64,000 bases of DNA from Corynebacterium hansenii (GTDB lineage: Bacteria > Actinomycetota > Actinomycetes > Mycobacteriales > Mycobacteriaceae): positions 682,001-746,000 of the forward strand of contig NZ_CP047211.1 in assembly GCF_030408795.1 (NCBI RefSeq), written 5' to 3'. This document shows, piece after piece, positions 1-64,000 of the stretch. The notes under the pieces were generated by a model. That model was not told the origin of the DNA. It worked only from the letters and a program-made list of their open reading frames with translations, and made no database searches. The translations under genes were made by a program, and so were the position numbers. Numbering within the stretch: the stretch's first letter is position 1; each line of letters begins with the position of its first letter.

Positions 1-614
1 TCGCCCTCGGCTTCATCGTGACCTTCCTGTTCGGTGGCCTGACCGGCATCATGCTGGCCTCCCCGCCGCTGGACTTCCACATCTCGGACACCTACTTCGT
101 GGTGGCGCACTTCCACTACACCCTGTTCGGCACCCTGGTGTTCGCCTCCTACTCGGGCGTGTACTTCTGGTTCCCGAAGATGACCGGCCGCATGCTGGAC
201 GAGAAGCTGGGCCACGTCCACTTCTGGCTCACCTTCGTCGGCTTCAACCTGACCTTCCTGGTCCAGCACTGGCTGGGCAACGAGGGCATGCCGCGCCGCT
301 ACGCGGACTACCTCGAGTCCGACGGCTTCACCACCCTGAACATGATCTCCACGGTCGGCGCCGCCATCCTGGGCGTCTCGGTCCTGCCGTTCATCTGGAA
401 CGTGTTCAAGTCCTGGCGCTACGGCGAGGTCGTCACCGTCGACGACCCGTGGGGCTACGGCAACTCCCTCGAGTGGGCGACCTCCTGCCCGCCGCCGCGC
501 CACAACTTCACCTCCATGCCGCGCATCCGCTCCGAGCGCCCCGCGTTCGAGCTGCACTACCCGCACATGGTCGAGCGCATGCGCGCCGAGGCTCACGTCG
601 GCCGCCAGCTCTAA
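1..614 (+). CDS. ctaD: Cytochrome c oxidase subunit I, C-terminal part (truncated by window edge)
   Basis: Catalytic subunit of the aa3-type terminal oxidase, a polytopic membrane protein carrying haem a and the haem a3/CuB centre. Only about the last 200 residues are present; the reading frame is open to base 3 and the start lies outside the window. The segment [16 protein letters not shown] contains the two His residues that in this family ligate haem a3 and haem a, followed by the last transmembrane helices ([18 protein letters not shown] and the stretch around [13 protein letters not shown]) and the conserved [16 protein letters not shown] tail. A strong terminator follows at 653-682. Adjacency to serB matches Corynebacterium glutamicum. 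Confidence 0.95.
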
Positions 615-652
615 GGTGACGAAGCTGCACTAGACTACGCGTCACGAAGACA

Positions 653-682
653 GGCCCCCGCTGGTTCCTCCCGGCGGGGGCC
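653..682 (+). terminator. Rho-independent-type terminator after ctaD
   Basis: A perfect 9-bp stem, GGCCCCCGC (653-661) with GCGGGGGCC (674-682) and a 12-nt loop, lies 39 nt after the ctaD stop and is followed by a short T-containing stretch. Confidence 0.75.
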
Positions 683-744
683 TTCGTCGTGCTCGAAAAG
701 GGTCTTCCAGCGGCCCCGGAGTCGAGGTGCGCGCGGTGACATGG

Positions 745-750
745 GATAAT
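745..750 (+). promoter_or_regulatory. Candidate -10 box of serB (leaderless)
   Basis: GATAAT lies six bases before the GTG at 757. This spacing would start transcription on or next to the start codon and is the reason for choosing 757 over the upstream in-frame GTG at 727. Confidence 0.5.
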
Positions 751-756
751 CGCGGC

Positions 757-2052
757 GTGCAGAACAAGGTTGATGTCCCCGCAGCCCCCGAAGCCGCCGA
801 CCCGACGCTGGAGACGGTGACCCTCCCCGAGGGGCTCGTCCCCGCAGTGGTCACCGCCACAGGGCCGGACCGCCCCGGCGTCTCCGCCTCCTTCTTCCGG
901 GTGCTCGCCGCACACGGCGCGCAGGTGCTCGACGTCGAGCAGTCCCTGTTCCGCTCGCGGCTGTCGCTCGGCGCGCTCGTGGGCGTCGCCCCGGATCGGC
1001 TGGAGGTCCTCGCCGCCGGCCTGACTGACACCCTGCGCGGGCACGGCGTGACCGTGGAAGTCTCGGTCGACGGCGTTGAGTCGACCCGCCATGCCTCGTC
1101 GCACGCCGTCGTGGTGCTGGGCAACCCGCTCACTGCGGAGGACATCTCGCGCATCGGCCAGACTCTGGCGGATTATGGCGCGAACATCGACACCATCCGC
1201 GGCATCGCGGACTACCCGGTCACGGGCCTCGAACTGAAGGTCTCCATCCCGGACCCGAAGCCGGGCGCCGGCATCCCGGTGCGCAAGGCGCTGGCCGAGC
1301 TCGCCCTGGCGCAGAAGATCGACATCGCCATCGAACGCGACGGTCTGCAGCGCCGCTCGAAGCGGCTGATCTGCTTCGACGTCGACTCGACGCTGATCAC
1401 GGGCGAGGTCATCGAGATGTTGGCCGCCCACGCCGGCCGCGAAGCCGAGGTCGCGGCGGTCACCGAGCGGGCCATGCGCGGCGAACTCGACTTCGCCGAG
1501 TCCCTCCACGAGCGCGTGAAGGCACTGGAGGGGCTGCCGGAATCGGTGCTGAAGGAGGTCTCGGAGTCGATCGTCCTGACGCCGGGCGCCCGCACCACCA
1601 TCCGCACGCTCAAGCGCCTCGGCTACAAGGCCGGCGCGGTGTCGGGCGGCTTCATCCAGATCCTCGAGCCGCTGGCTAAGGAACTGGACCTCGACTTCTA
1701 CCGAGCCAACACCCTCGAGATCGTCGACGGGAAGCTCACCGGCCGCGTCATCGGCGACGTCATCGACCGCCAGGAGAAGGCCCGCAGCCTCAAGCGCTTC
1801 GCGGAGGAGTCGGGCCTGCAGATGCACCAGACCGTCGCGGTCGGCGACGGCGCCAACGACATCGACATGCTGTCGGTCGCCGGCCTGGGCATCGCCTTCA
1901 ACGCCAAGCCGGCGCTGAAGGAGATCGCGGACACGTCGGTGAACACGCCCTTCCTGGACGAGGTCCTGTTCATCCTCGGCGTCTCCCGCGACGAGATCGA
2001 CCACGCCGACCTGGAGGACGGCACGTTCCGCCGCGTTCCGCTCGAGCAGTGA
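757..2052 (+). CDS. serB: Phosphoserine phosphatase SerB with N-terminal ACT domains
   Basis: Catalyses the last step of serine synthesis, hydrolysis of O-phosphoserine, as a cytosolic HAD-family enzyme. From the GTG at 757 the protein is 431 residues. The N-terminal ~190 residues resemble two ACT regulatory domains (VTATGPDRPGVSASFF; a second unit from about HAVVVLGNPLTAEDISRIG). The HAD domain follows with the nucleophile motif FDVDSTLITGE, the Ser-containing SGGF motif of HAD motif II, and VAVGDGANDIDML of motif III/IV. The ACT-HAD layout is that of mycobacterial and corynebacterial SerB2-type enzymes, in which serine feedback is sensed by the ACT part. An upstream start at GTG 727 is possible. 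The downstream Pth2-like gene starts on the last base of the stop codon, so the two are probably co-translated. Confidence 0.93.
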   Translation: MQNKVDVPAAPEAADPTLETVTLPEGLVPAVVTATGPDRPGVSASFFRVLAAHGAQVLDVEQSLFRSRLSLGALVGVAPDRLEVLAAGLTDTLRGHGVTVEVSVDGVESTRHASSHAVVVLGNPLTAEDISRIGQTLADYGANIDTIRGIADYPVTGLELKVSIPDPKPGAGIPVRKALAELALAQKIDIAIERDGLQRRSKRLICFDVDSTLITGEVIEMLAAHAGREAEVAAVTERAMRGELDFAESLHERVKALEGLPESVLKEVSESIVLTPGARTTIRTLKRLGYKAGAVSGGFIQILEPLAKELDLDFYRANTLEIVDGKLTGRVIGDVIDRQEKARSLKRFAEESGLQMHQTVAVGDGANDIDMLSVAGLGIAFNAKPALKEIADTSVNTPFLDEVLFILGVSRDEIDHADLEDGTFRRVPLEQ

Positions 2053-2834
2053 TGCCGCTTCACGACGGCGCGCTCAACGACGGACGAGTGCCCGACTGGT
2101 TCGCCGATGCGCACGCGGCGCTGCCGAAGCCGATGAGGGGCGACCCCGGCGAGGAGGTGCCGTGGTCGATGCCGATCATCCTGCACATCCCCAAGCAGGA
2201 CCGGCCCGACCGCACGGAGCTTCTGGAGGCCGCCGCGACGGCCGTCGTGGCGTGCTGCCTCGACGAACGGGCGGCCGGCGCCCCGGCTTCGCCGTACGCT
2301 CAGGATCTGCGCTCGTGGTACGGCGCCCGCATCCGGAAGATCGCCCGCCGCGCGCGCAATGCCCAGTGGGACCGCGTACAGGAGCTGCCCGGGGTCACGG
2401 CGACGATCGGCGGCGCTTCGGCCCGGGCGCTGACGCCGGGGCCGGTGGGGGAGGAGGACGCGGTCGTCGCAAAGCTCCAGATCGGGGGAACCGACCTGCC
2501 GCCGTCGGATCAGCCCGCCGCGGACACCGGTGACGCGGACGCGCCGATCATCTGGGTCGACGCGGACCTGGGCATGACGGTGGGCAAGGCCGCGGCGCAG
2601 GTCGGCCACGGGTCGATGCTGCTGGCCGCGGTGCTCGGCACGGAGGCCGCGTGGGCGTGGGCCCGCGACGGCTTTCCGCTGCGGGTGCGGGAAATCGACG
2701 GCGGCCTCGATGCCGTGCAGGGTGCGGAAGGCGCCGACGTCGTCGTCCGCGACGCCGGTTTCACCGAAATAGCACCCGGCGCCGCGACGGTGCTGGTCAC
2801 GGGCGGGCGCTACTCGCGAGGCCAGGCGCGGTGA
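2052..2834 (+). CDS. Pth2-type peptidyl-tRNA hydrolase-like protein
   Basis: About 260 residues. The C-terminal ~95 residues carry a Pth2 (PTH2 superfamily) signature, with MTVGKAAAQVGHG near residues 175-187, corresponding to the GKxAAQxxHA core of that family. Pth2 enzymes release peptides from stalled peptidyl-tRNA. The N-terminal ~165 residues (a PIILHIPKQDRPDRTEL strand and an Arg-rich helix) are not part of the usual ~120-residue Pth2 unit and are of unknown role. This longer architecture is typical of corynebacterial and mycobacterial members. The ATG at 2052 overlaps the serB stop (TGATG); a GTG one codon earlier is also possible. The gene converges with the acyl-CoA synthetase with only 15 nt between stops. 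Activity on peptidyl-tRNA is inferred from family only. Confidence 0.7.
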   Translation: MPLHDGALNDGRVPDWFADAHAALPKPMRGDPGEEVPWSMPIILHIPKQDRPDRTELLEAAATAVVACCLDERAAGAPASPYAQDLRSWYGARIRKIARRARNAQWDRVQELPGVTATIGGASARALTPGPVGEEDAVVAKLQIGGTDLPPSDQPAADTGDADAPIIWVDADLGMTVGKAAAQVGHGSMLLAAVLGTEAAWAWARDGFPLRVREIDGGLDAVQGAEGADVVVRDAGFTEIAPGAATVLVTGGRYSRGQAR

Positions 2835-2849
2835 TCTGGGCGCGGTGGT

Positions 2850-4430
2850 TCAGGCGCGGGCCGCTTCCATCGCCTTGAGGTCCTTGCGCAGGATCTTGCC
2901 CGTCGCGGACTTCGGGATGGCCTCGAGGAACTCCACGGCGCGGACCTTCTTGTACGGGGCGACGCGCTGCTCCACGAACTCGATGACGTCGTCGGCGGTC
3001 AGGCCGGAGTCCGGCTGCGGGACGACGTAGGCCTTGGGGATCTCCTCGCCGTCGCGGCCGATGATGCCCGAGCACGCGGCGTCGGCGATGGCCGGGTGCT
3101 CCAGCAGGACGGCTTCCAGCTCGGCCGGCGCGACCTGGTAGCCCTTGTACTTGATCAGCTCCTTGAGCCTGTCGACGATGAAGACGTCGCCGTTGGCGTC
3201 GATTTCCGCCATGTCGCCGGTGCGCAGCCAGCCGTCGACGATGGTTTCGGCGGTGGCCTCCTCGTTGTTGAGGTAGCCGAGCATGACCTGGGGGCCGCGG
3301 ACCCAGAGTTCGCCGGACCGCGAACGGCCTTCGGCGGGCCGGGGGATCTCGGGGAGGTCGTCGTCGGCGACGTCGACGATCTTGAACTCCGTGTTGCACA
3401 CCGCCGGGCCGATGGAATCCAGCGGCGAATCGTGGCCGACCCGCAGGTGAGACACCGGCGACATCTCGGTCATGCCGTAGCCCTGCGCCATGACGCAGCC
3501 GAGGCGCTTTTCCACCTGCGCGGCCAGATCGGCCTGGAGCGACGCGGCGCCGGAGAGCATGGTCCGCAGCGAGGAGGTGTCGTAGGCGTCGACGGCGGGG
3601 TGCTTGGCCAGGCCGACGGCGATCGGCGGGGCGATGAACGCGAAGGTCGCCTTGTGGTCCTGGATGAGTTCCAGGAAGTCGCCGAGGTCGAACTTCGCCA
3701 TCGTGTATTGGGTGGCGCGCAGGCGCAGCAGCAGGTTGAGCAGCGCGTTCATGCCGTAGATGTGGAAGAACGGCAGCGGCGTGATGGCGACGGTGTCGGA
3801 GCCGAGGATCGACGGCGTCAGGTCGACGACCTGCGCCATGTTGGCAACGAGGTTCGTGTGCGAGAGCATGACGCCCTTGGGCACGCCGGTGGTGCCGGAG
3901 GAGAACGGGATCACCGCGACGTCGCGCGACGGGTCGATGTCCTGTTCGGGGGCGGCGTGGCCCTCGGCGATCAGTTCGGCGATGCCGTGGACGCCGGTCA
4001 GTCCGATCACCTGGTCCTCGGAGAAGCCGGCGTTCTCGGCACCGTGGGTGCCGGCCCAGCCGATGGCGGAGGTGGTCAGGATCATCTTCGCCCCCGACGC
4101 CTTGAGCTGCTTGGCGACGTCTTCCGCGGTGGCGAGCGTGGCCACCGTCGTGACCGTCGCGTTGGCGCGGAGGATGCCGTGGAACGCCACGGCGAAGGTG
4201 GTGGAGTTCGGGCAGTGCAGGGCCACGACGTCCCCCTTGCCGATCCCGCGGTGGGCGAGCGCGCCGGCGAAGGCCTCGATCATCGACTTCAGCTCGGAGT
4301 ACGTGGTGGCCGCGCCGGAGTCGACGATGGCGGGCTTGTCGGCGAATTCGGGGGCGATGTCGCCGAAAATGTAATCGAAGATAGATTCGTCGGGGATGAT
4401 GACGTCGGGGTTCGGGCTGCTCTGCGGCAT
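2850..4430 (-). CDS. Acyl-CoA synthetase (4-coumarate-CoA ligase / FadD type)
   Basis: 526-residue member of the ANL superfamily, which adenylates a carboxylic acid with ATP and transfers it to CoA. Visible motifs in order are the P-loop SSGTTGVPKG (177-186), the A5 motif GYGMTEMSP, the A7/A8 hinge region GWLRTGDMAEID and VDRLKELIKYKGYQV, and the C-terminal catalytic lysine in KSATGKILRK. Length and motif order match the 4CL-like subgroup that activates aryl or short/medium acyl acids. A good ribosome site (GGAGGAA) precedes the ATG. It diverges from the tetR gene across a 198-bp region with an operator-like palindrome at 4521-4536. With the SDR, acyl-CoA dehydrogenase and kinase on the other side it could fill the LvaE (acyl-CoA ligase) role of the levulinate pathway. 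Substrate is not determinable from sequence. Confidence 0.88.
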   Translation of the reverse strand: MPQSSPNPDVIIPDESIFDYIFGDIAPEFADKPAIVDSGAATTYSELKSMIEAFAGALAHRGIGKGDVVALHCPNSTTFAVAFHGILRANATVTTVATLATAEDVAKQLKASGAKMILTTSAIGWAGTHGAENAGFSEDQVIGLTGVHGIAELIAEGHAAPEQDIDPSRDVAVIPFSSGTTGVPKGVMLSHTNLVANMAQVVDLTPSILGSDTVAITPLPFFHIYGMNALLNLLLRLRATQYTMAKFDLGDFLELIQDHKATFAFIAPPIAVGLAKHPAVDAYDTSSLRTMLSGAASLQADLAAQVEKRLGCVMAQGYGMTEMSPVSHLRVGHDSPLDSIGPAVCNTEFKIVDVADDDLPEIPRPAEGRSRSGELWVRGPQVMLGYLNNEEATAETIVDGWLRTGDMAEIDANGDVFIVDRLKELIKYKGYQVAPAELEAVLLEHPAIADAACSGIIGRDGEEIPKAYVVPQPDSGLTADDVIEFVEQRVAPYKKVRAVEFLEAIPKSATGKILRKDLKAMEAARA

Positions 4431-4520
4431 TGTTCCTCCGTGTGGGCTCTGGTTGCGGCGTGGGCCGCGGGCGCGGACGATGTGTGATGGGTCACAATCG
4501 TCCTTGTCGGGCGATCGTAA

Positions 4521-4536
4521 CTGAACCCCGATTCAG
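4521..4536. promoter_or_regulatory. Operator-like palindrome, copy 1, between acyl-CoA synthetase and tetR genes
   Basis: CTGAACCCCGATTCAG is a near-perfect inverted repeat (arms CTGAAC/ATTCAG) in the divergent promoter region. It matches the palindrome at 5275-5290 at 12 of 16 positions. A TetR-family regulator is encoded between the two sites, so this is most likely its binding site. Confidence 0.6.
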
Positions 4537-4628
4537 GAACCAGGTTTTCGACCGGGAACGTGGCGGCGGGACGACGGCGGTACGGCGCCGGTACGGACGG
4601 TGGCAGTGCGGTGGTGAAAGGAGAGGCG

Positions 4629-5273
4629 ATGGCGAAGGCCGATGAGCGGCGGGCGACGATCCTCGCCGCCGCGCGGACGGTGTTCGTGCGCGACGGTTAT
4701 CCCGGCGCGAAGCTGACGGTCGTGGCCGAAGAGGCCGGCTGTTCCGTCGGCACGCTGTACACGTATTTCCGCGACCGCGACGACCTGCTCGAGGCGGTCC
4801 TGCGCGGGGCCGAGGAGGAGATGCGCCACGCCCGCGCCATCCGGCGGGGAAATGGCGGAGGGGGCACGCCGGCCGAGCGGATCGCCGTGGCCAACCGCGC
4901 GTACTTGGAGGCCTACCGCCGCAATGCGCGGGTCATGGCGCTGCTGGAGCAGGTGTCGCAGGTGCATCCGGGTTTCCGGGAGCTGCGCGTGCGGCGGGCC
5001 CGCGACTTCGTCGCCCGCAATGCGCGCGCGCTGGACGTGCTTCGCGACGACGGCGCAATCGACGCCGACGTGGACGTGCCGATGATGGCCGCGGCGCTGT
5101 CGGCGATGGTCTCGCGCCTCTCCTATGCGGCGTGGGTGAACGGTTCGTACCCCGACGACGATGAAACCCTCGAGCGGATCCTGGCCACGGTCAACCGCGT
5201 CTGGTGGGCGTCGCTCGGGCTCGAGGCGCCGGAGGGCGGGGACGTGGGCGTCGAAAAGCAGCCGAAACCGTGA
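4629..5273 (+). CDS. TetR-family transcriptional regulator of the acyl-CoA locus
   Basis: 214 residues. The N-terminal helix-turn-helix is clear (ATILAAARTVFVRDGY, then AEEAGCSVGTLYTYFRDRDD, roughly residues 10-55), followed by an all-helical ligand-binding domain ending in a WVNGSYPDDDETLERI helix pair. The ATG at 4629 is chosen because GAAAGGAG precedes it; an upstream in-frame ATG at 4560 lacks such a site and would add a low-complexity Arg/Gly tail. The gene sits between two matching 16-bp palindromes (4521-4536 and 5275-5290), diverges from the acyl-CoA synthetase and runs towards the SDR-dehydrogenase-kinase genes. It probably represses both arms and is relieved by an acyl-CoA or acid intermediate; the ligand is inference. 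Confidence 0.88.
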   Translation: MAKADERRATILAAARTVFVRDGYPGAKLTVVAEEAGCSVGTLYTYFRDRDDLLEAVLRGAEEEMRHARAIRRGNGGGGTPAERIAVANRAYLEAYRRNARVMALLEQVSQVHPGFRELRVRRARDFVARNARALDVLRDDGAIDADVDVPMMAAALSAMVSRLSYAAWVNGSYPDDDETLERILATVNRVWWASLGLEAPEGGDVGVEKQPKP

Positions 5274-5274
5274 T

Positions 5275-5290
5275 TTGAATCACGATTCAA
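5275..5290. promoter_or_regulatory. Operator-like palindrome, copy 2, upstream of the SDR operon
   Basis: TTGAATCACGATTCAA has perfect 6-bp arms (TTGAAT/ATTCAA) around CACG. It starts two bases after the tetR stop and lies 57 nt before the SDR start, a good place to control the SDR operon. It shares yTGAAyCmCGATTCAr with the site at 4521-4536. Confidence 0.65.
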
Positions 5291-5346
5291 CTTAGGCTGT
5301 CGTCCGAAGGCACCCACCCGGGGCGCGCCGAGGAAAGGACACGGCA

Positions 5347-6117
5347 ATGGTCACCCACGATTTCAAGGGGAAGGTGGCGCTGGTCACCGGCGGTACGCGG
5401 GGTATCGGCAACGCCACCGCGCGAATGCTTGCCGAGGCGGGCGCGAAGGTGGCCATCACCTCGCGCAAGGCCGACGCAGCCGAAGCGGCCGCGGCCGATC
5501 TCGCCCGCGCCACGGGCGGCACCGTCATCGGGCTCGCCGCCCATGCGGGGGAGCCCGGCGCCGCGGACGACGCGTGCGCGCGGGTGCGGTCGGAACTCGG
5601 GGGAATCGACGTGCTGGTCAACAACGCCGGCACAAACCCCGCCTACGGCCCCGTCATCGAGCAGGAGCGCTCGGCGCTGGAGAAGACGTTCGCCATCAAC
5701 GCGCTGGCGCCCATGAACTGGATCCGAGCCGCCGTCGCGCACGGCCTCGGCGAAAGGCCCGGCGCGGCGGTGGTCAACGTCGCGTCCATCGGCGCGTGGA
5801 CCGTGGAGGACGGGCTCGGCGCCTACAACGCATCCAAAGCAGCGCTGCTGCACGTGACCAGGCAACTCTCCCGCGAACTGGGGCCCGCCGTCCGCGTCAA
5901 TTCCGTGTCTCCGGGCGTGGTGCGCACCAAACTCGCCGAGGCGCTGTGGCGCGAGCATGAGGCCGCCGTCGCCGGCATGACCCCGCTGGGCCGCATCGGC
6001 GAGCCCGACGACGTCGCCGACGTCATCTGCTTCCTCGCCGGCGACGGCGCCCGGTGGATGACGGGCTCGGACATCGTGGTCGACGGCGGCCAACTCGTCG
6101 GCACAGCGTTGATGTAG
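5347..6117 (+). CDS. Short-chain dehydrogenase/reductase (SDR)
   Basis: 256-residue classical SDR, an NAD(P)-dependent oxidoreductase. The nucleotide-binding motif TGGTRGIG is at 14-21, the structural NNAG motif follows, and the catalytic triad is readable as Ser147, Tyr160 and Lys164 (YNASK). The C-terminal DGGQLVGTALM tail is typical of 3-oxoacyl reductase or hydroxyacyl dehydrogenase-like members. It is the first gene of a tight operon: the acyl-CoA dehydrogenase starts 8 nt after its stop and the kinase overlaps that gene. AAAGGA lies a few bases before the ATG. In this company a role like LvaD, reducing a 4-oxoacyl-CoA to the 4-hydroxyacyl-CoA, is plausible. A fatty-acid or alcohol substrate cannot be excluded. 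Confidence 0.87.
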   Translation: MVTHDFKGKVALVTGGTRGIGNATARMLAEAGAKVAITSRKADAAEAAAADLARATGGTVIGLAAHAGEPGAADDACARVRSELGGIDVLVNNAGTNPAYGPVIEQERSALEKTFAINALAPMNWIRAAVAHGLGERPGAAVVNVASIGAWTVEDGLGAYNASKAALLHVTRQLSRELGPAVRVNSVSPGVVRTKLAEALWREHEAAVAGMTPLGRIGEPDDVADVICFLAGDGARWMTGSDIVVDGGQLVGTALM

Positions 6118-6125
6118 GACGGACG

Positions 6126-7385
6126 ATGGACTTCCGCGAAACCGACCGCGCCCGCGAGTACCGTCGCCGCCTCGAGGCGTTCATGGACGAGTGCGTGTAC
6201 CCCGCCGAGGCGACGATCGCCGAGCAGGTGCGCGCCTCCGGCGACCCGCACCACCACCCGGCGGCGATGGAAGAGCTCAAGGCCGAGGCGAAGGCCCGCG
6301 GCCTGTGGAACCTCTTCCACCCGCACCCCGGCCGCGGGCCGGGCCTGACCAACGCCGAATACGCGCCGCTGGCCGAGATCATGGGCCGCAGCCCCCACAT
6401 CGCCCCGGAGGCCTGCAACTGCAGCGCCCCCGACACCGGCAACATGGAGATCCTTGAGCTCTACGGAACCGAGGAGCACCGCCGCCGCTGGTTGGAGCCG
6501 CTGCTGGAGGGCAAGATCCGTTCGGCGTTCTGCATGACCGAACCCGGCGTGGCCTCGTCGGACGCCACCAACGTGGCCATGCGCATGGACCGCGTCGACG
6601 GTGGATTTCGCCTGAACGGCCGCAAGTGGTTCACCTCCAACGGCATGCACCCGAACCTGCGGGTGCTCATAGTCATGGGCAAGACTTCCCCGGACGTGGA
6701 GCCGCACCGGCAGCAGTCGATGCTGGTCGTGCCCGCCGACGCGCCGGGCGTGACCGTGGTTCGGGACCTGCCGGTCTTTGGGTTCCACGACCGCGAGGGG
6801 CACGCGGAGGTGCTTTTCGACGACGTGTTCGTCCCGGATTCCGACGTGCTCGGCGAAGAGGGCGGCGGATTCCGCATCGCGCAGGACCGGCTCGGCCCGG
6901 GGCGCATCCACCACTGCATGCGGGCGATCGGCATGGCCGAGCGGGCGCTGGAGCTGACGTGCCGCCGCGCGTTGGAGCGGTCGACCTTCGGTGTTCGTCT
7001 GGCCGAACGCGACAACGTTCGCGACCGCATCGCCCGGGCCCGCATCGACATCGAGATGGTGCGGCTGCTGACGCTGAAGACGGCGTGGCTCATGGACGAG
7101 GCCGGAAACAAGGCGGCGCGACAGGAGATCGCCGCGATCAAGGTCGCCGCCCCGAACGCCGCGCTGCGCATCGTCGACGAGGCGATCCAGCTCCACGGCG
7201 GCGAAGGCGTCACCGACGATCTGCCGCTGGCGCACTTCTGGGCGGGGCTGCGCGCACTTCGCCTGGCCGACGGGCCGGATGAGGTGCACCTGATGACCAT
7301 CGCGCGCGGCGAACTCCGCCGATACCGTGGAGGGGGAAGCCACCGCGCGGCGGAGGCGGCAACGGAGAAAGGCGAGAATCGATGA
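6126..7385 (+). CDS. Acyl-CoA dehydrogenase of the ACAD10/ACAD11 type
   Basis: 419-residue FAD flavoprotein. It carries the signature that separates ACAD10/11-type enzymes from ordinary acyl-CoA dehydrogenases: NCSAPDTGNM (from residue 98), MTEPGVASSDATN (from 137) and HGGEGVTDDLPLAHFW (from 357). In mammals and Pseudomonas putida (LvaC) such enzymes act with an APH-type kinase to remove a 4-hydroxyl group: the kinase phosphorylates the 4-hydroxyacyl-CoA and the dehydrogenase-fold protein converts the phosphorylated acyl-CoA to an enoyl-CoA. The start at ATG 6126 gives the usual MDFxxTxxxxxxRxRLxxFM beginning. The following kinase gene overlaps the stop by 4 nt. Function in this pathway is inferred from family and neighbourhood. 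Confidence 0.88.
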   Translation: MDFRETDRAREYRRRLEAFMDECVYPAEATIAEQVRASGDPHHHPAAMEELKAEAKARGLWNLFHPHPGRGPGLTNAEYAPLAEIMGRSPHIAPEACNCSAPDTGNMEILELYGTEEHRRRWLEPLLEGKIRSAFCMTEPGVASSDATNVAMRMDRVDGGFRLNGRKWFTSNGMHPNLRVLIVMGKTSPDVEPHRQQSMLVVPADAPGVTVVRDLPVFGFHDREGHAEVLFDDVFVPDSDVLGEEGGGFRIAQDRLGPGRIHHCMRAIGMAERALELTCRRALERSTFGVRLAERDNVRDRIARARIDIEMVRLLTLKTAWLMDEAGNKAARQEIAAIKVAAPNAALRIVDEAIQLHGGEGVTDDLPLAHFWAGLRALRLADGPDEVHLMTIARGELRRYRGGGSHRAAEAATEKGENR

Positions 7386-8437
7386 ACGCGGGAACCGGAA
7401 CGAACCACGACGGCGACGTCACCCCCTTCGACGAGGCCCGGCTGGCCGAGTGGCTGGACACCTTGCCCGGCGCGACCCGCGGACCCGTCCGGCTGGAGCG
7501 CCTCGGTGCGGGGCAATCGAATCTGACCTACCTGGCGCGCGATGCGGAGGGGCACGTGGTCGTCGTCAGGCGGCCCCCGATGGGCTCCCTGGCATCGTCG
7601 GCCCATGACGTCGCCCGGGAGGGGCGCATCATGGCGGCGCTCGCCGGCACCGGCGTCCCCGTGCCCGCGATCCTGGGCGTGCGCTCCGAACCGGACGTCG
7701 CCGAAGTGCCCGTCGTTGCGATGGAGCTGGTCGACGGCACCGCGGTAACGTCGCCGGCCATCGCCGAGGAGATGCCGGCGGCGGCCCGCCGAGCGGTCGG
7801 GGAGGGGCTCGTCGACGCGATGGCCGCCATCCACGCCGTCGACCTGGCCGAGGTGGGGCTGGACGGGCTGGCGTCGCACGACCCCTACGCGCCGCGGCAG
7901 CTGCGGCGGTGGTCGGGGCAGTGGGAGAAGACGCGGACGCGGGATTCGGCCGCGCTCGACGACCTGACCCGGCGGCTGTGGGACGGCGTGCCCGAGCAGG
8001 ACGCGACCGTCCTCGTCCACGGCGACCTCCACCTGGGCAACGTCATGTGCGATCCGGAAACCGGTGAAATCAAGGCCGTCGTCGACTGGGAGCTGGCGAC
8101 GCTCGGCGATCCGCTGGCCGACGTCGGCATGCTGCTGGCCTACTGGCCCGAACGCGACGGCCTGGTGCTGCCAGGCTTCGCCGCCGCCCTGGAGGAGGGG
8201 TTCCCCACCGGCGACGAACTCGCCGACCGCTACCTGGCGGCGACGGGCCGCGATCGCGCCGCCCTGGAGTACTGGCGGGTGCTGGGCCTATGGAAGGTCG
8301 CGATCATCGCCGAGGGCGTGGTCCGCCGCGTCCGCGACATGCCCGCCAACGAAGCCCCCACCGGCGCCCCGACCGCCGAGATGGTCGACGGGCTGATCGC
8401 CTACGCCGGCGCCGCCGCCGACCGCGCGGGGTTGTAG
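7382..8437 (+). CDS. APH-family phosphotransferase (ACAD10/11 N-terminal kinase / LvaA type)
   Basis: 351 residues with the aminoglycoside phosphotransferase fold. RLGAGQSNLTYLARD forms the nucleotide loop, the Lys/Arg-rich VVVRRPPMGSLASSAHDVAR segment matches ACAD10/11-type kinases, the catalytic Brenner motif is HGDLHLGNVM (from residue 213) and the Mg-binding motif is VVDWELATLGDPLADVG (Asp at 235). In human ACAD10/11 this domain is fused to the acyl-CoA dehydrogenase; here the two are separate, translationally coupled genes (ATGA overlap at 7382-7385). The expected substrate is a 4-hydroxyacyl-CoA rather than an antibiotic. No LvaB-like small partner is visible, which differs from the P. 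putida operon. Confidence 0.86.
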   Translation: MNAGTGTNHDGDVTPFDEARLAEWLDTLPGATRGPVRLERLGAGQSNLTYLARDAEGHVVVVRRPPMGSLASSAHDVAREGRIMAALAGTGVPVPAILGVRSEPDVAEVPVVAMELVDGTAVTSPAIAEEMPAAARRAVGEGLVDAMAAIHAVDLAEVGLDGLASHDPYAPRQLRRWSGQWEKTRTRDSAALDDLTRRLWDGVPEQDATVLVHGDLHLGNVMCDPETGEIKAVVDWELATLGDPLADVGMLLAYWPERDGLVLPGFAAALEEGFPTGDELADRYLAATGRDRAALEYWRVLGLWKVAIIAEGVVRRVRDMPANEAPTGAPTAEMVDGLIAYAGAAADRAGL

Positions 8438-8454
8438 GGGGCGAGCCGGGAAAC

Positions 8455-8504
8455 GGGGAAAACCCCGCCGCCGGAGGGGTGCCGGTGATAGCTTTCACCT
8501 CCGG
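8455..8504 (+). terminator. Possible terminator region after the kinase gene
   Basis: GGGGAAAACCCC (8455-8466) is followed by a 7-bp stem CCGGAGG (8471-8477) with CCTCCGG (8498-8504). No T-run follows, so this is weak evidence for separation from the MFS gene. Confidence 0.3.
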
Positions 8505-8599
8505 AAGCAGTCCGGCATCATCGGCCCGAAAGGCGAAGCGACCATGCCCACCCACCACCGCGGTCATGGCAGCGCGGCACATCCCCGAAAGGCTGACCG

Positions 8600-9826
8600 G
8601 TGACCGACCGCCGTCGTATCGGCGGGGACATCTGGGCCCTGTCCATCGCCACGTTCATCAACCGCGCCACCGGGTTCCTCACGCTTTTCGCCGCCATCTT
8701 CTTCACCGGGACCGGCATGTCCCCCGAGACTGTGGTCCTCTCATTGTCGGTGTTGGGCGTCGCCGGCGTGTCCGGTTCGCTGCTGGGCGGACGGCTCGCC
8801 GACAGGTTCGGCAAGACCGCGGTGCTGGTGGCCAGTTCCCTGGTCAACGCCGGTCTGTTCGCGGTACTCGCCATCATCGACCATTCCCTGACCTTATGGG
8901 TCGTGGGCATCGCGGCCATGAGCGCGTTGGCGTCGCAAGTCTTCTATGGCCCGTCGATGGCGGTGGTGGCGGAGTCGTCCGAGGGGCGGGACCGCGTCAC
9001 CAGGTTCGCTTTCTACCGGATCTTCATCAACGTGGGCGCCATCGTCGCCCCGGCGCTCGTCGGCTTTCTGGGGAGGGACCGGTTCGACATGCTCTTCTGG
9101 TTCTCCGCGATCGGCTCGGTGTTGGTGCCGGTGATCCTGCTCGCGGGGATCCGGTCGCGGCGCACGGACACCGACGGGGGCGAATCTACGGAGGCCGCTG
9201 CCGGGCACGGCGACGGCGAGCCCTCCGCGCCCACCCCGCGACTGCGCGCGGCGCTTTTACTCGTTTACGTGGCCATGGGCTTGGCCATGGTGGTGTACGC
9301 GCAGCACCAGAGCGCGGTGCCGCTGCGCCTGGAGTCCGAGCCGAATGGCGTGCGGCTCTACGCCCTGCTGCTGATCATCAATCCGGTGTTCGTCATCGCC
9401 GTCGAGTACCCGCTGAGCCACTTCACCAAACGCATGCCCGCGAGCATCGCGCTCGCCGTCGGGACCACCATCATGGGCGCCGGTGTCGCCATGGCGGTGG
9501 GTTTCGCCGAGGTGCCCGCGCTCGTCATCGTCGGGTGGCTGCTGTTCTCGCTGGGCGAGTGCATCTTCGCGCCCATGTCCAACACCTACGTCGCCGAGCT
9601 GTCCCCGAAGGCCGCGCAGTCCCGATCCCAGGGGCGCCTGGCCGCATTCCAGGCGGTGGGTATCGCGATGGGCCCGGGGCTCGGCAGCTGGATGCTCCTC
9701 GTCCTCGGCGGTGCCGCGTGGAGCGGCTTCCTGGCCATGACCGTCGTCTGCGCCGGACTCGTCCTCGCCGCGCATGCGGCATATGCCGGCGCGAAAAAGA
9801 ATCTCAATCCGGGCATCGCCCACTGA
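8600..9826 (+). CDS. MFS transporter
   Basis: 408 residues with about 12 hydrophobic helices. The loop 2-3 motif GGRLADRFGKTAVLV (motif A-like, GxxxDRxGR) identifies the major facilitator superfamily. A polar central loop (about residues 195-215, SRRTDTDGGESTEA and following) separates the two six-helix halves. The GTG at 8600 has no strong ribosome site, and 162 bp separate it from the kinase gene, so it may be transcribed on its own. Position next to the acyl-CoA genes suggests uptake of the acid substrate or export of a product, but the fold is also common in drug exporters. It converges with dinG across a strong hairpin. Confidence 0.82.
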   Translation: MTDRRRIGGDIWALSIATFINRATGFLTLFAAIFFTGTGMSPETVVLSLSVLGVAGVSGSLLGGRLADRFGKTAVLVASSLVNAGLFAVLAIIDHSLTLWVVGIAAMSALASQVFYGPSMAVVAESSEGRDRVTRFAFYRIFINVGAIVAPALVGFLGRDRFDMLFWFSAIGSVLVPVILLAGIRSRRTDTDGGESTEAAAGHGDGEPSAPTPRLRAALLLVYVAMGLAMVVYAQHQSAVPLRLESEPNGVRLYALLLIINPVFVIAVEYPLSHFTKRMPASIALAVGTTIMGAGVAMAVGFAEVPALVIVGWLLFSLGECIFAPMSNTYVAELSPKAAQSRSQGRLAAFQAVGIAMGPGLGSWMLLVLGGAAWSGFLAMTVVCAGLVLAAHAAYAGAKKNLNPGIAH

Positions 9827-9884
9827 GCCCACAGGGGCGGTAGTCCACGACGCCGGGTGGTCGCCCCGCGCATCCTGCGTGGTC

Positions 9885-9948
9885 AACCCACCCCGAATGC
9901 GCATACCCACCCGTTACAGGGGGTGGGACTGCGCATTCGGGGTGGGTT
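9885..9948. terminator. Bidirectional terminator between convergent MFS and dinG genes
   Basis: A perfect 19-bp inverted repeat (9885-9903 with 9930-9948) encloses a second 7-bp pair, CCCACCC (9906-9912) with GGGTGGG (9921-9927). It lies between converging genes and is followed by TTTG. The rest of 9827-10061 shows no gene. Confidence 0.8.
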
Positions 9949-10061
9949 TGCGTCAGGGGGCGGGGAGGCGCATCAGATGGCGTTCGCTGCGGGCACCGAC
10001 GGGGTCGACGGAGGGTGCGGTGCTTCCGGTGCCGCGATTCCCCGGCGCCGGGCCCCAACAC

Positions 10062-12026
10062 CTAGTTCCCGTACCTCTGCGCCACCAGGCGTTCCAGCGC
10101 CTTCCGGGCGACGGCCCCGTCGGTGGTGCGCCAGAACGGCGGCATGGAGGCGGCGATCCAGGTTCCGTAGCGGGCCGTCGCCAAGCGGGGGTCCAGAACC
10201 GCGACCACCCCGCGGTCATCGACGGACCGCAGCAACCGCCCCGCGCCCTGCGCCATCAGCAGGGCGGCGTGGGTCGCGGAGACCTCCATGAAACCGCTGC
10301 GACCGGCCCGATTCGCCGCATCCGACCGGGCGGACAGCAGCGGGTCATCCGGGCGGGGGAACGGGATGCGGTCGATGACCACCAGCGACAGCGCCGGGCC
10401 GGGCACGTCGACGCCCTGCCACAGCGTCAGCGTGCCGAACAGGCACGAATTCTCCGACGCCGCGAACTGCTCGACCAGGTTGCCGATCGCGTCGTCGCCC
10501 TGGCACAGCACGTCGAAGGGGACGCGCTTCCGCATCTCCTCCGCCGCCGCCTCGGCCCCGCGCCGTGACGAGAACAGGCCCAGCGTGCGGCCGCCGGCGG
10601 CGGTGATCAGCGCCTGCAGCTCGTCCATCACCTTCGGGTCCGTGCCATCGCGGCCGGGCTTCGGCAGGTGCCTGGCGACGTACAAGATGCCGGACTTCGC
10701 CGGATCGAACGGCGTGCCGACGTCCATGCCGTCCCAATTGCCCTTCGGCAGGCCCCACGTGGCGGCCATCGCGTCGAACCGGCCGCCCAACGCCAGCGTC
10801 GCCGACGTCAGCACCACGGTGTTCTCGCCGAAAAGCCGGTCGCGCAGCAGATCCGACACCGTCAGCGGCGCCACGCACAGGGCGCGGCGGTCGGTCATCC
10901 ACACCACATCGCCGTCATCTTGCGCGAGCATCCGCACCGCGGCATCGTGCATGTTCTCCAACGCCGCGCGGACCGTCTGGCGCTCGGTGGCGTCGCCCTC
11001 CTGGCCCGTGGCCAGCGCCGTCTGCGTCTTCCACAGCGCGTCGCGCAGGGCGGTCAGGGGAACGCCCGCTTCCGGGGGAATGTCGTCCCACCTGCCCACG
11101 CCGTCGTCGCCAAGCGAAATCAGCGCCTCCTGCAGCATCCCCGCCGCATCCTCGAGGTCGCCCGCCTGCTCGGCCGCGCCGACCTTCTTCGCGCGCTTCG
11201 CGGTCAGGGTGATGCCCGTGGCGGTGAGCTCCTCCGTGGCCACCGACGTGATCCGCCCGTCGAGCTCGTGGGCCTCGTCGACGATGACGTACTCGTGCTC
11301 CGGCAGGATCATCGCGTCCGACATCGCATCGATGGCCAGCAGCGCGTGGTTGGTCACCACCACGTCGACGTCGGCCGCGCGGGCCTTGGCGGCCTCGGCG
11401 AAACAGGACTCGCCCATCGGGCACTTCATCGCCCCGACGCACTCGCGCGAGGTCACCGACACCTGGCGCCACGCCATGTCGGACACGCCGCGGTCGAGGC
11501 TGTCGCGGTCGCCGTCCTCGGTCTCGTTCGCCCATTCGCGCAGCTTGAGCACCTGCGCCGCGGTGCGCGACAGGGAGGACGGGTCGATGAGGGCTTCGGC
11601 GCCGAATCCGTCTCCGGCACCGCCACCGTCGTCCAGCGGCACCTCCGCCACCTTGTTCCGGCACAGGTAATTGTTGCGGCCCTTGAGGATGGCGAACGTC
11701 GGCCGCCGCGACACGTGCGGCTCCAGGGCATCGGCCAGGCGCGGCAGGTCGCGCTCGACCAGCTGGCGCTGCAGCGCGATGGTGGCAGTCGACACGACCA
11801 CCGCCCGGCCGTCCTCCATCGCCCGCACGATCGCGGGGACCAGGTACGCCAGCGACTTGCCGGTGCCGGTGCCCGCCTGGACGGCCAGGTGGCGGCCGGA
11901 CTCCATCGCCCCGTGCACCGCGCGGGCCATCTTCACCTGCCCGGCGCGCTCCGTGCCGCCGAGCGCGGCGACGGCATGGCCGAGCAGTTCCTCGACGCGG
12001 TCGGCCCCGTCCGCCGGGTCAGACAC
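10062..12026 (-). CDS. dinG: DinG-family ATP-dependent DNA helicase
   Basis: 654-residue superfamily 2 helicase of the XPD/DinG group, a 5'-3' iron-sulfur helicase used in DNA repair and R-loop or G-quadruplex processing. Walker A is [15 protein letters not shown] (about 36-50). Four Fe-S cysteines are visible: one in NNYLCRNK and three in [14 protein letters not shown]. The DEAH box is [11 protein letters not shown], and late helicase motifs include WQGVDVPG and QGAGRLLRS. The GTG start overlaps the end of pncB by 8 nt, so the two are one operon. The order dinG-pncB//clpS matches Rv1329c-Rv1330c//Rv1331 of M. tuberculosis. Confidence 0.92.
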
Positions 12027-13341
12027 CGGCGAAGCGGACGTTGATGACGGGTTCGTCGCGCGACAGCGCCAGGCCCTCCCACGGCAGCGAGATCAGGGCG
12101 CGGGCCAGGTGGTCGCGGCCGTCCTCCAGGGTGGGCAGGTCGTCGGAAAGCTCGCCGCCGCGCATCATCGGGATGGTCAGGCCGACGGCCTCGAGCGTGC
12201 CGGTGTCGGGGACGCCGGTGCCCAGGGGGTAGGCGATTTCCTCCACGGCGGTGCCCGAACGCCGGCACGCGCGCACCGCGGCCTTCGCGCCGCCGTGGCT
12301 CTTCTTGTCCCGCGAACGCTTGGCGACGGGCACGCCGTCGACCTCCACCAGCTTGTACACGAGTCCCGCCGTGGGAGCCCCGGACCCGGTGACCACCGAC
12401 GTGCCCACGCCGTAGGCGTCGACGGGCTCGGCGCGCAGGGCGGCGATGGCGAATTCGTCGAGGTCGGAGGACACCACGATGCGGGTGTTGTGGGCGCCCA
12501 GGCCGTCGAGCTGCTGGCGCACCTGGCGGGCCAGCACGCCCAGGTCGCCGGAGTCGATGCGCACGGCGCCGAGCTCCGGGCCGGCGATCTCGATGGCGGT
12601 GGCGACGCCGGCGGTGATGTCGTAGGTGTCCACCAGCAGCGTGGTGTCCAGGCCCAGGGTCTCCACCTGGGCGCGGAAGGCGCCGGCCTCGTCCGGGGTG
12701 CCGTCGGGGTTGGTGTGCAGCAGCGTCCACGAGTGGGCGGCGGTGCCCGACGCCGGGATGCCGTAGCGGGCGGCGGCCTCCAGGTTCGACGTCGCGGTGA
12801 ATCCGGCCAGGTAGGAGGCCCGGGCGGCGGTGACCGCGGCCTCTTCGTGGGTGCGGCGCGAGCCCATCTCGATGATCGGCCGCCCGCCGGCGGCGGTGAC
12901 CATGCGGGCGGCCGCCGACGCGATGGCCGAGTCGGCGTTGAGGATCGACAGGATCACCGTCTCCAGGATCACGCACTCGGCGAAGGTGCCGCGCACGGTG
13001 AGGATCGGCGACGCGGGGAAGTACAGCTCACCCTCGCGGTAGCCGTCGATGTCGCCGGTGAAGCGGTAGTCTCGCAGGTACTCCAGCGTCGCGTCGTCGA
13101 GGAAGTCCAGCGACGCCAGCTGCTCGTCGGTGAACCGGAACCGCGAGATGGCGTCGAGCACGCGGGCGGTGCCCGCGACCACGCCGTAGCGGCGCTCGTT
13201 GGGCAGCCGGCGGCCGAAGACCTCGAACGCGCATCGCCGGTCCGCCGTGCCGTCGCGCAGCGACGCCTGGAGCATCGTCAGCTCGTACTTGTCGGTGAGC
13301 AGGGCGGTCGACTCGGTGTCGTGGGGCGTCGGATTCGTCAC
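12019..13341 (-). CDS. pncB: Nicotinate phosphoribosyltransferase
   Basis: Converts nicotinate and PRPP to nicotinate mononucleotide in NAD salvage. 440 residues from the GTG at 13341. Family motifs are [11 protein letters not shown] at the N-terminus, [14 protein letters not shown] (phosphate binding), a loop with [30 protein letters not shown], and [14 protein letters not shown] near the end. The GTG at 13341 is preceded by TAGACT seven bases upstream, a leaderless arrangement that decides the start. It is divergent from clpS and shares an 8-nt overlap with dinG downstream. The product acts in the cytosol. Confidence 0.92.
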
Positions 13342-13416
13342 CCCGCCGAGTCTAGTCCGGTGCGCGGCCGGGGTGGCCCGGTGCACGGGATCGCCCGCGT
13401 CGTTATCCTTGGGCGC
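13342..13416. promoter_or_regulatory. Divergent leaderless promoters of pncB and clpS
   Basis: On the minus strand TAGACT (13354-13349) is 7 nt before the pncB GTG; on the plus strand TATCCT (13404-13409) is 7 nt before the clpS ATG. Only 75 bp separate the two start codons, so both promoters and any regulation fit in this interval. Confidence 0.6.
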
Positions 13417-13710
13417 ATGACCATGCCAGCCGCCACCCCGATGGGCGTCATCGACGCCGAGACCGTGACCGAGTCCAATCGGCCATGGCAGTGCATCGTG
13501 TGGGACGACCCGGTCAACTCCATGAGTTACGTGACCTACGTGTTCCAGATGCTGTTCGGAATGGACCGCAAGAAGGCCCACGAGCTGATGCTGAAGGTGC
13601 ACAACGAGGGCAAGGCCGTCGTGTCGTCGGGGGAGCGGGACAAGGTGGAGGCGGACGTGAAGAAGCTGCACAAGGCGGGCCTGTGGGCCACCATGCAGCA
13701 GGCCGATTGA
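13417..13710 (+). CDS. clpS: ATP-dependent Clp protease adaptor ClpS
   Basis: 97-residue N-end-rule adaptor that delivers substrates with bulky N-terminal residues to ClpC/ClpA-ClpP. The binding-pocket motif [19 protein letters not shown] and the second motif [10 protein letters not shown] are both present and the length is normal. The start at ATG 13417 is supported by a TATCCT box 7 nt upstream. The DUF2017 gene follows after 40 nt, the usual actinobacterial pairing. Confidence 0.93.
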
Positions 13711-13750
13711 TCGGCGCGCGTCCCATTCAGTCGACAAGAGGAGAGAGCCC

Positions 13751-14302
13751 ATGCGCCCCTGGAAGAGGAAGCGGGGGATGCTGCGAGGCGGCGCCCGGTA
13801 CGTCACGGTCCTGGAGCCGGCGGAGCGGGCGCTGCTGGGGGAGTTGTCCGCCACAGTCGCCGACGCCCTGATCGGGCGGGCGCAGTCGGCGCCGAAGGAT
13901 GAGCTGTCGGAGCTGACGGGCATGCCGTCGGGGCATGCGGAGGCGCCGGAGGATCCGCGCCTGGCGCGCCTGCTGCCGGATTTCGCCGCCGAGGGCGACG
14001 AGTCGGTGGAGGGCGAGAACCGGCTGATGCGCCAGTTGCACGAGTCGGACATCGTCAAGGGCAAGCTGACGGACCTGCGGGCGATCATCGAGGCGCTGGA
14101 GCCGGCGGACAACGGCCAGGTGTCGTTGACCGAGGAGCAGGCGAACCAGTGGATCGCGGCGATCAACAGCCTGCGCCTGTACCTGCACGCCGCGCTGGAG
14201 CGGCATGACGGGCCGATCTCCAAGGCGGAGGAGACCGACGCGATGTACCAGTGGCTCAGCTACAACCAGGAGTCGCTGGTGCAGGAGCTGATGCGCGAAT
14301 GA
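13751..14302 (+). CDS. DUF2017 family protein
   Basis: 183 residues, mostly helical and acidic. It matches the DUF2017 family by its MRPWKRKRG start, VLEPAERALLGELSA and the DAMYQWLSYNQESLVQ tail. The family is almost always found next to clpS in actinobacteria (Rv1332 in M. tuberculosis), which suggests a role in ClpS-dependent proteolysis, but no function is established. AAGAGGAGAG precedes the ATG. The next gene overlaps its stop (ATGA). Confidence 0.82.
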   Translation: MRPWKRKRGMLRGGARYVTVLEPAERALLGELSATVADALIGRAQSAPKDELSELTGMPSGHAEAPEDPRLARLLPDFAAEGDESVEGENRLMRQLHESDIVKGKLTDLRAIIEALEPADNGQVSLTEEQANQWIAAINSLRLYLHAALERHDGPISKAEETDAMYQWLSYNQESLVQELMRE

Positions 14303-15438
14303 CCGGCGGCGCCGTCCACGTGGCGTCGGCGTCCTTCGGGGGACGCTTGACGACGGGCCCGGCCGCGTCGCCGTCCCGCCTGCCCGGCATTTCGGTCGGG
14401 CACGCCTCCGCCGCGGACACCGGCGTGACGGTCATCGCCTGCCCGGATGGCGCGGTGGCGGCCGTGGACGTGCGCGGCGGCGGCCCGGGGACGCGGGAGA
14501 CCGATCTGCTGGAGCCGCGGAACACCGTGCGGGAAGCCCACGCCATCGTGTTGGCGGGCGGGTCGGCCTTCGGGCTGGCCGCCGCCGACGGCGTGATGCG
14601 CGGCCTGGCCGGGCGCGGGTGCGGCTTCGGAGTGACGGAGGAGTTCCCCGACGTCCGAGTGCCCATCGTGCCCGCGGCCGTCATCTTCGACCTGCTGCTC
14701 GGCGAGCGCGATGTGCCGGACGCGGAGCTCGGCGAGAAGGCCCTGGCGGCGGCGCTGGACGGCGACGGCGGCGAACCCGCCCCGTCCGGCTGCGTCGGCG
14801 CGGGCACCGGCGCAATGGCCGGCGCGATCAAGGGCGGGGTCGGCCAGGCGTCGGTCGCGCTCGCGGACGGTGCGACGGTGACCGCGCTGGTCGTGGCCAA
14901 CCCGATGGGCGCCGTCGCCGGGCCCGACGGGAGGTTGTGGTCCGATCCCGGGCGCGGCGCCATCCCGGCACCGGCGCTGGAAGCCATCGGCGAGAAGTTC
15001 CTGGGGCTGACCAAGGTGCCGGTGCCCGGCGGCCCCGGCGACGGCGGCGGCGCCCTGAACACCACCATCGGCTGCATCGTCACCGACGCCGCGCTGACCC
15101 AGGACCAGGCCCAGCGCCTGGCCATGGCCGGCCACGACGGCATGGCGCGGGCCATCCGCCCCTCGCATCTGCCGATGGACGGCGACACCCTCTTCTGCCT
15201 GGCCACGGGAACGTTCCCCGGCGCCGGCGCGTTGGAGGGAGCAGGGGATCCGGCCGGGACGTCGTCAAGCGATCCCGTCGACCCCGCGACCCTGGCCTTG
15301 CTGGCCGCCGCCGCGGCCGACGCGGTGGAGCACGCCATCGTCGACGCCGTAGTCTCCGCCGAGTCGCGCGCGGGAGTGCCCGCGTTCGGCGAACTCGCCG
15401 AGACCGCCACCGAACCCGAGAGGACCCGACGACAGTGA
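14299..15438 (+). CDS. P1 family peptidase (DmpA-like, S58)
   Basis: 379-residue member of the DmpA/BapA aminopeptidase group, self-cleaving N-terminal-nucleophile hydrolases. [16 protein letters not shown] near the start, [20 protein letters not shown] and the expected autocleavage region [16 protein letters not shown] (Asn254/Thr255) are visible. It corresponds to Rv1333 in M. tuberculosis. The ATG at 14299 overlaps the DUF2017 stop and the rhomboid gene begins on its own stop codon, so this is a tightly coupled operon. Substrates are unknown; homologues cleave D-aminopeptides or beta-peptides. Confidence 0.82.
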
Positions 15439-16091
15439 CCATGCAGCCCGGACCACGGGGGCGACGCCCCGGCACCGACGCCCTGGGCGCGGGATACGGC
15501 ACCGCCGTCGCGCCGAAGACCTCCGACGGCGGCATCCGCTCCGCCCTCGGCGCAGGCATCGGCTTCACGGTGCTGACGTGGGTGGTCTTCTTCTTCAACA
15601 AGATCTTCTTCCTCGGCGAGCTCAACCAGTCGCTCGGGCTGCGCCCGCTGGACACCCACGGGCTGTGGGGCATCCTCTTCGCCCCGGTGCTCCACGGCGA
15701 CCTCGAGCACCTCATGGCCAACACGCTGCCCGCCGCCCTGTTCGCCGCGCTGATCGCGTTCACCTCCAAGCGGCTGTGGTTCCAGGTGACGGCGATCGTC
15801 ATGCTCGTGTCCGGCGTGGGCACGTGGTTCATCGGCGGCGTCGGCACCGCCCACGTCGGCGCGTCCGGCCTGGTCTACGGCTGGCTGGCGTTCCTCATCG
15901 TCCGCGGCTTCTACAACCGCGCGCCGGGCCAGATCCTGCTGGGCATGATCCTCGGCTTCGGCTACTCCGGCCTGCTCTGGGGCGTGTTCCCCACGCAGAT
16001 GGGCGTGAGCTGGCAGATGCACCTCTTCGGCGCCATCGGCGGCATCATCGCCGCCTCGATGCTCAAACGCGGCAAGGCGACCGCCAAATGA
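15435..16091 (+). CDS. Rhomboid family intramembrane serine protease
   Basis: 218 residues with about six transmembrane segments. The catalytic dyad is readable as Ser144 in [11 protein letters not shown] and His196 in [11 protein letters not shown]. The [14 protein letters not shown] loop after helix 1 is the usual rhomboid HxxxN region. The GTG at 15435 overlaps the previous stop (GTGA); an ATG at 15441 is an alternative. It corresponds to Rv1337. Compared with M. tuberculosis, the mec-cysO-cysM genes between the P1 peptidase and the rhomboid gene are missing here. Confidence 0.9.
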
Positions 16092-16945
16092 TCGACGGCG
16101 ACGCCAACCAGCTGGAGATCGACCGCACCGCGCCGATCGGGGTCTTCGACTCCGGCGTCGGCGGCCTGACGGTGGCGCGCGCCATCGTCGACCAGCTGCC
16201 GCACGAATCGATGATCTACGTCGGCGACACCGCCAACGGGCCCTACGGCCCGCTGCGCATCGCCGAGGTGCGGCGGCACGCCGAAGCCATCGCCGACGAC
16301 CTGGTCGCCCGCGGCTGCAAGATGATCGTCATCGCCTGCAACACCGCCTCCGCCGCCTTCCTGCGCGACGCCCGCGAGCGGTACCCCGTCCCCGTCGTCG
16401 AGGTGATCCTGCCCGCCGTGCGTAGGGCGGTGTCCGCCACGCGCAACGGCAGGGTCGGCGTCATCGGCACCGCCGCCACCATCCGCTCCCGCGCCTACCA
16501 GGACCTCTTCGACGCCGTCCCCGGCGTCGACGTCTCCGCCGCCGACTGCCCCCGGTTCGTCGACTTCGTCGAGCGGGGCATCACCTCCGGCCGCCAGATC
16601 CTCGGCCTGGCCGAGGGATACCTCGCCCCGCTGCAGGCCGACGGCGTGGACACGCTCGTCCTCGGCTGCACCCACTACCCGCTGCTGTCCGGCGTCGTGC
16701 AGCTGGCCATGGGGGAGGACGTCACCCTGGTGTCCTCCGCCGAGGAGACCGCCAAGGACGTGCTGCGGACCCTCACCAAACTGGATCTGCTCGCCGACCC
16801 CGAAACCGACCCGCCGCCGACGCGGGTCTTCGAATCGACCGGCGACCCGGCGATGTTCCAGAAGCTCGCCGCCCGCTTCCTCGGCCCCGCCATCACCGAC
16901 GTCAGCCCCCACGGCACCGACGTCAGCCCTCACGTCGCGCGCTGA
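16088..16945 (+). CDS. murI: Glutamate racemase
   Basis: Makes D-glutamate for peptidoglycan. 285 residues. The substrate loop [13 protein letters not shown] and the two catalytic cysteines, Cys84 in ACNTAS and Cys194 in GCTHYP, are present. The ATG overlaps the rhomboid stop. The C-terminus carries a short imprecise repeat ([14 protein letters not shown]), which looks like a local duplication. It corresponds to Rv1338. Confidence 0.95.
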
Positions 16946-17006
16946 TCCGGCCCTCCGGCGGAGGGTCGACATGCCCGAAGCGCGGGTGCCGTGGCATTGT
17001 GGGGTC

Positions 17007-17765
17007 ATGAAAGTGACGGTTCTGGGATGCACGGGGAGCATGTGCGGACCCGATGCGGCCGCCTCCGGGTACCTGGTCGAATCCGATGAAGGCGCGTTCG
17101 TCATGGACTTCGGCCCGGGAGTGCTGGGGCAGCTCCAGAAGTACCGCGACCCGGCCGAGCTGGACATCGTGCTGTCGCACCTGCACGCCGACCACTGCCT
17201 GGACATCCCCGGGCTGCTGGTGTGGCGCCGCTTCCACCCGACCGCCCCGTCGACCCGCCGCAACCTGCTGTGGGGGCCGGCCGACTCCGCAGACCGGCTG
17301 GGGCACGCATCCGCCGAGACCGGCGACGGCTTCGACGACCTCGGCGACACCTTCGACATCCGCGTCATCGAGGGGCGCACCCCGTTCGAGGTGGCCGGGC
17401 TGACCGTCGAGGCGTTCCCCATGGTCCACCCCATCGAGGCGTGGGGGTTCCGCATCACCGGCCCGGACGGGACCATCGCCTACACCGGCGACACCGGCTG
17501 GACCGACGCGGTCGTGGACCTCGCCCGGGACGTCGACGTCTTCATCTGCGAGGCCACCTGGTGCGGCGACGGGGAGGACAAGCCCGCCGACATGCACATG
17601 TCGGGCGCCGAAGCCGGCCGCGCCGCGGCGCTGGCGGGGGCGAAGAAGCTGGTGCTCACGCACATCCCGCCCTACGGCGACCCCGACGGCGCCCTCGCCG
17701 CCGCCCGCGCCGAGTTCGACGGGCCGGTCGAGCTGGCCCGCCCCGGGATGGTGCTCGCACCGTAG
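17007..17765 (+). CDS. MBL-fold metallohydrolase (Rv1339-like)
   Basis: 252-residue metallo-beta-lactamase-fold protein. The metal site is LSHLHADHCLD; further metal residues are expected at MVHPIEAWGF, YTGDTGWTD and LTHIPPY. The location between murI and rph is that of M. tuberculosis Rv1339, reported as an atypical class II cyclic-nucleotide phosphodiesterase that lowers cAMP. That role here is inferred from synteny and fold. The start at ATG 17007 is supported by CATTGT six bases upstream; an ATG at 16971 would add 12 residues without a better context. Confidence 0.8.
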   Translation: MKVTVLGCTGSMCGPDAAASGYLVESDEGAFVMDFGPGVLGQLQKYRDPAELDIVLSHLHADHCLDIPGLLVWRRFHPTAPSTRRNLLWGPADSADRLGHASAETGDGFDDLGDTFDIRVIEGRTPFEVAGLTVEAFPMVHPIEAWGFRITGPDGTIAYTGDTGWTDAVVDLARDVDVFICEATWCGDGEDKPADMHMSGAEAGRAAALAGAKKLVLTHIPPYGDPDGALAAARAEFDGPVELARPGMVLAP

Positions 17766-17783
17766 GCCGGTACCGTTGGGGCC

Positions 17784-18554
17784 ATGACTTCTGATTTCAC
17801 CCGCGCCGACGGTCGCGCCGGCGACGAGATGCGCAAGGTTTCCATCACCCGCGGCTTCACCGACAACCCCGCCGGTTCGGTGCTGGTCTGCTTCGGCAAC
17901 ACCCGCGTGATGTGCACCGCGTCCGTCGAGCAGTCCGTGCCCCGCTTCAAGCGCGATTCCGGCGAGGGCTGGCTGACCGCCGAGTACTCGATGCTCCCGG
18001 CGGCCACCCACGAGCGCATGCCCCGCGAGTCGATGCGCGGCAAGGTCAAGGGCCGCACGCACGAGATCTCCCGCCTGGTCGGCCGCGCCCTGCGCGCCGC
18101 CGTGGACCTGGGCCAGCTCGGCGAGAACACCATCAACATCGACTGCGACGTGCTCCAGGCCGACGGCGGCACCCGCACCGCCGCGATCACCGGCGCCTAC
18201 GTCGCCCTGGCCGACGCCCTGACCTACCTGCACGCCGCCGGCGCCGTGCCCGGCGCGCCGCTGAAGGCGCCCGTCGCCGCCGTGTCCGTGGGCGTCATCG
18301 ACGGCAACGTCTGCCTGGACCTGCCCTACGAGGAGGACTCCCGCGCCGACGTCGACCTCAACGTCGTCATGACCGCCGAGGGCGAGTACGTGGAGATCCA
18401 GGGCACCGGCGAGGCCGCCACCTTCGGCCGCGGCGAGCTCGACGCCATGCTCGACGTCGCGGACAAGGGCCTGCGCGAGCTCATCCAGCTGCAGCAGGAG
18501 GTCCTGCGCGCGCCGTACCCGGGGGAGCTTCCCGACGGCCGCGTCCGCGTCTGA
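17784..18554 (+). CDS. rph: Ribonuclease PH
   Basis: 256-residue 3'-5' phosphorolytic exoribonuclease that trims tRNA 3' ends. Typical features are the opening [19 protein letters not shown], the phosphate-binding [20 protein letters not shown] region, and [17 protein letters not shown]. Length is normal. TACCGT seven nt before the ATG (17771-17776) indicates a leaderless transcript. The rdgB gene follows after 142 nt. Confidence 0.95.
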
Positions 18555-18696
18555 TCCGCCCCGGGGGACGCCGCGCTGCGGGCGGTACGTGACGTGAAGC
18601 CCGCATGGTGGAAAACTGGGGGTGGACGACGCAACGACCGTCGCGTCGGCGGCGCCACCCGCCGCCGGGAATCCGACCACGGGAAGGGGAACGGCG

Positions 18697-19401
18697 ATGA
18701 AACTACTGGTCGCCACCCGCAACAAGAAGAAGCTGGGCGAGCTCGCCCGGCTGCTCGAGGGAGCCGGCGTCGAAGGCGTCGAGCTGCTGTCCATCGACGA
18801 CGTCGACGAATACCCCGAACGGCCCGAGGACGGCCGCACCTTCGAGGCCAACGCCCTCATCAAGGCCAACGACGGCGCCGACGCCACGGGACTTCCCTGC
18901 CTGGCCGACGATTCCGGACTGTCCGTCGACGAACTCAACGGAATGCCCGGCGTGCTCTCCGCCCGCTGGTCCGGCGGCCACGGCGACGACGAGGCGAACA
19001 ACACGCTGCTGCTCGGCCAGCTGCGCGACATCCCGGAGAACCGCCGCGGCGCGTCCTTCGTGTCCTCCGTCGTGCTGGTCGTCCCCGGCGCCGGCGAGGT
19101 CGGCGACGGCGTCGCCCCCGACTCCGGCGACGGCGACCTGGTCCTGTCCTTCCACGGCGAATGGCGCGGCCGCGTGCTCACCGAACCGCGCGGCGACGGC
19201 GGCTTCGGCTACGACCCGCTGTTCGTCCCCCGCGAAGAGGACTCCCGCGTCAAGGCCGGCCGCGACCTCGACGTCGCCGGCGACGAGCCCCGCACCGCGG
19301 CGGAGCTGCCGCCGGAGGAGAAGGACGCCATCAGCCACCGCGGCCGTGCGCTGCGCCAGCTCGTCCCCGAGCTCGCCCGCCTGGTGAAGACCATGCGCTG
19401 A
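18697..19401 (+). CDS. rdgB: Non-canonical purine NTP pyrophosphatase (RdgB/HAM1)
   Basis: Hydrolyses ITP/dITP/XTP to the monophosphates and so keeps deaminated purines out of nucleic acids. About 234 residues. The N-terminal LLVATRNKKKLGELARLL, the catalytic LADDSGLSVDELNGMPGV and SARWSGGHGDD, and the purine-binding GDGGFGYDPLFVP motifs are all present. The start at ATG 18697 is chosen because GGGAAGGGG precedes it; a GTG at 18622 would add 25 low-complexity residues. A strong convergent terminator follows. Confidence 0.93.
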   Translation: MKLLVATRNKKKLGELARLLEGAGVEGVELLSIDDVDEYPERPEDGRTFEANALIKANDGADATGLPCLADDSGLSVDELNGMPGVLSARWSGGHGDDEANNTLLLGQLRDIPENRRGASFVSSVVLVVPGAGEVGDGVAPDSGDGDLVLSFHGEWRGRVLTEPRGDGGFGYDPLFVPREEDSRVKAGRDLDVAGDEPRTAAELPPEEKDAISHRGRALRQLVPELARLVKTMR

Positions 19402-19448
19402 CCGCCGCGGCACCACCCACGCCGCGGCAGACGCCCCTCGACGAAAAA

Positions 19449-19490
19449 CCGGCGCCCCGCATTTCCCGAACGGAAAATGCGGGGCGCCGG
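19449..19490. terminator. Bidirectional terminator between rdgB and the DUF3817 gene
   Basis: A perfect 16-bp stem (19449-19464 with 19475-19490) with a 10-nt loop lies between converging genes. An A-run on the left side gives a U-tract for minus-strand transcripts. Confidence 0.9.
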
Positions 19491-19502
19491 CCGTCGCAAA
19501 GC
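19491..19502 (-). repeat. 12-bp 3'-flank motif, copy 1
   Basis: GCTTTGCGACGG on the minus strand, 6 nt after the DUF3817 stop and directly next to the terminator stem. Identical copies lie at 22467, 34252 and 36020, each downstream of a gene in the same orientation as that gene. Confidence 0.55.
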
Positions 19503-19508
19503 CAAAGG

Positions 19509-19934
19509 CTAGGCCAAGTTGAACTCGGCCTCGACCTCGTCGCGGCGCTTGCGCTCCACGATGAACGACAGGAACGGCACCACGCCGCCCAACGCCGTGA
19601 TGATCCACTTGCCCGGCGACCACCGGGCCTTCGTGCCCAGGTTCACGATCGCGATGAGGAACGCCATGTACGCGAAACCATGCGCCTGCGCCACGAAGAA
19701 GAACCACGACGGGGCCTCCTGGCCCTCCGGCATGATCACGTACTTGTAGATCATCTCCGCCACCAGCACCAGCAGCATCACGCCGGTGATGTACGCGGTG
19801 ATGGAAAACGCCTTCAGCGCGGTCCGGACCCGCTTCTGGCGGTTGGGGTGAATGGCGCGGCCATCGGTGGCGGGGGCGGTGTCCGGCCGGACCCCGCCCT
19901 GCTGCGATTCCTGCGCCTGATTCGGGTTGGTCAC
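19509..19934 (-). CDS. DUF3817 family membrane protein
   Basis: 141 residues with three or four hydrophobic helices (AFSITAYITGVMLLVLVAEM, WFFFVAQAHGFAYMAFLIAI, KWIITALGGVVPFLSFIVE) and a polar N-terminal tail. It belongs to DUF3817 and corresponds to Rv1342c. Some DUF3817 proteins resemble integral membrane proteins of unknown role. The gene follows the 20374 gene with a 4-nt overlap, so they are co-transcribed. Confidence 0.82.
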   Translation of the reverse strand: MTNPNQAQESQQGGVRPDTAPATDGRAIHPNRQKRVRTALKAFSITAYITGVMLLVLVAEMIYKYVIMPEGQEAPSWFFFVAQAHGFAYMAFLIAIVNLGTKARWSPGKWIITALGGVVPFLSFIVERKRRDEVEAEFNLA

Positions 19935-20374
19935 TGCTTCTCCTCGTCGAGGGTGACGTCGTTGTCGTCTGCGGTGTCGTCTGCGGTCGTCTCACCCGGC
20001 GCGGAAACGGGGCGGTTCGGCAGGAAATCCTCGGGGATCTCCGTCATGTCGCCATCGCGGACCGTGACGCCCGCTTCCTCGTTGCCCTCGAACTTCTCGC
20101 GCTCGTACTGCATGTACTTGCGGTACGCCCAGATGAAGAAGATGCCGAAAGCCGGCCACTGCAGCGCATACCCCAGATTCTGGAAGGAACTGGTGGTGTT
20201 CCAACGGCTGAGCTGCCAATAGGCCAGCGCCAGCGTGGCGACGACCGCCGCAATCAGGAAAACCAGCTGTATGATGCGCGTGCGCCGCTTGAACGGGCCA
20301 TGCGCCGCCGACCCCGAGGGGCCGGAGGAGCGTCCGTCGGGCTGCCGCTGGGACTTCTGCCTGGTGGATGACAC
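19931..20374 (-). CDS. Conserved membrane protein, Rv1343c-like position
   Basis: 147 residues from the GTG at 20374. One clear transmembrane helix (IIQLVFLIAAVVATLALAYW), a second hydrophobic stretch (YALQWPAFGIFFIWAYRKYM) and a long acidic C-terminal tail. Place and layout match the gene next to DUF3817 in mycobacteria (Rv1343c, LprD), but no lipobox is visible here. GTG codons at 20383 and 20380 are alternatives; 20374 is chosen because TAGGGT lies exactly 7 nt upstream, as for other leaderless genes in this window. Function unknown. Confidence 0.7.
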   Translation of the reverse strand: MSSTRQKSQRQPDGRSSGPSGSAAHGPFKRRTRIIQLVFLIAAVVATLALAYWQLSRWNTTSSFQNLGYALQWPAFGIFFIWAYRKYMQYEREKFEGNEEAGVTVRDGDMTEIPEDFLPNRPVSAPGETTADDTADDNDVTLDEEKQ

Positions 20375-20459
20375 GCTCACCACCCTAACCCGTTAAGATT
20401 GTCGAAGCCCGCGGCACCCCGCGGCAAACCCCCTCGGGGGATCGACGGGGACCGGGCGG

Positions 20460-20541
20460 GCGCCCGTGGCGGAACTGGCAGACGCGCAGGATTTAGGTTC
20501 CTGTGCCCTAGGGCGTGGGGGTTCAAGTCCCCCCGGGCGCA
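20460..20541 (+). tRNA. tRNA-Leu (anticodon UAG)
   Basis: Class II tRNA of 82 nt. The acceptor stem GCGCCCG (20460-20466) pairs with CGGGCGC (20534-20540), the anticodon arm CAGGA-TTTAGGT-TCCTG gives anticodon UAG, there is a long variable arm and the T-arm contains GTTCAAG. The CCA end is not encoded. Confidence 0.95.
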
Positions 20542-20799
20542 CTTGTCCGGGTTTTCCGGGCGAGGGGGAAGGCCGGTACGGGGGACGGCGGGGGAGCGGC
20601 ACCGAGAATTCTCCCGGGGGCCATCCCGCGTTAATGCCTGCTTAAAGCGGCATTCATCCCCGCGAGGCACAGTGCCCCCGGTGGCCCCCGCGTCACCGGC
20701 ATCCATCCATACGGCGGCACCAGCGGACTGCGCCGAACCCCCGGAAACGGCGCCCACCCGCCCGAGGTCGCCGACACGGTACGAGGAGTCGGACTTCCC

Positions 20800-22407
20800 A
20801 TGTCGACCAAAACCGCAATTCAAATGGAGCCCACCGGCGTCAAGCGCGGTGGGGACCTCCCCTGGCACCTGGCCTTCGGTGCGCTGCTGGGCATCACCCT
20901 CATCGTCTTCATCCTGTGGTCCCGCGGCTACGTCGGGGGCACCGACAACATCATCATCCTGGTCACCGCGATCATCTTCGCGGTGTTCATGGCCTTCAAC
21001 ATCGGCGGCAACGACGTCGCGAACTCCTTCGGCACGTCCGTCGGCGCCGGCACGCTGACCATGAAGCAGGCGCTCATCGTCGCCGCGATCTTCGAGGTCT
21101 CCGGCGCCGTCCTCGCCGGCGGCGAAGTCACCGACACCGTCCGCTCCGGCATCGTCGACCTCGGCTCCATCAACCTGCTGCCCATGGACTTCGTGTTCAT
21201 CATGATGGCCTCGCTGCTCGGCGCGGCGCTGTGGCTGCTCGTCGCCACCCGCATGGGCTGGCCCGTGTCGACGACGCACTCGATCGTCGGCGGCATCGTC
21301 GGCGGCGCGCTGTCCCTCGGCTTCGTCACCGGCACCGGCGGCTGGGAAATGGTCCAGTGGGACCAGATCGGCCAGATCGCCATTTCCTGGGTGCTGTCGC
21401 CGGTCCTCGGCGGCCTGGTCGCCTGGCTGCTGTTCCGGGCGATCAAGGACAACATCCTGGTGTACAACGAGCGCGCCGACCAGTCGCTGCGCCGGCTGAA
21501 GACCCGGCGCGCCGAGGTGCGCAACGAGCAGAAGCGCGCCTTCGAGCGCCTCGACGAGCTCCAGCGCATCTCCTACACCAACGCCATGGTCCGCGACGCC
21601 GAGATCGTGTCCACGCACGACTACACCCCGGATGACCTGGAGTCTGACTACTACCGCAAGCTCGAGGAGCTCAACCAGGAGGCCGAGAAGGTCCACGCGC
21701 ACAAGGCGCTGGAGACCTGGGTGCCGCTGCTGGCCTCCTTCGGTTCGGTGGTCATCGGTTCGATGATGCTGTTCAAGGGGCTGTCGAACCTGGAGCTCAA
21801 CCTCAGCGCCCTGGGCAACGGCCTCATCCTCGCGATGATCGCCGCCGTGGTGTGGATGTCCGTGTTCATCTTCGCCAAGACCCTGAAGAAGCACGCGCTG
21901 TCCAAGTCGACCTTCCTGTTGTTCAGCTGGATGCAGGTGTTCACCGCCTCGGCGTTCGCGTTTTCGCACGGCTCGAATGACATCGCCAACGCCATCGGCC
22001 CGTTCGTGGCGGTGCTCGACGTGCTGAAGACCAACCAGATCAACAGCGAATCCGCCGTCCCGATGGCCGTGATGGTGGCCATGGGCGTCGCGCTGATCTC
22101 CGGCCTGTGGTTCATCGGCCGCTACGTCATCCAGACAGTCGGCCACGGCCTGACCGAGATGCACCCGGCCTCCGGCTTCTCCGCCGAACTCGCCGCCGCG
22201 GGCGTCGTCATGGGCGCTTCGCTGCTGGGCCTGCCGGTGTCGTCGACGCACATCCTCATCGGCGCCGTCCTCGGCGTCGGCATCGTGAACAAGGCCGCCA
22301 ACTGGAACCTGATGAAGCCCATCGCCACCGCCTGGGTCATCACGCTCCCCGCGGCCGCCGCGATCTCGGCCGTCGGCGTGCTCGTCCTGCGCGCCGTGTT
22401 CGGCTGA
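20800..22407 (+). CDS. pitA: Inorganic phosphate transporter, PiT family
   Basis: 535-residue low-affinity phosphate permease. Both halves of the internal PHO4 duplication are visible: [19 protein letters not shown] (about 65-85) and [15 protein letters not shown] (about 385-400). About ten membrane helices surround a charged central loop (around 220-300, with [20 protein letters not shown]). The ATG at 20800 has GAGGAG ten bases upstream. The 258 bp between tRNA-Leu and this start hold no other gene. A wobble-containing hairpin terminates the transcript. Confidence 0.93.
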
Positions 22408-22426
22408 CCCTCGGCCGGTCCGCGGC

Positions 22427-22463
22427 GGGCCCGTCGTTCCCGTCACCGGGGGACGGCGGGCCC
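22427..22463 (+). terminator. Terminator after pitA
   Basis: A 15-bp stem (22427-22441 with 22449-22463, two G-U wobble pairs) with a 7-nt loop lies 20 nt after the pitA stop and is followed by TCTGCTTT. Confidence 0.75.
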
Positions 22464-22466
22464 TCT

Positions 22467-22478
22467 GCTTTGCGACGG
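22467..22478 (+). repeat. 12-bp 3'-flank motif, copy 2
   Basis: GCTTTGCGACGG on the plus strand, four bases after the pitA terminator stem and directly before the -10 box of the small gene at 22492. Confidence 0.55.
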
Positions 22479-22484
22479 TAGGAT
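22479..22484 (+). promoter_or_regulatory. Candidate -10 box of the small gene at 22492
   Basis: TAGGAT, seven nt before the ATG at 22492, a leaderless arrangement. Confidence 0.5.
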
Positions 22485-22491
22485 CCGGGCC

Positions 22492-22665
22492 ATGAGCATC
22501 TCCATGCACATCGACGAATACATGGCGCGGCGCGGGATCACGCCCGACGACACCGTCGTGGTGGATGACCCATGCGCCGTGTTCGACGGCGCGGTCGAGA
22601 AGGCGGACGGGGAACCGGCCAAGCTCGACGAGGCCGCCGAGGCGGTCCGGGACCTGCTCGGCTGA
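22492..22665 (+). CDS. Small acidic protein of unknown function
   Basis: 57 residues (starts MSISMHIDEYMARRG, ends EAVRDLLG). It has a clean start with a -10 box 7 nt upstream and coding-like third-position GC. It is acidic and has no membrane segment. Position directly after pitA suggests a link to phosphate uptake, but nothing in the sequence shows a function. Confidence 0.6.
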   Translation: MSISMHIDEYMARRGITPDDTVVVDDPCAVFDGAVEKADGEPAKLDEAAEAVRDLLG

Positions 22666-23154
22666 GCCCCTCCGTCCGGCCGCCGGCGCCGTCCGCCGTT
22701 ACCGTGCCGTGCCCATCCCGCCGCCGCTCCGTTATGTGAGCGCCATCCGCCCGTGATCTTGGGGCGGATTTTGTCGTTTTCGGCCGTTTTCGAGCCCTTC
22801 CCGTTGCCGAATCCGCGTGACCTTCGTCACTTCTCCGGGCTCCTTTCCGCGGTCGCGACGGCCGCTCCCGGTGGCCCATGGATGGCGCGGGGGAGCGGCC
22901 GATGAGTTTCTTCACGTGTCAAACATGCACGTCGCGACGATGAACTTGGCATCGTTTACGCCGTTGTGCCGCAACTTTGCAGAGTTTCACCGAAGTTATG
23001 GGATCGGTTGCAAACCCGTGCGAGGGCCGTCGTCAAGCCAGAAACATGAAGAAACCCTCACGAATGTTGTGGCATATTTGTCGGGCGAACCAACTTCGCG
23101 GGCATTCGCATGTCCATGCCCGCGGATCCCAAGTCTGAACAAGGAGCCCACCGC
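22666..23154. promoter_or_regulatory. Upstream control region of the FAS-I gene
   Basis: About 490 bp with no convincing gene, noticeably less GC-rich than its surroundings from 22,915 on. A CATATT box (23073-23078) could be the -10 element of the FAS gene. An inverted pair AACTT (22973-22977) and AAGTT (22993-22997), 15 nt apart, is a weak candidate for a FasR-type operator (fasO). No terminator is obvious. Confidence 0.4.
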
Positions 23155-26100
23155 GTGACCCCCAACCAGAAGCCGGAGCACCGCACCGCCGCGGACGCGT
23201 TGTCCATCTTCCGCTCGCGCCCCACCGCCGACGAAACGTCGCGCCGCGTCGAGCCCACGCTGTCCCAGCGGCTGGGCGGGGGCGAGAAGTTCGCCCTCAG
23301 CTTCTCCGGGCAGGGCTACCCCTGGCTCGAGACCCTGACCACCTGCGCCGCCGCCGGCGTCGACGGTCGCGTCCGCGAGCTCGTGGCGAAGGCGGAGGAG
23401 CGCCTCGCGCCGATCGCCGACCGGCTCGCCGGCCAGCGCCCCGACGGCTTCACCCCCTTCGAATGGGCCGAGAAGGCCGGCGCCGCCCGCGCCGCCGAGT
23501 CCAGCCCCGTCGCCGACGCCGACGCGCTCGACGCCGACGCCCAGAAGAAGGCACAGAAGAAGGCCCCGGTCTCCGTCGCCGGCCTGCCCGACCTGAGCGC
23601 CCCCGCCGTCTCCGTGCCGGGCATCCTCATCTCGCAGATCGCCGTGCTCGACCTGCTCGCCGCCCAGGGCGTCGACGTGTCCGCCCATGTCGCGGCCATC
23701 GGCCACTCCCAGGGCGTCCTCGGCGTCGACGCCGTGCGGAACCCGGACCGCGCCGCCGACGTCGTCGCGCTCGCCGAGATCATCGGCGTCACCGTCGCCC
23801 GCCAGGGCCGCGTCACCGGCATGACCTCCCGCCCCGCGCCCGGCAACGGCGCCGCGTCGCACCCGATGATGATCGTCTCGGGCGTCCGCCCCGACCTGGT
23901 CACCCCGCACCTCGCCGGCCATGCCGTCGTCGGCCTGCGCAACGGCCGCACCATGTGCGTCGTCGTCGGCACCCCCGCCGACCTCCGCGCCACCGAGGCC
24001 AACCTGGAGCGCGCCGCGGCGAAGGACGCCGCCGAGCTGAGCGCAAAGAAGCGCGGCGGCGCGCCGTTCGCCCCGACCTGCTCCCCGCTGCCCGTCGGTG
24101 CCGGCTTCCACCACCCGGACATGGCCGCCGGCGTGGAGGAGACCATCGAGCTCGCCGCCGCCGCGGGCATCGACGAGGCCTTCGCCCGCCCGATCGCCGA
24201 GCACGTGCTCACCGCCGTCATCGACTGGCCCGCCGACGTCGCCTCCGCCGTCGAGGCCGGCGCCGACTGGATCATCGAGGTCGGCCCCGGCGCCGGCGTG
24301 GCGCCGCTGACCCGCGAGCTGCTCGCCGGCACCGGCGTCGGCGTCGTCACCGCCGCCGTCGACCAGGGCCAGGCCGAGCTGTTCGAGCCGGGCTCCGCCC
24401 CCGCCGCCCCGCAGTCGTGGGACGCCCACGCCCCGCGCCTGGTCACCCGCGACGGCCGCGCCCGCGTGGAGACCAAGTTCACCGAGGCCACCGGCCGCTC
24501 GCCGATCATCCTGGGCGGCATGACGCCGACCACCGTCGACCCGGCGATCGTCGCCGCCGCGGCCAACGCCGGCTTCTGGGCCGAGCTGGCCGGCGGCGGG
24601 CAGGTCACCCCGGAGATCTTCAACCGGAACGTCTCGCGCCTGCACGAGCTCCTCGACGAGGGCGCGTCGGCGCAGTTCAACACCATGTTCCTGGACCCGT
24701 ACCTGTGGGGCATGCACATCGGCTCGCGCCGCCTGGTGCAGCGCGCCGTGGCCGCGGGCCGTCCGATCGACGGCGTCACCGTCTCCGCCGGCATCCCCGA
24801 GGTCGACGAGGCCGTCGCCCTGGTGCGCGAGCTGCGCGCCGGGGGCATCCCGCACGTGTCCTTCAAGCCGGGCACCGTCAAGCAGATCAAGTCCGTCCTG
24901 GCCATCGCCGATGCCCTGGCCGCCGACGACGAGCTGTCGGACGTCCCGGTCATCATCCAGGTCGAGGGCGGCCGCGCCGGCGGCCACCACTCGTGGGAGG
25001 AGCTCGACGACCTCCTGACCGCCACCTACGCCGACATCCGCGCGCGCGGCAACGCCGTGCTGGCCGTCGGCGGCGGCATCGGCCGCCCGGAGCAGGCCGC
25101 CGAGTACCTGCTGGGCCGCTGGTCCGAGAAGCACGGCTACCCGGCCATGCCGGTCGACGCGATCATCATCGGCACCGCCGCGATGGCCGCCAAGGAGTCC
25201 ACCGCCTCCGCCGGCGTCAAGAAGATGCTGGTCGACACCAAGGGCACCGATGCCTGGGTGCCGGCCGGCGGCGCCGAGGAGGGCATGGCCTCCGGCCGCT
25301 CGCAGCTGGGCGCCGACATCCACGAGATCGACAACGCCGCCGCCCGCGCGGGCCGCCTGCTCGACGAGGTCGCCAACGACGCCGACGCCGTCGCCGCCCG
25401 CCGCGACGAGATCATCGCCGCCATCGACGGCACCGCGAAGCCGTACTTCGGCGACGTCGCCGAGATGACCTACCGCGAGGTCCTGGACCGCTACCTCGAG
25501 CTGGCCGCGCCGGAGGGCGAGTTCCTCGACCCGTCGTGGGCCGCCCGCTTCGACGTGATCCTCGACCGTTTCGAGGCCCGCCTGGCCGACGCCGATTCCG
25601 GCGAGTTCGAGTCCGTGCGCACCGGTTCCTCGGTGGGCGAGGGCGCCGCGTCCGGTTCCGCCACCGTGGCGCTGTTGGCCGAGGCGTACGACCTCGACGT
25701 CCGCCTGCACCCGGCCGACGCCGAGCACTTCCTGTCCGAGGCGTGCCGCACGCCGGGCAAGCCCGTGAACTTCGTGCCGGTCATCGACGCCGAGGTGCGC
25801 CGCTGGTGGCGCTCCGACTCGCTGTGGCAGGCCCACGACGAGCGCTACGACGCCGACGGCGTCTGCATCATCCCGGGCACCGCCGCCGTCGCGGGCATCA
25901 CCGCCGCCGACGTCCCGGTCGCCGAGATCCTCGGTTCCTTCGAGGAGGCCGCCGCCGACGAGCTGGCCGCCTCCGCCCCGGCCGCCGACGAGTCGGTCGC
26001 CCCGGTCGCGCGCGTCCTGGCCAACCCGGTCATCCGCTGGGCCGGCCGCCAGCAGGCGAACCCGGCCCTGCAGCTCGGCGCCCGCGCCTCCTGGGAGCTT

Positions 26101-29100
26101 TCCGACGACGCCCGTTCGGCCGAGCAGCCGGACACCGGCGCCACCCTGGCCACCGAGGGCGACGACGTCGCCGTGCTCACCGTCCCGCTGGAGGGTTCCG
26201 GCGGCGACCACGAGCTGACCCTGCGCTTCGACGTCTCCGGCCCCGCCGGCACCGTGCCGGTCATCTCCGTCGACGACGCCGCCGCCTCCATGCGCGCCCT
26301 GACCGCGATCGCCGCCGGCGGCACGCTGCCGGAGATCAAGGACGGCATCGCCGAGTGGGAGTCCGTCTGGACCACCGCCGCGGCCGCCGACCACGGCGCC
26401 GTCACCGGCTCCGGCGCCCGCACCGCACCGGACGCCCTGGTGGGCCACGCCTGGCCGGCGATCTTCGCCGCCGTCGCGGACGCCACCACCGAGTCCGGCG
26501 TCCCGGTCGTCGAAGGCATGCTCGCCCTGGTCCACCTGGAGCACCACGTGCGCCTGGTCACCGCCGCCGACGCCGACAATGCCGCGGCCGCCGGCCCGTC
26601 GCTGCTGGCCGACGGCACCCGCCTGGCCATCACCGCCCACGCCGACGACGTCGCCGACACCGAGATGGGCCGCGTCGTCGTGGTCCGCGCCGAGATCCGC
26701 GACGCCTCCGCCGACGCCGGGGAGGACGGCGAGGGCAACCTCGTGGCCACCCTGTCGGAGCGCTTCGCCATCCGCGGCCGCAACGGCGACACCCCGGCGC
26801 AGGTCAACACCGTGCCGCTGCCGACCGTCACCGACACCCCGCGCAGCCACCGCGCCACCGTCACGGTGACCGCGCCGCGCACCCTGGTGCCCTTCGCCAC
26901 CGTCTCGGGCGACCGCAACCCGATCCACGTCGACGACCGCGCCGCGATGCTCGCGGGCCTGCCGGGCGTCATCGTCCACGGCATGTGGCTGTCCGCCGCC
27001 GCCGAGCACGCCGCCATCGCCGGCGCGTCCGCCGGCCTGGGCGACCGCATCACCGAGTTCACCTCCACCATGCTGTCCCCGGTCCTGCCGGGCCAGGAGG
27101 TCACCTTCACCGTCGAGCGCCGCGGCATCGATTCCCGCCCCGGCAACGGCGAGGTCCGCGAGGTCATGGCCACCGTCGACGGCGAGCCGGTGCTCTCCGC
27201 CACGGCCGTCATCGCCGCGCCGACCACCTTCTACGCCTTCCCGGGCCAGGGCATCCAGTCCAAGGGCATGGGACTGGCCGCGCGGAACAACTCCGCCGCC
27301 GCCCGCGCCGTGTGGGACGAGGCCGACGCCGTCACCCGCGAGAAGCTCGGCTTCTCCGTGCTGGCGATCGTCCGCGACAACCCGACCGAGGTCACCGTCA
27401 ACGGCCGCCGCTTCCACCACCCGGAGGGCGTGCTCAACCTGACCCAATTCACGCAGGTCTCCATGGCGACGCTGGGCCTGGCCCAGGCCGCCGAGCTGCG
27501 CGAGGCCGGGGTCCTCGACGAGGACGCCTACTTCGCCGGCCACTCCGTCGGCGAGTACAACGCGCTGGCCGCCTTCGCGGGCGTGCTCGACGCCGCCGCC
27601 GTCCTGGAGGTCGTCTACCACCGCGGCCTGACCATGCACTCGCTGGTCCCGCGCGACGAAAACGGCCGCTCCAACTACGGCCTGGCCGCCCTGCGCCCGG
27701 ACAAGTGCGGCGTCGCCGAATCCGACGTCGAAGAGTTCGTGGCGGGCGTCGCGAAGCAGTCCGGGGAGTTCCTGGAGGTCGTCAACCACAACCTGGCCGG
27801 CAAGCAGTACGCCGTCGCCGGCACCGTCGCCGGCCTGAAGGCCCTGCAGGCCGCCGCCAACGAGGCCGCGCCCGACGGCAAGGCCTACGTGCGCATCCCG
27901 GGCATCGACGTGCCGTTCCACTCGGCCGTCCTGCGCGACGGCGTCGACGAGTTCCGCGGCCACCTCGACCGCCTGCTGCCGGACGAGGTCGACCCGGAGG
28001 CCCTCGTCGGCCGCTACATCCCGAACCTCACCGCCACCCAGTTCGCGCTGACCGAGCAGTTCGTCCGCGAGATGGCGGAGGTCGCGGAGTCGAAGGTCCT
28101 CGACGAGATCCTCGCCGACTTCGGCGCCGCCGCCGCGAACCCGGGCCGCCTGGCCCGCACGCTGCTCGTCGAGCTGCTGGCCTGGCAGTTCTGCTCGCCG
28201 GTGCGCTGGATCGAGACGCAGGACCTGGTGCTCGGGGCCCTCGGCGCCTCGCGCATCATCGAGGTCGGCGTGGGCACCGCCCCGACCATCGCGAACCTCG
28301 CCGCCCGCACCGCCGCGCTGCCGCGCCACGCGGACCGCGACGTCACCGTCTGGAACGTCGAGCGCGACCGCGACCTGGTCTTCGCCCGCGACGAGGTCCG
28401 CCCCGAGGCGGATGAGGCCGAAGTCGAGGCCAACGACGCAGACGCAGCCGCCGTCGAGGAGACCTCCTCGCCGGCCGAGCCGCTGCAGAAGCCGGCCGCC
28501 GCCGACGCCGCGCCCGCCCCGGTCGCGACCTCCGCGGAGCGCCCGGCCGACATCGCCCTCACCCCGGCCGACGCCGTCGAGGTGCTCATCGCGCTGTGGA
28601 CGAAGGTCCGCCCCGACCAGATCGGCGCCGCCGACTCCATCGAGACCCTCGTCGACGGCGTGAGCTCCCGCCGCAACCAGCTGCTGCTGGACCTCGGCGC
28701 CGAGTTCGGCCTGGGCGCCATCGACGGCGCCGCCGACGCCGACATGCCTTCCCTGAAGGACAAGATCGGCGGCATGGTCCGCGGCTGGACCCCGTGGGGC
28801 CCCGTCCTGTCCGAGGCGCTGGCCGACGGCCTGCGCCGCGTCACCGGCCCCGCCGGCGCCCGCGCCAACCACGTCGCCGACCGCGTCCGCGACACCTGGC
28901 AGCTCGGCGATGGCTGGGTGGAGGCCACCGTGGCCGAGGTCGTCCTCGGCTCCCGCGACGGCTCCTCGCTGCGCGGCGGCGACCTGGGCCACCTCGCCCC
29001 GAACCCGCCGTCGTCGACCAACGAGCTCAACCAGCTCATCGACTCCGCGGTGCAGGCCGTGGGCTCCAACCGCGGCGTCGCCGTGACCATGCCGGCCGCC

Positions 29101-32100
29101 GGCGGGGGCGCGGGCGGGGTCGTCGACTCCGCCGCGCTGGGCGCCTTCGCCGAGCAGGTCACCGGCTCCGGCGGCGTGCTGGCCGTGGCCGCGCGCACCA
29201 TCCTGGAGCAGCTGGGCCACGAGATCACCGGCGCCGTCGACTTCGACGCCGACGACGCCGACGACAAGCTGCTGGACCTGGTCACCGCCGAGCTCGGCTC
29301 CGACTGGCCGCGCCTGGTCACCCCGTCCTTCGACGCCGACCGCGCCGTGCTCATCGACGACCGCTGGGCCACCTCCCGCGAGGACCTGGCCCGCATGTGG
29401 GCCGCCTCCTCCGACGAGGATCTGGCCGCCGCGACGCCGAAGACGATCTCCGCCTCCGCCGCGCCGCAGGCGAAGTTCTGGGCCGGCCGCGCCACCGCCG
29501 CGGGCCGCACCGACCTGGCCGCCGCGTACGAGCAGCTGGCCGCGAACGCCACGAAGCCGGGCGAGGGCGCCCGCGCCTCCGACGTCGCCGTGGTCACCGG
29601 CGGCTCGCCGGGCTCCATCGCCGCGGCCGTCATCGGCGGGCTGCTTTCCGACGGCGCCACCGTGGTCGCCACCACGTCGTCCCTCAACCCGGGCCGACTG
29701 GCGTTCTACAAGGAGCTCTACCGCACCCACGCCATCGATGGCGCGGCCCTGTGGGTCGTCCCGGCGAACCTGACCAGCTACCAGGACCTCGACGCGGTCG
29801 TCGACTGGGTCGGCAACGAGCAGACCGCCACCGTCGGCGGCGGCTCCGTGGTCACCAAGCCGGCCATGTCGCCGACGCTGCTGTTCCCGTTCGCCGCCCC
29901 GCGCGTCATGGGCTCCCTGGCCGACGCAGGCCCGGCCGCCGAGATGCAGATGCGCCTGCTCCTCTGGTCGGTCGAGCGGCTCGTCGCCGGTCTGTCGCAG
30001 ATCGGCGCCGACACCGACGTCGCCCACCGCCTGCACGTGGTCCTGCCGGGCTCCCCGAACCGCGGCCGCTTCGGCGGCGACGGCGCCTACGGCGAGTCGA
30101 AGGCCGCCCTCGACGCCGTGGTGACCCGCTGGAACGCCGAGGAGATCTGGGGCTCCCGCACCTCCCTGGTCCACGCCCACATCGGCTGGGTCCGCGGCAC
30201 CGGACTCATGGGCGGCAACGACCCGCTGGTCGACGCCGTCGAGGCCAAGGGCGTGCGCACCTACGCCACCGAGGAAATGGCCGAGCTCCTGCTCGAGCAG
30301 GCCACCCCGGAGGCCCGCGCCAAGGCCGCCGAGCAGCCCATCACCATCGACCTCACCGGTGGCCTGGGCGACGTCGACCTGAACATGTCGAAGCTGGCCG
30401 AGGAGGCCGCGGCCGCGGCCGAAAAGGACGGCGAAGGCGAGGACGGCGGCGTCGCAAAGCCCCGCTCCATCCGCGCCCTGCCGGGCCTGCGCAAGCCGCT
30501 CGACCGCACCGCCCCCGACTTCTCCGGGGTCAAGGTCGCGCCCGAGGACATGATCGTCATCGTCGGCGCCGGCGAGCTCGGCCCCTACGGCTCCTCGCGC
30601 ACCCGCTTCGAGGCGGAGATCGGCGAGATCTCGGGCGCCGGCATCGTCGAACTGGCCTGGACCATGGGCCTGATCAGCTACGACGGCGGTTGGCTCGACG
30701 CCGACGGCCAGCCCATCGACGAAGAGGACATCGTCGAGCGCTACCGCGACGAAGTCACCGCCCGCGTCGGCGTCCGCCGCTACGGCGACGACGGCGACCT
30801 GGTGGACAATTCCATGACCGAGCTGACCACCGTCTACCTCGAGCGCGACCTGTCCTTCCCGGTCCGCGACAAGGCGGCGGCGATCACCTTCGTCGAGTCC
30901 GACCCGGAGAACACCACCGCGCGCCCCGACGAGGAGTCCGGCGAGTGGATCGTCACCCGTCTCGCCGGCACGGCCGTCCAGGTGCCGCGCCGCATGGCCA
31001 TGTCCCGCTACGTCGGCGGCCAGATCCCCGAGGGCTTCGACCCGTCGGTGTACGGCATCCCGGCGGAGATGTGCGAGAACCTCGACCGCGTCTCCCTGTG
31101 GAACATCGTCTGCACCGTCGACGCCTTCCTGTCCTCCGGCTTCACCCCGGCGGAGCTGCTCGGCGCCGTCCACCCGGGCCTCGTGTCCTCCACCCAGGGC
31201 ACCGGCATCGGCGCGATGGAATCGCTGCGCAGCCTGTACATCGACGGCATCCTCGGCCTGCCGCGCGCCAGCGACGTCCTGCAGGAGGCCCTGCCGAACG
31301 TCATCGCCGCGCACGTCATGCAGTCCTACGTCGGCGGCTACGGCCAGATGGTCCACCCGGTCGCGGCCTGCGCCACCGCCGCGGTGTCCGTCGAGGAGGG
31401 CCTGGACAAGATCCAGCTGGGCAAGGCCGACTTCGTCGTCGCCGGCGGCTTCGACGACCTGTCCACCGAGGGCATCACCGGCTTCGGCGACATGAACGCC
31501 ACCGCCGATTCCGCCACGATGGACGCCAAGGGCATCGACCGCCGCTTCTTCTCGCGGCCGAACGACCGCCGCCGCGGCGGGTTCGTCGAGTCCCAGGGCG
31601 GCGGCACCGTGCTGCTGGCCCGCGGCTCGGTCGCCCGCGACCTGGGCCTGCCGGTGCTCGGCGTGGTCGCCTTCGCGGAGTCCTTCGCCGACGGCGCCCA
31701 CACGTCGATCCCGGCCCCGGGCCTGGGTGCCCTGGGCGCGGCGCGCGGCGGCACGGGTTCGCGCCTGGCGCGGGCGCTGGCCAAGCATGGCGTGGCGGCG
31801 GACGAGGTGTCCATCCTGTCCAAGCACGACACCTCGACCAACGCCAACGACCCGAACGAGTCGGAGCTGCACGAGCGCGTCGCCGATGCGCTGGGCCGCG
31901 ATGAGTCGAACCCGCTGTTCGTGGTCTCGCAGAAGTCGCTGACCGGCCACGCGAAGGGCGGCGCCGCGGCGTTCCAGATGATCGGCCTGACCCAGGTGCT
32001 GCGCACCGGCGTGCTCCCGGCGAACCGGTCCCTGGACTGCGTCGATCCGGAGCTGGCCAAGCACGGCCGTCTGGTGTGGCCGACCAAGCCGATCGAGATG

Positions 32101-32451
32101 GGCGGCGCGCTGCCCATGAAGGCCGGCTTCGTCACCTCCCTCGGCTTCGGCCACGTGTCCGCGCTGGTCGCGATCGTGCACCCGGAGGCGTTCCATGCGG
32201 CCGTCGCCGCGGAGAACGGTGCCGGGGCCGCCGACGAGTGGCGCGCCGCCGCCGATGAGCGCGAGGCCGCCGGCCTGCGCCGCATCGACGAGGCGATCTA
32301 CGGCGGCGAGGGCCTCTTCGAGCGGCCCGAGGGCCGTCGCCTGGGCGACGGCGGTGCGTACGGCGACACCGCCGCGCTGGAGAAGGCGGTCATCCTGAAC
32401 CCGGACGCGCGTCTGGTGGACGGAGTGCTTTCCGACGAGCCGGCGCAGTAG
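23155..32451 (+). CDS. fas: Type I fatty acid synthase (single-chain FAS-I)
   Basis: About 3,098 residues; makes fatty acids from acetyl- and malonyl-CoA in the cytosol. Domains in fungal-like order with active-site codons: acetyltransferase (GHSQG, Ser codon 23707), FMN enoyl reductase (PIILGGMTPTTVDP near 24,500; VEGGRAGGHHSWEEL), MaoC-like dehydratase (GDRNPIHVDD, near 26,910), malonyl/palmitoyl transferase (GHSVGEYNALAAF, Ser 27544), ACP (DGVSSRRNQLL, phosphopantetheine Ser at 28663 or 28666), ketoreductase (VTGGSPGSIAA near 29,600; Tyr 30088) and ketosynthase (Cys 31369; His 31824 and 31948). No C-terminal phosphopantetheinyl transferase is fused; acpS follows. The GTG at 23155 is chosen because AAGGAG precedes it by 8 nt; an in-frame ATG at 23110 has none. 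Corynebacteria may have one or two such genes (fasA/fasB). Confidence 0.96.
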   Translation: MTPNQKPEHRTAADALSIFRSRPTADETSRRVEPTLSQRLGGGEKFALSFSGQGYPWLETLTTCAAAGVDGRVRELVAKAEERLAPIADRLAGQRPDGFTPFEWAEKAGAARAAESSPVADADALDADAQKKAQKKAPVSVAGLPDLSAPAVSVPGILISQIAVLDLLAAQGVDVSAHVAAIGHSQGVLGVDAVRNPDRAADVVALAEIIGVTVARQGRVTGMTSRPAPGNGAASHPMMIVSGVRPDLVTPHLAGHAVVGLRNGRTMCVVVGTPADLRATEANLERAAAKDAAELSAKKRGGAPFAPTCSPLPVGAGFHHPDMAAGVEETIELAAAAGIDEAFARPIAEHVLTAVIDWPADVASAVEAGADWIIEVGPGAGVAPLTRELLAGTGVGVVTAAVDQGQAELFEPGSAPAAPQSWDAHAPRLVTRDGRARVETKFTEATGRSPIILGGMTPTTVDPAIVAAAANAGFWAELAGGGQVTPEIFNRNVSRLHELLDEGASAQFNTMFLDPYLWGMHIGSRRLVQRAVAAGRPIDGVTVSAGIPEVDEAVALVRELRAGGIPHVSFKPGTVKQIKSVLAIADALAADDELSDVPVIIQVEGGRAGGHHSWEELDDLLTATYADIRARGNAVLAVGGGIGRPEQAAEYLLGRWSEKHGYPAMPVDAIIIGTAAMAAKESTASAGVKKMLVDTKGTDAWVPAGGAEEGMASGRSQLGADIHEIDNAAARAGRLLDEVANDADAVAARRDEIIAAIDGTAKPYFGDVAEMTYREVLDRYLELAAPEGEFLDPSWAARFDVILDRFEARLADADSGEFESVRTGSSVGEGAASGSATVALLAEAYDLDVRLHPADAEHFLSEACRTPGKPVNFVPVIDAEVRRWWRSDSLWQAHDERYDADGVCIIPGTAAVAGITAADVPVAEILGSFEEAAADELAASAPAADESVAPVARVLANPVIRWAGRQQANPALQLGARASWELSDDARSAEQPDTGATLATEGDDVAVLTVPLEGSGGDHELTLRFDVSGPAGTVPVISVDDAAASMRALTAIAAGGTLPEIKDGIAEWESVWTTAAAADHGAVTGSGARTAPDALVGHAWPAIFAAVADATTESGVPVVEGMLALVHLEHHVRLVTAADADNAAAAGPSLLADGTRLAITAHADDVADTEMGRVVVVRAEIRDASADAGEDGEGNLVATLSERFAIRGRNGDTPAQVNTVPLPTVTDTPRSHRATVTVTAPRTLVPFATVSGDRNPIHVDDRAAMLAGLPGVIVHGMWLSAAAEHAAIAGASAGLGDRITEFTSTMLSPVLPGQEVTFTVERRGIDSRPGNGEVREVMATVDGEPVLSATAVIAAPTTFYAFPGQGIQSKGMGLAARNNSAAARAVWDEADAVTREKLGFSVLAIVRDNPTEVTVNGRRFHHPEGVLNLTQFTQVSMATLGLAQAAELREAGVLDEDAYFAGHSVGEYNALAAFAGVLDAAAVLEVVYHRGLTMHSLVPRDENGRSNYGLAALRPDKCGVAESDVEEFVAGVAKQSGEFLEVVNHNLAGKQYAVAGTVAGLKALQAAANEAAPDGKAYVRIPGIDVPFHSAVLRDGVDEFRGHLDRLLPDEVDPEALVGRYIPNLTATQFALTEQFVREMAEVAESKVLDEILADFGAAAANPGRLARTLLVELLAWQFCSPVRWIETQDLVLGALGASRIIEVGVGTAPTIANLAARTAALPRHADRDVTVWNVERDRDLVFARDEVRPEADEAEVEANDADAAAVEETSSPAEPLQKPAAADAAPAPVATSAERPADIALTPADAVEVLIALWTKVRPDQIGAADSIETLVDGVSSRRNQLLLDLGAEFGLGAIDGAADADMPSLKDKIGGMVRGWTPWGPVLSEALADGLRRVTGPAGARANHVADRVRDTWQLGDGWVEATVAEVVLGSRDGSSLRGGDLGHLAPNPPSSTNELNQLIDSAVQAVGSNRGVAVTMPAAGGGAGGVVDSAALGAFAEQVTGSGGVLAVAARTILEQLGHEITGAVDFDADDADDKLLDLVTAELGSDWPRLVTPSFDADRAVLIDDRWATSREDLARMWAASSDEDLAAATPKTISASAAPQAKFWAGRATAAGRTDLAAAYEQLAANATKPGEGARASDVAVVTGGSPGSIAAAVIGGLLSDGATVVATTSSLNPGRLAFYKELYRTHAIDGAALWVVPANLTSYQDLDAVVDWVGNEQTATVGGGSVVTKPAMSPTLLFPFAAPRVMGSLADAGPAAEMQMRLLLWSVERLVAGLSQIGADTDVAHRLHVVLPGSPNRGRFGGDGAYGESKAALDAVVTRWNAEEIWGSRTSLVHAHIGWVRGTGLMGGNDPLVDAVEAKGVRTYATEEMAELLLEQATPEARAKAAEQPITIDLTGGLGDVDLNMSKLAEEAAAAAEKDGEGEDGGVAKPRSIRALPGLRKPLDRTAPDFSGVKVAPEDMIVIVGAGELGPYGSSRTRFEAEIGEISGAGIVELAWTMGLISYDGGWLDADGQPIDEEDIVERYRDEVTARVGVRRYGDDGDLVDNSMTELTTVYLERDLSFPVRDKAAAITFVESDPENTTARPDEESGEWIVTRLAGTAVQVPRRMAMSRYVGGQIPEGFDPSVYGIPAEMCENLDRVSLWNIVCTVDAFLSSGFTPAELLGAVHPGLVSSTQGTGIGAMESLRSLYIDGILGLPRASDVLQEALPNVIAAHVMQSYVGGYGQMVHPVAACATAAVSVEEGLDKIQLGKADFVVAGGFDDLSTEGITGFGDMNATADSATMDAKGIDRRFFSRPNDRRRGGFVESQGGGTVLLARGSVARDLGLPVLGVVAFAESFADGAHTSIPAPGLGALGAARGGTGSRLARALAKHGVAADEVSILSKHDTSTNANDPNESELHERVADALGRDESNPLFVVSQKSLTGHAKGGAAAFQMIGLTQVLRTGVLPANRSLDCVDPELAKHGRLVWPTKPIEMGGALPMKAGFVTSLGFGHVSALVAIVHPEAFHAAVAAENGAGAADEWRAAADEREAAGLRRIDEAIYGGEGLFERPEGRRLGDGGAYGDTAALEKAVILNPDARLVDGVLSDEPAQ

Positions 32452-32462
32452 CGGTCCGGGGC

Positions 32463-32497
32463 GGGCGGCGGTTGCGCCGTCCGCGCCACGCCGCCCG
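32463..32497 (+). terminator. Possible hairpin after the FAS-I gene
   Basis: CGGGCGGCG (32462-32470) pairs with CGCCGCCCG (32489-32497), 11 nt after the stop. There is no T-run, so it may not terminate efficiently. The remaining bases to 32650 hold no gene, only a 10-bp direct repeat GAGCTGCGTG (32518 and 32545). Confidence 0.35.
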
Positions 32498-32662
32498 TGA
32501 TGGCGCGTGGCTCGTGTGAGCTGCGTGGGCTGCGCCGTCTGATCGAGCTGCGTGAGCCGCGGTGGGGATCCCGGAAGGGGTCGCCGCCGCGGCTTTCGCG
32601 TTGGCGGGGCTCCACGTTCGTCGGCGCGAGGGGACGGCCGCGCCGCCGGGTATCGTGGGCGC

Positions 32663-33253
32663 ATGGAATCAGGGCGAAAATCGGGGCGGGAGCCGGAGGT
32701 GGGGCCGGCATCGGAGCCGGTTCAGGGGCACGCGACCGGCCAGGACGCCGCCCACGACACCGAACACACCACCGCTCACGACGCCCTCGCGGCCGCGATC
32801 CTGGGCACGGGCATCGACATGGTGCACGTGCCGTCGTTCGCGGAGGACCTTGCCCGTCCGGGTTCGGCGTTCGCGGCGTCGGTGTTCACGGTGGGGGAGC
32901 GCACGGCCGCGAATCGCCGCGGCCTCGCGGGCGACGCCCTGGCCCGGCACCTCGCGGGCCGCTGGGCGGTGAAGGAGGCCGTGATCAAGGCCTGGTCTCA
33001 GGCGATTTATGGCGCGCCGCCGGTGATCCCGCGCGACGAGCTCGATTGGCGCGAGATCGAGGTCGTCGCCGACGCGTGGGGCCGCGTCGCGGTGGCGCTG
33101 CACGGCCGGGTGCGCGATGCCGTGGCCGATTGCTTTGCGACGCCCACCTCCTCCCCGCAGGAGCGTGCCCGCGGGGGTTCCGGCGTCGACTTCCACGTCA
33201 GCATCAGCCACGACGGCGATCACGCCATCGCCATCGCGATTCTGGCGAAATGA
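32663..33253 (+). CDS. acpS: Holo-ACP synthase (AcpS-type phosphopantetheinyl transferase)
   Basis: Transfers 4'-phosphopantetheine from CoA to the ACP serine of FAS-I. About 196 residues: a polar N-terminal extension of some 45 residues (with HDTEHTTAHD), then the AcpS core. The Mg site is GTGIDMVHVPSF, and the second signature is LAGRWAVKEAVIKAW (Glu and Lys of the WxxKEA motif). SISHDGDHAIAIAI is the C-terminal strand pair. The ATG at 32663 has TATCGT six bases upstream. The place directly after FAS-I is conserved in mycobacteria (Rv2523c). Confidence 0.92.
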   Translation: MESGRKSGREPEVGPASEPVQGHATGQDAAHDTEHTTAHDALAAAILGTGIDMVHVPSFAEDLARPGSAFAASVFTVGERTAANRRGLAGDALARHLAGRWAVKEAVIKAWSQAIYGAPPVIPRDELDWREIEVVADAWGRVAVALHGRVRDAVADCFATPTSSPQERARGGSGVDFHVSISHDGDHAIAIAILAK

Positions 33254-33286
33254 CGGCCAACGGCGCGATGCCGGTACATTGAGCGC

Positions 33287-34231
33287 GTGGTGAAACTGGG
33301 GCACGTTTATCCGATGGCGGACATCGTCGAGGCGCTGCTGCACGCGCCGACGCCGGGCAACGAGCCCCGGGACGTTCATTCGGTGGACGCCGATTCGCGG
33401 GGCGTGGTAGTCGGGCCGCGGGAATTCTGTCTTTACGGCCCTCCGTCCGACGGAGGCCTTCGCGCGGACGGCACCTACCTCGTCGACGAATGCCCCGAGG
33501 TCGGCGACGACGACGGGGAAGTCCTTCCCGAGGCAGCTGCGTCCGCGGGCCTTGAATTCCTCGCCATGGGGGAGCACCTCGATGATGTCGTGCACAATCT
33601 GCGGCATCAGGGCGCTCCCACGGATGTGGCGACGTGCGTCGAAGCGATCAACCACTACCTGGAGCACGACGCTTTCCTCGTCGTCGATTGCCCGTCCGGC
33701 GTCCGGGCGCTGTCCGACGTCGTCGCCGACCGCGATCTCCTGCGCACAACCCGGGTGGAAGCGGTCTCGCGGGTGCTGGGGTTGTCGGTGCGCAAGACGC
33801 TCGGGCAGGAGGCGGCCGATGCGTTGCTCGCCCTCCACGGTCACCCACTGTCGACTGCGGTGACCATTGACGTCGCCGCCTGGAACCAGTGGAGCCAGAG
33901 TCCTTTTGCGGGGCGGGTGACCGATGGGGCCACCCATCGATTGTTCGCGTGGGGCCACGACGGCGATGCGTGGGCGGTGCGCACCGACGACCCGGACGCG
34001 CCCGTCGTGTTCTTCGGCGCCGCCGGGGACGACACCGCGGGAAACATCGTCGATCTCGGCGTCGACGTGGCGACCTTCCTGCGCATCGCCGACGTGTGGC
34101 GCGCCCTGGAATCGAAGCGGTTCGAACTCGGACCGGACCCGGCCGCGCATCCCATCCTCGCCGAGTTCCGCGAAAAGGTGGCGCCGCTGGTGCCGGCGCC
34201 GGCGGACTCGTGGCCGTGGCCCTACAGGTAG
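33287..34231 (+). CDS. Hypothetical protein between acpS and the fasR-like gene
   Basis: 314 residues, not recognised. It is acidic and soluble, with no membrane segment or signal peptide. It shows a PRDVHSVDADSRGVVVGPREFCLYGPP strand region near the N-terminus and several Trp-containing stretches (WNQWSQSPF, ADVWRALESKRFEL, SWPWPYR). The C-terminal Trp-rich, acidic pattern recalls immunity or SMI1/KNR4-like folds, but this is not supported well enough to name. GTG 33287 has TACATT six bases upstream. The gene converges with fasR. Confidence 0.65.
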   Translation: MVKLGHVYPMADIVEALLHAPTPGNEPRDVHSVDADSRGVVVGPREFCLYGPPSDGGLRADGTYLVDECPEVGDDDGEVLPEAAASAGLEFLAMGEHLDDVVHNLRHQGAPTDVATCVEAINHYLEHDAFLVVDCPSGVRALSDVVADRDLLRTTRVEAVSRVLGLSVRKTLGQEAADALLALHGHPLSTAVTIDVAAWNQWSQSPFAGRVTDGATHRLFAWGHDGDAWAVRTDDPDAPVVFFGAAGDDTAGNIVDLGVDVATFLRIADVWRALESKRFELGPDPAAHPILAEFREKVAPLVPAPADSWPWPYR

Positions 34232-34251
34232 GCGAACATGGCGGCGGCGGG

Positions 34252-34263
34252 CCGTCGCAAAGC
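34252..34263 (-). repeat. 12-bp 3'-flank motif, copy 3
   Basis: GCTTTGCGACGG on the minus strand, 32 nt after the stop of the minus-strand TetR gene. Confidence 0.55.
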
Positions 34264-34295
34264 AAGCTGCCCGAGGCGGACCGCCCGAAAGGCGC

Positions 34296-35033
34296 CTAAC
34301 CGCCCGCCTTCTCGGCGACGGTCATGAGGTAGGAGATGAGCATGCGCTTGACCTCCTGGACCGTCAGCTCGTAGTGCAGCTCGCGCATGCCGGCGTCGCC
34401 CGGGCGGTCGACGGAGTAGTTGAGCAGCGAATACGTCGTGTGGATCAGCAGGCCGGAGATGAAGCTGCGCACGTGGGCGTCGGACCGGGGGGCTAGGGGG
34501 CGCAGAACCTCGGAGATGCCGTCGAGCAGTTCCTGCTCGGTGTGCGCGGCCGTCGCCCGCGTCGCCGGCGTCGCCTGGACGGCCAGCCACACCGACCGCC
34601 GCGACGGGTCGTCGCGCCACAGGTCGGCGATGTGGTCGATGAACTCGGACAGGAACTCCGGCCATTCCAGCGCCGGCACCAGCTCGGCGAACCGGGTGAT
34701 TTCCTCGACGACGCCCGCGGTGTCCTGGCGGTCGAGCTCGCAGATCATCACGTACTTGTTGGCGAAGAACTGGTACAGCGTGCCGATGGGCACCTCCGCG
34801 CGCCGGGCCACTTCGTCGAAGGTGAAGGACTCGAATCCGACGTCGACCAGCACCTCGCGGGCGGCCGCCAGGATGCGGGCGTAGCGTTCGCGGCTGCGCT
34901 GCTGCGCGGGGCGGCGCCGGGGCCGCAGGATTTCATGGTCGTGGTCGGGGTCGGTCGCGGGGTCGAGGCGCACGGATGCCTTCTCCGCCTTGGCGCCGGC
35001 CTCCGCGGCCGACTCCGCCCGCCGCTCAGTCAC
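34296..35033 (-). CDS. fasR: TetR-family regulator, probable FasR
   Basis: 245 residues. After a charged ~45-residue N-terminal tail the helix-turn-helix is RILAAAREVLVDVGF, FTFDEVARRAEVPIGTLYQFFANKY. A ligand-binding domain follows. In C. glutamicum the regulator FasR (cg2737) lies between bcp and acpS near fasA and represses fatty-acid synthesis genes; gene order here is the same, so this is the likely orthologue. Its GTG start overlaps the end of bcp by 8 nt, so it is co-transcribed with bcp. Its targets would be FAS-I and acetyl-CoA carboxylase genes, with acyl-CoA as ligand. The naming rests on synteny. Confidence 0.72.
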   Translation of the reverse strand: MTERRAESAAEAGAKAEKASVRLDPATDPDHDHEILRPRRRPAQQRSRERYARILAAAREVLVDVGFESFTFDEVARRAEVPIGTLYQFFANKYVMICELDRQDTAGVVEEITRFAELVPALEWPEFLSEFIDHIADLWRDDPSRRSVWLAVQATPATRATAAHTEQELLDGISEVLRPLAPRSDAHVRSFISGLLIHTTYSLLNYSVDRPGDAGMRELHYELTVQEVKRMLISYLMTVAEKAGG

Positions 35034-35526
35034 CGGAGTTCAGGTCGCGCAGGACGCGGCCGACGTGGCCCTTCGCGCGAACGTTGTACCAGGCGTTTTC
35101 GACGGTGCCGTCGGGGCCGACGAGGACCGTGGAGCGGATGACGCCCTGCACGACCTTGCCGTAGTTCTTCTTCTCGCCGAACGCGCCCCACGCGGCGAGG
35201 GTCTCCTTGGACGGGTCGGACAGGAGGGTGAAGTCCAGGCCGTGGTCCTCGCGGAACGTGGCCAGCTTCTCCGGCTTGTCGGGGGAGATACCCACGACCT
35301 CGACGCCGGCGTCGTTGAATTGGGCGGATTCGTCGCGGAAGTCGCAGGCCTGGGTGGTGCAGCCCGGGGTGTTGGCCCGCGGGTAGAAGTACACGAGCAC
35401 TCGGCGGCCGCGGTAGTCCGCCAGCGACACTTCCCGCCCGTCGTCGGCCGTGAGGGTGAATCCGGGGGCGGCGTCCCCGGGTTCGAGCCGGGTGTTCTGC
35501 GGTGCGGTGGTGTCGTTCTCGGCCAT
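35026..35526 (-). CDS. bcp: Thioredoxin-dependent thiol peroxidase (Bcp/PrxQ)
   Basis: 166-residue peroxiredoxin that reduces hydroperoxides with thioredoxin. Peroxidatic Cys56 and resolving Cys61 lie in NTPGCTTQACDFRDE, the five-residue spacing of the PrxQ/alpha type. FTLTADDGREVSLADYRGRRVLVYFYP is the conserved N-terminal strand region. It leads the operon bcp-fasR and sits where Rv2521 does in M. tuberculosis. Confidence 0.93.
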   Translation of the reverse strand: MAENDTTAPQNTRLEPGDAAPGFTLTADDGREVSLADYRGRRVLVYFYPRANTPGCTTQACDFRDESAQFNDAGVEVVGISPDKPEKLATFREDHGLDFTLLSDPSKETLAAWGAFGEKKNYGKVVQGVIRSTVLVGPDGTVENAWYNVRAKGHVGRVLRDLNSGD

Positions 35527-35628
35527 GGGCCCATGGTAGCGGGATTAAGGGGCGTTGGGCGCCCAAAGGCGGTGCCGAGTGTTACCCTTTTTCATCAGAC
35601 GACCGTTCACCGATCAAGGGGAGTCCAC

Positions 35629-35910
35629 GTGGCCCGCAGCATTGACGACATTCAGCGCGACATCGAACGCAACCGCACCCAGCTCGCCAAGACGCTGGAC
35701 GAGCTCGCCGTGCGCACCAACCCGAAGAACGTCGCGGACGACGCCAAGTCCCGTGCGGTGGATGGTCTGCAGGAGCCGAAGGTCCAGGCCGTCCTCGGCG
35801 CCGTCGCCGCGGTGATCGTCGGCGCGATCGCGCTGTCGGTGGTCCGCAACCGCAAGCGTTCCGCGGAGATCGAGCGCATCCGCGAGATGATCGAGGCCGC
35901 TTCGCGCTGA
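35629..35910 (+). CDS. DUF3618 family membrane protein
   Basis: 93 residues. The N-terminal part (DDIQRDIERNRTQLAKTLDE) is the DUF3618 helix, followed by a transmembrane helix (VLGAVAAVIVGAIALSVV) and a short basic tail. The corresponding M. tuberculosis gene is Rv2520c, near bcp. AAGGGGAG precedes the GTG at 35629. No function is known for the family. Confidence 0.85.
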   Translation: MARSIDDIQRDIERNRTQLAKTLDELAVRTNPKNVADDAKSRAVDGLQEPKVQAVLGAVAAVIVGAIALSVVRNRKRSAEIERIREMIEAASR

Positions 35911-35932
35911 TCTCCGGCGCGCCGGAACAGTC

Positions 35933-35964
35933 GGAGGGCGGGTCCCGTTGCGGGCCCGCCCTCC
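35933..35964 (+). terminator. Strong terminator after the DUF3618 gene
   Basis: A perfect 10-bp stem GGAGGGCGGG (35933-35942) with CCCGCCCTCC (35955-35964) is followed by TTTTCCCTTTT. Three T-tracts of 4, 5 and 6 bases follow up to 36009. Confidence 0.92.
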
Positions 35965-36019
35965 TTTTCCCTTTTCGGGCTTTCCCTTTTTCGGGCTTCC
36001 CCCTTTTTTCGCGCGGTTT

Positions 36020-36031
36020 GCTTTGCGACGG
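36020..36031 (+). repeat. 12-bp 3'-flank motif, copy 4
   Basis: GCTTTGCGACGG on the plus strand, 110 nt after the stop of the plus-strand DUF3618 gene and beyond its terminator. Confidence 0.55.
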
Positions 36032-36101
36032 CTCGTGTCCGGCGTCCGATGGCGTGTGTCGTAGGGCGATGTCGCGCAGAAGAACGCCGCGCATGAAAAA
36101 A

Positions 36102-36125
36102 CCAGGCCGGGGTTACCCGGCCTGG
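36102..36125 (-). terminator. Terminator of the tRNA gene at the prophage junction
   Basis: CCAGGCCGGG (36102-36111) pairs perfectly with CCCGGCCTGG (36116-36125). Read on the minus strand it follows the tRNA CCA end by four bases and ends in a U-tract (AAAAAA at 36096-36101 on the plus strand). Confidence 0.85.
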
Positions 36126-36129
36126 TGAG

Positions 36130-36168
36130 TGGTGCGCCATCAGGGACTTGAACCCCGAACCCGCTGAT
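36130..36168 (-). tRNA. 3' fragment of a tRNA gene (probably tRNA-Lys), left attachment site
   Basis: On the minus strand the sequence contains the 3' strand of an anticodon stem (ATCAG), a normal T-arm with GTTCAAG, the acceptor strand ATGGCGC, a discriminator A and an encoded CCA. No matching 5' half (GCGCCAT...) is present to the right. This is what is left after integration of a phage into the 3' end of a tRNA gene; the restored complete gene should be at the other prophage end. The tRNA-Lys assignment rests on the arm sequences and is moderately certain. Confidence 0.72.
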
Positions 36169-36304
36169 ATCGCCGGTCCCGCGCATCCGGCATCAGGTCG
36201 GCCCGTGAGCGCCAACGACCAGCGGCAACACCACGAGCTACCTTCCGATGCCACCCCGTAGGGCACCATCCGGCCCACTCAAACCGGTGGATAAGTGGTG
36301 AGTC

Positions 36305-36700
36305 TCAGGATCGAAGATACTGGCGAATCTCGTCAGGCGGCTGCGGCGGGTGGCTGTCCGGCACCACGCTCTCCACCCAGTCCAAGATGACGTGGATGTA
36401 CCGGGCGAGCGCCGAATTCGCCCCCTCGAGGCGTGATGCTTTTCCCCGCCAATTCGACACCTCGCCCTCCAGCGTCTCGATGCGCACCTGCATCCGCTTG
36501 AATGACCCCTCGGCCCACATGCGGTGATTCTCGATCGCCTCGAGCGTCTGGTCGATGCGCCGGTCCTCACGCTCGGCCTCGCGGTGCTCGCTTTCCCGCC
36601 GGCCGTTGGCCAGGCCCATGAGGACGCCGAAGATGCCGGTGATGAGGGTGACCAGGACGCTAGTCCCCGCGGTGATCAGGGTCGTCGTGTCCCACGTCAT
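36305..36700 (-). CDS. Small phage membrane protein with coiled coil (lysis-module candidate)
   Basis: 131 residues: one N-terminal transmembrane helix (LITAGTSVLVTLITGIFGVL), then a long charged helix with coiled-coil character (ESEHREAEREDRRIDQTLEA onward) and a basic/proline tail. One helix followed by a coiled coil near the endolysin suggests a spanin- or holin-associated role, not provable here. Its ribosome site is the full anti-SD complement AAGGAGGTGATC (36705-36716), lying inside the upstream gene; the genes overlap by 41 bp. Confidence 0.65.
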   Translation of the reverse strand: MTWDTTTLITAGTSVLVTLITGIFGVLMGLANGRRESEHREAEREDRRIDQTLEAIENHRMWAEGSFKRMQVRIETLEGEVSNWRGKASRLEGANSALARYIHVILDWVESVVPDSHPPQPPDEIRQYLRS

Positions 36701-37103
36701 AGACGATCACCTCCTTGATCGTGCCGGCCCGCACGGGGGCGGACGCGTGCAGCGCGATGAGCGCGGCGATGGCGGCGTAGTTTTTGGCGGACACCCAGGC
36801 GCGGGTGATGTCGGTCAGCAGCACCGACGTGGCGAAGGACGCGGCCCAGGCGACGGTCAGCGACCCGACGAGGCCGATGGCCACCGGCTGGATGCGGCGG
36901 ACGGGGATCGCCAGCACCGCCAGCAGGCCGGAGACGATCCACAGCACGCCGAGGGCGGGCATGGGGATCCACGAGATCGCTTCGAGCTGCGCCAGCGACG
37001 CCGGGGTGGACGGTACGAGGTACGCCGATCCCGTGGTGATTGCGAAGCCGCCGATGACGGCCATCATCGCCGTGCGATGCAGCTTCTCTCGGCGGCTGCT
37101 CAT
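36660..37103 (-). CDS. Phage four-helix membrane protein (holin candidate)
   Basis: 147 residues with about four transmembrane segments (AMMAVIGGFAITTGSAYLV, WIPMPALGVLWIVSGLLAVL, VAIGLVGSLTVAWAASFATS, YAAIAALIALHAS). It lies two genes from the endolysin, 3 nt from its neighbour, and fits a multi-span holin or antiholin. The start ATG is at 37103 with GGGGAA upstream. Confidence 0.65.
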   Translation of the reverse strand: MSSRREKLHRTAMMAVIGGFAITTGSAYLVPSTPASLAQLEAISWIPMPALGVLWIVSGLLAVLAIPVRRIQPVAIGLVGSLTVAWAASFATSVLLTDITRAWVSAKNYAAIAALIALHASAPVRAGTIKEVIVYDVGHDDPDHRGD

Positions 37104-37106
37104 GCG

Positions 37107-37475
37107 TCAGTTCCCCTCGTGGATGCGGCGCCGGAGGTCGTCGATCGGGGTGCCGGTGACCGCGGTGTCGATGTGCTCGCGGGCCCGGTCGATGGGGGCG
37201 GTGACGACCGGCTTGGCTCGGTCGATGGTCTCGGCGATGGTGTCGGGGTCGATGACGATGAGGGGCCGGTCGTTGCCGGAGTCGGGGCCGGTGCGGCCGG
37301 ACGCGACACCGGAGATCAGGCCGCCGATGATCATGACGACGTCGCCGAGCTGGCCGGACAGGGAATTGACCTCGGTTTCGGACAGGACGCCGAAGACGCC
37401 GAGGCCGGCGAGGACGACGCCGATGAGGGCGTAGGTGCCCTTGAGGACGGCCCAGGTGGGGATGGGGCGCTTCAC
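37107..37475 (-). CDS. Holin-like phage membrane protein
   Basis: 122 residues. Two N-terminal hydrophobic segments (YALIGVVLAGLGVFGVL and VVMIIGGLISGVASG) are followed by a charged, cytosolic-looking tail. This two-span plus polar-tail layout, immediately behind the endolysin, is typical of actinophage holins. The GTG at 37475 overlaps the endolysin stop (GTGA), and GAGGAG precedes it. Confidence 0.72.
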   Translation of the reverse strand: MKRPIPTWAVLKGTYALIGVVLAGLGVFGVLSETEVNSLSGQLGDVVMIIGGLISGVASGRTGPDSGNDRPLIVIDPDTIAETIDRAKPVVTAPIDRAREHIDTAVTGTPIDDLRRRIHEGN

Positions 37476-39439
37476 TGCTGCTTCTCCTCTCGGTCGGCGG
37501 CGATCGCGGCGTCGATGGTGGCCTGGTAGTCGAGGCCGAGCTCTCCGTAGAGGTGCTTCATTGCGGCGCGCTGCTCCCACGCGTAGGCGTCGAGGAGGGC
37601 GAAGAGGGTGGCGATGGGCAGCTCGACGGTGGGGTTGATGATCGAGCGGATCGTCTCGGGAAGCACGTTGTTCTCCTTCGGGTTCGGGGCGGGGGGTGTT
37701 CCACCGGGCCGGGGTTCACCGCGTCCGGGTTCGCGCAGCTCCTGGTGGACCATGTCGAGGAAGACGTCCCACGGGAAGTTCGGGCCGGGGTCGGTGTGGG
37801 TGGATTCGCGGAATGCCTTCGAGACGTCGTCGTGGGTGGCGAAGCCCTTCGCCTTGCGGCCGCGGACCTCGGCGACGGTGAGGTGGCGGGGTTCGTGCCC
37901 GTAGCGGCGGATGTAGTCGGCGCTGATGCGGGCGGCGGAGCGGAGCTGCTCGGGGTACTTGAGCCACTCGGCGCGGGAGTCGCGGGCGTAGCCGAGGAAC
38001 GACAGGTGGAAGCCGTTGACGTCGCCGGTGGGCAGGCTCGCGCAGGGGGTGTAGTCGTCGTCGTTGGCGCGCAGGGTGGCGCCGTCGGCGGCGATGAGCA
38101 TCGTGTAGGAGCCAGTGCGGGAGTCCTGCTGCCAGCCGGCGCGGTTGCGCAGTGCTGCGGCACCGGATTCGCGGGGGCATTCGTAGGTGTGGAGCGTGAT
38201 GTGCGGGACCCGGGAGGGGTCGCGCTTGCCGCGGTCGACGGTGGTGAGCATCGTTACGTCGGCTTGGAATTGGGTGCCCAACGGCTTCTCCTTCGGTGGG
38301 GTTGGGGTGGGGGCGGTACCGGTGCGGGGCTTCTGGCCCCAGTCGGCGTGGAGGACGTCGTTGACGTCGACGGCGACGCCGCCGATCCGCGGGGCGGGGT
38401 TGGCCTTCGTGTCGACGATCCGCTGGTACAGCACGGCCGCCGAGTGGATGCGGCCCGCCGACCAGGAGCGGGTCTGCCACGCGAGTTGCTTGCCGGCGGT
38501 GCCGAGGTTGGCGATCAGGGCGTCGCGGCAGGCGCCTTCGACGACCTTCCAGCCGCCGTAGATGCCGCACCGGTCGCGGCCGATGACGGAGGCGGCGCCG
38601 CGCATGTATGCCCGGATCTGCTCCCAGGACCGGTGGTCGGTGTCGGGGTCGATGTCGACGTCGACGGCGAAGAACACGGGCCAGCCCGACAGGCCGAGCT
38701 CGGTGAGTTTCTTGTCGGCGGCGCGGGCGTCGGCGACGCCGCCGTCGTGGCCGCGGCGGAAGTCTGGTGGGGCGTCGCCGCCGTCCTTGCCGTACTGCCA
38801 CACGCACGCGATGCCCATGCCGGCGGCGCGCATGGCGTCGACGTGGGCGCGGGAGACGGGCTTGCCCGGCAGGCCGCCGCGCGTGCGGTCGGGGGAGACG
38901 TAGACGACGTGGCCGATGTGCCCGGCTGCCTTGATCACCGACGGGGACGGCGGGCGGGCCGCGGTGTCGATGACCGTCCCTCGGGGCGCGGGGGCGGACA
39001 CCCCGCCGGGCTCGCGGGCGCCGGCGAGTAGCCGGGCGGGGTCCTGGTGGCGGCCCCCCGACCTGCCGGGCGGGCCCCACACCTCGAAATGCAGGTGCGG
39101 GCCCGTGGACTCGCCCTCGTTGCCGACGACGCCGATCTGCTGGCCAGCGCGCACGCGGTCGCCCCGCTTGACGAGGATCCCCGAATGCTTGACGTGGCCG
39201 AAGATGAAGTCCAGTCCAGCGCTGGCCTGGCAGTCGAGCCAGATCCACGACCCGAAGCCCTGCACGGACCCCTGGGCGCGATCCTTCCCCTGCACCACCA
39301 CGCCATCCGCGGGGGCGTAGACCGGGGTGCCGACCGGCGCGGCGAAGTCCAAGCCGTTGTGGTGAGTCCCCCACCGGGGCCCATACCCGCTGGAAACGGT
39401 GTAGGTGCCCTTCTTCATCGGGTGCACGATCGTGGTCAT
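37472..39439 (-). CDS. Three-domain endolysin: M23 peptidase, DUF1906, amidase
   Basis: 655 residues. Residues 1-135 are an M23/LytM metallopeptidase (GLDFAAP with Asp31; zinc ligands in GPHLHFEVW, His115 and His117). Residues about 165-370 are a DUF1906 (Rv2525c-like, TIM-barrel glycosidase-fold) domain with WPVFFAVDVDIDPDTD and VVEGACRDALI. Residues about 390-560 are a type-2 N-acetylmuramoyl-L-alanine amidase: His417 (LHTYECP), His536 (THDDVS) and THTDPGPNFPW. A C-terminal tail may anchor or target it. The enzyme should cut peptidoglycan at several bond types after holin opens the membrane. The start at ATG 39439 precedes the M23 fold directly; upstream residues read as low-complexity Arg-rich noise. 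Confidence 0.88.
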   Translation of the reverse strand: MTTIVHPMKKGTYTVSSGYGPRWGTHHNGLDFAAPVGTPVYAPADGVVVQGKDRAQGSVQGFGSWIWLDCQASAGLDFIFGHVKHSGILVKRGDRVRAGQQIGVVGNEGESTGPHLHFEVWGPPGRSGGRHQDPARLLAGAREPGGVSAPAPRGTVIDTAARPPSPSVIKAAGHIGHVVYVSPDRTRGGLPGKPVSRAHVDAMRAAGMGIACVWQYGKDGGDAPPDFRRGHDGGVADARAADKKLTELGLSGWPVFFAVDVDIDPDTDHRSWEQIRAYMRGAASVIGRDRCGIYGGWKVVEGACRDALIANLGTAGKQLAWQTRSWSAGRIHSAAVLYQRIVDTKANPAPRIGGVAVDVNDVLHADWGQKPRTGTAPTPTPPKEKPLGTQFQADVTMLTTVDRGKRDPSRVPHITLHTYECPRESGAAALRNRAGWQQDSRTGSYTMLIAADGATLRANDDDYTPCASLPTGDVNGFHLSFLGYARDSRAEWLKYPEQLRSAARISADYIRRYGHEPRHLTVAEVRGRKAKGFATHDDVSKAFRESTHTDPGPNFPWDVFLDMVHQELREPGRGEPRPGGTPPAPNPKENNVLPETIRSIINPTVELPIATLFALLDAYAWEQRAAMKHLYGELGLDYQATIDAAIAADREEKQQ

Positions 39440-39473
39440 GGCCCGGAGGCTGGCACCCTGGGGTGACCGCCGA

Positions 39474-40169
39474 TCAACCCAGCAGGATGCCCCACCCGGT
39501 CGTCGCCCGGCCCTTCGCCGACCGCGACTCCCACCGCCACGCCAGCGACGACGCCGACACCGCCCGCGAGTGCATCGCGACGACGAGGAGATCACCCATC
39601 AGCCGAGACCGGCCGTCCCGTGCGCCGATCTGCACCACGCTCGTCATGCCGAGCTGCGGGGACGCACCGAACAGGCCCGGCCGCATCTGACCGGACGACA
39701 CCGGGGAGCCATCGACGACGAGGGTGACGTCGACGACGGAGAACCACCCGCGGTCGATGACGACGGCGAGCTGGTGCCACCGGCCATCGTCGACGCGCGT
39801 GGAGCCCCGCAGCGTCACCCGATACGGCCCGGCAGTCGAGGCGACGACCACCGTCGGGCGGCCGTCGGCGCCGACGGTGAGGGACACCTCCGTGCCGCCG
39901 TTGACGCGGGCGAAGACCGTGCGTCCCGTCGCTGCCGGCGACAGCCGCACCCACGCTTCGACGGTGGCGTCGACGTCGGTGAAGCTGGGGACGCCGGTGA
40001 CCGTCAGGTCCCCCGTGGACAGGCGCAGGGCCTGGTGCCCGTCGAGCCCCGGTGCGGTGGTGACCGTCCCGATGGTCTGTACGGTGCCGGTCCCGGCGGT
40101 GACGACGCCGGCGGATCCGGCCCACGCGGCGAACGTGGCTCCGGCGGCGGCGTCGGTCACGATGCTCAC
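39474..40169 (-). CDS. Tail-associated protein with LamG/concanavalin-like domain
   Basis: 231 residues. Beta-rich, with a LamG-type pattern: DATVEAWVRLSPAATGRTVF, VDDGRWHQLAVVIDRG, VDVTLVVDGSP and VVQIGARDGRSRLMGDL. Such jelly-roll domains bind carbohydrates in phage tail fibres and adhesins, so host glycan recognition is likely. The GTG start overlaps the stop of the gene upstream (GTGA). Confidence 0.75.
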   Translation of the reverse strand: MSIVTDAAAGATFAAWAGSAGVVTAGTGTVQTIGTVTTAPGLDGHQALRLSTGDLTVTGVPSFTDVDATVEAWVRLSPAATGRTVFARVNGGTEVSLTVGADGRPTVVVASTAGPYRVTLRGSTRVDDGRWHQLAVVIDRGWFSVVDVTLVVDGSPVSSGQMRPGLFGASPQLGMTSVVQIGARDGRSRLMGDLLVVAMHSRAVSASSLAWRWESRSAKGRATTGWGILLG

Positions 40170-40759
40170 GACGTGACCCCCGGTTCCTCGAGGCGCACGG
40201 ACACGACGATTCCGGCGGCGTCGGTTGACCCGACCGTCAGGCGGAGGACGTCGCCGGCGCGGAACGCCAGGGCCAGGGCCTTTGTGCCCTGGGAGCCGCC
40301 GGGGGCGACGGTGATGGTCTGCCCGCCGACGGTGGCGGTGACCGACCGGGTGCCCGGCGTGCCGACGGACACGGAGACGCTGGCGGCCTGGCAGTCGGCG
40401 TCGATCCGCAGGGGAGGGGCGGTGATCTGGGATGCCGGGGGATCGAGGACGGAGAAATCGCGGTACACGATGCGCGGGGCGACCTGGTCCCGGCGGGCCA
40501 ACGGGGCGATGGCGGCGGTGACCTCCTCGTCGGTGGCGAGGTGGGCGGTGTCGCCGAGGGCGGTGAGCTTCTCGATGGCGGTGGTGGCGTCGGGAGACAG
40601 GCTGACGGTGATGTCGTTGACGAGGGTGCCGCCACCGGCGAGGCCGGTGCCGGCGATGACGCGGCGGCCGAGGGGCACGAATTCTCCGGAGCCCTGGAGG
40701 ACACGGAGGCGGTCGACCATTTCATCGACGATTTCGGTGGCGCGTTCGGGTGTGCTCAT
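40166..40759 (-). CDS. Phage minor tail protein, unknown
   Basis: 197 residues. An N-terminal helical part (EIVDEMVDRLRVLQGSGEF), a Gly/Thr-rich middle (VIAGTGLAGGGTLVNDITVSL, typical of tail fibre neck repeats) and a beta-sandwich-like C-terminus. It lies between the collagen-like fibre and the LamG protein, and is probably a tail tip component. No catalytic motif. Confidence 0.65.
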   Translation of the reverse strand: MSTPERATEIVDEMVDRLRVLQGSGEFVPLGRRVIAGTGLAGGGTLVNDITVSLSPDATTAIEKLTALGDTAHLATDEEVTAAIAPLARRDQVAPRIVYRDFSVLDPPASQITAPPLRIDADCQAASVSVSVGTPGTRSVTATVGGQTITVAPGGSQGTKALALAFRAGDVLRLTVGSTDAAGIVVSVRLEEPGVTS

Positions 40760-40769
40760 GGTGAGCCTC

Positions 40770-42530
40770 CTACGTGGTGACGGGGTAGCGGGCCGTGAAG
40801 TTCAGGGCGGAGGTGTTCGAGTCGATGGCGAAGGTGGGGTTGCCCGGGTAGCCGGTGCCTGATCCGTTGGATCCGTCCCAGATGCGCATGCCCTTCCGGA
40901 GGGTGGAGCCGCCGTGCTCGGGGACGAGGAACTCGATTTGGTTCACAGACGGGGGCATCGCGATGGTGACGTCGAAGAGCAAGGCGGGTGCGGCGAGCCA
41001 CAGGATTCCGGTGCCGACGGGTTCGGTGGCCGCTTGGTAGCGGTCGGGGAGGACGGGCAGGTTCGTGACGCGCAGGTAGCCGCCGCCGGAGGAGGGGTTG
41101 GTGCCCCACCGGATGGAGCCCTGCAGTTCGCACCACCCGTTGACGACGCGGTAGCGGTAGCGCTGCCACCCGCCGGAGCCGGGATTGATGCTGCCGTTGT
41201 CGCGGAGGATGCAGTAGCAGGTGGTCCAGGCCATCGGCTGCGGGACGACGCCGTCTTTGCCGTCGGCGCCGGGAGGGCCAACCGGGCCCATCTCGCCGCG
41301 GTCGCCCTTCGGGCCGGGCGGGCCGGTCTCCCCCCTGGTGCCGGGCGGACCCTGCGGACCGGGTTCGCCCGTGTCGCCCTTCTCGCCCTTCTCGCCGGGC
41401 AGGCCACGCGCACCGGTCGCACCGGGCGGGCCAACGTCACCGGGATCTCCCTTCAACCCCTGCGGGCCACGGGGCCCCTCCGGGCCTCGAGCACCCGGCG
41501 TGCCATCCGCGCCAGGCGGGCCGACCGGCCCGGTCTCCCCGTCCCTGCCGTCGGCGCCCGGGGCGCCGCGCTCACCCTGCGGCCCCTGCGGGCCCTCCGG
41601 CCCGCGAATCGGCCCCGCATCGACCCACGCCGACCCGGACCAGACGTGCAGGTGCCCATCGTCGGCGGTGATGTACCCCGTGCCGACGTCGCCGGCGCCG
41701 AGACCACCGGGAAGATCACCGGCGGTCGGGACCTGCCCGGCGACGGTCACCGACGTGCCGTCCCGGCCCCGCGGGCCCTCCGCGCCTCGCGGGCCTTCCG
41801 GCCCCTCGGGTCCACGCGGCCCAGCCGGCCCGGTGCCGCCCTGCGCGCCCTGCGGCCCGGGCGGGCCAGCCTCGCCACGCGGGCCAGTCAGCGACGCGAC
41901 CCACTCCTCCTCGGTGCCCTTGAACCCGTGGCGCACCGCGACCTCATACGCGCTGGCCCCGGACTCCGCGGCGTTGTCCTTCGCTTCCTGCGCCGCGTCC
42001 AGCGCCACCTTTGCCGCCGCCGACGCGATGCCGTTGTAGTCGACCAGCCGGTTCTTCAGCTCCTCGACGCCGGCCTCCAGGTGCCGGACCGCCTGGTCCG
42101 ACAGCTCGCGGGTGTTGTCCCGCAGGTTGACGACCTCGCGGATGAGGTTCGTCAGCTCCGGCCACGTCACCGGGATGTCCCGGCCGAACGCGTCCTCGGT
42201 GCCGACGCGGACGATGAGCTGCGAATCGGTGGCGCGGATGCCGAGGATCCGCTCGCCCGGCAGGGTCTTCGCGCCCTGCTCGATCAGGCGCCACACCTCC
42301 GCCATGGTGGGGAAATACTCGCTGGCGGCGGGTTCCTCGACCATGCCGATGATGTCGACGTAATTGCGGACGACATGATCGGCCCAGAACTGCGTCCACC
42401 GGATGACCATCGTCTCCCCGCGCCGCAGGAACGTCGTCGACACCAGGCCGCGGATGCGGACGGCCTGCCCCACATCGGGCAGGTGGTAGTAATCCTCCGG
42501 CTTAGTGGGGGTCAGGTCGGGGCTGGTCAC
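40770..42530 (-). CDS. Collagen-like tail fibre protein
   Basis: 586 residues. Residues about 1-210 are a tail-attachment region with helices. About 215-275 and 320-435 are Gly-X-Y repeats (such as [16 protein letters not shown]), forming a collagen-type triple helix, split by a non-repeat insert (about 275-315, with [18 protein letters not shown]). The last ~150 residues form a beta-rich head domain that should trimerise and contact the host. The GTG at 42530 has AGGAGATGCC upstream; an upstream ATG at 42557 would be out of register with the ribosome site. The repeat makes 41,240-41,880 internally repetitive. Confidence 0.88.
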
Positions 42531-42587
42531 GGCATCTCCTAGCGGGTCGGCGATCACACGGGACGCTAAGGGCCGCCGGTGACCTGC

Positions 42588-43238
42588 TTAAACGGGCTCA
42601 GGGTGCGCCCACAGCAGGATCGTGTTGGAGAAGACCTCCATCCGGGCGACGAAGAACTCGATCTGCGATGCCTGGTACCAGTCGTAGGGGGTGATCAGCG
42701 AGCACCGGAAGCGAACGTCGATGGACTCGCCGGCGCCGACGCGCACCGGTTCGAGCATCAGCGACGATTCCGGCGTCGAGGACCGGTACTGGCCGTAGAG
42801 GGGCTTGCCGTCGGGTTTCAGTCCGACGTGGATGCCGCCGCCCCACTCGGTGTTCCACCGCAGCGTCGGGTCGGGCTCCTCCGCCAGGATGTTGGCGGGA
42901 CCGTCGACGCCGACGCGCTGGGTGTACCGCTCCCGGACGAAGGCGTAGTTCGGGGCCGACAGGTGCATGGTGCGGCGCTGCCGCTGGATCTGCGTCTGCA
43001 CCGTGACGGGGCACCCGTAGTCGTTCTTCCAGTGCACGCGCTGGTCGATCATCGTCTTCAAGGTGCGGGACACCTCGTCGCCCTCGGGGAAGACGCGGGC
43101 GGGGGCGTGGGCCCCGTGGTCGCCGTCGCCGGTGGATTCGACGGTGGAGCGGGCGACGACGCGGCTCATCGCGGAGCGGTCGAGGCCGAGGACACCACCA
43201 TTGGTCGTGAACTGAGACGAGGCGCACTGGGTGGCCAT
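42588..43238 (-). CDS. Phage minor tail protein
   Basis: 216 residues, not assigned to a known enzyme. Pattern: MATQCASSQFTTNGGVLGLD start, a Trp/Tyr-rich beta core (HWKNDYGCPVTVQTQIQRQR, WNTEWGGGIHVGLKPDG) and IEFFVARMEVFSNTILLWAH at the end. Position between fibre and tail hub suggests a minor tail protein. GGAGTAGCC precedes the ATG. Confidence 0.65.
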   Translation of the reverse strand: MATQCASSQFTTNGGVLGLDRSAMSRVVARSTVESTGDGDHGAHAPARVFPEGDEVSRTLKTMIDQRVHWKNDYGCPVTVQTQIQRQRRTMHLSAPNYAFVRERYTQRVGVDGPANILAEEPDPTLRWNTEWGGGIHVGLKPDGKPLYGQYRSSTPESSLMLEPVRVGAGESIDVRFRCSLITPYDWYQASQIEFFVARMEVFSNTILLWAHPEPV

Positions 43239-43240
43239 GG

Positions 43241-43447
43241 CTACTCCTTCATGTCGGGCTCGGCCGCCGCGATGACGCGCCGCCGGCCGGTGGGGATGTG
43301 ATCGGCCACCAGATCACCGGAGATGGGGGACACGCTGATCTCCCACGGGCCGAGGGTGACGCTGCGGGGGCGTTCGAGGGAGCGGAGGCGGCGCTCGACG
43401 GCGCGGGCCCATTGGGCGTCGGTGGTGGGGCGTTCGTTGAGGGTCAT
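43241..43447 (-). CDS. Small phage tail-region protein
   Basis: 68 residues, Arg-rich N-terminus (TTDAQWARAVERRLRSLER). Its ATG overlaps the stop of the upstream gene (ATGA) and it ends 3 nt before the next gene. Function unknown; probably a tail assembly or chaperone peptide. Confidence 0.6.
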   Translation of the reverse strand: MTLNERPTTDAQWARAVERRLRSLERPRSVTLGPWEISVSPISGDLVADHIPTGRRRVIAAAEPDMKE

Positions 43448-44610
43448 GCGGGTGCCGTTCCGACGGTCGCGCCGTCTTCGTCCTTCTTGGCTCCGGAGCC
43501 GGTGCCGGTGTTGGCCTTGGAGGCTTGTTCTTTTTCGTAGGGCGATCGCATGTCGATCAGCGCCGGATCGGGCATTTCCGTCACCTCTTGTGTGACGCTT
43601 GTCTCACCCAGGGTGACTTTTACATCCTCTCCACCGGAATCCACCGACACCTGCACCTCACGCACCTGCATCACCGACGACACCACGACCCCGGTCTGCC
43701 GCGACGACACCGGGACCCGCGCCCCCGGCACCAGCTCGTCGATCCTCACCGGCGCCGTCGGCAGCAACCGGGCACCCGACGGCACCACCAGCCGGCGGGG
43801 CGTCACGGAGGCGTCCTTCACGACCCGCTTGGCCATCTGCACGCACTCCTCCTCCCGCACCGCACCGTCGGCCTTCTTGATGCCCTGCACCAGCCCCAAC
43901 GGCGAGCCCTCGGCCATCCACTGGCCCCACACGCCCTTGCCCTGCACGTGGCAGTCCGTGACGACCTCCGCCCCGTCCTTGACGACGGTGAAGTCGCCAT
44001 CGACGTCGCGGTCCGCCAGCGTCGCCGTGGTGTGCTGCGCCCCCACCGGGCCGATGAGAAGCCGCCCGGCGACGACCGACCAGGCCAGGCCCATCTTCAC
44101 GAGCTCATCGACGACGTCGTCGAGCATGCACTCCGACGGCGTCCACCCCGCGGTGACCCACACCCGGGACTCGCGGGTCACGATGCCCTCCACCAGGCCC
44201 GTGGCGTCGGCGTACCCGCAGGCGTCCTCCACCATCGTGCGCATCACCTGCGTCGCGTCGTGCTGCGCCCACGACCGCGCCAGCGGCACCCGCCGGCGGG
44301 AGAAGAACCCCGACCCGTCCCACCCGACGATCGCCATGCCGGTCGCGGTGGCGGTGACCTGCATGACGACGCCATGCCACACGACGTCGCCGGCACGGTA
44401 CACCGTCAGGCAGTGCATCCACGGCTCGATGCGGTCGGCGATATGCAGCGGCACATGCACCTGCACCGTCGCCTTCGACACCTCGTTGGACTCCCGCCCC
44501 CAGTCGGCCTTCCGCAGCCCACGATCCGGGGACTGCCACACGATGCGGCCCGCCGCCCAATCGGTGACGACGACCGCGTAATCACCCGCTCCGAGGCGCC
44601 CCAGCATCAC
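43444..44610 (-). CDS. Phage tail hub protein (Tal/gp27-like, tentative)
   Basis: 388 residues, beta-rich. KATVQVHVPLHIADRIEPWM and DVVWHGVVMQVTATATGMAIVG recall baseplate hub proteins at the tip of siphovirus tails. The C-terminal ~30 residues are a low-complexity Lys/Gly-rich tail (KANTGTGSGAKKDEDG). The start GTG 44610 or ATG 44607 follows GGAGG. Coupled by short overlaps to both neighbours. Confidence 0.65.
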   Translation of the reverse strand: MMLGRLGAGDYAVVVTDWAAGRIVWQSPDRGLRKADWGRESNEVSKATVQVHVPLHIADRIEPWMHCLTVYRAGDVVWHGVVMQVTATATGMAIVGWDGSGFFSRRRVPLARSWAQHDATQVMRTMVEDACGYADATGLVEGIVTRESRVWVTAGWTPSECMLDDVVDELVKMGLAWSVVAGRLLIGPVGAQHTTATLADRDVDGDFTVVKDGAEVVTDCHVQGKGVWGQWMAEGSPLGLVQGIKKADGAVREEECVQMAKRVVKDASVTPRRLVVPSGARLLPTAPVRIDELVPGARVPVSSRQTGVVVSSVMQVREVQVSVDSGGEDVKVTLGETSVTQEVTEMPDPALIDMRSPYEKEQASKANTGTGSGAKKDEDGATVGTAPA

Positions 44611-45905
44611 GGCCTCCTCATCACGGCATCAACGGACACGCGGACGTCCCGGTGCACCGCCTGCTCGGTGTCGATGATCAGCGTGTACGGGCGGGCGCAC
44701 CGCAGCACCGCCGGGCGCCACGGCCCACCCATCCGGCCCGTCACCATCGGCGTCGCGTCCAGGCGCCGCCCATCGTCGGTGACGACCGTCGCCAGGCCGG
44801 TCACCGCATCCAGCGTCAGCGTCGATAAGGCGGGGATGTACCCGATCATCGCCTCCCCGACCGTGGCGCACGCGATGTCCGCCTCCCCGGTGGGCTGGCC
44901 CTCCACCCACTGGATCCGCACGTTGCGCTCGTCGCGCGCCCCGGTGCGCACCGTGACGGTGGGGACGGTCTCCATCCACTGCGCCGTCCGCCCGGACTCG
45001 AGGAGCCACGTCAGCCGGCGGGACTGGATCGGGGAGCAGCCGGCGGCCGCCGACGGGCTGATCGGGCGGGGCAGCGTCGCCAGGGCGGGGGCCGTGGGGT
45101 CGACGAGCACCGGCGACGGTGGGGCGCAGGCCGACGGGCACGTCCCGTCGTCGCTGATCGACTCGAACCGCACCGTCTGGGGGTCGCCCATGTACGGCTT
45201 CAGGTCGGATACCAGCGGGGTCGGCAGGCCCCACGCCCACGGAACTCCGGCGGTGAGGGTGAAGGTCACCCGCGCCATCGTCGACCCGTGGCCCTCGGGC
45301 ACCCACCGGCCCAGGCGCTCTTCAACGTCGATGCTGCTGGTCAACCTGACCTGCGAGTACATGCGGGCCTCGGCGTTGCCCACGGCGAGGACGTTTGCCG
45401 TAGTCATCTGGTCATCGGTGGGTGGGGCGGTCTCCAACCACAACAAGGTTCGCGCGTCGTCGCCGGGGGCGCATTGGTCGCCGCGGAGCACCGACCCCAG
45501 CCACGACAGGCCGTAGGTCAGGCCCGCGGGGGTGCCGCCGACGACGAGAGCCTCCATCTTGAGTTGCCGGGCCGGGGTGCGTGTCGTGCCGAACGCCGCC
45601 CCGACGTGGGCGGAATCGATGACGTCGACATCGTGAGGGGTGGCGTCGGCGCCGTCGATGGACAGGACCCACACGCCGGCGAACTCGGCGGACGCGGGGA
45701 TGAGGGGGTCATGCCAGGGGCAGTCGGCGTCCCCCCACGGCGTCGAGTACGGCTTGTCGCGGCCGAGCCAGCGCCACAGGTCCCGCCACGAGTCGTCGGT
45801 GACGACCTCGGCGGAGAGGTTGCGGACGCCGTGCCTCATGTAGGCGACGGTCCGGGCGGTGTTGGCGATCTCGGTCTGCCCCAGCTGAAGCCACCCTCGA
45901 TGCAC
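44607..45905 (-). CDS. Distal/minor tail protein (Dit-like, tentative)
   Basis: 432 residues. The N-terminal HRGWLQLGQTEIANTARTVAYM and the region GNAEARMYSQVRLTSSIDVEERLG resemble the actinophage minor tail proteins that follow the tape measure. Several beta strands and a Cys-containing loop (DDGTCPSACAPPSP). AGGAGGACAC precedes the GTG at 45905. The exact role is inferred from position. Confidence 0.65.
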   Translation of the reverse strand: MHRGWLQLGQTEIANTARTVAYMRHGVRNLSAEVVTDDSWRDLWRWLGRDKPYSTPWGDADCPWHDPLIPASAEFAGVWVLSIDGADATPHDVDVIDSAHVGAAFGTTRTPARQLKMEALVVGGTPAGLTYGLSWLGSVLRGDQCAPGDDARTLLWLETAPPTDDQMTTANVLAVGNAEARMYSQVRLTSSIDVEERLGRWVPEGHGSTMARVTFTLTAGVPWAWGLPTPLVSDLKPYMGDPQTVRFESISDDGTCPSACAPPSPVLVDPTAPALATLPRPISPSAAAGCSPIQSRRLTWLLESGRTAQWMETVPTVTVRTGARDERNVRIQWVEGQPTGEADIACATVGEAMIGYIPALSTLTLDAVTGLATVVTDDGRRLDATPMVTGRMGGPWRPAVLRCARPYTLIIDTEQAVHRDVRVSVDAVMRRP

Positions 45906-45914
45906 GTGTCCTCC

Positions 45915-48900
45915 TTAGGTCAGCAGGCCCATGAGCCGGTCCTCGACGGCGTCCGCCGCGGCCCTGGGGTCGTCGGCGATGATGTTCTGCGTGACCAGCA
46001 CCGTCTTCGTGTGGCGACCGTAATCCTCGCCGGTGCCATGGGCAGGGACGGGCTGGATCGGCAGGGAGGGCTGGGCGTCGATCCAGTCGACCAGCCGCTC
46101 GAAGCTGGCGGTCTGCCGCGGCGACAGGACCCGCTCCGGGCCGAACGCGGTCTTGTGGAACATGCCCTGGCCTTCGCCCATGAGCCCGCCGTGCGCATAG
46201 CCGTGGCCCTTGCCCCACATGCGGCCAAGGTCCATGCCGTACCTGCTCTTGTAGTACCGCAGCGCCGCGACCATGTTGGCGAAGGGATTCCGCCGGTCGT
46301 TCGGCAGCGCGGGGTCGCGGTGCGCCGCGAACGTCGACGGGATGATCTGCAGCAGGCCAACGCCGGCGGAGTCGCCGGTGCCGTTGATGTCGACGATCTG
46401 CTGGGCGATGCCGGGATTGCCGCCGGACTCCGAGGCGATCTGCGCGAGCATCAAGCGCACGTTGCGCTCGGTGACCTCGAACCCGACGCGGGCAAGGGCG
46501 CGGCGCACCATCGGCGCCCACCGAGCGACCCCGGCGCCGCCCGGGTCGCCCATCATCTCTTCCATCAGCTTGTCGATCTTCTTCTGCGTCGCGTCGACCA
46601 GCTTTTCCTTGACCTGCGTCGGGTACGTCTGGGCCAAGCGGCCCGGCTGCTGGCGGGTGAACGCAGCAATGGCCGTGGCCATCTTCTGCTTGTACTGGTC
46701 CATCTCCCCGGAGATGACGTCGCCGATGTCGATGCCGCCCCCGGCGGCGCCCGCGATGTAGCGGCCAGTGAAATCACGGAGGGTGAAGCGGCGGGTGAAG
46801 GAGCCGTGGTTGGATCCCCATGCCGATCCGCCGATCTGGACGCCCTTGCCGCCGCCGGCGGACTCCATGTTGATGCCGGCGAGCGTGCCGGCCATGTGCC
46901 CGTCGTTGACGCCGACGGTGACGGGCCCGTTGAGGCCGGGGACCCAGCCGAGGCGGGCTCCGCCGCCGCCCATGAAGGTGTGGGTGGTGAACAGCCGCCC
47001 GCCGAACCGGCCGCCGGACAGGTGCGACTGGATACCGGACCACAGGCCGGAGCAGTCGAAGGACGGGTTGCCGACGCCGCCCCACTGGTAGGGCTTGCCG
47101 TGGTGGCGGCGGGCCTCTCGGATGGTGCGCTGGATGCGTTCGTCGAGGATGCCGCCGGTGGAGAACCGGGCGGCGGCTCCCTCGCCGATGGTGCGGCGGA
47201 CCCCGTTGACACCGCCGGAACGGGCGGCTGCGTTCATTGCCTCGACGGCGGCGGGCCCACCGACGGCGCGGGTCCACTCCGGCCGCATGATCGCCTCACC
47301 ACCGGACAGGCCCAGCCGCATGCCGGACGACGGTTCGACGAACTCCATGACGTCGCGGCCCGGGGTGTAGCCGGGCAGGACGCCACCGGACGCGAAGCGC
47401 ACGGGGTAAGGGGCCATCTTCGTCGTCCCCAGCAGATCGCTGACCGAATTCCACATGCCGACGACGCCGTCGTTGAAGACACTGTTGATGGTGAACCGCA
47501 CCGGCCGCGCCGTGGCCTCCCGCACCTGCGACCACAGCGTGCCGATCGACGACACGGCCCACTGGAACGTGGACACGACGTGCTGCAGGCCGCCGCGGAT
47601 GCCCGCGAAAACCGGGTTCACGCCGGAGTTCAGCGTCCAGAACAGCGTCGTGACGAGGTACTGCAACGCCGTGCGGATCACGGTGGTGATCTGCCCCATG
47701 ATCACGGCGGCGGTCTGCGTCATCGCCGCCTGCGTGCCCGCCATCGTCGGGGTGATCACTCCGGCCTGCGTTGCCGCCATCTGGGCTGCCATCGCGTCCC
47801 ACGACGGGGCAATCACGCCCTGGGCCTGCGTGGTCATCGTCGTGCCTAGGCCCATCATCTGCGCCGACTGGCCCATCCACATCGGGTCCAGCAGGCCGGT
47901 CGACGTCGCTCCCATCTGCGCGGCCATGCCCGAGTACGCCTCGGCGATGCCGGTCGACGCATCGGCGGCGATGGCCGGGGCGGCGCCGTCCGTGACGACC
48001 GGGGCGGCCGCGACCGCTGGGGCTGCGGGCAGGGTGATGTTCGCCGCGGAGTCCGCGAGCCCCTGCGTTGACGCCTGCACCACCCCCTCCATCGACCCGA
48101 CGCCGGCGACGAGGCCTTCGCCGATGTTGCGGCCGTACTCGGCGAACAGCTTCGAGGGGGAGGCGATGCCGAGGGCCTTCTTGAAGGGCCCCTTGATCCA
48201 TCCGGGGATGCGGTCGAGGAAGAAGCTACCGATCCGCCCAGCCAGGCTGCCGATGCCGTTGAGGAGGCCCTGGACGATGTTGCGGCCCGTATCCCACAGC
48301 CACCGGCCCGCCCCGGACAGGGCGCCAACGATCTTGTCCTTCCACCCGACGACGGTGTCCTTGACGCGGTCGAAGCCGCGGATGACGCGGTCGACCATCG
48401 GCTGCACGTACTGGTCGTAGAACGCGGAGACGACCTTCGACACCCGGTCGATCTGCAGCCGCACCCAATCCAGCGCGAGCTGCACCCCGGCGCGCAGGTC
48501 ATTGAAGCGGTCGACGATCCAGCCGATGACGGGGGCGATGATCGTGTCGTAGACCCAGCGGACCCCGACCCACAGCAGATCCCAGCCAGCCTTGAGCCAG
48601 CCGAAGATGACCTGCACACCGTCCCAGACCCACTGGAAGCCCTGGATGATCGCGTCGAGGACCGGCCGGCCCCAGGCGTCCCAGGCCATCTGCAGGCCGG
48701 TCCAGATCACCTCAAAAGTCGCGCCGAGGAGGCGGAAGCCGAGCTGGATGCCCTCCCACCACCACTGGAAAGCGGCGATGATGAAGTCCACGACGGGGCG
48801 GCCGATGTTGTCCCACGCGGCCTGAAGTTGCTCCCACACCCAGGAGAAGACCGCGCCGATGGTCTCGAAGAGTCCGCGGATGAAGTCGACGACGCCGGCG

Positions 48901-51347
48901 ATCGCGCCGCCGAGTTTTTCGACGAGCCAGCCGACGACTTCGCCGATGATGCCGATCAAGGGCGAGAGGACGTTCTCCGCGAGCCACGAGATCACGCCGG
49001 CCAAGATCTGGAAAAGCCCAGCGACCAGGCGCAAAGCGCCCATGAGGACGAAGAACGCGGCGACGATGACGCCGCCGATGATCGCGCCGACGACCTTGAG
49101 GATCGGCATCAGCACCGGCGCGAGGGCCTGCACCAGATCCCACACGGCCCCGGCGATTTCGGAGATCGCGGACCACAGGGACTTGCCGACCTCGACCAGG
49201 GCACCGAAGACGGCCTTGATCGTCTCCCACCCGGCCGACGCGATGGATGTGCCGACGTCGGCGAGGGCCTGCCCGACCTGCTTGATCGTGTCCCAGACGA
49301 ACCGCGCCGCGTCGCCGAGGCGCGCGAAGAGGTTCACGACGAACTCGGCGCGGCCCTCGTCGCCGAGTAACGCGGTCAGGGCCCCGGTGCCGGATCCGTC
49401 GCCTTGGAACGCGGACCACAGCTCGCCCCACGCCCCCTTGATCGAGCCGATGATTTCCATCACGCGTTCGGCGGTGTCGATCCCCACGAGGCGGGCGAGG
49501 GCACCGCCGCCGGGCACCTCGCCACCACCGAACGCGGTTTTCACGTCCTGCCACAACTGCTTGACGGTGGTGATGGTCGAGATGATCCACGCCACCCGAT
49601 CGGCCCCGATTAGCCGCGCCAGCGCCGAGTTACCCTCGTCGGTGGCCTCGCCCCGGAAAATGGCGGTGAGGCCATCCCACGCGCCCTTCACCGCGTCGAT
49701 GGCCTGCCGCACGGGGTCGGCGATCGTGTTCCATAGGCCGGTCCAGAAGTCGCGGAACGCCTCCGATCGCTTCCACAGGATGACGAACGCGGCGACCAGG
49801 GCTGTGATTCCGACGATGACCCATCCGATGGGACTAGTCACAAAAGCAGCGGAAATCGCCGCCTTCAGCCCCGCGATGACCTTGCCCAGAGCCGCTGCTG
49901 CCGCAGAACCCTTCCAAAGTCCACTAACGAATGCTGCGATGCCGGCCGCAGCTGACGGGGCAACGATGACCGTCATCGCGGTCCCGAGTGCTACCAGGGA
50001 GTACTTGAAGATATCCGCCGCCAAGGAACCGGAGTCCAACCACCCCATGAACCCCTTGATCACGTTCGTCGTCCAGTTCAGGCCTTTCTGCACCCCGCCG
50101 AGGAACGCGGGCGCGGCCTGGAAGATCGGCTTCAGCAGAGCCTCGCCGAGACGACCGGCCGCGGCACCGACGTTTTTCAGTGAGCCCGTGACGGTCTGGC
50201 CCATAATCTCGGCACCGCCGCCGACCATGTTCTCCATGACCTGCGTGAAGTCCTCAAAGGACACCTTGCCGTCGGAAACCATCTTCTCGGCGGCCTCGGT
50301 CGTCACGCCGTAATGTTCCGCCAGTGCCGGGAGGAGGCCGATCTGACGGTCGAGGAGCATGGCCATCTCCTCGCCGGAGATACGTCCACGGGCGGCGGCC
50401 TTGCCCCAGATCATGCCCATGTCCGCCAGGTCCGTGCCTGCGATGGAGGCGGAGTCCGCGACGAGCCGCAGCACCCGCTCGAGGTCGGCACCGGGCTGCA
50501 CGCCAGCCGCGACGAGCGTGGCGGCCTGCGATGCGGCTTCGCCGAACCCGAACGCCGTGCCGGTGACCGCGGACATGGCGTTGTCCATGATCGCGGAGAC
50601 ATCCTCGGTGGTGTGCCCCAGCGCGATGAGCTTGTGCTGTGCGTCGTCCTGCGCGACGAGGCGGTCCCAGCCCTTCTTGAGGACCGTCATCGGGCCGATC
50701 ATCGCGCCAGCGGCCAGCGCGAGCTTGCCGAGTGCGCCTTCCATCAGCCCTGCGCCGGCGACTCCCTTGTCGAAGGCCTGATCTGAGGACGCGCCGACGT
50801 CGTCGATCGCCGCGGACGCCCGCGCGGCAGCAGCGGGGACCCGGCCCTCGATGGAAGCGGCGGCGCTCGAAGCGGCTGCACCAGCTTCGCGAAGACCAGC
50901 CCCGTCGATGGCGTCGAGTGCGGCATCGGCCCGTTGCGCCGCTGCCGGAATTTCAGCGCCGATGCGAGCGCCCGCTTCCTGGGCTGCCGCCCCCACATCA
51001 TGCAGAGCAGACCCGTCGATCTTGTCCATCGCGGCGTCGGCCTTCGCTACGCCGCCGGTCATCTCGTCGGCGACGGCCGCCCCGGCCTTCGCGGCGGCTT
51101 CCTGCACCTTGGACAGGCCGGACCCGTCGATGCCGTCGACGGCCTTGCCGGCTCGCTGGGCACCGTCTTCGAGGCCGTCGGCGAGGCCGGCCCCGGCTTT
51201 CTTGCCCTCGGTTTCGGTGGCCTGGGACATGCGGGCGAGGATCTTGTCGATCTTCGCCATCGCCTTTTCCATCGCAGCGACGAGCTGGTCGGAGACCTGC
51301 CCGGTCTCCGCCTCGAATACGACTTTCGCCTGCCCCACAGTGCTCAT
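45915..51347 (-). CDS. Tape measure protein with NlpC/P60-like and transglycosylase domains
   Basis: 1,810 residues; sets tail length and probably opens the cell wall during DNA entry. N-terminal helical repeats (many Ala/Asp-rich units), then the tape-measure core ALGHTTEDVSAIMDNAMS...GMIWGKAAARGRISGEEMAMLL, then long hydrophobic segments (LMPILKVVGAIIGGVIVAAFF). Near the C-terminus: an NlpC/P60-like region (GKPYQWGGVGNPSFDCSGL, catalytic Cys) and an SLT-type lytic transglycosylase (LAQIASESGGNPG with catalytic Glu; GVGLLQIIPSTFAAH; NPFANMVAALRYY). The start at ATG 51347 follows many non-coding-like residues upstream. It is the largest gene of the prophage. Confidence 0.92.
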   Translation of the reverse strand: MSTVGQAKVVFEAETGQVSDQLVAAMEKAMAKIDKILARMSQATETEGKKAGAGLADGLEDGAQRAGKAVDGIDGSGLSKVQEAAAKAGAAVADEMTGGVAKADAAMDKIDGSALHDVGAAAQEAGARIGAEIPAAAQRADAALDAIDGAGLREAGAAASSAAASIEGRVPAAAARASAAIDDVGASSDQAFDKGVAGAGLMEGALGKLALAAGAMIGPMTVLKKGWDRLVAQDDAQHKLIALGHTTEDVSAIMDNAMSAVTGTAFGFGEAASQAATLVAAGVQPGADLERVLRLVADSASIAGTDLADMGMIWGKAAARGRISGEEMAMLLDRQIGLLPALAEHYGVTTEAAEKMVSDGKVSFEDFTQVMENMVGGGAEIMGQTVTGSLKNVGAAAGRLGEALLKPIFQAAPAFLGGVQKGLNWTTNVIKGFMGWLDSGSLAADIFKYSLVALGTAMTVIVAPSAAAGIAAFVSGLWKGSAAAAALGKVIAGLKAAISAAFVTSPIGWVIVGITALVAAFVILWKRSEAFRDFWTGLWNTIADPVRQAIDAVKGAWDGLTAIFRGEATDEGNSALARLIGADRVAWIISTITTVKQLWQDVKTAFGGGEVPGGGALARLVGIDTAERVMEIIGSIKGAWGELWSAFQGDGSGTGALTALLGDEGRAEFVVNLFARLGDAARFVWDTIKQVGQALADVGTSIASAGWETIKAVFGALVEVGKSLWSAISEIAGAVWDLVQALAPVLMPILKVVGAIIGGVIVAAFFVLMGALRLVAGLFQILAGVISWLAENVLSPLIGIIGEVVGWLVEKLGGAIAGVVDFIRGLFETIGAVFSWVWEQLQAAWDNIGRPVVDFIIAAFQWWWEGIQLGFRLLGATFEVIWTGLQMAWDAWGRPVLDAIIQGFQWVWDGVQVIFGWLKAGWDLLWVGVRWVYDTIIAPVIGWIVDRFNDLRAGVQLALDWVRLQIDRVSKVVSAFYDQYVQPMVDRVIRGFDRVKDTVVGWKDKIVGALSGAGRWLWDTGRNIVQGLLNGIGSLAGRIGSFFLDRIPGWIKGPFKKALGIASPSKLFAEYGRNIGEGLVAGVGSMEGVVQASTQGLADSAANITLPAAPAVAAAPVVTDGAAPAIAADASTGIAEAYSGMAAQMGATSTGLLDPMWMGQSAQMMGLGTTMTTQAQGVIAPSWDAMAAQMAATQAGVITPTMAGTQAAMTQTAAVIMGQITTVIRTALQYLVTTLFWTLNSGVNPVFAGIRGGLQHVVSTFQWAVSSIGTLWSQVREATARPVRFTINSVFNDGVVGMWNSVSDLLGTTKMAPYPVRFASGGVLPGYTPGRDVMEFVEPSSGMRLGLSGGEAIMRPEWTRAVGGPAAVEAMNAAARSGGVNGVRRTIGEGAAARFSTGGILDERIQRTIREARRHHGKPYQWGGVGNPSFDCSGLWSGIQSHLSGGRFGGRLFTTHTFMGGGGARLGWVPGLNGPVTVGVNDGHMAGTLAGINMESAGGGKGVQIGGSAWGSNHGSFTRRFTLRDFTGRYIAGAAGGGIDIGDVISGEMDQYKQKMATAIAAFTRQQPGRLAQTYPTQVKEKLVDATQKKIDKLMEEMMGDPGGAGVARWAPMVRRALARVGFEVTERNVRLMLAQIASESGGNPGIAQQIVDINGTGDSAGVGLLQIIPSTFAAHRDPALPNDRRNPFANMVAALRYYKSRYGMDLGRMWGKGHGYAHGGLMGEGQGMFHKTAFGPERVLSPRQTASFERLVDWIDAQPSLPIQPVPAHGTGEDYGRHTKTVLVTQNIIADDPRAAADAVEDRLMGLLT

Positions 51348-51427
51348 GTCGGGCAGAATCCCCGGCGGGGGTGACTGCCCCGGCGTTCGAACAGTGAAAT
51401 CCGCGCCGGCGGGTACCGTGCGCGAGC

Positions 51428-51820
51428 ATGACCACACCAGATGACTTGACCATCGCCCGCGCGGAGCGGGCGGAGATCGTGCGAGGCCGGCACCACTCCG
51501 AGTGGTGGGAAGAGCTCGACCGGATGCGAAACACCGGGGACCTCGCCGGGGCCGAAGCGTTGTTGATCGAGATGCGCGACGCCGTTGAACGCTCGTCGGA
51601 GATCGCAGGGTGGGCAATACCGTTCGGTCCCGCGCAGGGGCTGCTGGCGTTGTACAAGTCGCAGGGCGACGACGCCGCGGCGCTGGCGGAGGTGAACCGG
51701 TACCTCAAGGCCACGTTGGAGACGGTGAACATCGACCCGGAGGGCGGCAACACCGGGCTGCGCCGCGCCCTGGAATGGCTCGCGGTCCTCGACCCGGAGG
51801 AAGGTCAGGGCGGGACGTAG
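51428..51820 (+). CDS. Hypothetical protein, plus-strand phage cassette gene 1
   Basis: 130 residues, helical and charged, with a possible TPR-like pattern (AGAEALLIEMRDAVERS, GDDAAALAEVNRYLKATLET). Function not recognised. It is transcribed away from the tape measure. TACCGT eight nt before the ATG (51414-51419) indicates its own leaderless promoter. The HTH gene follows after 9 nt with its own -10 box. Confidence 0.65.
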   Translation: MTTPDDLTIARAERAEIVRGRHHSEWWEELDRMRNTGDLAGAEALLIEMRDAVERSSEIAGWAIPFGPAQGLLALYKSQGDDAAALAEVNRYLKATLETVNIDPEGGNTGLRRALEWLAVLDPEEGQGGT

Positions 51821-51829
51821 ACTCGACGC

Positions 51830-52066
51830 ATGACCACCAACGACGACATGCGCGACGCGAAGACGGCAGCGATCGAGGCTGTGAAAGATCGCACTGAGCG
51901 CCTCGATCAGGTCCAGATCGTGGCAAATGCTGCGATTGCTGCTCTTAGTCGTGAACGTGCTGAGGCCGTGCGTAAGGCATTGGAGGCTGGTGTGGGGGTA
52001 ACTGAACTGGCCCGTGAACTGGGTGTTTCCAGGGGTAGGGTGTACCAACTTCGCGATGGTGTCTAG
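51830..52066 (+). CDS. Small helix-turn-helix DNA-binding protein
   Basis: 78 residues. The last 25 residues form a helix-turn-helix (GVTELARELGVSRGRVYQL) preceded by a long helix that may dimerise. TAGACT six nt before the ATG (51818-51823) gives it a leaderless promoter. Its stop codon lies inside the left arm of the inverted repeat that covers the -35 element of the antirepressor gene (52059-52080), so it is the obvious candidate regulator of that promoter. Confidence 0.72.
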   Translation: MTTNDDMRDAKTAAIEAVKDRTERLDQVQIVANAAIAALSRERAEAVRKALEAGVGVTELARELGVSRGRVYQLRDGV

Positions 52067-52102
52067 GCGGGGCTAGACACGCTTGGCTAGTGGGCGTATA
52101 GT
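52059..52102 (+). promoter_or_regulatory. Promoter and operator of the antirepressor gene
   Basis: TAGACA (52074-52079) and TATAGT (52097-52102) are 17 nt apart, a good sigma-70-type promoter. The perfect inverted repeat GTGTCTAG-N6-CTAGACAC (52059-52080) covers the -35 element. A regulator bound there would block RNA polymerase. Confidence 0.72.
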
Positions 52103-52123
52103 CTGGGGTGTACATACGGCAAC

Positions 52124-52159
52124 GCCGTCCCGCTGAAGTTGGTAGCTACTCGGGACGGC
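52124..52159 (+). promoter_or_regulatory. Leader hairpin upstream of the antirepressor gene
   Basis: GCCGTCCCG (52124-52132) pairs perfectly with CGGGACGGC (52151-52159), enclosing 18 nt. It lies between the promoter at 52097 and the start codon at 52191, so it would be in the transcript leader. Attenuation or RNA stability are possible roles. Confidence 0.5.
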
Positions 52160-52190
52160 GATGCGACACCACCTATCGAAAGGGTGCGTC

Positions 52191-53018
52191 ATGCATTCTA
52201 TCAGCCCCACCGACCGCAACGCCCCGGAGGTCTTCGACTTCCGCGGCAACGATGTCCGCGTCGTCCTCGCCGACGACGGCGAACCCCGCTGGGTCGCCGC
52301 CGACGTCGCCAAGATCCTCGGATATCGCATGTCCTCCGACATGACCCGCTGGCTTGAAGAAGACGAGAAGGGTACGCACAAAGTGCGTACTTCGCAGGTC
52401 AACGGCACTTTTGAGACGCGCAGCATGGCCGTCATCACCGAATCCGGGCTCTACGCCGCGGTCCTCAAATCCCGCCGCCCCGAAGCCGTCGACTTCCGGC
52501 GCTGGGTCACCCGCGAGGTTCTGCCCTCCATCCGCCGCCACGGCGGATACCTCACCCCTGCCGCAGCCGAACAAGCACTCACCGACCCCGACTTCATCAT
52601 CCGCCTGGCTACCGACCTCAAGGAAGAACGCGCACGGCGCCAGGAACTCGAGGCCCCCGCCCACTCCTGGAACGCACTGGCCGCCCCCGGCGGCGACTAC
52701 TCCGTCGCCGCAGCAGCAAAAGTCCTCTCCCGCGACCCCGACATCGAAATCGGCCGCGACCGACTCTTCAAGCACATGCACAAGATCGGATGGATCTTCC
52801 GCACCACCGGACGCCGAGCCCACTGGGAGGCCTACCAGGACAAGGCCATCAACACCGGACGCCTCACCCACAAACTCGGCGGCGGATTCATCAACGAAAA
52901 AACCGGCGAATGGGAACAAGCCCAACCCACCATCCGCGTCACCCCAAAGGGCCTCCACGAGCTCCACAAGTCCCTGGGCGGCACCACCACCCGAGCACTC
53001 GAAGAGGTGACGGCATGA
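52191..53018 (+). CDS. Phage antirepressor (BRO-N / ANT-type)
   Basis: 275 residues. The N-terminal BRO-N domain (about 10-115: VFDFRGNDVRVVLADDGEPRW, DVAKILGYRMSSDM, MAVITESGLYAAVLKSRRPE, FRRWVTREVLPSIRRHG) is followed by a linker helix and a KilA-C/ANT-like C-terminal domain (KVLSRDPDIEIGRDRLFKHM, KIGWIFRTTGRRAHWEAYQD, QPTIRVTPKGLHEL). Such proteins counteract phage repressors and help induction. The ATG at 52191 follows GAAAGGG. It is the first of three overlapping plus-strand genes. Confidence 0.85.
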   Translation: MHSISPTDRNAPEVFDFRGNDVRVVLADDGEPRWVAADVAKILGYRMSSDMTRWLEEDEKGTHKVRTSQVNGTFETRSMAVITESGLYAAVLKSRRPEAVDFRRWVTREVLPSIRRHGGYLTPAAAEQALTDPDFIIRLATDLKEERARRQELEAPAHSWNALAAPGGDYSVAAAAKVLSRDPDIEIGRDRLFKHMHKIGWIFRTTGRRAHWEAYQDKAINTGRLTHKLGGGFINEKTGEWEQAQPTIRVTPKGLHELHKSLGGTTTRALEEVTA

Positions 53019-53266
53019 CCTGCGCAAACGACATCCTCAACGACGCCTGCACCGCCGCAGACAACGCCCTCGACCGCATCGACACCGCGACACTGCTCAC
53101 CGTCGAAACGGCCGCCAAGCAGACCAAATCCATGATCTGCCGCGAGGAATACGCCTTCTTCCGCTTCTGCGGATACAGCCGCGAAGAAACCATCAACCAC
53201 CTCGCCAACCTCTACAACACCAGCCACGACTACCTGGCCCGCATCTGCAAGGAGACCTCCCGATGA
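53015..53266 (+). CDS. Small cassette protein, unknown
   Basis: 83 residues with four cysteines (CANDILNDAC; KSMICREEYAFFRFCGYSREE; ARICKE). The middle looks helical. ATGA overlap with the antirepressor stop, and its own stop overlaps the next start, so the three genes are one translationally coupled operon. No family recognised; metal or nucleic acid binding is possible but unsupported. Confidence 0.6.
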   Translation: MTCANDILNDACTAADNALDRIDTATLLTVETAAKQTKSMICREEYAFFRFCGYSREETINHLANLYNTSHDYLARICKETSR

Positions 53267-53469
53267 ACGCAATGACCCTGAACATCGACGTCGACGCCGA
53301 CGCCGCCGGCACCATCTACATCGAACCCGACATGGGGGCCGGCGGACTGGATGCGGCGTTCTTCGACATCTTCAACAACGCCTCCGACGACGTTCATCAT
53401 CTGGTCCTCGACCGCGACGGCGTCCTCCGCCTCGCGGACTACCTCAACACCCTGCTCGTCTGCCGATAA
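53263..53469 (+). CDS. Small acidic cassette protein, unknown
   Basis: 68 residues, strongly acidic (NIDVDADAAGTIYIEPDMG; DDVHHLVLDRDGVLRLADYL). It overlaps the previous stop (ATGA) and is followed by a strong terminator. Acidic and small, like some phage inhibitors that mimic DNA, but no motif supports this. Confidence 0.55.
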   Translation: MNAMTLNIDVDADAAGTIYIEPDMGAGGLDAAFFDIFNNASDDVHHLVLDRDGVLRLADYLNTLLVCR

Positions 53470-53482
53470 CCGGCCCACGACC

Positions 53483-53515
53483 CTAGTCCCGGCTGCCGCG
53501 AACAGCCGGGACTAG
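53483..53515. terminator. Terminator closing the plus-strand cassette
   Basis: A perfect 13-bp stem CTAGTCCCGGCTG (53483-53495) with CAGCCGGGACTAG (53503-53515) and a 7-nt loop lies 13 nt after the last cassette gene and before the opposing tail gene. It can act in both directions. Confidence 0.85.
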
Positions 53516-53531
53516 TCCATTTCTGGTGTGC

Positions 53532-54044
53532 CTACAGCAGGCCGTCGAAGCCGTCGGCGCCGTCTTCCCACCCGATCGGCGCACCCTCGGAATCCACGTC
53601 AGTGGGGTACAAGTCGCGGAGCAGACGCTCCCGGTCCTTGTCGTCCTTCGCGCCGTCGAGGATCATCGTCTCCACCACATCGAGCAGCGCCGTCAGCGAC
53701 CGCAGCGACCGTAGCGGGTCGGGGATGCCCTTCTCGATCAGCCGTCCCCGCACCGACGACCACTGCGTCACCGTCGAGCGGCACAGGCCCACCGTCGACC
53801 GCCACGGCCGGGCCGTGCCCGTGCGGAGGATGTCGGCCACCAGGTCGAGGACGTCGAGGTCACCATCGGCGTCGAACGCGGCATCGATGACCTCCTCGAC
53901 GTCGAGGCCCGCCGCGCGGATGATGTCCACGGCGGCGGGCATGTGCTCGACCGGGTCGGTGGACGCGAGGCGGGAGACCGCGGCGGCCGTCGACGGCGGG
54001 AGGTCGTGGGGATGCCACTGCCTGCCCGCCCAGGTGATGGGCAC
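53532..54044 (-). CDS. Tail assembly chaperone, second ORF (G-T type, tentative)
   Basis: 170 residues. The region TVTQWSSVRGRLIEKGIPD and SLTALLDVVETMILDGAK resembles actinophage tail assembly chaperones. It follows the first chaperone by 8 nt and lies in its -1 frame, the classical place for the frameshifted extension, although it also has its own GTG (54044). Gene order before the tape measure supports the assignment. Confidence 0.62.
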   Translation of the reverse strand: MPITWAGRQWHPHDLPPSTAAAVSRLASTDPVEHMPAAVDIIRAAGLDVEEVIDAAFDADGDLDVLDLVADILRTGTARPWRSTVGLCRSTVTQWSSVRGRLIEKGIPDPLRSLRSLTALLDVVETMILDGAKDDKDRERLLRDLYPTDVDSEGAPIGWEDGADGFDGLL

Positions 54045-54052
54045 GACGGCCC

Positions 54053-54538
54053 CTAGCGGCGGGGCCCGGTCTTCGGGGCGTTGGCCTCCGGGGAGTCCGA
54101 CGCGGCGTCCATGATCACGTTGAGCAGGTCGCCGTACTCCTCGTCGCCGAAGTCCTCGTTGGGGTCGAGAAGGAGTTCCAGGAGGCGGGTGTAGTCCTCG
54201 GCGAGCAGGTGGAACTGGAAGAACATGCTCATGGTGGCCATCTGCATTTCGCCGGATCGCTTGTTCGACGCTCCAAGGCCGAACGCGATCAGCGCGCCGG
54301 ACGTCGGCAGGTGGAAGCGGAACTCGTGGCCGCCGACCGTCGCGACATGCGCGGCGGCGATCGTGTCGGACGGGGCCGGGTCGTTGGGGTCGATGACCTC
54401 GACGACCTCGCCGTCGGCGACGGCGGAGTCCTTGCCGCGCTGTTCGAGCTCGGCGATGCGGGCCTTGAGGGCGTCGACGTCGTCGTGGTCGCGGGCGACG
54501 TCGGCGTCGAACGCGGCGGTGGAATCGGGGGTGCTCAT
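54053..54538 (-). CDS. Tail assembly chaperone, first ORF (G type, tentative)
   Basis: 161 residues, acidic N-terminus with a helix (DDVDALKARIAELEQRG), then GHEFRFHLPTSGALIAFGLG and a helical C-terminus (LLAEDYTRLLELLLDPNEDF). Length and position directly before a second ORF and the tape measure fit the G chaperone. GGAAAGG precedes the ATG. Confidence 0.65.
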   Translation of the reverse strand: MSTPDSTAAFDADVARDHDDVDALKARIAELEQRGKDSAVADGEVVEVIDPNDPAPSDTIAAAHVATVGGHEFRFHLPTSGALIAFGLGASNKRSGEMQMATMSMFFQFHLLAEDYTRLLELLLDPNEDFGDEEYGDLLNVIMDAASDSPEANAPKTGPRR

Positions 54539-54588
54539 GTGTGTGGTCCTTTCCAAGGGGTTTGGTCTCGTGCGGTGCGCAGGTAGGT

Positions 54589-55017
54589 CTACCGGCCCTC
54601 GGTGACCTCGAAGCCCAGGGCCCCGGCGGCGTCCTTCATGCCGTTGAGGAGCCAGGGCCGTCCGCGGCGGGAGGGGGACCGCACTGACCGGGCGAAGACC
54701 CGACCATTCGGGCCGACCCACGACAGCACCTTCGCGCGCTTGGGGCGGATGATCATCGCCGAACGCCCCTCGTGCACCGCGGCGGCGTAGTCCTGAACGG
54801 CAATGACATCAGCGGAGACGATATTCCCTCTGATCGTTGTGTTCGTCCCCATGTGCCCAGTGCGCAGCGCGCCCGTATCTACCGGCACGCGCGTTCGTGC
54901 GGCGTTGATCGTCTGCCGCTGCGCCTTCTTGATCAGTGTCACGGCCTCCGACTGCGGACCCGTCAGGACTTTGCGCAGCGCACCCTGGTCAATGCGCAGT
55001 TCGGTGCGGGACGCCAC
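54589..55017 (-). CDS. HK97 gp10-like head-tail joining protein
   Basis: 142 residues. The RTRVPVDTGALRTGHMG motif is the hallmark of HK97-gp10-like proteins that complete the neck or tail end. VQDYAAAVHEGRSAM and RRGRPWLLNGMKDA follow, as usual. The GTG at 55017 comes 3 nt after the upstream stop. Confidence 0.85.
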   Translation of the reverse strand: MASRTELRIDQGALRKVLTGPQSEAVTLIKKAQRQTINAARTRVPVDTGALRTGHMGTNTTIRGNIVSADVIAVQDYAAAVHEGRSAMIIRPKRAKVLSWVGPNGRVFARSVRSPSRRGRPWLLNGMKDAAGALGFEVTEGR

Positions 55018-55020
55018 GAC

Positions 55021-55212
55021 CTAGTCCTCGACGATGGTGGCCCACCCACCGGCGACGAGCTCGTCGGTCTGCGGGGTGCGGGTGACGGTGACGGTGTCGC
55101 CGGCGCGCAGCGCGGTGGTGGAGATGCGACCTCGGAGGGTCACGGTTTCGGTCTTCGGCGTCGGCTCCGGGGTGCTGGTGGCGCGGCGGGTGGTGGTCTT
55201 CTTCGCGGTCAT
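55021..55212 (-). CDS. Small phage head-tail region protein
   Basis: 63 residues with a basic, Thr/Pro-rich N-terminus (TAKKTTTRRATSTPEPTPK) and a beta-like C-terminal half (TVTVTRTPQTDELVAGGWA). A strong ribosome site AAGGAG precedes the ATG. Another small protein with a similar Lys/Thr/Pro-rich start is encoded at 58965-59195. Function unknown. Confidence 0.62.
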   Translation of the reverse strand: MTAKKTTTRRATSTPEPTPKTETVTLRGRISTTALRAGDTVTVTRTPQTDELVAGGWATIVED

Positions 55213-55221
55213 GATTGCTCC

Positions 55222-55737
55222 TTAGTAGGCGAGTTCGACGGTGAGGGTCTTCACCCAGGCCAGTGCCCCGCCCTGGGGTCCGATGGGGTCGGTGGCGGTC
55301 CAGGTGCCCTGGATGATGAGGTCACGGTCGTCGCAGGCGGTGACCGCGGCGCACAGGGCGCGTTCCAGGCGGGTGGCGTCGTCGAGGCCGACGAGGGCGT
55401 CGTGTTCCATCGCGTGTGGGGGCGGCGGGTCGCCGTTGTCGTCGACGGTCGCCACGCAGCGGGCGGCACCGACCTGGATGGAGACGACGGGGGAGCCGTT
55501 GCAGGGCACCGCGATGTCGGTCTCGCTGGGGAACATGTTCGTGCGGTAGATGCGGATGACGTTGGCCCAGACGATGCCCGCACAGTCGGCGGACCACAGG
55601 CCATCGAGGGCGATGTCGGCACCGGGACGGTGCTCGACGGACGGGACGGTGCCGCCGAGGGGGACGTTGTCGGGGTCGGTGAACTCGGCACGGAGGGCTT
55701 CGATGACCTCGCCGACGACTGGTATGAGCGCGCGCAT
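55222..55737 (-). CDS. Head-tail connector/tail terminator protein (tentative)
   Basis: 171 residues, beta-rich, with VIEALRAEFTDPDNVPLG near the start and a long central region containing many polar residues and DDNGDPPPPHAMEHDALVGL. Position between the connector and gp10-like genes fits a tail terminator or stopper. No direct motif. Confidence 0.55.
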   Translation of the reverse strand: MRALIPVVGEVIEALRAEFTDPDNVPLGGTVPSVEHRPGADIALDGLWSADCAGIVWANVIRIYRTNMFPSETDIAVPCNGSPVVSIQVGAARCVATVDDNGDPPPPHAMEHDALVGLDDATRLERALCAAVTACDDRDLIIQGTWTATDPIGPQGGALAWVKTLTVELAY

Positions 55738-55790
55738 GGTCAGAGGTTCGCATCATCAGGTGACTTGTGGTCCTGACCAGCGAAAAGGTG

Positions 55791-55840
55791 TATAATCAAG
55801 TAAAAGCGGCCCGGCCTAGTGCGCCAACACTAGACGGGCC
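55791..55840 (+). promoter_or_regulatory. Promoter and leader hairpin of the first HNH gene
   Basis: TATAAT (55791-55796) is a consensus -10 box; a -35 is not clear (TTGTGG at 55765). Just downstream a bulged hairpin combines GGCCCG/CGGGCC (55808-55813 with 55835-55840) and CTAGTG/CACTAG (55816-55821 with 55828-55833) and would sit at the 5' end of the transcript. Confidence 0.55.
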
Positions 55841-55872
55841 TAACCCAGACGCTGCGAAGGAGCGTGAGGGCT

Positions 55873-56439
55873 GTGACTCAGCCTACCTATGACGAATTGT
55901 GGCTACCGATTCCGGGGTTCGAGGGATTCTACGAAGTCTCGAACCAGGGGAGGGTTCGGAGCCTGGGCCGCCGGGTGGTTTACGCCGATGGTTCTGTCCA
56001 TACTCATCCGGGAAAACTACTCAGGCAGTCGATCTGCAAGATGGGGCGGCATCGAGTCGACCTCCGCGCCAACGGGAAGCGGTCGAATCGTCTCGTCCAT
56101 CGGCTCGTTCTTGAGGCGTTCGTTGGGCCCTGCCCGCCCGGCATGGAGTGCTGCCACTTCGACGATAACCCGTCGAACAATTGCCTAGACAACCTCCGGT
56201 GGGGGACACGCATGGAGAATTTTGACGACCGTGCACGCAACGGCATCGGCTATCAGGCAAACCAGACGACGTGTAAGTTCGGGCACCCGCTCGAAGGGGC
56301 AAATCTCATGCCGTCTGCCCTTCGGAAAGGGAAGCGTGCTTGTTACGCATGCAACCGTGCCCACGGGTACATCCGCTACCGGAAGGAGCTGAAACCCAAG
56401 TTCCAGGAGATCGCCGACGGCTACTACCAAATGCTTTGA
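55873..56439 (+). CDS. HNH homing endonuclease 1 (NUMOD4-type)
   Basis: 188 residues. The N-terminal NUMOD4 motif is LWLPIPGFEGFYEVSNQGRV, the HNH core is VHRLVLEAFVGPCPPGMECC, HFDDNPSNNCLDNLRWGT and MENFDDRARNG, and the C-terminus has a CxxGH...CxxC zinc-finger-like element (TCKFGHPLEGANL...RACYACN). The GTG at 55873 is preferred over the GTG at 55864 because GAAGGAG lies 10 nt upstream. It is on the opposite strand to the head-tail genes and overlaps the end of one (56424-56439), as expected for a mobile gene. Confidence 0.85.
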   Translation: MTQPTYDELWLPIPGFEGFYEVSNQGRVRSLGRRVVYADGSVHTHPGKLLRQSICKMGRHRVDLRANGKRSNRLVHRLVLEAFVGPCPPGMECCHFDDNPSNNCLDNLRWGTRMENFDDRARNGIGYQANQTTCKFGHPLEGANLMPSALRKGKRACYACNRAHGYIRYRKELKPKFQEIADGYYQML

Positions 56440-57161
56440 TCGGGCGACCAAACGGTCGAAGGCTCAACGAGCCGGTTGGGGTTCCACGCCCGGATCCACA
56501 GGTCGACCTCGGGCAGGCCGGTCGCACCGGAGTCGAAGATGTCCTGCGGGTCGACCATGGAGACGGTGACGCCTTGGCGCTGTACCTGGGTGGTGCGGCG
56601 GGGGAGGGCGCATTTGCCGGTGGTGCACGCGGCGAGGAACTCCTTCGCCAGCGTCCCGACGGCGTGCGCCGCGCCTGCTGGGGGAGGTGTGCCGCGGAGG
56701 TAGCGGATCGACCAGGTGCCGGGGTCACCCTCGGGGCGGTCGAGGTGCTGGGCGGGCCACGGGTGCCCGTCGCGGCGCATGATCCGGTCGCCGTGGACGA
56801 CGATGGACGACAGGTCAACGTCGTCGCCGTCGACGCTCATGCCCAGGAGTTTGTGGACGGGGCCGGGGAGGATGATCGCTCCGGTGCGGTCGCAGGCGGT
56901 GGTGGTGCAGGCGGGGGCGTTGCGGATGGTGCCGTTGTCGAGGTGGGGGACCCAGCCGGGGCCGGGGGCCAGCGGGATGCCCGACGGTGGGGTGCCGGGC
57001 GGGCAGGGGCGGGCTTCGACGGGGCAGGTCCCGAAGCGTCGGCCGGTGAGTGCCCAGAGGACGCCGACGGCGGTGTTCACCGCTTCGGCGACGATGGCCG
57101 GGTCGGCGTTTTCGGGCAGGCAGGTGCGGTCGACGGGCCAGGTGCATGGTCTGGTGGTCAT
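56424..57161 (-). CDS. Phage head-tail connector protein (gp6-like, tentative)
   Basis: 245 residues. EAVNTAVGVLWALTGRRFGT near the N-terminus matches actinophage head-to-tail adaptor proteins, which bridge portal and tail. It has several Cys pairs and a Pro-rich loop. The ATG at 57161 is the first start after a region of non-coding character. Its 3' end overlaps the HNH gene. Confidence 0.65.
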   Translation of the reverse strand: MTTRPCTWPVDRTCLPENADPAIVAEAVNTAVGVLWALTGRRFGTCPVEARPCPPGTPPSGIPLAPGPGWVPHLDNGTIRNAPACTTTACDRTGAIILPGPVHKLLGMSVDGDDVDLSSIVVHGDRIMRRDGHPWPAQHLDRPEGDPGTWSIRYLRGTPPPAGAAHAVGTLAKEFLAACTTGKCALPRRTTQVQRQGVTVSMVDPQDIFDSGATGLPEVDLWIRAWNPNRLVEPSTVWSPDQSIW

Positions 57162-57195
57162 GTGGCTCAGGGTGGTGGGTGGAGGTGACATGGTG

Positions 57196-57231
57196 AAGGC
57201 CCCACCCGGCCAGTCGTTCGGGTGGGGCCTT
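57196..57231. terminator. Terminator between HNH gene region and connector gene
   Basis: A perfect 13-bp stem AAGGCCCCACCCG (57196-57208) with CGGGTGGGGCCTT (57219-57231), 10-nt loop, followed by TCCTTCC on the plus strand. It would stop plus-strand transcripts from the first HNH gene, which otherwise run antisense to the connector gene. Confidence 0.7.
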
Positions 57232-57474
57232 CCTTCCCCTGTGCTCACCGCAGCAACGGTGGCCGCCGGTGCCGGGGCCGGCAGGGCCCCATGGCGACCA
57301 CACCATTCCAGACCCGGTGGCCCCGGCACGAGCCGAAAACTACGGGCACGGGGTGACCCGCGCCCCAACCGGGCCCCGGACCCCGCCCGGCGGGCATACG
57401 CGGGCATGGGCCCGCAACGTCACTGTGACGAATACGGCGAGGTAGGGGGGCCGCCCGATGTCACCCCTCCTTCG

Positions 57475-57480
57475 TACTTT
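57475..57480 (+). promoter_or_regulatory. Candidate -10 box of the second HNH gene
   Basis: TACTTT, seven nt before the ATG at 57488, a leaderless arrangement. Confidence 0.5.
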
Positions 57481-57487
57481 CCGCGCC

Positions 57488-58135
57488 ATGACCGACCACA
57501 CCGAAACGTGGCGCCCCATCCCCGGATGGGAAGGCCGCTACGAAGCCAGCACCCACGGCCGAATCCGCAACGTCCCCCGCCGCATCATCATGCGCAACGG
57601 CATCCCCAAAACAATCCGCCCCCGAATCCTCACGCCCCAACGCAAAGACAAATACGGGCACCTCACCCTCAACCTCTCCCGCGGCGACGGACGATCCAAC
57701 AACCGCATGGTCCACCGACTCATCGCGGAGACCTTCCTCGGACCACGCCCCGACGGCATGCACGTCCGCCACCTCAACGGCGACCCCACCGACAACCGCC
57801 CCGAAAACCTCGCCTACGGCACCCACTCCGAGAACATGCGGGACATGGTCCGCCACGGGCGCAACAACGTCTCCAAGACACACTGCCCCCAAGGACACCC
57901 CTACAGCGGCGCCAACCTTCGTGGAGAAGTTGGCGTGGGACGACGCGTGTGCCGCTCGTGCGCGGCCACCCACTCCGCGATCCAGCGCGGGAGCGCGCGA
58001 CGGGAGGACTTCACGGAAGTCGCTGACCGCTACTTCGAGCAGTTCACCGGCGTCCCCTTCGTCCGAAACGGCGAGACCCCTCCACTTCCCGTCGAAAGGA
58101 AGCGGAGGGGCCAGGCGACGAGGCGGGCAGCCTAG
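57488..58135 (+). CDS. HNH homing endonuclease 2 (NUMOD4-type)
   Basis: 215 residues. NUMOD4 motif WRPIPGWEGRYEASTHGRI; HNH core MVHRLIAETFLGPRPDGMHV, RHLNGDPTDNRPENLAYGT; C-terminal CxxGHPYSGANL...CRSCAA zinc-finger-like element as in HNH 1, so the two are paralogues. A Lys/Arg-rich end (VERKRRGQATRRAA) is extra. Codon use is a little less GC-biased than in the phage genes around it. Overlaps the 3' end of the major tail protein gene by 4 nt. Confidence 0.85.
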   Translation: MTDHTETWRPIPGWEGRYEASTHGRIRNVPRRIIMRNGIPKTIRPRILTPQRKDKYGHLTLNLSRGDGRSNNRMVHRLIAETFLGPRPDGMHVRHLNGDPTDNRPENLAYGTHSENMRDMVRHGRNNVSKTHCPQGHPYSGANLRGEVGVGRRVCRSCAATHSAIQRGSARREDFTEVADRYFEQFTGVPFVRNGETPPLPVERKRRGQATRRAA

Positions 58136-58881
58136 TTGTCCGTGCTCTCGCCAGCGACCGCAGCGAAGTAGGGTTGCGGCAATGAAAGTTTCGTCGGGCC
58201 GTCGGTGACCTCCGGCGGGGCGATGGTCACGCGCTCGTGATGCAGGTGCTCCATGCCCATCGGGGTCAGCAGCCGACCCGCGGTGTTCTCCTTGTCCTGG
58301 GCGACGACGTTGTACGGGCCCTTGCCCCACTTGGGGCCGGCGCCGGTGATGCCGGTGAGGGTGAAGGTCATCGCGGACGCTCCGATCTCGAAGTCGCCCA
58401 TGGTGGCTTCCTTAATCCACGGCAGCAGGAAGTAGCCGTAGCCGACGGCGTTGGCGCCAGCGGCGAGGGCGGAGTCGTCCTTCGGGATCTCGCAGTCGTC
58501 GGCGCCGACGCCGGTCCACACCTCGACGGCGGCGCCACCGTCGGTCTTGACCGTCTTGCTCGAGCGGAAGCCGACGGGCTTGTTGGCGTAGTCGAGGACG
58601 ACGGGGTCGTCGGTGAAGAACGACACCAGGGCCGGGTCGACGCGGCAGAATTCGGCCTCGAACTCGAACCACTTCAGCTCCGGCGGGGTGCGGTCGGCGA
58701 CGCACACCTCACCGTCGGCGTTGGTGGTCTCCAGGTCCTCGGCGTCCTTCATGACCTTGGTGAACTTCACGGTCACGAAGCCCTTGGTGACGATGGTGGA
58801 CGATTCGCCCGCCTGGGGCAGGCCGCACGGGCCGACTCGGGTGGCGCGGAGCCGCTTGCCCCGCACGATGGCGTGTGCCAT
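58132..58881 (-). CDS. Major tail protein (tentative)
   Basis: 249 residues. GVTVKF/DALVSFF-type strands (FVTVKFTKVMKDAEDLE, KWFEFEAEFCRVDPALVSFF) and IGASAMTFTLTGITGAG match actinophage major tail (tube) proteins, usually among the most abundant virion proteins. GGAGGAGAT precedes the ATG. Its 3' end abuts the HNH gene. Confidence 0.72.
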   Translation of the reverse strand: MAHAIVRGKRLRATRVGPCGLPQAGESSTIVTKGFVTVKFTKVMKDAEDLETTNADGEVCVADRTPPELKWFEFEAEFCRVDPALVSFFTDDPVVLDYANKPVGFRSSKTVKTDGGAAVEVWTGVGADDCEIPKDDSALAAGANAVGYGYFLLPWIKEATMGDFEIGASAMTFTLTGITGAGPKWGKGPYNVVAQDKENTAGRLLTPMGMEHLHHERVTIAPPEVTDGPTKLSLPQPYFAAVAGESTDN

Positions 58882-58964
58882 ATCTCCTCCTAGAGATGTG
58901 TTTTTGTGGGTGCGGCCCACTCCGAGCCGTCACAGGTATTCGTAGGGGTGGGGGGTGACCCGGC

Positions 58965-59195
58965 CTAGGGGGCGAGCCCCGCCTTCTTCGCCACCGCGGT
59001 GGGCACCACCCACCCATGCGGGCCGGTGGTGGTGGCGACGTCGGAGGCGCTGCCGGCGGCGTCGAGCAGCAGCCCGACGAGGACCGGGGTGTCGGCGACG
59101 TCGACCGGGGTGATGGCGGTGGTGCCGTCGCCGCGGTCGATGGACACGTGCGGCGGGGCAGTGGGCTTGCGGGTGGCGGGTTTACGGGTGGCCAT
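58965..59195 (-). CDS. Small phage head-region protein
   Basis: 76 residues with a basic, Thr/Pro-rich start (ATRKPATRKPTAPPHVSIDR) and a C-terminal helix-like part (GPHGWVVPTAVAKKAGLAP). Similar in layout to the small protein at 55021-55212; both may be head decoration or neck peptides. It starts 8 nt after the upstream stop. Function unknown. The gap 58882-58964 holds no gene. Confidence 0.6.
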   Translation of the reverse strand: MATRKPATRKPTAPPHVSIDRGDGTTAITPVDVADTPVLVGLLLDAAGSASDVATTTGPHGWVVPTAVAKKAGLAP

Positions 59196-59203
59196 GGTGT
59201 CTC

Positions 59204-59938
59204 CTAGGGGCTGGTGATGGTGGCGGCGGCGGTCGGGGTGTCCCACGCGACGGCGACGACCCGCTCCGCCAGGGCCATGCGGGTGTTGGTGCGGGCGTTG
59301 AGCGTCAGCGACTCGGTGACGGGGGAGCGTCGGATGATCACCGGGCCGGTGCCCACGACGGTGTCGCCGAGGTCGGTGTACCCGGCGCCGAACGCCCACC
59401 GGTGGCCGCCCGGCGTCAGCAGGCGGGAACCCTGGCGGATGATCATCGACGCCTTCTCCGCGACGGCCAGCAGTCCGCGGCGGGCGTGGATCACCCCGGT
59501 GAATCCATCCGCCGTGAGCTCCTGCTCCAGGTGGGCGACCGCGGCGACGATGTCGGCGACCTGCGTGGCCGTGACCTTCTTCAGGTCGGTGGCCGCGTGC
59601 TTCTCGACGTCGACCTGCTCGGCCAGCCGGAGGGCCTGGGCGGCCCGGGCCTTCGCCTCCTCGTCGGTGATGCCGACGGTGTTGCATTCGTCGGCGGCCC
59701 ACACGATCGTCGCGTCGACGTCGCGCGGCGCCGGCCGGGGACCGCCCTTGCCCGGGGTATCGCCGGGGGTGGGGCACTCGGTGGGCCACGAACCGTGGGG
59801 CCCGTGGTTCGGGGAGTCGACGGTCAGGCCACCGAGGTGCCGGGCCGCGAGGTCGTCGATGAGGGTGGCCGCGTCGTACAGGCCACCGGTGTAGGGGTTG
59901 GCCGGGGGCAGCACCACCGGCACGGTGGGAAGCGCCAT
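59204..59938 (-). CDS. Phage structural protein, unknown
   Basis: 244 residues. A Pro/Gly-rich loop (GPHGSWPTECPTPGDTPGKG) near the middle, helices (EEAKARAAQALRLAEQVDVE, QVADIVAAVAHLEQELTADG) and a beta C-terminus with RTNTRMALAERVVAVAWDTP. It lies between major capsid and tail genes. Preceded by GAAGGAGGAG. Could be a capsid-associated or stopper protein. Confidence 0.6.
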   Translation of the reverse strand: MALPTVPVVLPPANPYTGGLYDAATLIDDLAARHLGGLTVDSPNHGPHGSWPTECPTPGDTPGKGGPRPAPRDVDATIVWAADECNTVGITDEEAKARAAQALRLAEQVDVEKHAATDLKKVTATQVADIVAAVAHLEQELTADGFTGVIHARRGLLAVAEKASMIIRQGSRLLTPGGHRWAFGAGYTDLGDTVVGTGPVIIRRSPVTESLTLNARTNTRMALAERVVAVAWDTPTAAATITSP

Positions 59939-59967
59939 CGCTCCTCCTTCTTTTGCTGTGGGATGGG

Positions 59968-60019
59968 GAAAGCGCCCGGCGGGTGGGGGCCTTAAGCCGC
60001 CACGCCCCCAGGCGCTTTC
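59968..60019 (-). terminator. Hairpin after the capsid gene
   Basis: A perfect 9-bp outer stem GAAAGCGCC (59968-59976) with GGCGCTTTC (60011-60019) encloses further complementary GC-rich arms and, read on the minus strand, ends in GCGCTTTCCCC. It lies between the capsid stop (60032) and the next start (59938), where partial termination would raise capsid yield relative to tail genes. Confidence 0.6.
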
Positions 60020-60031
60020 AACGGGGTGGTG

Positions 60032-61681
60032 CTATCCGGCGGCCGCGGCGACCGGGCCACGGAGACCGACCATGCCGTCGACCTTCACCGGGATGGTCAC
60101 GACGCGGGACTCCATGTCGCGGTTGATCACCGCGAGGCCGTCCTCGGTGAACAGCTGGATCTGCTTGTTGGTCTTCAGGAGGGTGGAGTCGTGGGTCACG
60201 CCGATGTTGACGACCGGTTCCAGGGCCTTCGCCCACGCTCCGGCGCGCCACAGGGCGACCTTGACCTCCGCCGGCCAGGCCTTCGCCGGGGTCTTCGCCC
60301 CGATGACGTCGTTCTGCCAGTCGGCGACGAACTGCAGGTTCGCGCCGCGGTCGCGGAAGTGGTCGATGATGTGCTGGTCGGTGACCCGCTCGGGCAGCAC
60401 CTCGTCGCGGTAGGCGAGGTCGGAGCGCAGCAGGCCGAGCAGCCACTCGGGGGCCATGCCCTCCAGCGACTGGGTGCGGCCCAGGCGGTGGCGGGCCCGC
60501 ATGTCGGCGACCTGCAGTTCCAGGGTCGACAGCACCGCGCCGGCCGCGCCGAACACGCCGGTGAAGCCGCTGACGTCGGTGGACGCGGCGACGATCTTGC
60601 CGATGGTGCGGGCGTTGATCTTGTGCTGGTGCAGGCGCAGCGCTTCCTCGATGTACTTCTTCGTCAGTTCCGGCCACGCCTTGTCCTGCAGGATGCCGTT
60701 GGTGATGCACACGCCGACGGCGTCGAGGCGGGACTCCTCGAACTCGCCGCACGGAATCTCGTAGCAGGTCTTCTCGGTGCCGGCCTGGGCCTGCGCCTCG
60801 GTCTGCTCGAAGCCGATGGCGGCATAGAGGGCGGAGTAGTCCGGTTCCTTCGGCAGCTTGATGCCACCGCGCTTGACGCCGACCTCCGGCAGGGACAGCA
60901 GGCCGGACACCGGCAGCGTCGGCAGGAAGTCGTACATCGTCTCGCTGGGGGCGCACCAGCTGCCGGCGGCGACGAGGGATCCGCCGGGCAGGCGGGATTC
61001 GTCGGTGGCGCGGTCGAACACCTCGATGGCGTCGGCCTCGTCGCCGATCATGAACTCGGCGGGGATGTCGCGGTCGACGTAGGCGAGGGTGGTTTCGGAT
61101 CGGCCGTTCGACCCGATGACGCGGGCGGCGCGGCCGGTGGCGAGGTTGCCGAACTCCTTCGCGACGCGCATCGAGTCGACGATGCCGGTCTCGAAGTTCT
61201 GGGCGGACGTGGTGAGGCGGAAGCCACGTTCGGGGGCGGGGACCTTGGGGGTCTCGCCGTTGGCGGCGTCGGCGAAGCGGGTGCGGCGGCCGGAGGCGGT
61301 GACCGGCTGGCGGTCGTCGGCCTTCTCGTCGGCCTTCGCCTCCTCACCGTCATCGTCGTTGCCGTCGTCCGCGGGCTCGGCGGTGTCCTCCGGGGCGGTG
61401 CCCTCGTCCTCGTCCGTCTCCTCGGCGGCCGGGGCGGGGGCGACGGTGGCGGCCATCTCCGCGGCGGCGGTGGCACGCTCATCGGCGGCCGACAGTTCCG
61501 CGGCGGCGCCGTCGATCGACGCGATCGCCTCGGTGATCGCCTTCATCTCGGCGAACTCGTCCTGGGTGGGGGCGCCGGTGCCGTCGCCGTAGATCTCGTT
61601 GAAAACGTCGACTGCCTGGGCTCGCAGCTGGGCGAGGCCGTCAGCGTCGGTGGGCAGGTTCTCGGGGAGCTTGAATCCCAT
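60032..61681 (-). CDS. Major capsid protein with N-terminal scaffold-like region
   Basis: 549 residues. The first ~190 residues are highly acidic and helical (DEDEGTAPEDTAEPADDG, then EEAKADEKADDRQ), as expected for a built-in scaffold (delta) domain. From about GFRLTTSAQNFETGIVD on, the HK97-fold capsid begins, with PGGSLVAAGSWCAPSETMYDF (near 265) and VADMRARHRLGRTQSLEGMA. It follows the protease genes and precedes a hairpin terminator. AAGGATCAGGAC lies before the ATG. Confidence 0.85.
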   Translation of the reverse strand: MGFKLPENLPTDADGLAQLRAQAVDVFNEIYGDGTGAPTQDEFAEMKAITEAIASIDGAAAELSAADERATAAAEMAATVAPAPAAEETDEDEGTAPEDTAEPADDGNDDDGEEAKADEKADDRQPVTASGRRTRFADAANGETPKVPAPERGFRLTTSAQNFETGIVDSMRVAKEFGNLATGRAARVIGSNGRSETTLAYVDRDIPAEFMIGDEADAIEVFDRATDESRLPGGSLVAAGSWCAPSETMYDFLPTLPVSGLLSLPEVGVKRGGIKLPKEPDYSALYAAIGFEQTEAQAQAGTEKTCYEIPCGEFEESRLDAVGVCITNGILQDKAWPELTKKYIEEALRLHQHKINARTIGKIVAASTDVSGFTGVFGAAGAVLSTLELQVADMRARHRLGRTQSLEGMAPEWLLGLLRSDLAYRDEVLPERVTDQHIIDHFRDRGANLQFVADWQNDVIGAKTPAKAWPAEVKVALWRAGAWAKALEPVVNIGVTHDSTLLKTNKQIQLFTEDGLAVINRDMESRVVTIPVKVDGMVGLRGPVAAAAG

Positions 61682-61775
61682 CTGTCCTGATCCTTCCTTG
61701 ATTGTGGTGTGCGCCCCGGCCATGCCCGTGGGCTCACCACACATCCAAGGGATCAGGGGTGACATTGCCTCGCGG

Positions 61776-62192
61776 CTACGAAACTCCGAGGAGATTCGCG
61801 ACCAGGCTCGTGATGATTCCGCCGACCAGGAGCGCTACGCCCAGCCACGGTGACCGACGGTTGTCGGGGAACTGGGCCCGCAGGAATCTCCTCATCGCTT
61901 CGCGTTCCATCGCCGCGGAGGGGCCGACCTGGTTGACGATTGCTTCGGTGACGTCAGACGGAGCCTGGATCTTGGGGATGGTGATTCGCCCGGATCGGAT
62001 CTCGGGGGACAGGCCACGCTTCTTGAGGTGGTTGCGGTGCTCGTCGGCTTTGGCGTCAGCGGCTTCGAGGTCGGCCTTGAAAGCGCGGGCGTTGTCCATC
62101 GTGGACTTCACGTCGGCGACGACGAGGCCGCCGCCGAGCAACTGCAGCCCGGCGGCGACTGAATGGAGGGTGTAGAGGATTGCTGGGCACAT
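61776..62192 (-). CDS. Two-helix phage membrane protein (possible superinfection exclusion)
   Basis: 138 residues. The first (LYTLHSVAAGLQLLGGGLVV) and last (WLGVALLVGGIITSLVANLL) segments are transmembrane, with a charged helix of about 80 residues between them. It sits alone between protease-region genes and the capsid gene. TAGTTT lies exactly 7 nt before the ATG, a leaderless promoter not seen for neighbouring structural genes, so it may be expressed in the lysogen. A role in blocking superinfection is suggested by position only. Confidence 0.65.
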   Translation of the reverse strand: MCPAILYTLHSVAAGLQLLGGGLVVADVKSTMDNARAFKADLEAADAKADEHRNHLKKRGLSPEIRSGRITIPKIQAPSDVTEAIVNQVGPSAAMEREAMRRFLRAQFPDNRRSPWLGVALLVGGIITSLVANLLGVS

Positions 62193-62224
62193 GCCTTCGA
62201 AACTAACCGGGTGGGCGCCCCTTG

Positions 62225-62380
62225 TTAAGCGTCGGTGCGGAGGATGGTGCCGCCGCCGGCGGACGTCGCGGCGATGCGGGCCTCGGTCTCCGTGAGGTAG
62301 ATGCGGGTGGAGCCGTCGGGGAACGTGACCTCGTACTTCGGTGCCGGGCGGGCGGCGCCGCCGCACATGCCGCAGCTCAC
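62225..62380 (-). CDS. Small Cys-containing phage peptide
   Basis: 51 residues starting MSCGMCGGAARP and ending TSAGGGTILRTDA. The CGMCGG start is a CxxC-type motif. The GTG overlaps the stop of the glutaredoxin gene upstream (GTGA), so it is translated with it. Too short for family assignment. Confidence 0.5.
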   Translation of the reverse strand: MSCGMCGGAARPAPKYEVTFPDGSTRIYLTETEARIAATSAGGGTILRTDA

Positions 62381-62655
62381 GGCAGGACCTCCAACGCCTC
62401 GGTGGCGACGGTGATGGCGGCGTCGAGCATGTCGGGCCGGTACCCCGACCAGTGGTCGAGACCATCCGGCAGATCGACGGTGACGACCGGCAGCATCGAA
62501 TACCCGAGCTGCTCGACGGCGAAGCGGCCCACCGCGTCGCGGGTGACGTCGACGAGCTTGAAATCCACGCCGGCGCGGCGGAGATGCCGCTTCGTAGCGT
62601 GGCACTGCATGCACGACGGGGCGGTGTAGACGGTGATCATCCGGTCGGGGGTCAC
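62377..62655 (-). CDS. NrdH/glutaredoxin-like protein
   Basis: 92 residues from the GTG at 62655, or 87 from the ATG at 62640. CMQCHATKRHLRRAGVDFKL carries a CxxC active site, followed by VDVTRDAVGRFAVEQLGYSM, LPVVTVDLPDG and a DHWSGYRPDML end, as in NrdH-redoxins and glutaredoxins, which supply electrons to ribonucleotide reductase or reduce disulphides. It overlaps the protease stop (GTGA). Phage NrdH usually sits with nucleotide genes, not in the head module. Confidence 0.8.
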   Translation of the reverse strand: MTPDRMITVYTAPSCMQCHATKRHLRRAGVDFKLVDVTRDAVGRFAVEQLGYSMLPVVTVDLPDGLDHWSGYRPDMLDAAITVATEALEVLP

Positions 62656-63893
62656 TTGATGCCCCCGGCGAGCAGGGAGGCGGCCATGCGGCGCGCTTCG
62701 ACGGTGCGGGCCTCGGTGGCCTCCGCGGTGGCGCGGCGCTCCTCGTAGCGGCGCAGCCCTTCGGCGACGGCGTCGGCGAGGACGTCCTCGCGGGTGCGGC
62801 GCGGCATGACGGCGGCGGCGACCAGCGACATCTCCGCCCCTTCGGCGGCCGCGTAGGCGCGGGGCACCGGGAAGCCCGGGGTGTTGACCGACAGGGCGGC
62901 GACGAGCTCCAGGTTGCCGCCCACCGACCGCCAATCCCCCGACAGGGGCGCGGACGCTCCGGCGCGGACGGTGGCGGTGTCGGCGTCGGGGTTGATGATC
63001 CCGGCGACCCAGATGCCGTGGGCGTCCTCCCCGGCGCGGACGTAGGCCCAGCAGGTGCCGGTCTGGTCGTAGTGCTCGGTGGCGGCGTGCGCCCCGTCGC
63101 GGGGCCCGGCGTGGCCGCAGCCGACGGTCAGCCGGCCCACGGAGATGGGGCCTTCGTCGGTGGCGACGGTGGAGACGTGGAATAGGGCGTAGTCCGTCTT
63201 CGAGTGCGGCGGGGTCACCCCGCGGCCGATGCCGACGTGCTCGGTGCCCCACAAGGCGAGGTGACCGAACACGCGGCCGTCGTCGGTGACGGTCAGGGCC
63301 GTCGGCCCGTCGAGGCCCGGGTCCGCGAACGCGGCGGAGTCCACCGCCGCGTCGACCGGGGCAAGGGCGACGGCCGACGCGACCAGCGCCGCCGTCTCCT
63401 CCTCCGCATCGTCCGGGGAGGCAACCTCGTCGCCGAGGACGATCTTCGCCTCCGCGAACGCCGGCTTGCTAACGAGGGTGGCGGCCATGATCGTCGCGGA
63501 GCGGACATGCATCGTCTCCGACCACGACGGATCCCACTCGTCGACCTCCGGGTCGACCTTCTTGCCGTCGCCGTCGACGACGGTGAAGTCGACGACCATG
63601 TCGCACATGTCCACCGACGGGCGGATGACGCCCTCGGCCAGTAACTCGCGGGCCTCGGCGGCGTCGTCGGTGTCGAACAGTTCACCGGTCGCGTGGATCG
63701 CGCCGCCCTCCACGACGGCGGTGCTGATCTTCCCGACGACCACGGCGGTGTCGTGGCCTGCGCTGGTGGCCCGCTGGAACATCAAGGGGAGCGGGAACTC
63801 CCGGAACTTGATGTCGGCGTCGGAGTCGATGACGCGTCCATCGCCGGTGGGCTTGTCGATGGGGGCGAGGACCCCCGACCAGGATGTGCGCAT
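62652..63893 (-). CDS. Capsid maturation protease
   Basis: 413 residues from the ATG at 63893, which has AAGGAG 7 nt upstream. GRVFGHLALWGTEHVGIG, HYDQTGTCWAYVRAGEDAHG and SGDWRSVGGNLELVAALSVN are conserved features of actinophage capsid maturation proteases, placed just before the capsid gene. The frame stays open upstream to the window edge (about 36 more codons), so an earlier start or a fusion to the previous protein cannot be excluded. Confidence 0.82.
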   Translation of the reverse strand: MRTSWSGVLAPIDKPTGDGRVIDSDADIKFREFPLPLMFQRATSAGHDTAVVVGKISTAVVEGGAIHATGELFDTDDAAEARELLAEGVIRPSVDMCDMVVDFTVVDGDGKKVDPEVDEWDPSWSETMHVRSATIMAATLVSKPAFAEAKIVLGDEVASPDDAEEETAALVASAVALAPVDAAVDSAAFADPGLDGPTALTVTDDGRVFGHLALWGTEHVGIGRGVTPPHSKTDYALFHVSTVATDEGPISVGRLTVGCGHAGPRDGAHAATEHYDQTGTCWAYVRAGEDAHGIWVAGIINPDADTATVRAGASAPLSGDWRSVGGNLELVAALSVNTPGFPVPRAYAAAEGAEMSLVAAAVMPRRTREDVLADAVAEGLRRYEERRATAEATEARTVEARRMAASLLAGGIK

Positions 63894-64000
63894 GGGCTGC
63901 TCCTTCATGGCTGCGGTCACGGTCTGCGGTGCATCGTCGCGGGCCCGGGTGACCCCATCAGCCGCGCGGCGCCTCACCTCGGCCTGCGGGTCCCGGCGAG
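63894..64000 (-). other. Window edge upstream of the capsid protease, no complete gene
   Basis: On the minus strand the protease frame has no stop to the edge, while the other two frames end at TGA codons near 63974-63976 and 63957-63959. An upstream gene, expected to be the portal or a MuF-like protein, probably ends in one of these frames. Confidence 0.4.

Follow-up and report, generated by a model that had tools for sequence, protein, structure and literature searches.

A TetR-linked SDR-ACAD-kinase cassette of Corynebacterium hansenii with a predicted role in 4-oxo and 4-hydroxy acid catabolism

Do the clustered ligase, dehydrogenase and kinase genes of Corynebacterium hansenii constitute a pathway through 4-hydroxyacyl-CoA, and how does the cluster relate to the known systems of this kind? 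The window, a 64,000-nucleotide stretch of contig NZ_CP047211.1, contains six open reading frames at positions 2850–9826, all of them where the initial annotation, which proposed such a pathway, had placed them. The cluster and its two operator-like sites are composed as follows.

2850..4430, minus strand: acyl-CoA ligase (ACS), AMP-binding (Pfam AMP-binding and C domain)
4521..4536, no strand: candidate operator-like palindrome CTGAACCCCGATTCAG, in the gap from which the ligase and TetR genes diverge
4629..5273, plus strand: TetR-family regulator (Pfam TetR_N)
5275..5290, no strand: candidate operator-like perfect palindrome TTGAATCACGATTCAA, 56 bp 5' of the SDR start
5347..6117, plus strand: SDR oxidoreductase (Pfam adh_short), with a putative LvaD-like role at the 4-oxoacyl-CoA/4-hydroxyacyl-CoA step
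6126..7385, plus strand: ACAD10/11-type acyl-CoA dehydrogenase, ACAD (Pfam Acyl-CoA_dh N/M/1)
7382..8437, plus strand: APH-fold kinase, putatively a 4-hydroxyacyl-CoA kinase (Pfam APH)
8600..9826, plus strand: MFS transporter adjoining the cassette (Pfam MFS_1)

The TetR start was taken as ATG 4629, with GTG 4560 as an alternative. The SDR and ACAD genes are 8 bases apart, and the ACAD and kinase genes share 4 bp (ATGA, 7382–7385); the kinase and dehydrogenase are separate genes, as the initial annotation had stated, and not a fusion. The other intergenic gaps in the cluster are 198, 73 and 162 bp long. A scan of the locus for promoters and terminators returned nothing above chance.

The dehydrogenase is assigned to the ACAD10/11 type. 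Its best solved matches are the ACAD11 structures 8v3u, 8v3v and 2wbi together with 4hr3, presumably a mycobacterial ACAD, with E-values from 5e-116 to 2e-124, whereas the best ordinary ACAD among the solved matches reaches only 2.5e-40. In a tree of 62 rows, which covers part of the loci and carries a warning of long branches, the window ACAD falls with ACAD11 and 4hr3 into a clade of 39 rows (support 100/99), and the five ordinary ACADs included from the same genome lie outside. The nearest sister locus (L036) is absent from this tree owing to a stop in its aligned stretch. Residues R255, H263-C264-M265-R266 and D382 of the window protein correspond to R626, HCMR 634–637 and D753 of mouse ACAD11, the catalytic Asp D382 standing in place of Glu. 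Scores against solved structures, signature residues and the tree together rule out an ordinary ACAD, and the separation from such enzymes that the initial annotation had assumed follows from the E-value contrast and the tree alike.

The signature was surveyed first in matches of at least 250 residues without a stop (19 of 23 long loci of the genus and 23 of 29 loci of the order) and then again in 23 genus and 29 order loci, the order-level counts covering the 29 best-scoring loci only. Within the genus it reads RHCMRD in 21 of 23 loci and RHAMRD in one, and is truncated in the last; the catalytic Asp is consequently kept in 22 of 23 loci, the remaining ACAD being the truncated one. The genome of C. 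hansenii holds a second, diverged set, in which the ACAD reads RHVMRD. Among its seven further ACAD matches the two weakest did not reach the length required for the survey, and the signature was present in none of the other five.

The kinase is distantly similar to the kinase of mammalian ACAD11 (1e-33). It contains the catalytic residues D215 and N220 and the substrate-pocket Arg R172, equivalent to mouse D220, N225 and R176, as well as DWE 235–237 and R79-E80. None of these residues is missing from the window kinase, and 22 of 23 genus loci keep the full set.

Of the genomes sampled, 23 of 151 in the genus, C. hansenii included, carry the ACAD type at an E-value of at most 1e-80, compared with 102 of 121 in the order, in agreement with the earlier statement that the locus is uncommon in corynebacteria. 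The SDR (at least 52%), ACAD and kinase genes lie on one strand in 20 of the 23 genus loci, one of which retains only remnants. TetR is present in 19 of the 23, and the ligase in 18 (at least 55% identity within the fetched stretch); in L036 the contig ends within the ligase gene. Across the wider order the kinase-ACAD pairing is loose, since only 15 of 29 fetched loci have a kinase at most 1.5 kb from the ACAD. The MFS gene has no match in any of the 23 fetched related stretches, and in L036 and L054 dinG directly follows the kinase. The transporter, for which a PHROGs scan named no function, does adjoin the cassette as first reported, but it is not in the conserved unit and is rejected as a part of the pathway.

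The palindrome TTGAATCnnGATTCAA precedes both the ligase/TetR pair and the SDR gene. With at most one mismatch allowed, it occurs in the 3.1-Mb genome at the two cluster sites and at one further site, with one mismatch, within an open reading frame. This near confinement to the cluster suggests a dedicated TetR regulon with two putative operators. Equivalent palindromes precede the ACS or TetR gene in related loci. Among the 14 loci whose TetR match is at least 49%, 12 have the palindrome before SDR, and none of the nine others does; L054 keeps the enzymes and has neither the TetR match nor the palindrome, and L037 and L058 have TetR of 58% and 52%, yet only sites with three mismatches.

We consider it probable, at roughly 80%, that the cassette is a self-contained, TetR-controlled catabolic unit for carboxylic acids with a 4-oxo and/or 4-hydroxy group. 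The ACAD and kinase families and the presence of the ACAD11 active-site residues support the 4-hydroxyacyl-CoA pathway that was initially suggested. The ligase would form the CoA thioester of the acid, and the SDR would interconvert the 4-oxo and 4-hydroxy forms, in a direction that is likewise presumptive. The kinase would phosphorylate the 4-hydroxyl of the 4-hydroxyacyl-CoA, and the ACAD, by means of its catalytic Asp and HCMR pocket, would then eliminate the phosphate in a step that depends on FAD but involves no net oxidation, giving 2-enoyl-CoA. General β-oxidation, encoded elsewhere in the genome, could complete the breakdown; the presence of its genes says little, because the families searched also match in 14 of 14 control genomes. 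TetR may repress its own gene, the ligase gene and the SDR-ACAD-kinase operon through the two palindromes, and could be released by the pathway acid or its acyl-CoA. Candidate substrates include levulinate, acids derived from γ-lactones, and longer 4-hydroxy acids. The phosphorylate-then-eliminate chemistry itself is already known, having been described for ACAD10 and ACAD11 on 4-hydroxy acids in PMC12440821 and PMC11342911. Newly added here are the recurrent SDR-ACAD-kinase unit, the palindrome pair, and the split of the kinase from kinases linked to DUF6285. For Corynebacterium or Actinobacteria, nothing among the matches listed in a literature search bears on this pathway, as far as their titles and abstract openings show.

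The kinase-ACAD pair could instead serve the detoxification or recycling of γ-hydroxy fatty acids, such as products of lipid peroxidation, and not growth on levulinate-like acids; the SDR would then be an oxidase or have a different substrate. We regard this as possible, if somewhat unlikely. Mammalian ACAD10 and ACAD11 act on 4-hydroxy fatty acids according to the same sources (PMC12440821, PMC11342911), the nearest solved relatives of the ligase are plant 4-coumarate-CoA ligases, and among the window's own flanking genes, which were the ones looked for in the related loci, no uptake gene is conserved with the unit. However, a ligase and a dedicated regulator suit the use of external acids better than housekeeping repair.

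It is improbable that the substrate of the pair is not a simple 4-hydroxyacyl-CoA but, for instance, one with the hydroxyl at another position or an aryl-substituted acid delivered by the 4-coumarate-CoA-ligase-like enzyme. Ligase and SDR are assigned to promiscuous families, and their best solved relatives, DHRS4 in the case of the generic SDR, do not point to 4-oxoacyl-CoA. In a tree of 70 rows, also covering part of the loci and flagged for long branches, the kinase forms a separate branch of 23 rows (100/100) on the ACAD11 side, not nested with the ACAD11 and Burkholderiales kinases; its substrate may differ, given this branch and its identity of only 32% to an Azoarcus kinase of the ACAD11/Burkholderiales group. 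Against this, the ACAD pocket residues known to be important are identical to those of ACAD11.

That the APH-fold protein phosphorylates a drug or a sugar and lies only by chance beside an ordinary fatty acid dehydrogenase is hardly credible. It matches Pfam APH and scores weakly against the NCBIfam models of APH(3'), but with 41.8 bits, under the cut-off of 205; its best solved matches, 9o56, 3dxp and ACAD11, have E-values of 1e-32 to 1e-45, whereas a macrolide kinase reaches 2.4e-7; and its pairing with the ACAD is kept across the genus loci. These NCBIfam and solved-structure scores, the kinase tree containing no drug kinase, place it with the ACAD11 kinase rather than with the aminoglycoside or other drug kinases.

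The initial annotation also saw a possibly distinct version of the pathway in the separate kinase and dehydrogenase genes and the missing LvaB. The first argument fails, as LvaA and LvaC of Pseudomonas putida are separate too. As to the second, the gaps of the cluster are indeed too short for a gene of the 12-kDa LvaB, and a genome search for DUF6285, presumably the LvaB family, did not find it; no paper naming DUF6285 was found in a literature search. The absence is nevertheless not peculiar and was rejected as a mark of novelty, because LvaB-free relatives have been published: the cluster of P. citronellolis LA18T has no lvaB (PMC6692424), and PMC11342911, which has no mention of LvaB, describes a functional kinase from Burkholderia pseudomallei. 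In the kinase tree a 100/100 split separates the window kinase from those whose genes adjoin one for a DUF6285 protein. A possible reading, though less likely than not, is an LvaB-independent, TetR-switched actinobacterial 4-oxo/4-hydroxy acid pathway with its own kinase branch, a 4-coumarate-CoA-ligase-like activator, and longer or aryl-substituted substrates beyond levulinate. If the proposed catabolic role holds, the cassette would allow the ACAD10/11 reaction to be studied in an actinobacterium, where separate small proteins carry the two activities and the regulator is built in. Through its ligand, TetR could disclose the natural substrate, TetR and its palindrome could act as a sensor for 4-oxo/4-hydroxy acids, and the kinase branch may decide the need for a small partner protein such as LvaB.

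The cassette shares with mammalian ACAD11/ACAD10 the catalytic Asp, the upstream Arg, the HCMR motif, the APH-type kinase residues and the paired functions. In contrast to the single fused mammalian protein, two overlapping genes are used here, and SDR, ligase and TetR join them. The P. putida lva operon (lvaABCDEFG with LvaR), compared through published descriptions, similarly clusters a ligase, an SDR, a kinase and an ACAD10/11-type ACAD. It differs in its sigma54-dependent LvaR (PMC6692424) in place of TetR and palindromes, in LvaB, for which there is no room here, and in LvaF/LvaG (a DUF485 protein and an acetate permease), where the cluster here has only the MFS gene; the locus is not an lva operon. 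The clusters of an Azoarcus plasmid and of P. citronellolis LA18T also encode kinase, SDR and ACAD separately. Unlike the present cluster, both have a histidine phosphatase gene (L060 for Azoarcus; PMC6692424) and a kinase of another branch, and the Azoarcus order is histidine phosphatase-kinase-SDR-ACAD instead of SDR-ACAD-kinase. When genome contigs were searched with the Azoarcus ACAD, the 80 best of 360 loci came almost entirely from Burkholderiales and other β-proteobacteria, and none had a Pseudomonas title; these 80 rows are not independent, being close kin with at least 76% identity to the query. Finally, the ACAD 4hr3 is a close relative of the window ACAD (1.1e-122) and has HAMR where the latter has HCMR.

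All six genes named in the initial annotation are present in the window, with the boundaries it had assigned and with the expected domains; two palindromes lie between them:

2850-4430, minus strand, acyl-CoA ligase
4521-4536, palindrome CTGAACCCCGATTCAG in the ligase-TetR gap, found in the sequence
4629-5273, plus strand, TetR regulator
5275-5290, palindrome TTGAATCACGATTCAA in the TetR-SDR gap, found in the sequence
5347-6117, plus strand, SDR
6126-7385, plus strand, acyl-CoA dehydrogenase (ACAD)
7382-8437, plus strand, APH-fold kinase
8600-9826, plus strand, MFS transporter

The SDR, ACAD and kinase genes are tightly packed, with 8 bp between the first two and a 4-bp overlap (ATGA) between the last two.

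The dehydrogenase had been assigned to the ACAD10/11 type, and structure matches, residues and tree grouping agree on this. Its top four matches among solved structures are 8v3u (2.1e-124), 8v3v, 2wbi, all of them ACAD11, and 4hr3 (1.1e-122); the fifth, an ordinary ACAD, scores only 2.5e-40. By alignment and mapping, R255, H263-C264-M265-R266 and D382 correspond to R626, HCMR 634-637 and D753 of mouse ACAD11. This RHCMRD signature is read in 21 of the 23 fetched Corynebacterium loci (RHAMRD in L054, truncated in L058), in 28 of 29 top-scoring loci from the wider order sample (RHAMRD in one), and in 80/80 rows passing the length filter (matches of at least 250 residues, no stop) in the almost wholly beta-proteobacterial set, the best 80 of 360 loci; none of five further ACADs surveyed in the C. 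hansenii genome carries it. In a 62-row tree the window ACAD falls, together with ACAD11 and 4hr3, inside a 39-row clade (100/99) that takes in all but one of the included beta-proteobacterial-set ACADs.

The kinase likewise scores with the ACAD11 kinase among solved structures, and with drug kinases only poorly among both structures and models. Its top solved matches are 9o56 (7.7e-45), 3dxp (9e-41) and ACAD11 (1.3e-33); the closest solved drug kinase, a macrolide kinase, reaches 2.4e-7, and the top aminoglycoside model gives 41.8 bits with a cut-off of 205. Residues D215, N220, R172 and R79-E80 correspond to ACAD11 D220, N225, R176 and the Arg-Glu pair, and the full set is found in 22 of the 23 genus loci, the remaining one being truncated. 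The ligase is nearest, among solved proteins, to plant 4-coumarate-CoA ligases (1e-108), a likeness that gives no indication of a short-chain substrate.

The ACAD type (E<=1e-80) is nearly general in the order sample (102/121 genomes) and sparse in the genus (23/151), which bears out the earlier statement that it is uncommon in corynebacteria. All 23 non-own genus matches were fetched with flanks, some shortened by contig ends. SDR (at least 52% identical), ACAD and kinase lie on one strand in 20 of them, including L058 with its remnants; L055-L057 have different ACAD/kinase pairs. The ligase (at least 55%) is found in 18 loci, in divergent or convergent orientation or slightly apart, and TetR in 19, at least 49% identical in 14 and 37-38% in five. 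The cassette's neighbours in the window (ctaD, serB, dinG and the gene at 2049) were found in none of the 21 fetched genus stretches besides L036 and L054, so the unit mostly occupies a different place, a point in favour of a functional module. The original reading of the locus holds in observation and interpretation, except that the MFS gene, absent from 23/23 fetched genus loci, has to be left out. In L036 (ACAD 88% identical) and L054, dinG directly follows the kinase; in the window the MFS gene occupies this interval, through either insertion here or loss there. In L058 (5867-8395, genome G134) all that remains of the pair is the start part of the ACAD adjoining the end part of the kinase, and this cassette looks decayed. 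The order set is looser than that of the genus, with a kinase within 1.5 kb of the ACAD in 15/29 loci; no kinase is annotated next to the ACAD of the Rhodococcus koreensis plasmid copy.

With at most one mismatch, YTGAAYCNNGATTCAR occurs in the whole 3.1-Mb genome at both cassette sites and at 1618454, within an ORF. With at most two mismatches, YTGAATCNNGATTCAR has 22 sites across the 23 relatives, each lying a short way before SDR, ligase or TetR; a first-order model predicts about seven per million bases, or about two anywhere in 0.3 million bases. The pre-SDR site is present in 12 of the 14 loci with TetR at least 49% identical (11/13 counted independently, as the pattern was derived from the window and L036) and in none of the nine others (five with TetR at 37-38%, four with no TetR found). 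The exceptions, L037 and L058, carry three-mismatch sites, but so does L042 from the other group. These patterns are good evidence that TetR controls the ligase and the SDR-ACAD-kinase operon, with the palindromes as its putative binding sites. L042 and L045-L048 keep the enzymes with a differing TetR (37-38%) and lack a palindrome with at most two mismatches; here one regulatory switch may have replaced another.

A second, diverged ACAD-kinase-SDR set lies at about 2810736-2813806 of the C. hansenii chromosome (L011:7737-10807). Its ACAD (37% identical to that of the window) reads RHVMRD and falls outside the 39-row clade, yet in the next one of 45 rows (100/97); its kinase (38%) has complete residues. 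Neither the window ligase nor TetR was matched within the surrounding 19 kb, and no palindrome was found.

DUF6285, which may be the LvaB family, was not found in the C. hansenii genome by a search that found it in 2/14 control genomes; it is present in 29/121 order genomes. An APH-type kinase adjoins it on the same strand in 20/20 fetched loci. In a 70-row kinase tree, drawn by midpoint, a 100/100 split sets all 20 of these kinases and one from Sulfitobacter opposite the window kinase, ACAD11, 3dxp, 9o56, the Burkholderiales kinases and the second C. hansenii kinase; within the latter set, the window kinase is part of a distinct actinobacterial branch (23 rows, 100/100). The 11-12.5-kb surroundings of the DUF6285 loci (L065-L084, L209-L228) were scanned for ACADs: 13/20 hold one reading FQAASE, with the ordinary catalytic Glu, four (L224, L225, L226, L228) read RH(A/C)MRD, and three have no ACAD row. 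The FQAASE enzymes included in the 62-row tree form a clade adjoining the ACAD10/11 type, joined at 100/98. If these are kinase-dehydrogenase pairs with a Glu base, their chemistry lacks an explanation. On a Sulfitobacter alexandrii plasmid (L062:4812-9176), a DUF6285-side kinase, a 157-aa protein without a Pfam match, a ligase and an RHCMRD ACAD form one run downstream of TRAP transporter genes, possibly another kinase-partner type.

Judging from family and residues, and following chemistry described in passages of PMC12440821, PMC11342911, PMC6692424 and PMC9399607, the acid would be converted to its acyl-CoA, the 4-oxo group reduced to 4-hydroxy by the SDR and phosphorylated at position 4 by the kinase; the ACAD would then eliminate phosphate to yield a 2-enoyl-CoA for beta-oxidation. 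The genome has strong matches to 3-hydroxyacyl-CoA dehydrogenase domains (2937517, 936076, 2234721) and thiolases (589556, 2935218, 933841, 2665058), which are only consistent with this route because both families match in 14/14 control genomes.

The cassette appears to work like the lva pathway and ACAD10/11; by regulator and transporter it is not an lva operon. As described in PMC6692424, Pseudomonas putida requires LvaB, a 12-kDa LvaA-binding protein, and in P. citronellolis LA18T lvaB is absent from the analysed region; in PMC11342911, a B. pseudomallei kinase substituted for the ACAD10 kinase in vitro. The initial annotation saw no LvaB in the cassette, whose intergenic gaps are too short for a gene of that size, but a distinct version of the pathway does not follow, since with these published relatives the absence is not new. 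On the Azoarcus plasmid pAZKH (L060:5453-9248) the kinase, SDR and ACAD genes follow one for a histidine phosphatase; PMC6692424 describes such a gene for LA18T too.
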